Positions 1 through 36,608 of a stretch of DNA of 36,608 nt are shown here, piece by piece. The notes beneath the pieces are model-generated. The model searched no databases. It saw nothing but the letters and a program-made list of their open reading frames with translations, and was not told the DNA's origin. Positions within the stretch are counted from its first letter, which is position 1; every line of letters starts with the position of its first letter. Origin of the DNA: an uncultured Saprospiraceae bacterium (GTDB taxonomy: Bacteria > Bacteroidota > Bacteroidia > Chitinophagales > Saprospiraceae); the NCBI GenBank assembly GCA_937922815.1, contig CALAJP010000114.1, positions 1-36,608 of the forward strand. The letters run 5' to 3'. Both the position numbers and the translations under genes were made by a program.

Positions 1-977
1 AAATTATTTCTTAAGTCAAATTGTTCTTGAATCTTGATACCTTCGGTAAGCGTTTTAGATAATTTTTTATTTTCAATAAATAACTTTTTTTGAAGGTCTT
101 TAGCATGAGAACTTTCGAAGTTATTATTTTCAATATGAAGAATTTGAGGTAAATAAGCGTCTAAAAACTGTGTGATTTTTCCAATCAATAATACTTCTTT
201 ATTGACACTGGCAAGAGTGATACCTTGAACTAAAAAAGACGGTAAACAAATTAAGGTTAGTGAAAAACCTGAAATTAATCCCATAAAATAACAAACTATA
301 GAAGCTAAGTTTATGATTGGTAGAATCCATGAAATAGGTTTTAGCCACTTGTATTTTTGTTCTGGAGTTTTGGTATCCTCCCAGATTTTTAATAAATCGT
401 TTAAAGATTTACCTTCTTTAAATGGAGTATATTTTGAGAAAAAATGCTGAATATCAAGCGATTTTGTAACCATTTCTTTGATTACAGATTGCCTATTCAA
501 AATGGTTTGATGATTCGCCTGTTTGGTAAACCACTGAGCTAAAAGAGCGGTACTTTTAACGTTTTTTGAGCGATTAATAAACTGAAATAAGGAATGTGTA
601 CCAAATACATCTAAATCCAAAGCATAGGGGTGAGTGTTGTCTTTGAATGAGTCGCCATTATCTTGGTGGTGAAAGTCGAAGTTTACAAACTTTAACTCGT
701 TTTCGTTATATTCAACCAAATTTTGATAAAAGTGAGCTTCTTTTTCTACTTTTTTGTGAATAGTAACCGCTTTTCCAAATGCCCAAATGCCTAATAAAGT
801 GATTAATATAGCACCTAAAACATTCCATTGGACTAATAAAATAAATAATGCAATGAGAACAAAGAAAAAAACAAGACGTAAAATAGACAATGTGAAAGCC
901 TTTTTTTTGAGCTTCTTTTGTGTGAATGTATAATCCTTAATATTATTTTGGTATAATTGTTCTATACTTAAATTCAT
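1..977 (-). CDS. Membrane-anchored MutS-related protein, N-terminal part (partial)
   Basis: This frame opens at an ATG (975-977 on the plus strand reads cat) and runs off the window edge after 325 codons without a stop. Two hydrophobic segments lie near residues 31-49 and 52-70. A soluble stretch follows with a MutS core/lever-like start (DLDVFGTHSLFQFINRS, about 121-137). A second hydrophobic pair lies near residues 213-250. This layout, with transmembrane pairs ahead of a MutS-type ATPase, is known in Bacteroidota proteins annotated as MutS-related. The ATPase domain (Walker A/B) would lie outside the window, so the family call rests on the N-terminal part only. No mismatch-recognition domain is visible at the N terminus, so a classical repair role is not supported. 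It is divergent from the XRE regulator, with 29 bases between the two start codons. Confidence 0.7.
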   Translation of the reverse strand, partial: MNLSIEQLYQNNIKDYTFTQKKLKKKAFTLSILRLVFFFVLIALFILLVQWNVLGAILITLLGIWAFGKAVTIHKKVEKEAHFYQNLVEYNENELKFVNFDFHHQDNGDSFKDNTHPYALDLDVFGTHSLFQFINRSKNVKSTALLAQWFTKQANHQTILNRQSVIKEMVTKSLDIQHFFSKYTPFKEGKSLNDLLKIWEDTKTPEQKYKWLKPISWILPIINLASIVCYFMGLISGFSLTLICLPSFLVQGITLASVNKEVLLIGKITQFLDAYLPQILHIENNNFESSHAKDLQKKLFIENKKLSKTLTEGIKIQEQFDLRNN

Positions 978-1006
978 AACTCGTGACTAATTTCTAAATA
1001 TTATAT

Positions 1007-2470
1007 ATGCTATCAGATTTGGCTCTTCAACGAATAATTTTTGGACTGAATGTAAAACAACGAAGGTCTCAATTGGGGCTGTCATTTGCAGAGCTATCAG
1101 AGAGAACAAATATAGCTATTTCATATTTGAATGAAATTGAAAAGGGTAAAAAGTTTCCCAAGCAGAAAAAGATGTCTGATTTGGCTAAAGGCTTAGACAC
1201 TGACCCCGCCTCTTTATCCGAAATTAGTTTGCCCGAAAAATTAAAACCACTTTCGTTTTTATTAGAATCTAATTTTCTAAAAGAAATTCCATTTGATTTG
1301 TTTGGAATTGAAATAGGGAAGATTGTTGAAATTGTATCGAATGCACCTATTAAAGTGGCTGCTTTTCTATCCGCAATCGTTGAGTTATCTCGAAATTATG
1401 CGGTAGGTGAAAGACATTTTTATTTAATAGCCATGCGGGCTTATCAAGAATTGCACGATAATTCATTTCCTGAAATAGATGAAATAGCAATTCGATTACG
1501 AAAGAAGCATTTTGGTAAGAAAGTTCACTTGGAAGTAAGTGATTTGGTAGATGTATTATATAAAGAATATGGAGTCAAAACTAATTTGAATAGCCTTGCC
1601 GATGAGGAGGATTTGGATTCTTTGCGGTCACTGTATTTACCACGAAAAAAATTATTGAAGCTAAATAAGAAGCTCCAAAAAGATCAGCAATTACATCAAT
1701 TAGCGAAAGAAATTGGTTTTCATGCTCTTCAAAAGAAGAATAGGCCTTATAGTAATTCGTTACTTGAGATTTCTTCTTTCGAAGAAGTTCTTACTAATTT
1801 TCAAGCGGGCTATTTTTCGGTTTCTTTTCTTATCGAAGTCGATTCTTTTGAGAAAACAGTTGATGAATTGGCTGCTTTGAATGAATGGAATCCTGGTCGA
1901 ATCAATGAGTTATTTAATTCATTTAATGTTTCGCCTGAAACACTTTGTCGAAGACTGAATTTTATACTTCAAAAACGTTCTATTAAAAATGTATTTTTCA
2001 TGCGTTTTAGTATGGGAGATGGATTGAATGTTAAAATGGATAAAGAGCTTCATTTGAATCGTAAGAATAATATTTATGCAAGGGTAGGAGAGACGTATTG
2101 CAAACGATGGTCTGGTATTTATGCTGTCGAGAAAATAGAACCGACCGAAGGCGTTACGGTTAGCACCCAAATTTCAAGATATTATAATACAGATACTCGA
2201 TATTTTGTTTTTTCGATTGTTAAACCACCTTGTAAAGTAAGACCGAAACCTATAAGTATTTCGTTTGGAATATTGATAGATGAAGCTAGTACTTCGTATT
2301 TTAAATTTTTGAACGATAAAAATATTCCAGAAAAAGTAGTTAATCACACTTGTGAAAGATGTGAATTGAATACTTGCGAAGAAAGAGGAGCTGCTGCCAT
2401 TCATATTCAAAAAAAGCAGCAGCGCAAAAGTATTTTAAATGCTATTAATCAAGCAATCGCTGAAAAATAA
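1007..2470 (+). CDS. XRE-family regulator with IrrE-like core and ScfR/RamB-like C-terminal domain
   Basis: A 487-residue putative DNA-binding regulator. Residues about 13-68 form a Cro/C1-type helix-turn-helix (QRRSQLGLSFAELSERT, then ISYLNEIEKG). The middle has an IrrE/ImmA-like layout, but its zinc-peptidase motif is degenerate: LAKEIGFHAL at 232-241 where HExxH would be expected, so proteolysis is unlikely. The C-terminal region carries three cysteines, C449, C452 and C457, in a C-x2-C-x4-C pattern like the C-terminal domain of short-chain fatty-acyl regulators (RamB/ScfR, DUF2083). In that family the domain senses acyl-CoA or related metabolites; the ligand here is unknown. It is transcribed away from the MutS-related gene, so the short shared spacer may serve both. 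It ends one base before the convergent ATP-grasp gene. Confidence 0.8.
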   Translation: MLSDLALQRIIFGLNVKQRRSQLGLSFAELSERTNIAISYLNEIEKGKKFPKQKKMSDLAKGLDTDPASLSEISLPEKLKPLSFLLESNFLKEIPFDLFGIEIGKIVEIVSNAPIKVAAFLSAIVELSRNYAVGERHFYLIAMRAYQELHDNSFPEIDEIAIRLRKKHFGKKVHLEVSDLVDVLYKEYGVKTNLNSLADEEDLDSLRSLYLPRKKLLKLNKKLQKDQQLHQLAKEIGFHALQKKNRPYSNSLLEISSFEEVLTNFQAGYFSVSFLIEVDSFEKTVDELAALNEWNPGRINELFNSFNVSPETLCRRLNFILQKRSIKNVFFMRFSMGDGLNVKMDKELHLNRKNNIYARVGETYCKRWSGIYAVEKIEPTEGVTVSTQISRYYNTDTRYFVFSIVKPPCKVRPKPISISFGILIDEASTSYFKFLNDKNIPEKVVNHTCERCELNTCEERGAAAIHIQKKQQRKSILNAINQAIAEK

Positions 2471-2471
2471 G

Positions 2472-3668
2472 TTATTTTCTGAGTAGTGGTACAAACCAAC
2501 AATCATCATCAATAATTAAATCTTCTTGAGCTCGGGCACAAACACTCCATGGTTCGTCTCCATAAAACACAGAAGGTTGAATAAAAATATCGTCGATCTG
2601 GTCTAAGTTATGAAATGCTTGATGAACCTTAGGCCCATCTCCATAATCACCATCCGTTTTTTCTATTACATCACCTTCAGCATCTCTTATCTTTATATTC
2701 TCGCCCAATCTTCCAAAATCAGGTTTAGTAACAAAGACTTTACCTTTTAGTTGCTTTTTCTTGGTGTAAGTAGGTAATAAAAACGAAGTTTCTGGATACC
2801 ATTCATATAAAAGTGCCAAAAATGCTTTCGAACCCCAAACCATGGTGTAAGCAGGATTAAGAACAATCAGTTTATCGTTCATAATAAGTTCTGAAAGAAT
2901 ATCTAACAAATCGGGTTCGTCAAAAATGATAAAATCCCAAGGTAACCATTTGGCTAAGAAGTCGAAACGATAAAAAAGCTCTTTTGATTGTTCGTAATAA
3001 ACACCATCTTCTTCTGAAAAAATAATGTTTGGCAAATCAGCATAACGAGTTTTTAGATCTTGTTTTTGTGCTGCCTTTTCGAGAAATTGAGCCGTTAGTT
3101 TATCTTCTTCAAAACCAAGAGAACTGAATAGTATTCGTTGTTCTTTTTCGTCATAAAAAGAAATGATTTCTTTCAGACGAAGCCCTATTTTTTCCATCAA
3201 ATCATCAGCAGTACGCTTTTGATGAGTGTCTTGAATTTCGTTTTGTAACAAAGCCGTTTCAACAATTAAGGTAGGCGTATCCGCATTAAATTCTAATAAT
3301 TTAGGTTGCGAACCATCCAATCCTCCTGCCAAATCGAACCTTCCCATTAAGAAAGGATGCCTTTTTTTGAAAGAATATTCAATGAGAGGAATCATCTTTT
3401 TAGGGATGTTTAATTTATCCCAATGATTTTCCTCAATGACTCTTTTTAACCCTTTTTCAAAAAGGAGATAGGCCTCTTTAGATGTTTTTTTATAGTTCTG
3501 ATAGACATTTTCTTCAATGACCAACGATTTATGATAAACATAGTCTAAGTTCTCGCCTTCATAAAACCAAGCAAAAGGTCTTATATCTAAGTTAGAGTTA
3601 AATGCAACTAATTGCTCAACCCAAGTTTTATTATCCGCCATATGATCTTGAAGAACTTGATTTTCCAT
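2472..3668 (-). CDS. Glutathionylspermidine-synthase-like ATP-grasp ligase (YgiC/YjfC-like)
   Basis: A 398-residue protein of the glutathionylspermidine synthase pre-ATP-grasp family. The family hallmark is clear at residues 108-133: GRFDLAGG followed by PKLLEFNADTPT. A later segment, FVTKPDFGRLGENIKI, fits the ATP-grasp nucleotide-binding region, and the C terminus has IFIQPSVF and PWSVCARAQ. The length is close to E. coli YgiC/YjfC and lacks the amidase half of bifunctional Gsp synthases. Enzymes of this fold form an amide bond between a carboxylate, in Gsp synthase the glycine of glutathione, and an amine using ATP. It has no signal peptide, so it should be cytosolic. Its ATG (3666-3668) lies inside the upstream lipoprotein gene with a 38-nt overlap in another frame; a second ATG at codon 10 (3639-3641) would cut the overlap to 11 nt. 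The two genes are almost certainly co-transcribed. The substrate is unknown. Confidence 0.82.
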   Translation of the reverse strand: MENQVLQDHMADNKTWVEQLVAFNSNLDIRPFAWFYEGENLDYVYHKSLVIEENVYQNYKKTSKEAYLLFEKGLKRVIEENHWDKLNIPKKMIPLIEYSFKKRHPFLMGRFDLAGGLDGSQPKLLEFNADTPTLIVETALLQNEIQDTHQKRTADDLMEKIGLRLKEIISFYDEKEQRILFSSLGFEEDKLTAQFLEKAAQKQDLKTRYADLPNIIFSEEDGVYYEQSKELFYRFDFLAKWLPWDFIIFDEPDLLDILSELIMNDKLIVLNPAYTMVWGSKAFLALLYEWYPETSFLLPTYTKKKQLKGKVFVTKPDFGRLGENIKIRDAEGDVIEKTDGDYGDGPKVHQAFHNLDQIDDIFIQPSVFYGDEPWSVCARAQEDLIIDDDCWFVPLLRK

Positions 3669-4179
3669 ATCCTTTAGAAGAGCTGCTTGGCCTTGTACTT
3701 CTAGTAGTAGCAGCTGATTTTTTCATTGTTTGAGCAGAACTGTTATTTACCTTTTGGTAAGTATTTTGATTCATATATGAACCAGCCATAATAGGAGAAC
3801 TCATGCTTCTACCCATCCAGTAACCCATTAAACCACCATACAAAACACTACTGATTCCAGAAGAACGATAGTATTGAGGGTGACCTTCTTCAACTTTAGT
3901 TACTTTGATGTCTGCTAACATTAAGGTATCTACTGTTTTGTCAAGATTTGTAATAATTGCCATAGAACTATCCGTAGCAGGTATTACTTTTTCGTCAGTA
4001 ATTTTAAATTCGTTAGTAGAAACCTCTTGCATATAAGTAATAACGCCCATTGTCGGGTCTGTTCTTTCAATTTGATAAGTTTTGGAAGAACTGCTGGAGT
4101 CTCCACAGCTCGTAAATAATAACGAACCAGAAAAAGCAGCAACTAATAATGCTTTTTGGATGTTGGTACTAAATTTCAT
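3631..4179 (-). CDS. YgiB-like lipoprotein with Ser/Gly-rich tail
   Basis: A 182-residue predicted lipoprotein. A hydrophobic signal (residues about 9-24) ends in a lipobox-like LFTSC with the lipidated cysteine at C25. A short Gly-rich hydrophobic stretch near residues 110-122 (LYGGLMGYWMGRS) precedes a low-complexity Ser/Thr/Lys/Gly tail ending in SSRSYGG. This layout matches enterobacterial YgiB (DUF1190): lipoprotein signal, GYMMGR-like patch and a tail ending in SSRSMGG. As in E. coli ygiB-ygiC, it sits directly upstream of the ATP-grasp ligase. I compared from memory, so homology rather than analogy is an inference. The start is an ATG at 4177-4179, with a promoter-like pair upstream. 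Function is unknown; the conserved gene pair and tail suggest the ligase acts on or with this protein. Confidence 0.75.
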   Translation of the reverse strand: MKFSTNIQKALLVAAFSGSLLFTSCGDSSSSSKTYQIERTDPTMGVITYMQEVSTNEFKITDEKVIPATDSSMAIITNLDKTVDTLMLADIKVTKVEEGHPQYYRSSGISSVLYGGLMGYWMGRSMSSPIMAGSYMNQNTYQKVNNSSAQTMKKSAATTRSTRPSSSSKGYGKSSSSRSYGG

Positions 4180-4246
4180 TTGATATAAATTTTATTTTAT
4201 TCCTAATTAAGAAATTAAAAGGAAGAATGAACAAGTCGTTAACCTT

Positions 4247-4277
4247 TAAAAATACTGTATATGCAATAAATAACCAA
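4247..4277 (-). promoter_or_regulatory. Probable promoter of the lipoprotein/ATP-grasp pair
   Basis: Read on the minus strand, TTG (4275-4277) is followed after 20 bases by TATTTTTA (4247-4254). This is one base off the Bacteroidota -7 consensus TAnnTTTG and has ideal spacing. It lies about 70 bases upstream of the lipoprotein ATG, in the spacer after the OmpA gene. Confidence 0.4.
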
Positions 4278-4300
4278 GTTTTTGTTATTAATTATTCAGC

Positions 4301-5389
4301 TTATTCGACTAACAAGTAAGGAACAATTTCAATACGTCTATTATATTGACGTTCGTTCGCAGTGGTGTTATTGTTCACAGGTCTGGTCTCTCCAAATCCT
4401 TTTATAATGAGTCTATTTTTAGAAATTCCTTTTTGTGTAAGATAATTTCGAACACTTTCAGCTCTACGAATAGATAGATTTTGGTTGAATTCAAACCCAC
4501 CTTCATCATCTGTATGCCCATGAATTTCGATTCCTATTTCAGGTTGATTGTTAAGAACATTAATTAGGTTTTCTAACACCTTAATACTTTCGATGGTCAA
4601 ATAAGCACTTGATGAAGAAAAATAAACCCCATTCAAAACAAAAATTTCATTTGGTTGAAGAGGAATATCAATCCTGTGGTCTTTTGAATTGATGAATGGT
4701 GGTTTCTTAATTAGCTCCACATCGTCAATATAATAATATCCATAACCGATACTTTTATCATTTTGAATAGTTTTAGTATCATCATCATTAACAAAATTTC
4801 CTATAATTAAATATTGATAGGTCGAGTCTGCCATAAAAGATGATGAAACTTTTATCCATTGGTAGTCGGATGTTATATCTAGTTTTTCCATCATCGAGAC
4901 CGTAGGAATACTTAAAAGAGAATCATTGTTTAATACAATTTTTTGAGTGCTTAAAGCAGCACCTATATTTTGAATATGGATGGATTTAGGCATATGTTTC
5001 AGATGGAATGTTAATTGATATTCTTGTCCTACAACCATTTTTTCTTTGATTCTTACCGCTGCATATTCTCTGCAATGCGATTTCCCCGTATTACAACCAT
5101 AGGCAGTAATTCCAATCATCGCCTCTCCCGTTTTAGGTGAAGCGTTGCCAAAACCTTTTTCTTTCCATGTTTTAGGAACAATTACTCTTGGGTTATACGT
5201 GTCGGGACTTGCGGTGGTAGGAGAGTACCAATGTCTAACCACTTCTGAAAAATCAGTTCCGTTATAAAACCAACCCAAGGGTGTTTTATCGTTAAGTTCA
5301 AAACTAGGGTTTGGGATTAGGTTAGGTTTGTGAACTTGACCAAAGACAACATTATGTATAAAAAGAAAAACTAATAGTTTATAATTCAT
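4301..5389 (-). CDS. OmpA-family outer-membrane/peptidoglycan-associated protein
   Basis: A 362-residue exported protein. The start chosen is the ATG at 5387-5389, which opens a clean signal peptide (MNYKLLVFLFIHNVVFG, then Q). The longer frame begins at a TTG at 5560, would overlap the next gene and has no signal in place. The mature N terminus (NLIPNPSFE) begins a carbohydrate-binding-like or uncharacterised beta domain seen in Bacteroidota surface proteins. Residues about 250-360 are an OmpA C-terminal domain, with HGHTDDEGG and then NLSIRRAESVRNYL and GFGETRP, the pattern that binds diaminopimelate in peptidoglycan. It probably tethers the envelope or a surface structure to the wall. The next gene upstream, a DUF1963 protein on the same strand, ends 68 bases before this start, so they may share a transcript. 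Confidence 0.85.
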   Translation of the reverse strand: MNYKLLVFLFIHNVVFGQVHKPNLIPNPSFELNDKTPLGWFYNGTDFSEVVRHWYSPTTASPDTYNPRVIVPKTWKEKGFGNASPKTGEAMIGITAYGCNTGKSHCREYAAVRIKEKMVVGQEYQLTFHLKHMPKSIHIQNIGAALSTQKIVLNNDSLLSIPTVSMMEKLDITSDYQWIKVSSSFMADSTYQYLIIGNFVNDDDTKTIQNDKSIGYGYYYIDDVELIKKPPFINSKDHRIDIPLQPNEIFVLNGVYFSSSSAYLTIESIKVLENLINVLNNQPEIGIEIHGHTDDEGGFEFNQNLSIRRAESVRNYLTQKGISKNRLIIKGFGETRPVNNNTTANERQYNRRIEIVPYLLVE

Positions 5390-5457
5390 AACTTCTGAGA
5401 AGATGTTAGTTAAGTAACCCGAATTCTGATAGAAATCGTATCTAAAAATGACATTTT

Positions 5458-6240
5458 CTAATAAGAATCCCAGTAAAATATTGACATTTCGTAGTTTTTT
5501 TCTAACATTTTCTCGATAGATAGTAAAAAATAGGCAGTTCCTAAGTCTCCCCAAACACAATTCATGTTTGAATCGCTATCCAGCTGAAATAAAAGTACAT
5601 CTAAGCTACCTGCATGATGAGGGAAATCGTGAAAAAAATTAGCGTAGCCACCAAGCTTGTGGCCTATACCAACATTAATTTCTAACCAATCGGGCCACCT
5701 TCTTAACCCTTTTACTTGACGAACTATTTCTAAATCATTAATATATTCGGATATTTTAGGATGATTAGGAGGCATCACTTCTTTTTGTATTTCAAAGTTA
5801 AGTGCGAAAACCTCGTTAAAAACTAGAGGTAAGTTTTTAAATTCTCTTACAAATGTTATTTCATTCCAGACTTTAGTGGGGTCAGATTCTACTTCTCGAT
5901 GATATATGATTTTGAAGTCTTTAGTTTCAGGTATTCCGAGAACACCCTTGCCGTACAATAAATCATCATTGATGAAAAATTGTAAAATTCCTTGTTTAGG
6001 AAATATGTGATTGTTGGGTAATTCAGCAAAGTTTATTTGAGAAAGAAAGAACAATTGCTGCTGTTTTTTTCCTAAAGGATAGGGTTTGTTCTTGGGCAAA
6101 TAGGGAACCCCTCCGATTTTGCTTTGGTATATATCAGTTTGGCTAGATTTATAAGGATTTAGTAAAATAGACTCGATAGTAGTCGATAAAATCGATTCTC
6201 TATAAAACTTTAGTATTTCTGATAACGATGAAGATACCAT
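5458..6240 (-). CDS. DUF1963 (YwqG-like) protein
   Basis: A 260-residue cytosolic protein of the DUF1963/YwqG family. Family-typical blocks appear in order: KIGGVPYLP (41-49), FLSQINFAELP (65-75), GILQFFIN (84-91), HKLGGYANF (194-202), LLFQLDSD (216-223) and GDLGTAYF (231-238). These are the conserved Gly-Pro, Gln-Asn and Gln-x-Asp positions that define the family. The biochemical role of YwqG proteins is not established; they often appear as scattered accessory genes and sometimes near toxin-immunity loci, but no toxin-like gene is evident here. The start is an ATG at 6238-6240, and there is no signal peptide or membrane segment. The 202-base stretch between it and the metallopeptidase gene shows no convincing promoter or terminator. 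Confidence 0.85.
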   Translation of the reverse strand: MVSSSLSEILKFYRESILSTTIESILLNPYKSSQTDIYQSKIGGVPYLPKNKPYPLGKKQQQLFFLSQINFAELPNNHIFPKQGILQFFINDDLLYGKGVLGIPETKDFKIIYHREVESDPTKVWNEITFVREFKNLPLVFNEVFALNFEIQKEVMPPNHPKISEYINDLEIVRQVKGLRRWPDWLEINVGIGHKLGGYANFFHDFPHHAGSLDVLLFQLDSDSNMNCVWGDLGTAYFLLSIEKMLEKNYEMSIFYWDSY

Positions 6241-6442
6241 TTAACTTTTATTAATCTCTATGGGTAAATGACGGTTCTCAATAATTTGTAATAATGGTTT
6301 TACTAATTATTGTCGATATATGTTTCATTTGTAAAATTGGAATAATGAATAAAAATTACTTATTACGATTAGAATTAATCGTTACCGAAATGAAATCTGC
6401 AGATAAAACTTTAAAGGAACGGGGATAGAAAATTATTCATTG

Positions 6443-7630
6443 TTATGTATTGGTAAAACCGTATAGCGTTGCTTTAGACCTTACAAAATGATTAAAGTTT
6501 TCTTTATGAATTCCGATAATAGATTTAGTTGTTTTAAAAAAATCGTCAGAAGAAGTTCCTTTTTCTAAAATATTTCTAACCATTTGGGTATGGTATTCTT
6601 CCATAATAGTTGTTATGATGAGACAACCCACCGCATAGGATAAGTTTATTTTTGTGTTATGGTCTTTATAGTTGTTAAGTTGACTAAAATCAAAATCAGG
6701 GTTATCTAAGCTCCATTGATATAAAAATTTCAAGACTTCCTCTGTAGAAAGACCTCGACTTCCACCGAAATAAGTCGCCATCCCTTCGTTGAATATATAA
6801 TGTGTATTGTCAGGAATGTATAGGTGAACAATCTCGTGAGGATAAAAAGCACTACCATTTCCAGAGAATATCATATTGTTAATAGCGTGAGCCAGTCCAT
6901 GCGTTTCATCGGTTCTTCCTATCTGATTAGAAGAATAGAAACCCAGTTTTTTATAGGTATCGTATTTATTTTTTGAAATAATACAATCAAAGCTTTTCGT
7001 TTTTTGTAAAAAGAAATTAGAGATAAATTGGTTAAATGATTCGGCTTGTTTAATCGCAAACGGGGTGGGGGTGATTGTGCTATCATAAATAAAACGAATA
7101 GTTTCGGTGTTGGTACAGTTTAATTTATCGATATTCATTAAAAGCGGAGAGCGGAAATAAATTTCAGAACTATCAATTTCTATGGGCAATTTTATTTTTT
7201 GAAGAATTGTTAGCGGAGCGTCTTTTTTGTAAAAATCTAGTTCTAACTCAACGATTAATGGGACGGCACTTATTTCTTTTGTTAGTACCCAATCTATATT
7301 TAGGTTCTGCACTTCATTCCTGTCTCTTAATATGTTTAGTAACGTTAGTCCAGGAGCCGGTATCTTTTTTATATCTTCTGGATGCCAAAACAAACGAATG
7401 TTAGCTTTAGAAAAAGGGTATTGACATTTTATATAGTCATTTAATTTATTGTAAACCTTGACTTGAAGCTCCTGAGAAAGAACGGAATCTTTTTGAAATT
7501 TTTTGCTTAAAAAGGGAAGAGAGGAAAAAGGGTTTATGTCAGTATGAATATCGTTAGTCGTACATTTTAAATGTAAAAATGTAAGAATTGGGATGCCTAG
7601 AATTAAAAGTAGAGCGTGTTTAGAATTCAA
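6443..7630 (-). CDS. Putative membrane-anchored gluzincin-type metallopeptidase (peptidase MA-like)
   Basis: A 395-residue protein with one N-terminal hydrophobic segment (residues about 6-20) and a zinc-peptidase signature: HEIVH at 265-269, then after 12 residues the third-ligand-type glutamate E282 in FNEGMATYFGG. HExxH followed by NEGxAxY is typical of the gluzincin or MA-like fold, so E266 would be the catalytic base. The roughly 240 residues before it match no family I recognise. The hydrophobic segment ends in HLKC, but Lys just before Cys is a poor lipobox, so a signal anchor or signal peptide is more likely than a lipoprotein. No ATG exists before residue 165. An in-frame stop (7643-7645) lies just upstream, so the TTG at 7628-7630 is the best start. 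The substrate is unknown. Confidence 0.65.
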   Translation of the reverse strand: MNSKHALLLILGIPILTFLHLKCTTNDIHTDINPFSSLPFLSKKFQKDSVLSQELQVKVYNKLNDYIKCQYPFSKANIRLFWHPEDIKKIPAPGLTLLNILRDRNEVQNLNIDWVLTKEISAVPLIVELELDFYKKDAPLTILQKIKLPIEIDSSEIYFRSPLLMNIDKLNCTNTETIRFIYDSTITPTPFAIKQAESFNQFISNFFLQKTKSFDCIISKNKYDTYKKLGFYSSNQIGRTDETHGLAHAINNMIFSGNGSAFYPHEIVHLYIPDNTHYIFNEGMATYFGGSRGLSTEEVLKFLYQWSLDNPDFDFSQLNNYKDHNTKINLSYAVGCLIITTIMEEYHTQMVRNILEKGTSSDDFFKTTKSIIGIHKENFNHFVRSKATLYGFTNT

Positions 7631-7649
7631 AAGAAGGTTGTTTTAACGT

Positions 7650-7694
7650 AAAAAGTCTATTACCTAAACATAAATACGTAAGTAATAGACTTTT
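7650..7694 (-). terminator. Intrinsic terminator after the TSP3/OmpA gene
   Basis: Perfect 13-bp inverted repeat: AAAAGTCTATTAC at 7651-7663 and GTAATAGACTTTT at 7682-7694, with an 18-base loop. Read on the minus strand, the stem ends in a run of five T and follows the stop codon of the OmpA gene at 7714. It also lies just upstream of the metallopeptidase TTG start, so that gene needs read-through or a promoter overlapping this hairpin. Confidence 0.75.
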
Positions 7695-7713
7695 ATTATA
7701 GAACGCATTGGGT

Positions 7714-8733
7714 TTAATGAAGGATAAACTGAACACGTCTGTTCTTATTTTTACCCTCTACCGTTTCGTTTTCTGTTATTGGTTCGGACTCACCTCGCCC
7801 TTCATAAGAAATTCGTTCCCCATTTATTCCTTTAGATCGTATATATCTAAAGCAAGAACGAGCTCTTTTTTCTGATAAATTCATATTGAAAGTTTCGTCA
7901 CCATCACTATCGGTATGACCAATTATTTTTAATTTATAATCAGGGTACTTTTTAAGCATTGAAACAAGGTTGTCAATAATTGTTTTTGATTCACCTTTTA
8001 TCCTCGCACTATTATGGTAAAATTGAATGTTCTGGAGATTTTCTAACGCCTCTCTTTCATTTTCGTTTACTTCTTTCTCTGGGCAACCACCATTTGCGGG
8101 TATTCCGAACAAGTCGGGACATTTGTCTAATTTATCACTAACACCATCATTGTCACTGTCAGGTTCCAAGTTCGTTTCAGTCTCTTCATTTTCTAAAGCA
8201 ATATCTTCTTCATACCCATTAGTCTCAGTGCTTTCAGTTATTATTTCCTGTTCGATAATTTCTTCTGGGCAACCATTGTTCTGACGAATTCCTGCTTGGT
8301 TGGGACAATCGTCTTCGCTATCAATTACACCATCAGAATCGCTATCTTTTGTAGTAATGGCATCATTAAGACTAATAGGGGCTTTTGAGGGTGTTGATTC
8401 AGTTTCTTTAATTGATGTGAAATGGCTATTAATAGAATCAATAATATCTTTTGATTTTGCTTCTGTTCTACTTTCAGTATCAAATTCAAGGTCTACCGCA
8501 ACAGCCTCTGAACCTATTGTATCTTCCTCGTTAATGCTATCCATTGTTATTAATGAATTATTAGTACCTTCTTTTTGGGACTGAATGGCTGATTGGTGAA
8601 GTTCTTTTTGTGTAAAACTAGAGACATCAGATAAATACCAAAATAGCCCGCCAAATAAAGCGATGACGAATAGGGCTATAAAAAAATCGTTTCTATCTTT
8701 TTTAGAAGAAAAGTTTAAAAGATCTTGTAGCAT
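7714..8733 (-). CDS. Inner-membrane-anchored OmpA-family protein with two TSP3-like calcium repeats
   Basis: A 339-residue protein from the ATG at 8731-8733. The longer frame (377 residues) starts at a TTG at 8847 and would add a 38-residue cytosolic leader. A single transmembrane helix lies near residues 16-34 (FFIALFVIALFGGLFWYL) after a short basic N terminus, so it is probably a signal anchor. A Ser/Glu-rich linker follows. Two thrombospondin-type-3 acidic repeats come next: DSDSDGVIDSEDDCP near 130-144 and DSDNDGVSDKLDKCP near 192-206. They are expected to bind calcium and carry paired cysteines. Residues about 232-339 are an OmpA peptidoglycan-binding domain (IIGHTDSDGDETF, NLSEKRARSCFRYI, GRGESEP). 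It may link the inner membrane to peptidoglycan. A strong terminator follows. Confidence 0.85.
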   Translation of the reverse strand: MLQDLLNFSSKKDRNDFFIALFVIALFGGLFWYLSDVSSFTQKELHQSAIQSQKEGTNNSLITMDSINEEDTIGSEAVAVDLEFDTESRTEAKSKDIIDSINSHFTSIKETESTPSKAPISLNDAITTKDSDSDGVIDSEDDCPNQAGIRQNNGCPEEIIEQEIITESTETNGYEEDIALENEETETNLEPDSDNDGVSDKLDKCPDLFGIPANGGCPEKEVNENEREALENLQNIQFYHNSARIKGESKTIIDNLVSMLKKYPDYKLKIIGHTDSDGDETFNMNLSEKRARSCFRYIRSKGINGERISYEGRGESEPITENETVEGKNKNRRVQFILH

Positions 8734-8879
8734 GTTGTATTGTTCGTTTTGTAATTGTTTTTGATTGAGACGCACCAATTCTGTAAAAGTATTGGAAGTT
8801 GAATAAAAAATATTTACATTATCGTTAATATGACTTTTGAACGACAACGTTTATGTGAAAAAGCTGATTCCTAATCTTT

Positions 8880-8896
8880 TAGTAGAGCTTCTACTA
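8880..8896. repeat. Short perfect hairpin between two minus-strand genes
   Basis: TAGTAGA (8880-8886) and TCTACTA (8890-8896) form a 7-bp stem with a 3-base loop, between the end of the acetyltransferase gene and the start of the TSP3/OmpA gene. There is no T run on either strand, so it is a weak terminator or processing site at best. Confidence 0.4.
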
Positions 8897-8916
8897 CGGT
8901 GATTTTGTACGCTACC

Positions 8917-9369
8917 TTATTTTAGTCGAATGCCGCAATTCCACCAATCTTTATCAATAAAAGCATTATTTTTTTCATAGAAACGAACAGCATTTTCATT
9001 CCAATCTAAGACTTGCCATTTTACCATACTCGCATCTCTTTGTTTGGCTATGTTAATTAAATAATCAAAAAGAAGTTGCCCTACGCCTAGTCGCCTATAT
9101 TTTTCTTTTACAAAAAAATCATCTAAATAAACCATTCGTCCTTTCCATGTAGAGAAAGCATTGAAAAAAAGCATCATTCCACAAATATCGTTTGAGTTAC
9201 TATCGTAGGCTATAATTACTTCAAAAGCATTTTTGGCAAAATCATCTTTATAGCTTTCGATAGAAGTGATAACTTGTTTTTCGTCATTTTCGAATACAGC
9301 TAGTGCGTAAACCATATTCCAAATTTCTTCTATATCGTCAATAGTGGCGTTTCTAATTTCAATATTCAT
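8917..9369 (-). CDS. GNAT acetyltransferase resembling spermidine/spermine N-acetyltransferase
   Basis: A 150-residue single-domain GNAT enzyme. Motif A is EKYRRLGVGQLLFDYL, with the acetyl-CoA pyrophosphate loop RRLGVG at 92-97. Motif B is LDWNENAVRFYEKNNA, with the general-acid tyrosine at Y131. The stretch GRMVYLDDFFV plus WNENAVRFYE closely follows the diamine acetyltransferase (SSAT) pattern of a LYLEDFFV-type strand and a WNxxxxxFY segment. This suggests a polyamine or another small primary amine as substrate, with acetyl-CoA as donor. Substrate assignment within GNATs is unreliable from motifs alone. The start is an ATG at 9367-9369. The gene is divergent from rpsL, with a 288-base spacer that holds the str promoter; no clear promoter for the acetyltransferase was found. 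Confidence 0.85.
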   Translation of the reverse strand: MNIEIRNATIDDIEEIWNMVYALAVFENDEKQVITSIESYKDDFAKNAFEVIIAYDSNSNDICGMMLFFNAFSTWKGRMVYLDDFFVKEKYRRLGVGQLLFDYLINIAKQRDASMVKWQVLDWNENAVRFYEKNNAFIDKDWWNCGIRLK

Positions 9370-9540
9370 AATTATATATAGAGTTGAATTAATGGATAAT
9401 TAATACACTAATATAGTTAATGAAACAATAGTAGGCTACAATAAAAGAGGATTTACAACTGAAAAAAATACTTTTTAAGGATGGATTTTTTAAAAATTAT
9501 AAAATAATATGAAACAAAGTAGAAAAAATATGCTCAACCA

Positions 9541-9572
9541 TTGGCTTTTAGAACTAAATAAACCTATATTTG
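9541..9572 (+). promoter_or_regulatory. str operon promoter (before rpsL)
   Basis: TTG at 9541-9543, a 21-base spacer and TATATTTG at 9565-9572 match the Bacteroidota -33/-7 consensus exactly. Transcription would begin near 9579, leaving a leader of about 80 bases before rpsL. Confidence 0.8.
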
Positions 9573-9613
9573 TGCTTTCTTAGGAAAACCGTGTCGAATA
9601 TATAGGTTTTTTT
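9560..9613 (+). repeat. Inverted repeat across the str -7 element and leader, followed by a T run
   Basis: AAACCTATAT (9560-9569) and ATATAGGTTT (9600-9609) are perfect 10-base complementary arms with a 30-base spacer. The right arm runs into seven T (9607-9613). The left arm overlaps the -7 element, so a transcript from that promoter would lack it. This makes a DNA-level operator more likely than an RNA attenuator. Confidence 0.5.
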
Positions 9614-9657
9614 AAGAATATTTTAAATAAAAATTTTGGCAAAAAATATAATTAAAC

Positions 9658-10032
9658 ATGCCTACAATAAATCAATTAGTAAGAAAAGGACGTAAGCAAA
9701 TCGTTGAGAAATCAAAGTCAAGAGCTTTGAATTCATGCCCTCAAAAAAGAGGTGTATGTACAAGAGTTTACACTACTACTCCTAAGAAACCAAACTCTGC
9801 ACTTAGAAAAGTTGCAAAAGTTCGTTTAACTAACGGTCTAGAGGTAATCGCCTATATTCCAGGTGAAGGTCACAACCTTCAAGAGCATTCAATTGTGCTT
9901 GTACGTGGAGGTAGGGTGAAGGATTTACCCGGAGTTCGATACACTGTAGTACGTGGTGCTATGGATACACTTGGTGTTGCAGATAGAAAAACATCAAGAT
10001 CTAAGTATGGAGCTAAACGACCTAAGAAATAA
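9658..10032 (+). CDS. rpsL: 30S ribosomal protein S12
   Basis: A 124-residue decoding-centre protein of the small subunit, matching the family at full length. It has the conserved [18 protein letters not shown] loop, with Lys at position 43, and the [13 protein letters not shown] loop. Both retain the residues whose substitution gives streptomycin resistance in other bacteria, so the sequence looks wild type. It is the first gene of the str unit, preceded by a consensus promoter and an 80-base leader, with rpsG following after 41 bases. The ATG start is unambiguous ([11 protein letters not shown]). The spacer holds no obvious Shine-Dalgarno, as is usual in this phylum. Confidence 0.98.
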
Positions 10033-10073
10033 TTGAAAAAGATTTTGCCAAATCAGTTTAATATTAAATAAAA

Positions 10074-10544
10074 ATGCGAAAAAGAAAACCGAAATTAAGA
10101 GTAATCGCTCCAGATCCAAGATATGGAGATCCATTGGTAACACAATTTGTTAATAATTTAATGTTGAGAGGTAAGAAAACTGTATCTTTCAAGATTTTTT
10201 ATGATGCAATGGATATTGTAAAGTCTAAGAATCAAGAAGAAGAGGAGCATGCGATTTGGAAGAAAGCGTTGAATAATATAATTCCAGCTGTTGAGGTAAG
10301 AAGTAAAAGAGTAGGAGGTGCTACTTTTCAAATTCCTACTGAAATTCGTCCAAAGAGAAAGATTAGTATCGGGATGAAATGGATGATTAAATTCGCAAGA
10401 CAAAGAAGTGGCAAAGGAATGGCAGAGAAATTAGCTGCTGAAGTACTTGCTGCAAGCAAAGGAGAAGGTGCTGCTGTGAAGAGAAAAGAAGATACTCACA
10501 AAATGGCAGAATCTAATAGAGCATTTGCTCATTTCAAAGTTTAA
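10074..10544 (+). CDS. rpsG: 30S ribosomal protein S7
   Basis: A 156-residue protein that nucleates assembly of the 16S rRNA head and contacts the E-site tRNA. It starts [21 protein letters not shown]. The central [19 protein letters not shown] and the C-terminal [19 protein letters not shown]-type segment ([19 protein letters not shown]) are family signatures. The length equals the usual 156. It lies between rpsL and fusA at short spacing (35 bases to fusA), in the standard str order. Confidence 0.98.
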
Positions 10545-10579
10545 TTACATTCCTTAATTAATATAATTTTATTATTAAA

Positions 10580-12715
10580 ATGGCAAAGGATTTAAAATAT
10601 ACCAGAAACATAGGTATTGCTGCACATATTGATGCAGGTAAAACTACGACGACTGAGCGTATTTTATTTTATACTGGTATTTCTCATCAAATAGGAGAGG
10701 TACATGATGGTGCTGCAACTATGGATTGGATGGAGCAAGAGCAAGAAAGAGGTATCACAATTACTTCTGCTGCGACTGCTACAACTTGGAACTGGCAAGA
10801 TAATGATTATGCAATTAACATTATCGATACTCCAGGTCACGTTGATTTTACAGTTGAGGTAAACCGTTCATTAAGAGTATTAGATGGTTTAGTATTCTTG
10901 TTTAGTGCAGTTGATGGTGTTGAGCCTCAATCTGAAACTAACTGGAGACTAGCTGATAATTATAATGTTCCTAGAATGTGTTTCGTTAATAAAATGGACC
11001 GTCAAGGAGCTGATTTCTTTAATGTTTGTAACCAAGCTAGAGAAATGTTAGGAGCTAATCCTGTTCCAATGCAAGTTCCTATCGGAGCTGAAGATGACTT
11101 TGAAGGTGTGGTTGATTTGATCACTAACAAAGCTATCGTATGGAATGTGGAGGATTATGGTATGACTTATAAAGAAATTCCAATTCCTGAAGATCTAAAA
11201 GATACAGTATTAGAATATAGAGAGAAATTATTAGAAGAAGTAGCTGATTATGATGAGACTTTGATGGAGAAATTCTTCGAAGATCCAGATTCTATTTCTG
11301 CTGATGAGATTATGGCTGCAATACGTGCTGCTGTAATTGATATGAAAATCAATCCTTTCTTCTGTGGTTCTGCATTTAAAAACAAAGGAGTTCAAGCTGT
11401 ATTAGATGCAGTATGTTCTTACTTGCCAGCACCAGTTGATGTTCCAGGTATTAAAGGAACTCACCCTGATACTGAAGAAGAAATTATTAGAAAACCAACT
11501 GTTGACGATCCATTCGCAGCTTTAGCATTTAAAATTGCTACGGATCCTTTCGTAGGTCGTTTAGCATTCTTTAGATGTTACTCAGGTGCTTTGGATGCAG
11601 GTTCTTATATTAGAAATACAAGATCTGGTAATAAAGAAAGAATCTCAAGATTGTATCAAATGCATGCTAATAAGCAACAAGCAATTGATAGAGTAGAGGC
11701 TGGAGATATTGCTGCTGCAGTAGGTTTTAAAGATATTAAAACAGGAGATACGCTTTGCGAGGTTGGTCATCCAATTGTATTGGAATCAATGATTTTCCCA
11801 GAGCCAGTAATTGGTATCGCTATTGAGCCAATTTCTCAAAAAGATAGTGATAGATTGGGTATGTCTTTAGCGAAGTTAGCTGAAGAAGATCCAACTTTCA
11901 AAGTAAGATTTGACGAAGATAACAACCAAACAATTATCTCAGGAATGGGAGAGTTACATTTGGATATTATCATCGATAGATTGAAAAGAGAATTTAAAGT
12001 AGAATGTAATCAAGGTGAACCTCAAGTTTCTTACAAAGAAGCATTGATGGCAACAGTTACTCATAGAGAAAAACTTAAGAAGCAATCAGGTGGTTCTGGT
12101 CTATTTGCAGACATGGAATTTGAATTAGGACCTGCTGATGAAGAATTCTTAGAAAGTGACGATTTCAAAAACGGAAAGACGAAACTTCAGTTTGAATGGG
12201 CAATTGTTGGTGGTTCTATTGACAAAAACTATGTTAAACCAATCAAAGATGGTTTTGTATCAATGATGAACAATGGTGTTCTTGCAGGATACAAAATTGA
12301 CTCTATGAAAGTTAGAGTATTTGATGGATCTATGCATAGTGTGGATTCAAAGCCTATTGCTTTCGAACTTTGTGCTAAAGAAGGATTTAAGGCTGCTGCA
12401 AATGCTGCTAAACCTGTACTTCTTGAGCCAATTATGAAATTAGAGGTTATTACGCCAGAAGAATATGTAGGTAACGTTATTGGTGATTTGAATAGAAGAA
12501 GAGGACTTCCTAAAGGACAAGATACTAGAATGGGAGGTGCTGTTTCTATTAAAGCAGATGTGCCATTGTCAGCTATGTTTGGATATGTAACAGACTTGAG
12601 AACAATTACATCAGGTAGAGCATCTTCTACGATGGAATTCTCTCATTATGCTGCTGCTCCGAACGGAATTGCAAAAGAAGTTATCGCTAAGGCGAAAGGT
12701 GAATTAAATGTTTAA
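10580..12715 (+). CDS. fusA: Translation elongation factor G
   Basis: A 711-residue translational GTPase that drives ribosomal translocation. The G-domain motifs are intact: P-loop AAHIDAGKT (14-22), the switch-I threonines in [18 protein letters not shown] (G3) and NKMD (G4). The C-terminal part has the domain IV/V pattern [21 protein letters not shown], then RRGLPKGQ. The length is that of canonical EF-G, and its place in the str operon makes it the housekeeping copy rather than an EF-G2 paralogue. No tuf gene follows; rpsJ comes next, after a spacer with its own promoter. Confidence 0.98.
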
Positions 12716-12729
12716 AATAAATTGTTAAA

Positions 12730-12769
12730 GAGTTGCAAATTTGGACTACTAGTCGTATATTTGCAACTC
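12730..12769 (+). promoter_or_regulatory. S10 operon promoter within an 11-bp inverted repeat
   Basis: TTG (12733-12735), a 20-base spacer and TATATTTG (12756-12763) form a consensus promoter about 45 bases before rpsJ. The arms GAGTTGCAAAT (12730-12740) and ATTTGCAACTC (12759-12769) are perfectly complementary, with an 18-base spacer, and contain the -33 and -7 elements respectively. No T run follows the right arm, so a plain terminator of fusA is unlikely. Confidence 0.7.
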
Positions 12770-12809
12770 CTTAATCAAATAGTTGTTTATTAAGTTTGAA
12801 ATAAAGGTC

Positions 12810-13118
12810 ATGAATCAAAAAATCAGAATTAAGCTCCGTGCATACGATCACAATTTAGTAGATAAATCTACGGAGAAAATTATAAAGACGGTCCGAAATA
12901 GTGGTGCTGTCGTAGCTGGTCCGATTCCGCTGCCAACTGAGAAAAAAATCTTCACTGTATTGCGGTCTCCGCACGTCAATAAGAAATCTCGTGAGCAGTT
13001 CCAGTTGCGTACACATAAGCGATTGATAGAGATTTATACGCCAACGCCAAAAACAGTTGATGCTCTTTCTAAGTTAGAGCTTCCAAGTGGTGTGGATATT
13101 CAAGTTAAATTGACGTAG
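12810..13118 (+). CDS. rpsJ: 30S ribosomal protein S10
   Basis: A 102-residue small-subunit head protein, also known to act with NusB in antitermination. The start is set at the ATG at 12810 ([20 protein letters not shown]). A longer frame from a TTG at 12783 would add nine residues not seen in the family. The sequences [30 protein letters not shown] and [13 protein letters not shown] are diagnostic. It is the first gene of the S10 unit, about 40 bases after its likely transcription start. An unusually long 146-base spacer separates it from rplC. Confidence 0.97.
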
Positions 13119-13121
13119 TTT

Positions 13122-13243
13122 CTAAAATTTTAGCTTCCATTTTTTATTCCTATGATTTTGATTTATCATATTCTTAATTGGGTAGATTTATTGATTTTGT
13201 AAGGACCATTTAATTATTAACAATTTATCGAGTTTTTTCGATA
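13122..13243 (+). other. rpsJ-rplC spacer with palindrome and leader hairpin
   Basis: The 146-base spacer holds a perfect 12-bp palindrome CTAAAATTTTAG (13122-13133) just after rpsJ. It also holds a small hairpin TATCGA/TCGATA (13226-13231 and 13238-13243) about 20 bases before the rplC GTG. No consensus promoter was found. Most other gaps inside this cluster are below 50 bases. Confidence 0.4.
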
Positions 13244-13264
13244 TTTTAATAAAATACTGTAGTT

Positions 13265-13921
13265 GTGAACGGACTATTAGGTAAAAAAATAGGTATGACC
13301 AGTGTTTACGATAATACTGGTAAGTATGTTGCTTGTACGGTCATTGAAGCTGGCCCTAATGTAATTACTCAAGTTAAAACTCGTGAGAGTAAAGATGGGT
13401 ATGATGCATTGCAGTTGGCTTTTGGTGATGCGAAAGAAAAGAACACATCTAAAGCAATGATGGGTCACTTTTCGAAAGCAAATGCGGGTGCTAAGGCGGA
13501 TGTTGTCGAATTCAGAAACTTCGATTTTAGTCAGTTAATAGCTGCTGAAGGAGAAAGTGTAGAAAAATCAGTTGGCGATACTATTAGTGTTGATGAAATC
13601 TTCAAAGAAGGAGACACTATTAGCGTAGTTGGTACATCAAAAGGTAAAGGTTTTCAAGGTGTTGTAAAACGTCACGGTTTTGCTGGTGTTGGTGATGCAA
13701 CGCATGGTCAGCACAATAGACAACGTGCTCCGGGTTCAATCGGTGCTGCTTCTTATCCTGCAAAAGTATTTAAAGGTATGAGAATGGCAGGTAGAACAGG
13801 TGGTGATCGCGTTAAGATCAAAAACTTGAAAGTAATTAAAGTATTCTCTGAGAAGAATATCTTATTAGTAAAAGGAGCGATTCCTGGTCATAAAGGGTCT
13901 ATTGTTATCGTTGAAAAATAA
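13265..13921 (+). CDS. rplC: 50S ribosomal protein L3 (GTG start)
   Basis: A 218-residue large-subunit protein that reaches the peptidyl-transferase centre. It begins [15 protein letters not shown], the family start. The codon is GTG (13265-13267), and an in-frame stop lies 13-15 bases upstream with no ATG between, so GTG is genuinely the start. The core [33 protein letters not shown] and [13 protein letters not shown] loops are all present. It follows a long spacer after rpsJ and is followed by rplD after 8 bases. Confidence 0.97.
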
Positions 13922-13929
13922 TATGAACA

Positions 13930-14556
13930 ATGAAAGTTGATATTTTAAATAAGAACGGAGAAAGTACAGGTCGTCAAGTAGAATTACCTGCATCAGTATT
14001 CGGAGTTGAACCAAACGAGCATGCTGTATATCTTGATATCAAAGCTCATATGGCAGCTAGACGTCAAGGAACTCACGCTGCTAAAGAAAGAAATGCAGTT
14101 AAAGGGTCAACGCGTAAAATAAAAAGACAAAAAGGTACGGGTGGAGCTCGTGCTGGTGATATTAAAAATCCTTTGTTTAGAGGGGGAGGTAGAGTTTTCG
14201 GTCCTAGACCAAGAACATATTCTCAAAAAGTGAATAAAAAAGTTAAGCAATTAGCTAGAAATTCAGCTTATTCTCATAAACTATCAACACAATCTTGTAT
14301 TGTGGTAGAGGATTTTTCTTTTGATACTCCGAAAACTAAAGAATATAATTCTTTTTTAACTAGCTTAGGAGTTAATGGTATAAAAACGTTACATTTAACG
14401 GGTGAGCATAATGCAAATGTTTATTTATCTTGTCGTAATTTAGCTACTTCAAAGGTAATGACAATACAGAATGCAAATACCTATGGTATCGTTGATGCTC
14501 AGAAGTTAATTATATCTGAGTCAGCTGTTAAAAATTTAATTGAAAAGAATAGTTAA
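13930..14556 (+). CDS. rplD: 50S ribosomal protein L4
   Basis: A 208-residue large-subunit protein whose extended loop lines the exit tunnel. The loop is intact: KIKRQKGTGGARAGDIKNPL, then RGGGRVFGPRPRTYSQKVNK. The N terminus (MKVDILNKNGESTGRQVELP) matches Bacteroidota L4. In E. coli L4 autoregulates the S10 operon through the rpsJ leader. Here the rpsJ leader is short, and whether such control exists is unknown. It lies 8 bases after rplC. Confidence 0.97.
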   Translation: MKVDILNKNGESTGRQVELPASVFGVEPNEHAVYLDIKAHMAARRQGTHAAKERNAVKGSTRKIKRQKGTGGARAGDIKNPLFRGGGRVFGPRPRTYSQKVNKKVKQLARNSAYSHKLSTQSCIVVEDFSFDTPKTKEYNSFLTSLGVNGIKTLHLTGEHNANVYLSCRNLATSKVMTIQNANTYGIVDAQKLIISESAVKNLIEKNS

Positions 14557-14598
14557 TACTATTTTTTTAATAATAGGTAATTCAAAAGCTCTCTAGAG

Positions 14599-14892
14599 AT
14601 GTCAAAGAATATAATCATAAAACCAATTCTTTCTGATAAATCAGAAAAATTATCTAACGATAATGTTTATACTTTTGTTGTAGATAGAAGTTGCAATAGA
14701 ATCGAGGTAAAAAAAGAAATCGAAAGAATTTATAATGTTAAGGTAGAAGCTGTTCGTACATTAATTGTACCAGGTAAAGTGAAAACCAAAAACACGAAAA
14801 GAGGATTAGTTAAAGGAACCAAATCTGCTTATAAAAAAGCTATGGTTAAGTTAGCTGATTCAGAAGTAATTGATCTTTTCGACGAATTGTAA
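14599..14892 (+). CDS. rplW: 50S ribosomal protein L23
   Basis: A 97-residue exit-tunnel-rim protein and docking site for trigger factor and SRP. Family features: IIIKPILSDKSEKLS at the N terminus, YTFVVDRSCNRIEVKKEIE, and the basic loop VRTLIVPGKVKTKNTKRG. It has the usual length and sits in standard order between rplD and rplB, with a 42-base spacer before it. Confidence 0.96.
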   Translation: MSKNIIIKPILSDKSEKLSNDNVYTFVVDRSCNRIEVKKEIERIYNVKVEAVRTLIVPGKVKTKNTKRGLVKGTKSAYKKAMVKLADSEVIDLFDEL

Positions 14893-14924
14893 ATAAGTTT
14901 TATTAAACATTCAATACTGAAAAA

Positions 14925-15761
14925 ATGCCAGTTAAGAAGTTTAAACCAACAACTCCAGGTACCAGATTTAAATTGGGAAATACTTTTTCTCAACTCTCAG
15001 GAGCAAAAGGACCTGAAAAAACATTAGTTGCTCCACTTAAAAGAAGTGGTGGTAGAAATAATAAAGGTAAAATGACTATGCGCCAAATGGGTGGTGGTCA
15101 TAAAAGAAAATATCGTATTATTGATTTTAAACGTAACAGAGATGGTATCGAAGCTACTGTAAAATCGATAGAGTATGATCCAAATAGATCTGCATTTATT
15201 GCACTTTTGGAATATACTGACGGTGTGAAATCATATATCATTGCTCCTAATGGGATTAAAGTTGGTGATATATTAATGTCGGGTAAGAATGCAACTCCAG
15301 ATACAGGGAACACTTTATTTTTAAGTGATATTCCAACTGGTAGTACTATTCATGCTATTGAAATGCGTCCTGGTCAAGGTGCTGCAGTAGCAAGAAGTGC
15401 AGGTACTTATGCTGTTCTTACAGGTAGAGAAGGAAAATATTGTATCATCAAAATGCCTTCAAGTGAGGTTCGAAGAATCTTACATACTTGTAGAGCAACA
15501 ATGGGTACTACTTCTAACCCCGATCACTCATTAGTAGTATCTGGTAAAGCAGGTAGAACTAGATGGTTAGGAAGAAGACCGAGAGTAAGAGGTGTAGCAA
15601 TGAACCCTGTAGATCACCCGATGGGTGGTGGTGAAGGACGTGCTTCTGGTGGACATCCAAGATCAAGAAATGGTCAAATGGCTAAGGGTGAAAAAACTAG
15701 AAATACTAAGAAATACTCTAACAGACTTATCATTAAAAGAAGAAAGACTAAGAATAATTAA
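14925..15761 (+). CDS. rplB: 50S ribosomal protein L2
   Basis: A 278-residue protein needed for subunit association and peptidyl-transferase centre assembly. It has the N-terminal [20 protein letters not shown] segment, the SH3-like central domain, and the C-terminal signature [20 protein letters not shown] containing the conserved histidine. Full length for the family. It is in order between rplW and rpsS, with 10 bases to rpsS. Confidence 0.98.
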
Positions 15762-15771
15762 TTGAATTACA

Positions 15772-16041
15772 ATGGCTAGATCACTAAAAAAAGGACCATA
15801 CGTATTTTACAAGCTTCAAGAGAAAATTGTAAAAGCTAAAGAATCTACTAAGAAAACAGTTATCAAGACTTGGTCAAGGTCTTCAATGATTATTCCTGAT
15901 ATGGTAGGCTTGACAATTGCTGTTCATAATGGTAAAACATTTGTTCCTGTTTTTGTTACAGAAAACATGGTAGGACACAAACTTGGTGAATTCTCTCCAA
16001 CTCGTTCTTACAGAGGACATGGAGCGAATAAGAAGAAATAA
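15772..16041 (+). CDS. rpsS: 30S ribosomal protein S19
   Basis: An 89-residue small-subunit head protein that forms a complex with S13 and contacts the A-site finger bridge. [33 protein letters not shown] and [16 protein letters not shown] are diagnostic. It follows rplB by 10 bases and precedes rplV by 41. Confidence 0.98.
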
Positions 16042-16082
16042 TAGATAGCATATTCTAAATAATATATAATCATCCTTAGAAG

Positions 16083-16457
16083 ATGGAAGCAACAGCTAAA
16101 CTTAAAAATTGTCCAATGTCAGCTCGTAAAATGAGAATGGTAGCGGATAATATTCGAGGCAAAAAAGTAAACGAAGCACTTAGTATTTTGAAGTTCACAA
16201 AGCGTGAATCTTCCGAATGGTTAGAGAAATTACTTTTTTCTGCTATTGCCAATTGGCAATACAAATTAGATATGGAACATAATGCTGAAGATTTTGATTT
16301 AGTAGTCAAAACGATTTATGTAGGAGATGGTTCATTCTTGAAAAGACTTAGACCTGCACCTCACGGTCGTGGACATAGAGTTAGAAAAAGAACTAATCAC
16401 GTTACATTGGTGGTAGAAAATACTGTTCCATTGAATGTAAGTAACGAAGAGGAATAA
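16083..16457 (+). CDS. rplV: 50S ribosomal protein L22
   Basis: A 124-residue protein whose beta-hairpin lines the exit tunnel beside L4. The N-terminal [20 protein letters not shown] and the hairpin-end signature [18 protein letters not shown] are conserved. No insertion or deletion of the kind linked to macrolide resistance is apparent in the hairpin. It lies in standard order before rpsC. Confidence 0.97.
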
Positions 16458-16487
16458 TAATCTTAACAAAATAATATACGCTTTCTC

Positions 16488-17216
16488 ATGGGGCAAAAGA
16501 CAAATCCAATAGGTAATAGACTAGGAATAATCAGAGGATGGGAATCCAACTGGTATGGAGGCAAAGATTTTGCAGATAAAGTCGTTGAGGATGAGAAAAT
16601 CAGAAATTACCTTAGAGCTCGTGTACCTAAAGGAGGTATTGCTCAAATAGTTATTGAGAGATCAATTAAAAGAATCACTATCACTATTAAGACTTCACGT
16701 CCTGGTATCATTATCGGAAAAGGTGGTCAAGAGGTAGATAAGATAAAAGAAGAAATCAAGAAACTTACTAAAAAAGAAGTTCAGATTAATATCGTTGAGA
16801 TTCGCAAGCCTGAGACTGATGCTACTATTGTTGGAGAATCAATCGCTAAGCAAATTGAATCACGTGTTAACTACAGAAGAGCTATTAAAATGGCTATTCA
16901 GAACACAATGAGAGGTAATGCTGAAGGTATAAAAGTAAGGATAGCGGGTAGACTGAATGGTGCTGATATGGCTAGAACTGAAGAGTATAAAGAAGGAAGA
17001 ACGCCTTTACATACTTTCAGAGCCGACATTGACTATTCTTTGACAGAAGCTAATACTGTATACGGAAAAATTGGTATCAAAACTTGGATCTGTAAAGGTG
17101 AGGTTCTAGGAAAAAGAGACTTATCATTGACAGTAGTTGAAGATTCAGGAAGAGGTGGACGTGGAGGAAACCGTGGTGGACGTGGAGGAAACCGTGGTGG
17201 AAGCAGAAGAAAATAA
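16488..17216 (+). CDS. rpsC: 30S ribosomal protein S3 with RGG-repeat tail
   Basis: A 242-residue mRNA-entry-site protein. The N terminus is [19 protein letters not shown]. The KH domain has [20 protein letters not shown] with the GxxG loop intact, and the C-terminal domain has [20 protein letters not shown]. After residue about 222 the protein ends in an Arg/Gly-rich tail ([10 protein letters not shown] repeats) encoded by two perfect 21-base tandem units. The tail is extra to the E. coli-type core; Gly-rich extensions on S3 occur in several lineages. It is the last gene before an internal promoter at 17231-17261. Confidence 0.97.
17154..17201 (+). repeat. 21-base tandem repeat coding for the S3 RGG tail
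   Basis: Two identical 21-base units (17154-17174 and 17175-17195, beginning ggtggacgtggagg) are followed by the first six bases of a third (17196-17201). The period is a multiple of three, so copy-number change would keep the frame and lengthen or shorten the Arg/Gly tail by seven residues. Confidence 0.9.
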
Positions 17217-17230
17217 GCATTGAAAAATAA

Positions 17231-17261
17231 TTGGACTTTCTTGTCAAAATTATTATCTTTG
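17231..17261 (+). promoter_or_regulatory. Internal promoter before rplP
   Basis: TTG (17231-17233), a 20-base spacer and TATCTTTG (17254-17261) match the Bacteroidota consensus. They lie in the 91-base gap between rpsC and rplP. The predicted start near 17268 leaves a leader of about 40 bases. Confidence 0.75.
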
Positions 17262-17307
17262 TGCCACTTTTAGAATAAAATTATTAACATAGTAAATAAA
17301 ATTTATA

Positions 17308-17721
17308 ATGTTACAGCCTAAACGGACGAAATATAGAAAGCAGCAGAAGATGCGTTACAACGGTCTTGCTTATAAAGGCACTAACGTATCATTTGGTTCA
17401 TTTGGTTTGAAAGCCACAACAGGAGGTCGTATAACAAATAGACAAATAGAATCTGCTCGTATTGCTATGACCCGTTACATGAAGAGAGAGGGTAAAGTTT
17501 GGATACGAATATTCCCAGACAAACCTATTACTGCCAAACCATTAGAGGTAAGGATGGGTAAAGGTAAAGGAGCATTAGATCATTGGGTTTGTCCAATCAA
17601 ACCAGGTAGAGTTCTTTTCGAAATGGACGGTGTTCCTGAAGAAATAGCAAAAGAAGCTTTACGTTTAGCTGCTCAAAAGTTGCCGGTATTGACTAAGTTT
17701 GTCAGAAGACCTGATTATTAA
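17308..17721 (+). CDS. rplP: 50S ribosomal protein L16
   Basis: A 137-residue central-protuberance protein near the A-site tRNA elbow. The start [16 protein letters not shown] and the loop [20 protein letters not shown] are family hallmarks. The Arg before MGKGKG is the residue hydroxylated in some bacteria. It is the first gene after the internal promoter, so the spc-side genes can be transcribed without the S10 promoter. rpmC follows after 20 bases. Confidence 0.97.
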
Positions 17722-17741
17722 TTTTAAAAAATTTGTTAGAA

Positions 17742-18008
17742 ATGGCATCCGAAAGATATACGGAATTAAAAAGTCTCTCTGTTGAAGAACTAAATGAGGA
17801 ACTAGTGAAAACTTCCGAAGAGTATAAAAAGATGAAATTCGATCATAGTATTAAAGGTATTGAGAATCCTTTACAATTAAGATCTACTCGTCGTTCAATT
17901 GCTCAGATTAATACAGAAATAAGACGTCGCGAAATAGAATCTATGTCAGCTGAGGAGTTGGCTAGCAGATCTAAAAAGAGATCAAGACGACGAAACAATA
18001 ATAAATAG
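17742..18008 (+). CDS. rpmC: 50S ribosomal protein L29, long form
   Basis: An 88-residue protein at the exit-tunnel rim. The start is the ATG at 17742 (MASERYTELKSLSVEELNEE); a TTG three codons earlier is not family-like. The core helices include QLRSTRRSIAQINTEIRRRE. After residue about 67 there is a Lys/Arg/Asn-rich tail (SKKRSRRRNNNK). This makes it about 20 residues longer than the usual 63-70. It lies between rplP and rpsQ. Confidence 0.93.
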   Translation: MASERYTELKSLSVEELNEELVKTSEEYKKMKFDHSIKGIENPLQLRSTRRSIAQINTEIRRREIESMSAEELASRSKKRSRRRNNNK

Positions 18009-18027
18009 CATTATAAAGACATAGATA

Positions 18028-18288
18028 ATGGCGAACGAAAGAAATTTACGAAGAACTATAACAGGTGTTGTGTCAAGTGCAGCTATGGATAAGACTATAA
18101 CTGTATTGGTTGAAAAGAAAATCAAACACCCCATTTATGGTAAGTTTGTTAAGAAAACAAAAAAATTCGTTGCTCATGATGAAAAGAATGAGTGTAATGC
18201 AGGTGACAAGATAACTATCATGTCAACTAGACCTTTAAGCAAGCGCAAAAGATGGAGACTTGTTGAGGTTCTTGAAAAAGCGAAGTAA
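18028..18288 (+). CDS. rpsQ: 30S ribosomal protein S17
   Basis: An 86-residue OB-fold protein that binds the 5' domain of 16S r[43 protein letters not shown] and the C-terminal [18 protein letters not shown] match the family. Standard length and position between rpmC and rplN. Confidence 0.97.
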
Positions 18289-18317
18289 ATTTATCAATTA
18301 TTTAAATTTGTATAGAA

Positions 18318-18683
18318 ATGATACAACAAGAATCTAGGCTGAAAGTAGCAGACAACAGTGGTGCCAAAGAGGTTTTATGTATTAGAGTTTTGGGTGGTAC
18401 CAAAAGAAGATATGCTAGCATAGGTGATACTATTGTTGTTACCATAAAAGATTCTTCTCCAGGTGGAATCAAGAAAGGAACAGTGACTAAAGCTGTAATT
18501 GTAAGAACTAAAAAAGCTATCCGTAGAAAAGATGGTTCTTATATTCGGTTTGATGATAATGCAGTTGTTCTTTTAACTGCTAACGATGAACCTAGAGGAA
18601 CTCGTATTTTTGGCCCTGTAGCAAGAGAGCTTAGAGATGCTGATTATATGAGAATTGTTTCATTAGCTCCTGAGGTGCTATAA
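18318..18683 (+). CDS. rplN: 50S ribosomal protein L14
   Basis: A 121-residue protein of the intersubunit face, and the RsfS silencing-factor site in other bacteria. [20 protein letters not shown], the [18 protein letters not shown] segment and [20 protein letters not shown] are diagnostic. It lies between rpsQ and rplX at 29- and 14-base spacing. Confidence 0.98.
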
Positions 18684-18697
18684 ATTATATTGCAATC

Positions 18698-19009
18698 ATG
18701 GCAAAATTGAAATTAAAAAAAGGTGACTTAGTAAAAGTCATCAATGGTGATTCAAAAGGTACAACGGGTACAATTTTAGAAGTATTCACTACTAAATCTA
18801 AAATTATTGTTGAGGGAGTTAATATTCGTAAAAAGCATGTTAAGCCTACTCAAGAATCTCAAGGAGGAATCATCGATAAGGCTCTACCTATTCACATTTC
18901 TAACGTTATGTTGGTAGATCCTAAAAGCAATACACCTACAAGAGTAGGAAGGAAAGTTGTTGACGGAAAGATTGTCCGTTATTCTAAAAAATCTGGAGAA
19001 ATTATATAA
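18698..19009 (+). CDS. rplX: 50S ribosomal protein L24
   Basis: A 103-residue assembly-initiator protein with a KOW motif ([20 protein letters not shown]). The later signature [19 protein letters not shown] and the C-terminal [20 protein letters not shown] segment are as expected. It lies only 2 bases before rplE, suggesting translational coupling. Confidence 0.97.
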
Positions 19010-19011
19010 AC

Positions 19012-19563
19012 ATGTTACCAAGATTAAAAAAGAAATATACTGAAGAAGTAGCGAGTAAGTTGATGGAAGAATTCCAATACTCAACAGTAATGCAAGTTCC
19101 TAAATTGGAAAAAATCTGCATTAACCAAGGTATAGGTGCTGCAACAGCTGATAAAAAATTAGTTGAAAACGCATTGAAAGAACTTACGATCATTGCTGGT
19201 CAAAAAGCTGTTCCTACTAAAGCAAGAAAATCTATATCTAATTTCAAACTGAGAGAAGAAATGGTTATTGGTGCTAGAGTAACACTTAGAGGTGTAAGAA
19301 TGTATGAATTCTTAGACAGATTGATAACAGTTGCTTTACCTAGAGTTCGTGACTTTAGAGGTATCAATGATAAAAGTTTTGATGGTAGAGGAAATTATAC
19401 TTTCGGTATAACTGAACATATCATCTTTCCAGAGATAGACATCGATAAGGTAAATAAAATTACTGGTATGGATATCACTTTCGTTACAACTGCCAATACA
19501 GATAATGAAGCAAAATCTTTGCTTACTGGTCTTGGTCTTCCGTTTAAGAATAAAAATAATTAA
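19012..19563 (+). CDS. rplE: 50S ribosomal protein L5
   Basis: A 183-residue central-protuberance protein that binds 5S rRNA and the P-site t[37 protein letters not shown] and [17 protein letters not shown] are family hallmarks. It lies 2 bases after rplX and 2 bases before rpsN, the tightest run in the cluster. Confidence 0.98.
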
Positions 19564-19565
19564 TC

Positions 19566-19835
19566 ATGGCTAAGAAATCTTTGATTGCTCGTGAAGTAAA
19601 ACGACAAAAATTAGTCGCTAAGCATGCTGAGTTAAGAGCAAAGTTGAAAGCAGAAGGTAATTGGGATGAGTTAGATAAATTGCCCAAAAACTCTTCTAAA
19701 GTTAGATTGCATAATCGTTGTCAATTGACAGGTAGACCTAAAGGATATATGAGAAACTTCGGTGTCTCAAGGGTTACATTTAGATTGATGGCATTAAATG
19801 GTAAAATACCAGGCATTACAAAAGCAAGTTGGTAA
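19566..19835 (+). CDS. rpsN: 30S ribosomal protein S14, zinc-independent long form
   Basis: An 89-residue head protein. It starts [20 protein letters not shown] and ends in [19 protein letters not shown] and GITKASW. There is only one cysteine and no CxxC pair, so it belongs to the long form without a zinc finger. It follows rplE after 2 bases and precedes rpsH. Confidence 0.97.
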
Positions 19836-19854
19836 TACACTCAAAATTTAGAAA

Positions 19855-20259
19855 ATGGCTTTATCAGATCCAATAGCAGATTATCTTACTAGAATTAGAA
19901 ATGCACAAATGGCTGGTCATAGAACTGTGACTATCCCTTCTTCTAAGCTTAAGAAATCAATAACAGAAATTCTTTATACTCAAGGTTTTATTTTGAAATA
20001 TAAATTTGATGTTGATGAAAAGAATTTTAATGTGATTCATATCGCATTGAAATATGACAAATTAACAAAAAAACCTGTCATCCGAGAATTAGGAAGAGTA
20101 TCAAAACCAGGATTACGTAAGTACTCTGGTTCTAAAGATGTTCCTAGAATAATAAACGGATTAGGTGTTTGTATCGTATCAACTTCTCAAGGAGTAATGA
20201 CTGACAAACAAGCACGTGAGAAGAAAGTGGGAGGCGAGTTAATTTGCTACGTATATTAA
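19855..20259 (+). CDS. rpsH: 30S ribosomal protein S8
   Basis: A 134-residue protein that binds the central domain of 16S rRNA; in E. coli it represses the spc operon. DPIADYLTRIRNAQMAGH at the N terminus and GLGVCIVSTSQGVMTDKQA and VGGELICYVY at the C terminus are diagnostic. Usual length. A 46-base spacer precedes rplF. Confidence 0.97.
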   Translation: MALSDPIADYLTRIRNAQMAGHRTVTIPSSKLKKSITEILYTQGFILKYKFDVDEKNFNVIHIALKYDKLTKKPVIRELGRVSKPGLRKYSGSKDVPRIINGLGVCIVSTSQGVMTDKQAREKKVGGELICYVY

Positions 20260-20305
20260 TATTAATAACGAATCAGTTATTTTTAACTGAGAAATTCTTT
20301 TAATA

Positions 20306-20860
20306 ATGTCCAGAATAGGAAAGAATCCAGTTGCCCTTCCAAGTGGCGTTGAGGTTAAAGTTTCAGACAGTAATGTTGTTACAGTAAAAGGAAAGTTAGG
20401 AACTCTTAATCAAGCAGTTGATAGTGATCTTACTGTTAAGATTGAAGATGGATCGTTGACTGTTGAAAGACCTACAGATCAAAAGAGACACAGAGCCATT
20501 CATGGTTTGTACCGTTCTCTTATCAATAACATGGTTCAAGGTGTTACTGAAGGTTATACTTTATCTTTAGAATTGCACGGTGTAGGTTTTAGAGCATCAA
20601 ACAAAGGTCAATTGTTAGAATTAGCCTTAGGTTACTCTCACCCTATTATGTTTGTTATTCCTGAAGAAGTAAAATTGGAAACAGTTACTGAAAAAGGAAA
20701 ACAACCAAGAATCAATTTGACTAGTATTGATAAACAACTAGTAGGTGAAGTAGCAGCAAAAATTAAAGCTCTTAGAAAACCTGAACCATATAAAGGAAAA
20801 GGTATCCGTTTCGTAGGAGAACAAATTCGTACGAAAGAAGGAAAGTCAGCTAAAAAATAA
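20306..20860 (+). CDS. rplF: 50S ribosomal protein L6
   Basis: A 184-residue two-domain protein near the factor-binding site. [18 protein letters not shown] opens the first domain. The C-terminal signature [20 protein letters not shown] carries the usual PEPYKGKG motif. Standard length and order between rpsH and rplR. Confidence 0.98.
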
Positions 20861-20874
20861 TAAATATCATTAAA

Positions 20875-21225
20875 ATGGCTCTCAAGAAAGAACAAAGAAG
20901 ACAAAGAATACAATATAGAATCAGAAAAAAAATTAATGGTTCAACTGAAAGACCTCGTATTTCTGTTTTTCGTAGCAATAAAGAAATCTACGCACAGTTA
21001 ATCGATGACACTACAGGTGTTACTATTATGTCTGTTTCTTCAACATCTTTGACATCAAGTGCTGAGAATAAAACAGATGCTGCTAATAAAGTAGGGAAAT
21101 TATTGGCTGAAAAAGCTTTAGCTAACAATATTTCTTCTGTAGTATTTGATCGTAGTGGTTACCTTTATCATGGTCGTATCAAAGCTTTGGCTGAAGGTGC
21201 AAGAGAAGGTGGTCTTAAATTTTAA
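20875..21225 (+). CDS. rplR: 50S ribosomal protein L18
   Basis: A 116-residue 5S rRNA-binding protein. [20 protein letters not shown] at the N terminus and [20 protein letters not shown] plus AREGGLKF at the C terminus match the family. It lies 14 bases after rplF and 13 before rpsE. Confidence 0.98.
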
Positions 21226-21238
21226 ATTATAAACTGTA

Positions 21239-21757
21239 ATGGCAAGGAATTCACAAAATAGAGTAAAAGCGTCTGAAACTGATTTGAAAGAAAAATTAGT
21301 TTCGTTGAATCGTGTTGCAAAAGTTACAAAAGGTGGTCGTACCTTTAGTTTCGCTGCTGTAGTGGTAGTAGGTGATGGTAACGGTAGTGTTGGTCACGGT
21401 TTAGGAAAAGCTAGAGATGTATCTGAAGCTATTTCTAAAGCTGTAGATGATGCTAAAAAGAATATAGTTAAAGTTCCTATCTTGAACGGTACTATTCCTC
21501 ATGAAGTTAAAGGAAAGTTCGGAGCAGGAAAAGTATTTATGAAACCAGCTTCTGATGGTACTGGAGTAATTGCAGGTGGTGCAATGAGAGCAGTCTTGGA
21601 AATTGTAGGTGTTCAAAACGTACTTGCTAAATCTCAAGGGTCATCAAACCCACATAACGTAGTTAAAGCTACTATAAATGGTCTTTCTAAATTAAGAACT
21701 CCTTTAATGGTTTCTAGAGAAAGAAAAATTAGTATGGAGACTCTTTTTAAAGGGTAA
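21239..21757 (+). CDS. rpsE: 30S ribosomal protein S5
   Basis: A 172-residue protein affecting translational fidelity. The [20 protein letters not shown] segment, [20 protein letters not shown], and the C-terminal [20 protein letters not shown] and [12 protein letters not shown] are diagnostic. The loop where spectinomycin-resistance changes occur in other bacteria looks normal. It lies between rplR and rpmD. Confidence 0.98.
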
Positions 21758-21803
21758 CCAATTGTAAAAGCTATTGCAGTTAAATTGAATTAAATCCTTT
21801 AAA

Positions 21804-21983
21804 ATGGGAAAAGTAAGAATTACGCAGGTGAGAAGTTTAATTAAGCGTCCATCTGACCAAAAAGAAACAATCAAAGCTCTTGGATTAAGGAGAATGAATC
21901 ATACTGTTGAAAAAGAGGCTACTCCTCAAATCATGGGTATGATTAAGAAAGTATCTCACTTGGTTACTTTTGAAACAATATAA
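21804..21983 (+). CDS. rpmD: 50S ribosomal protein L30
   Basis: A 59-residue protein translated by hand from the ATG at 21804 to the TAA at 21981-21983. It reads [20 protein letters not shown], then [20 protein letters not shown] and a hydrophobic end. The [10 protein letters not shown] stretch is the family hallmark. It occupies the standard slot between rpsE and rplO, so this short gene is secure. Confidence 0.97.
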
Positions 21984-21991
21984 TATCATTG

Positions 21992-22029
21992 CTTATTTGT
22001 ACTTATGTACAATTAACCTAAGAAATAAG
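21992..22029 (+). other. Structured spacer between rpmD and rplO
   Basis: Two overlapping stem options are visible. One is a tight hairpin TTGTAC/GTACAA (21997-22002 and 22007-22012) with a 4-base loop. The other is a longer-range pair CTTATTT/AAATAAG (21992-21998 and 22023-22029). They share two bases, so they may be alternative folds just ahead of the rplO start. No T run follows. Confidence 0.4.
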
Positions 22030-22037
22030 TTAAAAAG

Positions 22038-22484
22038 ATGCAACTTCATAATTTAAAACCTGCTGCAGGTTCAGTTAAAGGAAAAAAGCGTATAGCTAGA
22101 GGTCAAGGTTCTGGAAGAGGTGGTACTTCTACTAGAGGTCATAAAGGTGCTAAATCTAGATCAGGTTATAAAAGCAAGCGTGCATTCGAAGGTGGTCAAA
22201 TGCCTCTTCAAATGCGTCTTCCAAAAAGAGGGTTCAAAAACCCTAATAAAGTAACTTTTGTTCCCCTTAATTTAGACCGTTTGGTAGAAATTAGTGAAAA
22301 ACTTGGAACAAATGAGCTTTCTTTGGAAACATTTATAGCTAATGGTATCGTAAGAAAGAATGATAAAGTTAAGATTTTGGGAACTGGAGAACTAACAAAA
22401 GCGTTAGTAATATCAGCACATGCTGTTTCTAAATCAGCACAAGAATCTATTCAGGCTAAAGGTGGCTCTGTAAACATCATTTAA
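22038..22484 (+). CDS. rplO: 50S ribosomal protein L15
   Basis: A 148-residue late-assembly protein of the large subunit. MQLHNLKPAAGSVKGKKRIA, then GRGGTSTRGHKGAKSRSGY and EGGQMPLQMRLPKRGFKN are family signatures. Usual length. It ends 13 bases before secY, the standard spc order. Confidence 0.98.
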   Translation: MQLHNLKPAAGSVKGKKRIARGQGSGRGGTSTRGHKGAKSRSGYKSKRAFEGGQMPLQMRLPKRGFKNPNKVTFVPLNLDRLVEISEKLGTNELSLETFIANGIVRKNDKVKILGTGELTKALVISAHAVSKSAQESIQAKGGSVNII

Positions 22485-22497
22485 GAAATCATTACCA

Positions 22498-23883
22498 ATG
22501 AAAAATTTTATTAGTACCCTACAAAATATCTGGAGTATAAAGGAATTGAGAGATCGTATCCTTTATACTCTCTTGATTTTATTAATATTTAGGTTTGGAT
22601 CTTATGTCCTTTTACCTGGAGTAGACCCTGTAGCATTGAAAAATGCAGTAGGAGATGGATCAAGTAATGATTTACTTGGTTTAATCAATGTCTTTACTGG
22701 AGGCGCATTTAATAATGCGGCAGTATTTGCTCTTGGTGTAATGCCTTATATTACTGCATCGATTATTATTCAATTAATGGGGTATGCCGTACCTTATTTT
22801 CAGAAACTTCAACAACAAGAAGGAGAGTCTGGTAGAAAGAAGATTAATCAAATTACTCGTTTTTTAACCCTAGCTATTACATTAGTTCAAGGTGGAGGTT
22901 ATTTGACTTATATTTACGCTCAAAACGCAGTTTCTGCAGCGGTTAGTATAGAATTGTTTTATTTCGCAAACATAATCATTCTTTCTACAGGTACTATATT
23001 TGCTATGTGGTTAGGTGAAAGAATTACGGATAATGGTATAGGTAATGGTGTTTCTTTACTTATTATGGTAGGTATCATTGCGGCTTTGCCACAAGCATTC
23101 GCTTCAGAGTTCCTGTTGCAGTTTAGTAATAATCCAATATTCTTTGTTATAGAAATGGTTCTTTTATTCTTAGTAATAATGGCTAGTATTCTAATTGTAC
23201 AGGGAGTTAGACATATTCCTGTGCAATATGCAAAACATATTGCTGCTAGAGGTAGAGGTGCCTCTTCTGAAGCTATGCAACCACAGGAAAAAACAATTCC
23301 TATTAAAGTAAATGCAGCTGGTGTAATGCCAATTATATTTGCTCAAGCAATTATGTTTTTACCTGCAACGGTAGCTCAGTGGTTTTTTACTGACTCTACT
23401 ACTGGAGAAATGACAGGAGGAGGAATTATCAATGCTTTGAATGATTTTACATCTCCACTATATAATGTATTGTACTTTGTGTTAGTTGTAGGTTTTACTT
23501 ATGTATATACTGCACTAGTTGTAAATCCTCAACAATATGCTGAGTATTTGAAAAGACAAAATGCATTTATACCAGGTGTTCAACCTGGACAAAATACAGC
23601 GGACTTTATTGATACAATTACTACACGAATCACCTTGCCAGGTTCAATATTTTTAGGATTGATATCAATATTCCCAGCATTTGCAGTAGCATTTGGTGTA
23701 AATACAGCATTCGCATTATTCTTTGGAGGTACATCATTATTGATTTTAGTAGGTGTTGTATTAGACACTTTACAACAGATAGATACTTACTTGTTAATGC
23801 AAAAGTATGATGGCTTAACTAAGTCAGGAAAGATGCAAGGAAGATCTAGCGGAAGATTACAACAAATTGGGGCTGATTTTTAA
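22498..23883 (+). CDS. secY: Protein translocase channel subunit SecY
   Basis: A 461-residue inner-membrane protein, the pore of the Sec translocon. About ten hydrophobic segments are visible. Family landmarks include FRFGSYVLLPGVDP in helix 1, FALGVMPYITASIIIQLM in the plug/helix 2 region, and a cytosolic basic loop around YAEYLKRQNAFIPGVQPGQ. The C terminus is short and basic (GKMQGRSSGRLQQIGADF). Length is within the usual 430-460 range. It is followed by an 86-base spacer with a hairpin before map. Confidence 0.97.
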   Translation: MKNFISTLQNIWSIKELRDRILYTLLILLIFRFGSYVLLPGVDPVALKNAVGDGSSNDLLGLINVFTGGAFNNAAVFALGVMPYITASIIIQLMGYAVPYFQKLQQQEGESGRKKINQITRFLTLAITLVQGGGYLTYIYAQNAVSAAVSIELFYFANIIILSTGTIFAMWLGERITDNGIGNGVSLLIMVGIIAALPQAFASEFLLQFSNNPIFFVIEMVLLFLVIMASILIVQGVRHIPVQYAKHIAARGRGASSEAMQPQEKTIPIKVNAAGVMPIIFAQAIMFLPATVAQWFFTDSTTGEMTGGGIINALNDFTSPLYNVLYFVLVVGFTYVYTALVVNPQQYAEYLKRQNAFIPGVQPGQNTADFIDTITTRITLPGSIFLGLISIFPAFAVAFGVNTAFALFFGGTSLLILVGVVLDTLQQIDTYLLMQKYDGLTKSGKMQGRSSGRLQQIGADF

Positions 23884-23909
23884 TTAGCACTTAATTGATA
23901 AAATATTTT

Positions 23910-23947
23910 AGGCTGATTTACATTTTAAATGTGGTCAGCCTTTCTTC
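23910..23947 (+). terminator. Hairpin between secY and map (partial terminator or processing site)
   Basis: AGGCTGA (23910-23916) pairs with TCAGCCT (23935-23941), with an inner A/T-rich complementary pair, and is followed by TTCTTCATT rather than a pure T run. It would weaken rather than end transcription. The trailing CTTTCTTCAT also follows the hairpin before rpoA. Confidence 0.5.
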
Positions 23948-23969
23948 ATTAATATATTTTTGTTATTAG

Positions 23970-24797
23970 ATGGGTTTTACCAAAAAAGTTATTTACAAAA
24001 CTCCTGAGGAGATAGAACTATTGCGAAAGAGTTGCTTACTGGTTTGTGATGTTCTTGCTATGATAGGCGAAACATTAAAACCTGGAATTACTGGTAATGA
24101 AATTGATGCAAAAGCAGAACAATTAATTCGTGATAACGGTGCTGTCCCAGGGTTTAAAGGGCTATATGGCTTTCCTGGTACACTTTGTATTTCCAGGAAC
24201 GAAGGTATTGTTCATGGCATTCCCACTAAAGATGAATTTAAAGATGGAGATATCGTTTCTATTGATTGCGGAACTATAATGAATGAATTTTATGGAGATG
24301 CCGCATATACATTCGCAATAGGTGATGTTAAACCTGAAACAATGAGGTTACTTTCTGTAACTAAAGAATCATTAAGGTTAGGTATTATGGAAGCTAAAGT
24401 AAATAATAGAATCGGGGATATTTCTCACGCCATTCAACATTTCTGTGAAAAGGATCATGATTACTCAATAGTAAGAGAGCTTGTTGGTCATGGCTTAGGG
24501 AAAAAATTACATGAACCACCAGAAGTGCCGAATTACGGAAGAAGAGGCAGTGGACCCAAAATTAAAGAAGGTTTAGTTATAGCAATTGAACCAATGGTAA
24601 ATATGGGAAGAAGGGATGTTAGACAGGCAAAAGATGGTTGGACTATAGTGACTAAAGACAAATTACCATCTGCTCATTTCGAGCATTCTATAGCTGTAAC
24701 AGCTAATGGGCCTGATATTTTGTCCGATCATGGTAGAGTAGAGGCTGCGATTAGCAAAAATCCAAACCTAAAACCTGTACTAGACGTCAATAACTGA
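23970..24797 (+). CDS. map: Methionine aminopeptidase, type I
   Basis: A 275-residue cytosolic enzyme that removes the N-terminal methionine. The five metal ligands of the pita-bread fold are visible: D99 (VSIDCGT), D110 (EFYGDAAY), H174 (LVGHGLG), E207 (IAIEPMV) and E238 (HFEHSIAVT). The substrate-side histidine H181 lies in HEPPEVPNYG. It lacks the N-terminal zinc-finger extension of type Ib. It follows secY, as in many Bacteroidota and Firmicutes, without adk between them. Confidence 0.97.
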   Translation: MGFTKKVIYKTPEEIELLRKSCLLVCDVLAMIGETLKPGITGNEIDAKAEQLIRDNGAVPGFKGLYGFPGTLCISRNEGIVHGIPTKDEFKDGDIVSIDCGTIMNEFYGDAAYTFAIGDVKPETMRLLSVTKESLRLGIMEAKVNNRIGDISHAIQHFCEKDHDYSIVRELVGHGLGKKLHEPPEVPNYGRRGSGPKIKEGLVIAIEPMVNMGRRDVRQAKDGWTIVTKDKLPSAHFEHSIAVTANGPDILSDHGRVEAAISKNPNLKPVLDVNN

Positions 24798-24804
24798 AAT
24801 TAAA

Positions 24805-24836
24805 TTTGAAATTTTAAATAATAAAGTGTAAATTTG
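24805..24836 (+). promoter_or_regulatory. Internal promoter before infA
   Basis: TTTG (24805-24808), a 20-base spacer and TAAATTTG (24829-24836) match the consensus exactly. The predicted start near 24843 gives a leader of only about 10 bases. The -7 box lies within a near-palindrome (GTGTAAATTTGCAC, one mismatched pair). Confidence 0.75.
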
Positions 24837-24852
24837 CACTCCAATTTATATT

Positions 24853-25071
24853 ATGGCTAAACAAGGACTTATAAAACAAGACGGTGTGGTAGAAGAAGCA
24901 CTTTCGAACGCAACTTTTAGAGTTAAACTCGAAAATGAACATTTAATCATTGCCACTATATCAGGAAAAATGAGACAGAATTATATTCGTATCTTGCCTG
25001 GTGATAGAGTTTCAGTAGAAATGTCTCCCTATGATTTATCAAGAGGAAGAATTACATTTCGTTTCAAGTAA
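24853..25071 (+). CDS. infA: Translation initiation factor IF-1
   Basis: A 72-residue OB-fold factor that blocks the A site during initiation. [20 protein letters not shown], then [20 protein letters not shown], then the [20 protein letters not shown] and GRITFRFK end are typical. It heads the alpha-side group behind its own consensus promoter and is followed by rpmJ after 68 bases. Confidence 0.98.
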
Positions 25072-25098
25072 CTGTTTAGTAATAAAGTTAGAAAATAA

Positions 25099-25113
25099 AG
25101 AGAGTTTCTCTCT
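25099..25113 (+). other. Small hairpin in the infA-rpmJ spacer
   Basis: AGAGAG (25099-25104) and CTCTCT (25108-25113) form a 6-bp stem with a TTT loop, 27 bases before the rpmJ ATG. No T run follows. Confidence 0.35.
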
Positions 25114-25139
25114 ATTCTAGATAACTAAAATCATATATT

Positions 25140-25256
25140 ATGAAAGTGACAGCATCTGTCAAGAAGCGATCTCAAGATTGCAAGATAGTTCGTCGTAAAG
25201 GTAAGGTTTATATCATTAACAAAAAGAACCCTAAGTTTAAGCAACGTCAAGGGTGA
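25140..25256 (+). CDS. rpmJ: 50S ribosomal protein L36, zinc-free form
   Basis: A 38-residue protein translated by hand from the ATG at 25140 to the TGA at 25254-25256. It reads [20 protein letters not shown] and ends [12 protein letters not shown], the family frame. Only C14 of the four canonical zinc ligands remains. The other two cysteines are Ser11 and Asn27, and the histidine is absent, so it is the zinc-free paralogue type. It lies in the standard slot between infA and rpsM. Confidence 0.96.
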
Positions 25257-25280
25257 TCATAAAATATAAAATTTAATAAA

Positions 25281-25658
25281 ATGGCACGAATCGCTGGTGT
25301 AGATTTACCAAGAAATAAAAGAGGCGTTATCGCACTTACCTACATTTATGGCATTGGACTTTCTCGTTCTGCTGATATTCTTGACGAATTAGATATTGAT
25401 AAAAATATCAAAGTTAATGAATGGAATGACGAAAATGTGAAAGCTATTTCTGTTTACATCCAAAACGAATTTAAAGTTGAGGGTGAATTGAGGTCTGAAG
25501 TTCAAACTAATATTAAGCGTTTAATGGATATCGCTTGTTATAGAGGACTACGTCACAGAAGAGGTTTACCTTTGAGAGGACAAAGAACTCAAACAAATGC
25601 TCGAACTAGAAAGGGTAAGAAGAAAACAGTTGCAAATAAGAAAAAAGCTACTAAATAA
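25281..25658 (+). CDS. rpsM: 30S ribosomal protein S13
   Basis: A 125-residue head protein bridging to the large subunit and contacting the P-site t[23 protein letters not shown], then [10 protein letters not shown], and the C-terminal [20 protein letters not shown] and NARTRKG motifs are diagnostic. A Lys-rich tail ends the protein. rpsK starts 6 bases later. Confidence 0.98.
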
Positions 25659-25664
25659 TAAGTG

Positions 25665-26054
25665 ATGGCAAAAGTTAATAAGAAAGTAAAAAAGAAAAGC
25701 ATACGCGTTGAAGCTGAAGGTCACGTATATGTACACGCTAGTTTTAACAACATTATCATCTCTATCACCAATAAAGCAGGTGATGTGATTTCTTGGGGTT
25801 CTGCTGGTAAAGAAGGCTTTAGAGGTTCTAAAAAGAATACTCCATACGCAGCACAAATCGCTGCTTCAAAAGCAGCTGAGGTTGCTCATGCAGCAGGAAT
25901 GAAAGCTTGTCAAGTTTTTGTTAAAGGCCCAGGGTCTGGAAGAGAAGCTGCTATAAGAGGTGTTGACGGTGCTGGTATCAAAGTTATCAAAATAACGGAT
26001 ACTACTCCTATTCCTCATAATGGATGTAGACCTCCAAAAAAGAGAAGAGTTTAA
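25665..26054 (+). CDS. rpsK: 30S ribosomal protein S11
   Basis: A 129-residue platform protein. The start is the ATG at 25665; a GTG one codon earlier is also in frame but is not needed. Diagnostic segments are [43 protein letters not shown] and the C-terminal [15 protein letters not shown]. It lies between rpsM and rpsD. Confidence 0.98.
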
Positions 26055-26082
26055 TTTTTTTAAAATATTATAATTATATATA

Positions 26083-26712
26083 ATGGCTAGATATACTGGT
26101 CCTAAGACGAAAAGGTCAAGAGCTATTGGAGAACAAATTTTTGCTGGAACAGGAACCGCTGCAAGCAAAGCATTTGAAAAGAAAAAATACGCTCCAGGAC
26201 AACATGGTGTAACTCGTAAGAGAAAACAACGTTCTGATTATGCTATTCAGCTTAATGAAAAACAGAAAGCCAAATACACTTATGGATTGTTAGAAAGACA
26301 ATTCAGAAACTTATTCGACAAAGCGTCAAGAGCTAAAGGTGTTACTGGTGAAGTTTTATTACAATTATTAGAAGCTAGATTGGATAATGTAGTTTTTCGT
26401 CTAGGAATTGCTCCTACGAGAAGAGCAGCAAGACAATTAGTAACTCACAAACACATTTTGGTTAATGGTGTATTAACTAATATCCCTTCAGTTAGTTTGA
26501 AAGTTGGAGATGTAGTGAGTGTTCGTAATAAATCTAGAGCTTTAATTGCTATTACAGATTCTATAGCTGGAAGAAGAAACGAAGCTAGAAAGTTCTCTTG
26601 GTTAGAATGGAATTCTGAAAAAATGGAAGCTACTTTCTTAGACTTTCCTGAAAAGGAAGCTATCCCAGAAAAAATTAACGAACAACTTATTGTTGAGTTG
26701 TATTCAAAATAA
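26083..26712 (+). CDS. rpsD: 30S ribosomal protein S4
   Basis: A 209-residue assembly-initiating protein; in E. coli it represses the alpha operon. [20 protein letters not shown] opens it, and KKYAPGQHG follows. The S4 domain is [20 protein letters not shown] and then [10 protein letters not shown]. The N-terminal part has no cysteine cluster, so it is the zinc-free form. It is followed by a terminator-like hairpin before rpoA. Confidence 0.98.
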
Positions 26713-26722
26713 CATAATGTCA

Positions 26723-26756
26723 GTCAGAAGTATTTTTTATACTTCTGGCTTTCTTC
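26723..26756 (+). terminator. Hairpin between rpsD and rpoA (partial terminator or processing site)
   Basis: An 11-bp stem (26723-26733 with 26739-26749, one G-T pair) closes on a 5-base T loop. It is followed by TTTCTTCAT rather than a full T run. It could reduce or process the transcript so that rpoA and rplQ are expressed differently from rpsD. Confidence 0.55.
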
Positions 26757-26797
26757 ATATTGTTCTTATCCCTTCACATTAATCATTCATTTTCAAT

Positions 26798-27796
26798 ATG
26801 AGTATATTAAATTTTCAAACTCCAGATAAAATCGTTTTACAAAAAGCAACTGATTTTGAAGGAACCCTTGAGTTCAAACCACTTGAACCAGGCTTTGGTC
26901 AAACAATAGGTAATTCTCTTAGAAGAATACTTCTTTCTTCGTTAGATGGTTATGCCATTTCTGCAGTACGCTTTGCTGGTATTGATCATGAGTTCTCTAC
27001 TATCAAAGGGGTAGTTGAAGATGTTATCGATATTGTTTTAAATTTAAAACAAGTTCGATTAAAACCTCTTATCGAAGACGATGACTTCACTTCAGAAAAA
27101 ATCTATCTTACTATTTCTGGTCAAGATACTTTTACTGCCGGTGATATTGAAGATAGTACCAATGTATTCAAAATAATGAATCCTGATTTGTTATTATGTA
27201 CAATGGACTCTTCTGTAACTTTAGAATTAGAGTTAACAATTTCAAAAGGAAGAGGATACCAACCTGCTGATGAGAATTTACCAAAAGATGCTTCTATTGG
27301 CGTTATTCCTGTAGATGCTATCTATACTCCCATCAAAAATGTTGCATACAAAGTAGAAAACACTCGTGTTGAACAAAAAACAGATTACGAGAAGTTGACT
27401 ATCGAAGTAACCACTGATGGTACAATTCATCCAGAAGACGCAGTAAAAGAAGCTTCTAGAATTATGATTCGTCACCTAATGCTTATTACTGACGAAAATA
27501 TTACCTTCGATACTGAAGTATCTACTGAAGAAAACATAGTAGATGAGCATATACTTCATATGAGAAAGTTACTGAAAACTTCTTTAGAGGATTTAGACTT
27601 ATCTGTTAGAGCTTATAACTGTTTGAAAGCTGCTAAGATTAACTCTTTAGCAGAAATGGTTAAGTTTGATACGCATGAATTATTAAAGTTCAGAAACTTT
27701 GGTAAGAAATCATTAGTAGAAATTGAAGAATTACTTCAAGAAAAAGGACTAACTTTTGGAATGGACATTTCTAAGTATAAGTTAGACGAAGAATAA
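26798..27796 (+). CDS. rpoA: DNA-directed RNA polymerase alpha subunit
   Basis: A 332-residue subunit that dimerises to start RNA polymerase assembly. The N-terminal domain has LEPGFGQTIGNSLRRILLSS and SLDGYAISAVRF. The C-terminal domain (about 260-322) has the helix-hairpin-helix segment SVRAYNCLKAAKINSLAEM and FRNFGKKSLVEIEELL that contacts DNA and activators. Length is normal for the phylum. It lies between rpsD and rplQ in the standard alpha order. Confidence 0.98.
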   Translation: MSILNFQTPDKIVLQKATDFEGTLEFKPLEPGFGQTIGNSLRRILLSSLDGYAISAVRFAGIDHEFSTIKGVVEDVIDIVLNLKQVRLKPLIEDDDFTSEKIYLTISGQDTFTAGDIEDSTNVFKIMNPDLLLCTMDSSVTLELELTISKGRGYQPADENLPKDASIGVIPVDAIYTPIKNVAYKVENTRVEQKTDYEKLTIEVTTDGTIHPEDAVKEASRIMIRHLMLITDENITFDTEVSTEENIVDEHILHMRKLLKTSLEDLDLSVRAYNCLKAAKINSLAEMVKFDTHELLKFRNFGKKSLVEIEELLQEKGLTFGMDISKYKLDEE

Positions 27797-27872
27797 ATTT
27801 ATTTTATAATTATAGTAACTGTTGATAATTCGTTTTGAATAGTCCAGTGCTATGGAGTTAAACATATAAATC

Positions 27873-28352
27873 ATGAGACACGGTAAAAAATTCAACCACC
27901 TCAAACGTCAAAAAGGTCACAGACGTGCATTATTAGCAAACCTATCTATTGCTTTGATTACGCACAAACGTATTTTTACAACTTTGGCTAAAGCTAAAGC
28001 TTTAAGAAAACACCTAGAACCTTTAGTTACTAAAGCTAAGACAAATACAACACACTCAAGAAGAGTTATATTTTCTTACTTACAAGACAAAGTAGCTGTT
28101 CAAGAGTTATTTGATGTTATTGGCGAAAAAATATTCGACAGACCTGGTGGTTATTTAAGAGTTATTCGTACTGGATTTAGAAAAGGTGATGGTGCAGAAA
28201 TGGCAATGATTGAATTCGTAGACTTTAATGAAGTTTATAGTAGCAATTCTAAATCAGCGGCTAAGAAAACAAGAAGAAGAGGAAGTAAGAAATCAACTGC
28301 TGCTAATACTACGGAAACAGCAACGGATACAGAAACTTCAACTGAAGAGTAA
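27873..28352 (+). CDS. rplQ: 50S ribosomal protein L17 with acidic tail
   Basis: A 159-residue protein near the exit tunnel. [20 protein letters not shown], then the core up to [18 protein letters not shown], matches the family. After residue about 125 the protein switches to a Lys/Arg patch and then a Thr/Glu-rich tail ([13 protein letters not shown]). This makes it about 30 residues longer than E. coli L17. It is the last gene of the ribosomal cluster, and a strong terminator follows. Confidence 0.97.
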
Positions 28353-28381
28353 TTTTTTATTACTTGTGATATAAGATATTT

Positions 28382-28413
28382 AAGGGAATCAATTTTTTGA
28401 TTCCCTTTTTTTA
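28382..28413 (+). terminator. Strong terminator closing the ribosomal cluster
   Basis: AAGGGAATCAA (28382-28392), a TTTT loop and TTGATTCCCTT (28397-28407) form a perfect 11-bp stem. It runs into a T tract, 29 bases after the rplQ stop. Confidence 0.92.
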
Positions 28414-28510
28414 TGATTTTTTTAAAAAACAGACACTACTTTTCCATCTTTTGTTTTTTCTTAAATTTCGATTAAGAAATTGATAATTAAAGAGGAATTT
28501 TATTGTCAAT

Positions 28511-28543
28511 TTTGAAAAAATAGATATTCTATTTTTATCTTTG
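28511..28543 (+). promoter_or_regulatory. Promoter of carA
   Basis: TTTG (28511-28514), a 21-base spacer and TATCTTTG (28536-28543) match the consensus. The likely start near 28550 leaves a very short leader before the ATG at 28564. Confidence 0.75.
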
Positions 28544-28563
28544 TTCAAAAATTATATTTGATT

Positions 28564-29676
28564 ATGACAAATCAAGGTTTAGTTAAAGACGCAATACTGT
28601 TATTATCCGATGGAACATATTTCAAAGGACAGGCTGCAGGAGCAATAGGTACCACAATGGGGGAACTATGCTTTAATACAGGAATGACAGGTTATCAAGA
28701 AATTTTTACAGACCCTTCTTATTTCGGTCAATTAGTAGTATTAACGAATGTTCATGTAGGTAATTATGGTACTAAAGTTGCCGAAAACGAATCTTCAGAC
28801 ATGAAAATATCCGGACTTATTTGTCGCGATTTTAATATCAAATATTCTAGAATCAAAGGCGATACCGATATTCAGACTTATTACGAAGACCAAAAAATGG
28901 TTGGGATACAGAAAGTTGATACACGAGCTATTGTTAGACATATCAGAAGTAAGGGAGCAATGAATGCCATTATTTCTTCCGAGATATCAGATATACAAGA
29001 ACTAAAAGCTAAGTTAGACAAAGCTCCTAATATGGCTGGGTTGGAATTGGCATCTAAAGTTTCCACGAAAGAACCTTATTATTTTGGGGATGAAAATGCA
29101 TCTTATAAGGTAGCCGTTTTAGATATAGGCGTTAAAAAAAGCATATTAAAGTGTTTGGCTAATCAAGATATTTACATTAAAGTATTTCCTCATTTAACTT
29201 CATTTGAAGAAATGAGTGCTTGGGACCCAGACGGTTATTTTATAAGTAATGGGCCTGGAGACCCAGAACCTATGAAAGTTGAAACAAATACTGCAAAAGA
29301 AATTCTAAAAGCGGATAAGCCATTATTTGGAATTTGTTTGGGACATCAAATATTAGCTCAAGCAGTGGGCGTTACAACGTATAAATTGAATACGGGACAT
29401 AGAGGAATTAATCACCCTATTAAAAATTTAAAAACAGGTAAGTCAGAGATTACTTCTCAAAATCATGGTTTTGGTGTCGAAACAGAATCTGTTCGTTCTA
29501 AAGAAGATGTAATTGAGGTAACTCATATAAATTTGAATGATGGTACAATAGAGGGCATTAAAATTAAAGGGAAACCGGCATTTTCGGTTCAGTATCACCC
29601 CGAAGCATCTCCTGGTCCACATGATTCAAGATACCTATTCGAAGATTTTAAGAACTTAATAGTTCAACATAAATAA
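28564..29676 (+). CDS. carA: Carbamoyl-phosphate synthase small (glutaminase) subunit
   Basis: A 370-residue subunit that hydrolyses glutamine and channels ammonia to CarB for arginine and pyrimidine synthesis. The start is the ATG at 28564; a TTG two codons earlier is in frame but less likely. The N-terminal domain has GELCFNTGMTGYQEIFTDPS. The class-I glutaminase domain has the nucleophile C258 in FGICLGHQ and the His345/Glu347 pair in QYHPEASPGPHDS. carB is not in the window. eno follows 30 bases later, probably in the same transcript. Confidence 0.97.
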   Translation: MTNQGLVKDAILLLSDGTYFKGQAAGAIGTTMGELCFNTGMTGYQEIFTDPSYFGQLVVLTNVHVGNYGTKVAENESSDMKISGLICRDFNIKYSRIKGDTDIQTYYEDQKMVGIQKVDTRAIVRHIRSKGAMNAIISSEISDIQELKAKLDKAPNMAGLELASKVSTKEPYYFGDENASYKVAVLDIGVKKSILKCLANQDIYIKVFPHLTSFEEMSAWDPDGYFISNGPGDPEPMKVETNTAKEILKADKPLFGICLGHQILAQAVGVTTYKLNTGHRGINHPIKNLKTGKSEITSQNHGFGVETESVRSKEDVIEVTHINLNDGTIEGIKIKGKPAFSVQYHPEASPGPHDSRYLFEDFKNLIVQHK

Positions 29677-29694
29677 TATTTTTTCATCAAATAA

Positions 29695-30993
<1,299 letters not shown>

Positions 30994-31015
30994 GTCTTAT
31001 AAGACATAAATAATT

Positions 31016-31067
31016 AAACTTTCGATTGGTAAATAAATGTTTTATTGCTGGTCGAAAGTTTTTTTTG
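31016..31067 (+). terminator. Terminator after eno
   Basis: AAACTTTCGA (31016-31025) pairs with TCGAAAGTTT (31052-31061). An inner AATAAA/TTTATT stem lies inside the loop, and T residues continue to 31066. Confidence 0.88.
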
Positions 31068-31083
31068 TATATTTATCCGTTTT

Positions 31084-31091
31084 TAAATTTG
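31084..31091 (+). promoter_or_regulatory. Possible -7 element of the FtsB/DivIC-like gene
   Basis: TAAATTTG matches the -7 consensus 30 bases before the ATG at 31121. The nearest TTTG upstream (31064-31067) is 16 bases away, shorter than the usual 19-21, and lies in the eno terminator. The gene sits just after that terminator, so it needs a promoter near here. Confidence 0.35.
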
Positions 31092-31120
31092 ACCTAACTG
31101 AATTTTTATTTTTCCATTCT

Positions 31121-31432
31121 ATGGCTAGATTTAATCCTCTTAAATTTTTAGTAAAAAAGATACCCGCACCATTAAGAAATAAATATGTCTTAACATTATG
31201 TTTATTTGTAGTTTGGATGTTGATATTTGATAAGCATGACGTCATGACGCAGTGGTCTTTAGGGAGTACTTATTATGGACTGATTGAAGAAAAAGAAAAT
31301 TATAGAGAAAAAATAAAACAGACCAGAGAAGACAAAATCAATATTAATAAAGATATTGAAAAATATGCTAGGGAAAAATATTACATGAAACGCAAAAATG
31401 AAGATGTGTTCATCTTTGTAGATGAAAAGTAA
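31121..31432 (+). CDS. FtsB/DivIC-family septum formation initiator
   Basis: A 103-residue bitopic membrane protein from the ATG at 31121. An upstream TTG would add 28 residues spanning the terminator region and is rejected. One transmembrane helix lies near residues 21-36 (YVLTLCLFVVWMLIFD). A charged coiled-coil segment follows (EEKENYREKIKQTREDK, then NKDIEKYAREKYYMKRKNED). The YAREKYYMKRKNED end matches the FtsB/DivIC signature around EKxAREKYxM. In other bacteria these proteins join FtsL and FtsQ in the divisome. It lies between the eno terminator and sucD; sucD follows after 63 bases. Confidence 0.85.
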   Translation: MARFNPLKFLVKKIPAPLRNKYVLTLCLFVVWMLIFDKHDVMTQWSLGSTYYGLIEEKENYREKIKQTREDKININKDIEKYAREKYYMKRKNEDVFIFVDEK

Positions 31433-31495
31433 TAAATTTCATATCTTCGAGACTCAATCGTATAAATTATACTAAACTTTATAAAAAAATTAATA

Positions 31496-32368
31496 ATGTC
31501 AGTATTAGTAAATAAAGACTCTAAAATTATTGTACAAGGTTTTACTGGAAAAGAAGGTTCTTTCCATGCTGAACAAATGATTGCATACGGAACTAATGTT
31601 GTTGGCGGTGTTACTCCTGGAAAAGGTGGGCAAACTCACTTGGATAGACCTGTTTTCAATACCGTAGCTGAAGCTGTTGAGAAAGCAGGAGCAGATACTT
31701 CTATTATTTTTGTTCCACCTGCATTTGCTGCTGACGCAGTTATGGAAGCTGCTGCCTCTGGTATCAAAGTTATTATTTGTATCACGGAAGGTATCCCAGT
31801 GCAAGATATGATAAAAGTAAAAGCTTTTGTTGATGGAAAAGATTGTACTTTAGTTGGACCTAACTGTCCTGGAGTTATTACTGCTGACGAGGCAAAAGTA
31901 GGTATTATGCCAGGTTTTGTTTTCAAAAAAGGTAAAGTAGGTATCGTTTCTAAATCAGGAACTTTGACTTATGAAGCTGCTGACCAAGTTGTTAAAGCTG
32001 GTTTAGGTATCACAACTGCTATTGGAATTGGTGGTGACCCAATCATTGGTACAACCACTAAGGAAGCTATCGAACTATTGATGAATGACCCTGAAACTGA
32101 CGGAATCGTAATGATTGGTGAGATTGGAGGAAACTTAGAAGCAGATGCAGCTAACTGGTACAAAAACCAACCTAATAAAAAACCAATTGTAGGCTTTATT
32201 GCGGGTCAGACTGCTCCTAAAGGTAGAACAATGGGACATGCTGGAGCGATTGTAGGTGGAGAAGATGATACGGCTGAAGCTAAAATGAGAATTATGGGCG
32301 AATGTGGAATCCATGTCGTAAGTTCTCCTGCGGATATAGGAAATACAATGAAAAAAGTTCTTTCATAA
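31496..32368 (+). CDS. sucD: Succinyl-CoA ligase alpha subunit
   Basis: A 290-residue subunit of the TCA-cycle enzyme that couples succinyl-CoA cleavage to nucleotide triphosphate synthesis. The CoA-binding Rossmann part has IIVQGFTGKEGSFHAEQMIA and GVTPGKGGQTHL. The phosphohistidine H248 lies in MGHAGAIVGG near the C terminus. GPNCPGVITADEAKVGIMPG and SKSGTLTYEA are further signatures. The partner sucC is not adjacent. A strong terminator follows 28 bases after the stop. Confidence 0.98.
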   Translation: MSVLVNKDSKIIVQGFTGKEGSFHAEQMIAYGTNVVGGVTPGKGGQTHLDRPVFNTVAEAVEKAGADTSIIFVPPAFAADAVMEAAASGIKVIICITEGIPVQDMIKVKAFVDGKDCTLVGPNCPGVITADEAKVGIMPGFVFKKGKVGIVSKSGTLTYEAADQVVKAGLGITTAIGIGGDPIIGTTTKEAIELLMNDPETDGIVMIGEIGGNLEADAANWYKNQPNKKPIVGFIAGQTAPKGRTMGHAGAIVGGEDDTAEAKMRIMGECGIHVVSSPADIGNTMKKVLS

Positions 32369-32396
32369 GTTCTTTTCATTAAGCATATCTTTTATG

Positions 32397-32437
32397 AAAA
32401 ATACCATTAATCTCCACGATTAATGGTATTTTTTTTG
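32397..32437 (+). terminator. Terminator after sucD
   Basis: ATACCATTAATC (32401-32412) and GATTAATGGTAT (32418-32429) form a perfect 12-bp stem with a TCCAC loop. It is preceded by AAAA and followed by eight T, the strongest hairpin in the window. Confidence 0.95.
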
Positions 32438-32497
32438 CTATCTACAATATATATTTACTTTTTTAGTTTAGAATATGTGTATAAAGTAAGAATTCAA

Positions 32498-32878
32498 ATG
32501 AAGCTTTTTAATTTAATATGTATTTTTTTGACGATAATATGCTCTTCGTGTACGACTGAGGTAGGGATGAAGGCTGTCGAAAATATTGATATAAAAAAGT
32601 TAAAAGGAACCTGGGAAGTAGACTGTGCTTTTAGAAATGATGTTTTAACCCAAACGTTGGATAAACTTTACTTTAATTTTGAAGAAAATGAATTGCATCA
32701 TAATCTTGGAGGTAAACATCAAACGGCCTTTTTTAAGTTGCGAGGCTGTAAACTTCATGTAGACGATACTCAGTACCCTGCCGTATATGACACGAAGCTA
32801 ATTAATGATTCTATTCTAGAGTTACACACAATGATTAGAAACTCTAATTTTAATATTGTTTTTAAGAAAGCTCTATAG
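32498..32878 (+). CDS. Small predicted lipoprotein, lipocalin-like
   Basis: A 126-residue protein from the ATG at 32498; the longer frame from 32423 starts inside the sucD terminator. The signal is MKLFNLICIFLTIICSSC, with C18 the likely lipidated residue. The lipobox is loose, with Cys at -3. The mature part starts with LKGTWEVDC, a lipocalin-like first strand, and has beta-rich segments (LYFNFEENELHH, FFKLRGCKLHV, LELHTMI). I do not recognise a specific family. It ends one base before the convergent pyrD. It has no clear promoter, so it may depend on read-through of the sucD terminator. Confidence 0.65.
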   Translation: MKLFNLICIFLTIICSSCTTEVGMKAVENIDIKKLKGTWEVDCAFRNDVLTQTLDKLYFNFEENELHHNLGGKHQTAFFKLRGCKLHVDDTQYPAVYDTKLINDSILELHTMIRNSNFNIVFKKAL

Positions 32879-32879
32879 C

Positions 32880-33911
32880 TTAATGCAAATTAGTACGATT
32901 AACAATTGCTTTATTTATATCACGAATTAAAGTCGGGCCATAAAAAACCATTCCGCTATAAACTTGTAATAGTGATGCCCCAACATCTAGCTTTTCTAAT
33001 GCATCGTCTGGAGTACAAATGCCCCCGACACCAATAACTGGAATCTTTTGTTCCGAGAAATGAACTAATTTTTTAATGATTTGAGTCGATTTTTCTCGAA
33101 CAGGAGCACCGCTTAATCCTCCAGCTCCGATTTTTTCGATTTCTGATTTACTGATACTTAAATTTCTTTCAATAGTTGTGTTGGTAGCAATAAGCCCGCT
33201 CAAATTATTTTCAAATGCTAATTCAACAATATCATTCAATTGATTATCATTCAAGTCAGGTGCAATTTTTAGTAGTATAGGTTTATTCGTGGAATTGATT
33301 TCTTGTAACGCGTGTAGGATTTTGCCCAAAGGCTTCTTTTCTTGTAGTTCTCTAAGTCCAGGTGTGTTGGGCGAACTAACGTTGACTACAAAATAATCAA
33401 CTAAATGTTCTAATTTTTGAAAACACTTTTGATAATCAAATAAAGCTTCTTCGTTAGGAGTTGCTTTATTTTTCCCAATATTTCCACCTATTATTAATTG
33501 GTCTCTATTTTTTAAATTGGACAGCCTTTGTGCTAAAGCATCAAGACCTTGATTATTAAAACCCATTCTATTGACAAGACCTTTATCTTTTGGTATTCTA
33601 AACAATCTTGGTTTAGGGTTTCCGTCTTGAGGGAGAGGAGTAACAGTCCCGATTTCAAGAAAACCAAATCCTAAGTTTTTCATCGCATTGATATAACTAC
33701 CATCTTTATCGAAACCAGCAGCTAAACCAACGGGGTTTTGAAAATGAAGCCCAAAAAAGTTTCTTTCCAATTTAGGGTCATTATGATTCCAACTTTTAAT
33801 CCAATGTTTGGCGGTTGGTAGTTTTAAACCAAATTCGAAAATTGAAGTGGTTAGATGATGAGCTTTTTCTGCGGAAAGGCTAAACAAGAAAGGCTTAATT
33901 AAATTGTACAA
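32880..33911 (-). CDS. pyrD: Dihydroorotate dehydrogenase (quinone), class 2
   Basis: A 343-residue FMN enzyme of pyrimidine synthesis that oxidises dihydroorotate using the quinone pool at the inner membrane. The class 2 N-terminal amphipathic segment (YNLIKPFLFSLSAEKAHHLT) is present. Core motifs are NPVGLAAGFDKDG, GFLEIGTVTPLPQDGNPKPR, RMGFNN and the catalytic-serine loop NVSSPNTPGLRELQ (177-190). IGVGGICTPDDALE and LLQVYSGMVFYGP close the barrel. No ATG is available in frame. The TTG at 33909-33911 gives the family-typical start MYNLIKPFLF. It is divergent from the porP-like gene, about 178 bases between starts. Confidence 0.95.
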   Translation of the reverse strand: MYNLIKPFLFSLSAEKAHHLTTSIFEFGLKLPTAKHWIKSWNHNDPKLERNFFGLHFQNPVGLAAGFDKDGSYINAMKNLGFGFLEIGTVTPLPQDGNPKPRLFRIPKDKGLVNRMGFNNQGLDALAQRLSNLKNRDQLIIGGNIGKNKATPNEEALFDYQKCFQKLEHLVDYFVVNVSSPNTPGLRELQEKKPLGKILHALQEINSTNKPILLKIAPDLNDNQLNDIVELAFENNLSGLIATNTTIERNLSISKSEIEKIGAGGLSGAPVREKSTQIIKKLVHFSEQKIPVIGVGGICTPDDALEKLDVGASLLQVYSGMVFYGPTLIRDINKAIVNRTNLH

Positions 33912-34051
33912 AATATGGTAGATTTTATAGGACGATATTAATAATTAAACTAAGAAGAATTTTTCTGTCAGTTGTAAAAATACTTAGATTTTGTTTTAAA
34001 ATTGACTCGAATACATTTTTATTCAATATAATTATTTAACTTAGTTCTCCT

Positions 34052-34059
34052 TATATTTG
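34052..34059 (+). promoter_or_regulatory. -7 element before the porP-like gene
   Basis: TATATTTG matches TAnnTTTG exactly; no TTG is found at the proper distance upstream. A start near 34066 would exclude the TTG at 34057 as initiation codon and favour the TTG at 34090. Confidence 0.45.
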
Positions 34060-34089
34060 TCTTTTACTGAAATTCAAACATTACCGTCA

Positions 34090-35079
34090 TTGAACCAACA
34101 TTTTTTTAAATATTCTATTGCATTATTATTTTTACTTTTCACTAAGAAAGCAGAAGCTCAATTCAATCCCATTTCTTCTTCTATCTTACTGAACCAATCT
34201 GTAATTAATCCAGCGGAGTACGGTCTCGAAAATGCTCTCGAAATTGTAGGAACATATAGAGATCAATGGAATGGGTTAGAAGGGGCTCCTAAAGTTCAAC
34301 GTTTCAATATATCTACACCTATAAAATTTTTAGGAGGAGGAATAGGCTTCGGATTACAAAATTTTAATACGGCAGCTCACGCGAATTTATCCTTAAAACT
34401 AGGCTACGCATATCATATAAATTTAAATAAATATTCTAAATTATCACTAGGGCTAAACATAGGGGCTAATAACGCTTCATTAGATGCTACAAAATTAATA
34501 ACTCCAGATGGAGATTATGCAGGTGGAGTAGTTAATCATAATGATAATTTTCTATCTAATAATGATTTGAAAGGGTGGAGTTTGAATTATGATGCTGGAG
34601 TATCTTATTCATCTTATCCATTAAAGGTTGGTGTATCGATTCAGAATATTTCTAACCAAAAATTATCATTATCTTCTAGTGATAGATCATTGAGTACATA
34701 TGCTGAATCAAGATATAGATTTTATTCTTCATATATCATAGCCCTACCTCTCGAATTCGAATTAAAACCATTTATAACGGTATGGTCTAATTTGTCTACG
34801 CTTCAAACTAACTTTCAATCACTAATTACGTATAGAGAGAAGTGGAGTTTGTTGTTAGGTGTTAGAGGATACTCAAAAGTGAGTTTCGATTCGTTTCAAG
34901 TAGGGGGAGTTTTTAATTTATCAGAAAATTTAAGCATATCTTATATATTTGACAATTCGTTGAGTCAAATCAAAGAAATTACAAATGAAAGTCATGAAAT
35001 AACTATTCATTATCAATTAGATATGAGCTCTGATGCTAAAACTTCTATACCAAAAATATATAACCCTAGGTACTTTTAA
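34090..35079 (+). CDS. PorP/SprF-family type IX secretion outer-membrane protein
   Basis: A 329-residue protein. An in-frame stop lies at 34042-34044 and no ATG occurs before the signal peptide, so TTG is used. The TTG at 34090 gives a clean signal (NQHFFKYSIALLFLLFTKKAEA, then Q), and the TTG at 34057 would add 11 residues. The mature start has NPAEYG (40-45) and YRDQWNGLEGAP (56-67), the hallmark of PorP/SprF proteins. Alternating beta strands follow, consistent with a 14-strand outer-membrane barrel. These proteins anchor or link the type IX secretion machinery, and some are partners of gliding adhesins. It lies upstream of gldK, separated by 160 bases with their own -7 element. Confidence 0.85.
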   Translation: MNQHFFKYSIALLFLLFTKKAEAQFNPISSSILLNQSVINPAEYGLENALEIVGTYRDQWNGLEGAPKVQRFNISTPIKFLGGGIGFGLQNFNTAAHANLSLKLGYAYHINLNKYSKLSLGLNIGANNASLDATKLITPDGDYAGGVVNHNDNFLSNNDLKGWSLNYDAGVSYSSYPLKVGVSIQNISNQKLSLSSSDRSLSTYAESRYRFYSSYIIALPLEFELKPFITVWSNLSTLQTNFQSLITYREKWSLLLGVRGYSKVSFDSFQVGGVFNLSENLSISYIFDNSLSQIKEITNESHEITIHYQLDMSSDAKTSIPKIYNPRYF

Positions 35080-35123
35080 CACATTAAAAAAATCAATTAT
35101 AAGAAGTTAACTATTATTTTATA

Positions 35124-35131
35124 TAGCTTTG
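35124..35131 (+). promoter_or_regulatory. Possible -7 element before gldK
   Basis: TAGCTTTG matches TAnnTTTG about 110 bases before the gldK ATG. No good TTG element is seen 19-21 bases upstream, so it may need an activator or another sigma factor, or be chance. Confidence 0.35.
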
Positions 35132-35239
35132 CGAAAATATCGGTATAACTTTTGCGTTTAACTTTAGTATATCAAATAACGGTGCTATTAACTAGTACCT
35201 TTTGAATAAAAAATTAACATTTAAGAAAAGAAAGATCCC

Positions 35240-36484
35240 ATGAGAAAGATTCTTTTATTATCATTATTAGTCACTGTAATTAGTGTTCTCCAGTCTTGTA
35301 AAGGAGGAAGAGATGATGGACAACTTGTAGGTATATTTGATAGACCTTCATGGAAAGGTATCAACCCATATGGAATGGCTTATATTCCTTCTGGTACTTT
35401 ACATATTGGTGGAGGTGATGAAGACATCACTGGTAACTATTTACAGAGACCAAAGTCTATTTCAATCCAAGGTTTTTATATGGATGAAACAGAAATTACC
35501 AATAATGAATATAGACAATTTGTTCAATGGGTAAAAGATTCAATTGCACATTCATTGTTAGATCATTACTATGAACTTGAGAATGGAGAGCAAGTTCTTG
35601 ATTGGGAAATAGAAATTGATTGGTCTGACGAAGCATTGTCTTCTATGCACCTACAAGGAGATGATAAATTGACAGGAGGAATTGAGTATGACATTGAACA
35701 ATTGAAATATTCATATAAAACCATTGATTGGAAAGGTTTAGCTAATAACAAAGACCAACCGAGAAGTGCTTTTATCGAAGAACATGAATCTGTGATATAT
35801 CCAGATACGTTGTGTTGGATACGTGATTTCGCATATTCATACAATGAGCCGATGACAAGAAACTATTTCTGGCATCCCGCTTTTGATGATTATCCAGTTG
35901 TAGGAGTTGATTGGAAAACAGCAGAAGCATTTGCCGCATGGAGAACGAACCTTTGGAATGGCTACCAAGCTACTCGTAAAGATGGTGTAAATTCGGAAGC
36001 ATTTAGATTACCTACGGAATTTGAATGGGAATATGCAGCTCGTGGAGGTAGAGATTTAGCACCTTACCCTTGGGGAGGTTATTATTTAAGAAATGCCAAA
36101 GGGTGTTTGTTAGCGAATTTCAAACCAGGTAGAGGTAATTATCCAGAAGACGGAGGTATGTACACTGTTAAAGCAGATCATTATTTCCCTAACGATTATG
36201 GATTATATAACATGGCAGGTAATGTTTCAGAGTGGACGTCATCTGCGTTCTATGAGAATGCTTATGGTTTTGTTCATGACATGAACCCAGACTTTAAATA
36301 TAATGCTAAAGATGACGACCCTGATGCTTATAAAAGAAAAGTAATTAGAGGAGGGTCATGGAAAGATATTGGATTTTTCCTTCAAACTTCTACTAGACAT
36401 TGGGAATACCAAGATACTACAAAGTCTTACATAGGCTTTAGAAATGCATTGACTTTCTTGGGTAGATCTATCAATGACTTTTAA
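35240..36484 (+). CDS. gldK: Type IX secretion/gliding lipoprotein GldK (PorK)
   Basis: A 414-residue lipoprotein that, with GldN, forms the periplasmic ring under the outer membrane in type IX secretion. The signal MRKILLLSLLVTVISVLQSC ends with the lipidated C20. The body is a formylglycine-generating-enzyme/sulfatase-like fold: YGMAYIPSGTLHIGGGDED, FYMDETEITNNEYRQFVQW, RLPTEFEWEYAARGG (256-270), NMAGNVSEW (324-332) and VIRGGSW (368-374). GldK uses this fold structurally and is not thought to be an oxidase. The place after a PorP-like gene and before a gldL-like start supports the assignment. The start is an ATG at 35240. Confidence 0.93.
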   Translation: MRKILLLSLLVTVISVLQSCKGGRDDGQLVGIFDRPSWKGINPYGMAYIPSGTLHIGGGDEDITGNYLQRPKSISIQGFYMDETEITNNEYRQFVQWVKDSIAHSLLDHYYELENGEQVLDWEIEIDWSDEALSSMHLQGDDKLTGGIEYDIEQLKYSYKTIDWKGLANNKDQPRSAFIEEHESVIYPDTLCWIRDFAYSYNEPMTRNYFWHPAFDDYPVVGVDWKTAEAFAAWRTNLWNGYQATRKDGVNSEAFRLPTEFEWEYAARGGRDLAPYPWGGYYLRNAKGCLLANFKPGRGNYPEDGGMYTVKADHYFPNDYGLYNMAGNVSEWTSSAFYENAYGFVHDMNPDFKYNAKDDDPDAYKRKVIRGGSWKDIGFFLQTSTRHWEYQDTTKSYIGFRNALTFLGRSINDF

Positions 36485-36541
36485 TATAATAAAAACATAA
36501 ATTTAAATAACGGAATCCAAATTGCTAACATAATAAACTAT

Positions 36542-36576
36542 ATAATAGTAGGCTACTGGTTCCATTGACCTATTAT
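36542..36576 (+). other. Hairpin between gldK and gldL
   Basis: ATAATAG (36542-36548) pairs with CTATTAT (36570-36576), a perfect 7-bp stem with a 21-base loop that contains a small GTAG/CTAC pair. It lies in the 115-base spacer. No T run follows, so it is not a clear terminator. Confidence 0.4.
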
Positions 36577-36599
36577 CAAACTATAAAAATTAATTATTC

Positions 36600-36608
36600 A
36601 TGAGTTTC
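36600..36608 (+). CDS. gldL: Start of a probable gldL (partial, three codons)
   Basis: Only ATG AGT TTC (M-S-F) is in the window. The assignment rests on position: gldL follows gldK in the conserved gldK-gldL-gldM-gldN order. GldL is the inner-membrane motor partner of GldM. The sequence itself is too short to identify. Confidence 0.4.

Follow-up and report, generated by a model that had tools for sequence, protein, structure and literature searches.

The window, that is, the whole stretch of 36,608 nucleotides analysed here, from an uncultured Saprospiraceae bacterium, carries on its reverse strand a lipoprotein gene and, overlapping its 3' end, the gene of an ATP-grasp ligase (Table 1). The lipoprotein has an N-terminal signal and a lipobox-like LLFTSC that places the lipidation cysteine at residue 25. 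Its C-terminal sequence is SSSSKGYGKSSSSRSYGG; the tail holds KGYG, with one G fewer than GG[FY]G, followed by ten residues ending in SYGG. The open reading frame thus confirms a preliminary description of this DNA, which had noted a lipoprotein ending in SSRSYGG. An AlphaFold2 model of the protein, built on 24 sequences, has a core with mean pLDDT of 93–98 (residues 41–160 except 91–110), and the values drop to 65, 51, and 43 in successive blocks from residue 161, being low from about residue 165. The core fold has no match in the PDB at an E-value of 0.001 or better, so no function can be derived from it.

Table 1. Positions of the lipoprotein–ligase pair and its tail features in the window, and of a small protein found at related loci.
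Feature	Location	Strand	Length or basis
Lipoprotein, remote DUF1190 (YgiB/YjfM) relative, predicted substrate	3631..4179	-	182 aa
YgiC-like ATP-grasp ligase	2472..3641	-	389 aa from the probable ATG 3641; 398 aa from ATG 3668 (ORF 2472-3668)
Lipobox-like LFTSC with lipidation Cys25	4105..4119	-	Sequence; Cys in this column in relatives
C-terminal tail, residues 165-182, low-confidence, presumably flexible	3634..3687	-	AlphaFold2 pLDDT
KGYG, the variant of [R/K]G(G)[FY]G present here	3664..3675	-	Column conservation; similar motifs in DUF1190 proteins and viral partners
SSRSYGG end, predicted ligation site (C-terminal glycine carboxylate)	3634..3654	-	GG conservation in partners
Small protein with a YEIYITVK-like end	L002:766-1113; L003:2964-3311; L222:5896-6252; L251:3320-3649		

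The ligase matches PF03738 (GSP_synth) with an E-value of 9.5e-72 (242.7 bits for a cut-off of 29.3), which bears out its earlier description as an ATP-grasp enzyme resembling glutathionylspermidine synthase. In a phmmer search, the nearest solved structures are those of Escherichia coli YgiC (7uk8, E 2.5e-25) and YjfC (7uk6, E 7.1e-23), and both proteins carry the RefSeq record name peptide--spermidine ligase. The score with the model of the bifunctional glutathionylspermidine synthetase/amidase (NF007801) is 98.9 bits for a cut-off of 882, and the best stretch lies in the C-terminal part. The 38-base overlap of the two genes given in the preliminary description (3631–3668) is correct for the longest open reading frames, but not for the start that is conserved in relatives, ATG 3641, which is probably the true start of the ligase and leaves an overlap of 11 bases. 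This ATG falls within the Tyr codon of the lipoprotein's YGG end (TCA T-ATG-GCG-GAT-AA), and in three relatives (L013, L101, and L102) the equivalent position holds the sole start codon of the stretch scanned around the lipoprotein stop. Since the window carries both ATGs, the ligase may instead start at 3668. In E. coli, YgiB does end in SSRSMGG, and its gene lies ahead of ygiC, as the preliminary description states; the two genes are 5 bases apart and do not overlap.

Ribosomal protein S12 of the window has its closest counterparts in a plasmid collection in Phocaeicola and Bacteroides (81.3% identity), but with Neisseria at 80.5% this is weak evidence for a Bacteroidota genome. No neighbours of the yjfIJKL type were seen in the scanned part of the window. 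Two proteins with a C-terminal OmpA-like domain are encoded near the pair, one at 4301–5560 (identified with Pfam) and one at 7714–8847 (identified by eye from the sequence). An acetyltransferase lies about 5 kb away (a GNAT at 8917–9369), to which a weak link had been proposed because it seemed SSAT-like. The distance and the weakness of the link were rightly stated, but the best match in the PDB is thialysine N-epsilon-acetyltransferase, diamine acetyltransferase 1 ranking behind, and we dropped the link.

Of 296 genomes sampled from the phylum, 26 have PF03738; within the family, the domain is matched in 86 of 298 (84 above the cut-off). We gathered 98 ligase loci, two of them from E. coli and one from the window; distant matches (L015–L029) were left out, and one weak locus from a scan of genome contigs does not enter the counts. 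The partners were searched for with a profile of the lipoprotein body, built without the last 14 residues. This identified a lipoprotein partner in 81 of the 98 loci, each time upstream of the ligase and on the same strand. Among 24 aligned partners, 20, including that of the window, have a cysteine in the lipidation column by a count made by eye; the other four have none there and retain a hydrophobic N-terminal stretch. The 17 loci without a partner found by the body profile include those of E. coli (L030 and L031). At L001–L006 and L033–L035, a smaller protein with a tail containing GFG, GLG, or GLLG is encoded upstream, and it is visibly a lipoprotein in L001–L005, L033, and L034; a gene of this smaller type also lies in the extended stretch of L045, where the ligase is a fragment. 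The partner lies 1.3 kb upstream of the ligase in L044, far from it on its own chromosome in L008, and on a different contig, as two tandem copies, in L036. The ligase of L107 is broken and has no partner; that of L032 is intact, but its genome (G436) yielded no partner. The tandem duplicate partners off the ligase contig in genome G349 (L181:1131–2891) end in SYGG and HSG. Genome G343 has a broken ligase gene (L119:8051–8983) and likewise yielded no partner, as fits a loss of both genes together.

Across the family, 78 of the 298 genomes have a partner, and a comparison of the lists places all 78 within the 86 with a ligase match, a figure that is inflated because linked genes are gained and lost together. 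No lipoprotein without a ligase match was found among these 298 genomes. The eight genomes with a ligase only comprise G339, G360, G391, and G511, which have the smaller protein; G393 and G546, which have a weak match below the cut-off; G343, with its broken ligase; and G436, which we could not explain.

The preliminary description had proposed aligning the C termini beside this ligase family across phyla and asking if they are conserved beyond composition. They are: 76 of the 81 partners found by their bodies end in GG and five in GS, where 2000 rounds of shuffling of the last 30 residues gave a mean of 2.4 GG ends and a maximum of 9. When the set is reduced to 24 representatives at 60% identity, 21 end in GG (shuffle mean 0.85, maximum 5). 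Nine of the last twelve positions (-1 to -5, -7, -8, -11, and -12) are more conserved than in the largest of 500 shuffles, and positions -6, -9, and -10 lie within the range of the shuffles. Chance or composition is thereby ruled out as the source of the GG tail. The consensus in partners of the window type is G[FY]G followed by K-S-[ST]-R-S-[FY]-G-G, and the element common to the partners comprises G(G)[FY]G, a spacer of mostly some ten residues, and, as a rule, a small residue at the C terminus. Freely varying C termini, named in the preliminary description as grounds to abandon the idea, were thus not found, but a terminal GG is not obligatory, and 31 of the 58 unique viral tails from the best 80 of 100 loci (see below) end otherwise, for the most part in a small residue. 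Some proteins end in SS, GS, or HA, and a few in GE; a second group of relatives ends in SS, VS, GS, AS, or HA. The spacing is looser in some bacterial members, such as YgiB (23 residues after GGFG). A DNA pattern for [R/S]-S-[F/Y]-G-G-stop has six matches in the genome. The lipoprotein is the sole one that belongs to an in-frame gene of appreciable length; the remaining five, whose in-frame stretches measure 3–35 aa, were rejected as further substrates with the same end, for the one pattern searched.

The ligase start lies inside the codons of the tail in many loci, so a cause at the level of the DNA had to be tested. Under such a constraint, the GG end would be conserved because its codons hold the overlapping start of the ligase, whose ATG indeed sits inside the TAT-GGN codons in the window and in many relatives. 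Where an overlap is possible (66 loci), every lipoprotein ends in GG, the five GS ends are confined to the non-overlapping loci, and codon -1 is GGA in 62 of the 81 partners. However, 10 of the 15 non-overlapping loci also end in GG, which indicates that the overlap is not the origin of the conservation, though it may reinforce it, and neither ygiB nor yjfM overlaps its own ligase gene in E. coli. The GG end also persists where the gene lies downstream of the ligase, as in two annotated Rhodobacterales records, in which the DUF1190 protein still ends in FGG, and in a third, unannotated record, in which a downstream gene identified as an open reading frame ends in GG. It is kept in one of three unlinked copies (SYGG, HSG, and the FSG of G249) and in phages without an adjacent annotated ligase. 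As the sole cause of the GG end, the overlap is thus largely refuted, although it may strengthen conservation in the overlapping loci; we regard a constraint on the DNA as a very unlikely explanation.

The match of the window lipoprotein to PF06693 (DUF1190) is below the cut-off (14.9 bits for 22), and this domain is matched at an E-value of 0.1 or better by 2 of the 24 aligned partners (best 9.4e-4). Its LLFTSC, KGYG, and SYGG correspond to the three features for which we compared it with DUF1190 proteins: a lipoprotein signal, a GG[FY]G-type tail, and a GG end. We fetched 24 named plasmid, chromosome-like, and phage loci and could read the partner's tail in 20; in L136, L143, L144, and L146, a complete partner was not identified. 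Seventeen of the 20 readable tails end in GG and the others in HA, GS, and CG. As the tail itself helped to identify some of these partners, a fairer basis is the ten whose DUF1190 identity is independent of it (eight by annotation, L145 and L147 by Pfam), nine of which end in GG. In a profile–profile comparison of the 24 partners of the window type with 18 DUF1190-like proteins, the alignment is confined to the last 17 columns (probability 96.8, E 2.4e-10). Restriction to the 12 tail-independent rows (the ten plus YgiB and YjfM) gives the same 17 columns (probability 96.3, E 1.9e-9, score 63.9). The best score among 60 shuffles of the tail columns in this restricted comparison is 51.3, and the tail was the top-scoring region in a single shuffle (50.9). 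When all 18 rows are used, the real score is 68.7 and no shuffle exceeds 58.8; the five highest-scoring shuffles match a segment of the body, the GYMMGR region. The bodies alone align over 31 columns (probability 83.9, E 7.7e-6). Given these matches of tail and body, the lipoproteins seem to be distantly related, with the tail as their strongest common element. In a quick tree of 84 ligase sequences, the window and YgiC fall into different clades, both of which contain GG ends. The end is known for 81 of the rows, some having been assigned by hand, and the tree requires seven or more switches between kinds of end among them.

The same genes are found in viruses. Of 50,697 phage records, 136 match YgiC-like ligases and 133 match YgiB-like proteins, a few of the records in each case being Salmonella chromosome contigs. 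In IMG/VR, we examined the best 80 of 100 ligase loci, on which all the viral tail counts rest. In these loci, 23 of 76 open reading frames with a lipobox end in GG, against 5 of 898 others. At 69 of the 80 loci, a same-strand frame has a GGFG-type motif among its 40 C-terminal residues, and frames with the motif, whose expression was written after inspection of the viral tails, amount to 71 of 1362 on the plus strand and 1 of 1009 on the minus strand. Among the 58 unique tails of these best 80 of 100 loci, the distance from the motif to the C terminus is 8–13 residues in 55, and 27 end in GG (shuffle mean 9.7, maximum 20). The final residue is G in 27 of them, S in 18, A in 7, E in 4 (as GE), F in 1, and T in 1. 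A small last residue is a weaker signal (52 of the 58, for 41 expected and a maximum of 52). In Achromobacter phage Motura (L148:303–3128), a recorded homospermidine synthase, with saccharopine-dehydrogenase domains, a lipoprotein ending in SAGG, and the ligase are consecutive. In a 2023 virus paper, the synthase–ligase cluster is read as a potential for making glutathionylhomospermidine. The position of the lipoprotein between the synthase and the ligase suggests a different acid substrate, and the cluster suggests that homospermidine is the amine in this system. Three phages of enterobacteria whose annotation shows no ligase within 1.5 kb have lipoproteins ending in SGG, SFGG, and SFGG; large enterobacterial phages with such unaccompanied YgiB-like lipoproteins may rely on the YgiC of the host. 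YgiB-like lipoproteins of large enterobacterial phages were recorded at L197:1501–2118, L198:1501–2124, and L199:1501–2070, the first being PHROG 3739, of unknown function.

Six residues of GspS (R316, D318, E330, N332, K498, and K533) are invariant in the 96 aligned sequences, which include the window protein, YgiC, YjfC, and GspS, whereas R538 is present in 94 and R598 in 95. The window protein has all eight, which we take to be the catalytic residues of the ATP-grasp fold. The position of GspS S335 holds Thr in 90 of the 96 sequences and that of S337 holds Thr in 62 and Ser in 34; these serines are presumably glutathione contacts, and the window ligase has Thr at both positions, as do YgiC and YjfC. 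The substitutions speak against the ligase making a small-molecule conjugate, such as a glutathionyl-polyamine, with the lipoprotein merely co-transcribed as a sensor or binding protein, although the Ser of the second position is kept in the 34 sequences just mentioned. Such a product would fit the parent enzyme, glutathionylspermidine synthetase, the annotation that depositors give to relatives, and the published reading of the Motura gene pair. It would leave unexplained why the tail is the element common with DUF1190 proteins, and why partners unlinked to the ligase, in the few cases seen, nevertheless co-occur with it. In a 2025 paper, which cites Sui 2012, YgiC is stated to have no Gsp activity. 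We consider a small-molecule product unlikely.

As for the amine, the genome encodes nspC (carboxynorspermidine decarboxylase; 496 bits for a cut-off of 409) and two matches to PF01564, while an AdoMet decarboxylase had no match in it. Given these polyamine genes, a spermidine-type polyamine is likely to be available.

The gene layout, the conservation of the tail, the co-occurrence, and the conserved catalytic residues are the observed basis for the reading that we find probable: the lipoprotein and the ligase would be a substrate–enzyme pair of the YgiB–YgiC kind, in which the ligase joins a polyamine to the C-terminal carboxylate of the lipoprotein before export. That the tail is the substrate, that a polyamine is the amine, and that joining precedes export is what we infer from this comparison. 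The comparison supports, short of proof, the earlier suggestion that the ligase modifies the C terminus of the lipoprotein, for example with a polyamine, through the tail, the names of YgiC and YjfC, the synthetase residues, and nspC. The lipoprotein would be synthesised in the cytosol, where the ligase would recognise its flexible tail (KGYG and the ten residues ending in SYGG). The ligase would use ATP to activate the C-terminal carboxylate as an acyl phosphate, and the activated carboxylate would be joined to a primary amine of spermidine or of a close relative. The capped precursor would afterwards be exported and lipidated, and the lipoprotein in the envelope would then bear a positively charged tail free of carboxylate. 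Because a modification of the C terminus must await the end of translation, the scheme needs post-translational export. As to the purpose of the cap, which is likewise a matter of inference, our guesses are added positive charge or protection from C-terminal proteases. We count against capping that GG is not universal, the GE ends, the HSG and FSG ends of unlinked copies, the lack of a partner in G436, the looser spacing in some bacterial members, and the failure to find an AdoMet decarboxylase.

The tail could be conserved for a different reason, such as binding in the periplasm. It might be a recognition or assembly motif for another partner in the envelope, or a C-terminal degron, and the ligase would then act on a different protein or peptide. 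A short conserved motif within a tail modelled at low confidence would suit such a role, and C termini with small residues resemble ends recognised by proteases. It is harder to reconcile with the family genomes, none of the 298 having the lipoprotein without a ligase match, and with the narrow spacing to the free C terminus in viruses (58 unique tails, best 80 of 100 loci). Moreover, the one tail pattern searched is in frame solely in the lipoprotein gene, so another substrate would need another signal. We judge this explanation quite improbable and retain capping of the lipoprotein as the preferred reading.

The pair shares with YgiB–YgiC and YjfM–YjfC of E. coli the order of lipoprotein then ligase, the homology and catalytic residues of the ligase, the GG(F/Y)G motif, and the GG end. 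It differs in a lipoprotein body that is barely recognisable as DUF1190, in the separate clade of its ligase (from YgiC), in the overlap of the genes, and, from YjfM–YjfC, in the yjfIJKL neighbours, which were not seen in the scanned part of the window. With GspS and trypanothione synthetase it shares the PF03738 ATP-grasp domain and the catalytic residues, but the ligase has no amidase domain, has Thr in place of the serines presumed to contact glutathione, and has a protein tail as its predicted acid. Spermidine on the C-terminal carboxylate of a protein ending in GG, as predicted here, has a precedent in SUMO and ubiquitin (PMC12270671); those conjugates involve eukaryotic E1/E2 enzymes and beta-grasp proteins. 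GlyGly-CTERM/rhombosortase tails (PMC6219818) are also Gly/Ser-rich C-terminal signals, but in them a hydrophobic region and basic residues follow the glycines, whereas those of the window protein are at the very end.

Since YgiC and YjfC are already named peptide–spermidine ligases, the window pair is a distant relative of a known kind, and it is the prediction of the substrate that becomes much sharper. In the literature searched, we did not find the YgiB/YjfM tail named as a ligase substrate, nor a natural substrate of YgiC or YjfC; for E. coli, the idea may already have been put forward or tested in Pederick 2023 (Biochemistry 62:899). What is new is how sharply the tag is defined, how narrow its spacing is, and that it has spread in phages. 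By sequence likeness, the same kind of pair is carried by bacteria of several phyla and by many phages. We see about as much to support as to doubt the broader view of a widespread bacterial C-terminal protein polyamination, in which a single tag (GG[FY]G, some ten further residues, and a small end) is shared by otherwise dissimilar exported lipoproteins and a dedicated ligase caps them with a polyamine before export. Phages would use it too, some with both substrate and ligase (one with a homospermidine synthase) and others with the substrate only, presumably relying on the host enzyme. A conserved tag on dissimilar lipoproteins offers a concrete predicted substrate that can be quickly tested. 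If the capping reading is true, C-terminal polyamination would join the bacterial protein modifications, proteins of the DUF1190 type would be offered a function that can be tried, and phage genes annotated as glutathionylspermidine synthase would be read anew.

A Haemophilus protein whose gene is flanked by a hypothetical gene and by one for a putative glutathionylspermidine synthase is reported to be associated with the outer membrane and not surface exposed, and its knockout to have no phenotype; judging by the operon, it is likely a YgiB homologue. Finally, in one group of relatives and on viral contigs, a further small protein, often with a lipobox and with an end resembling YEIYITVK, lies beside the smaller GGFG lipoprotein (Table 1) and is a possible third component.
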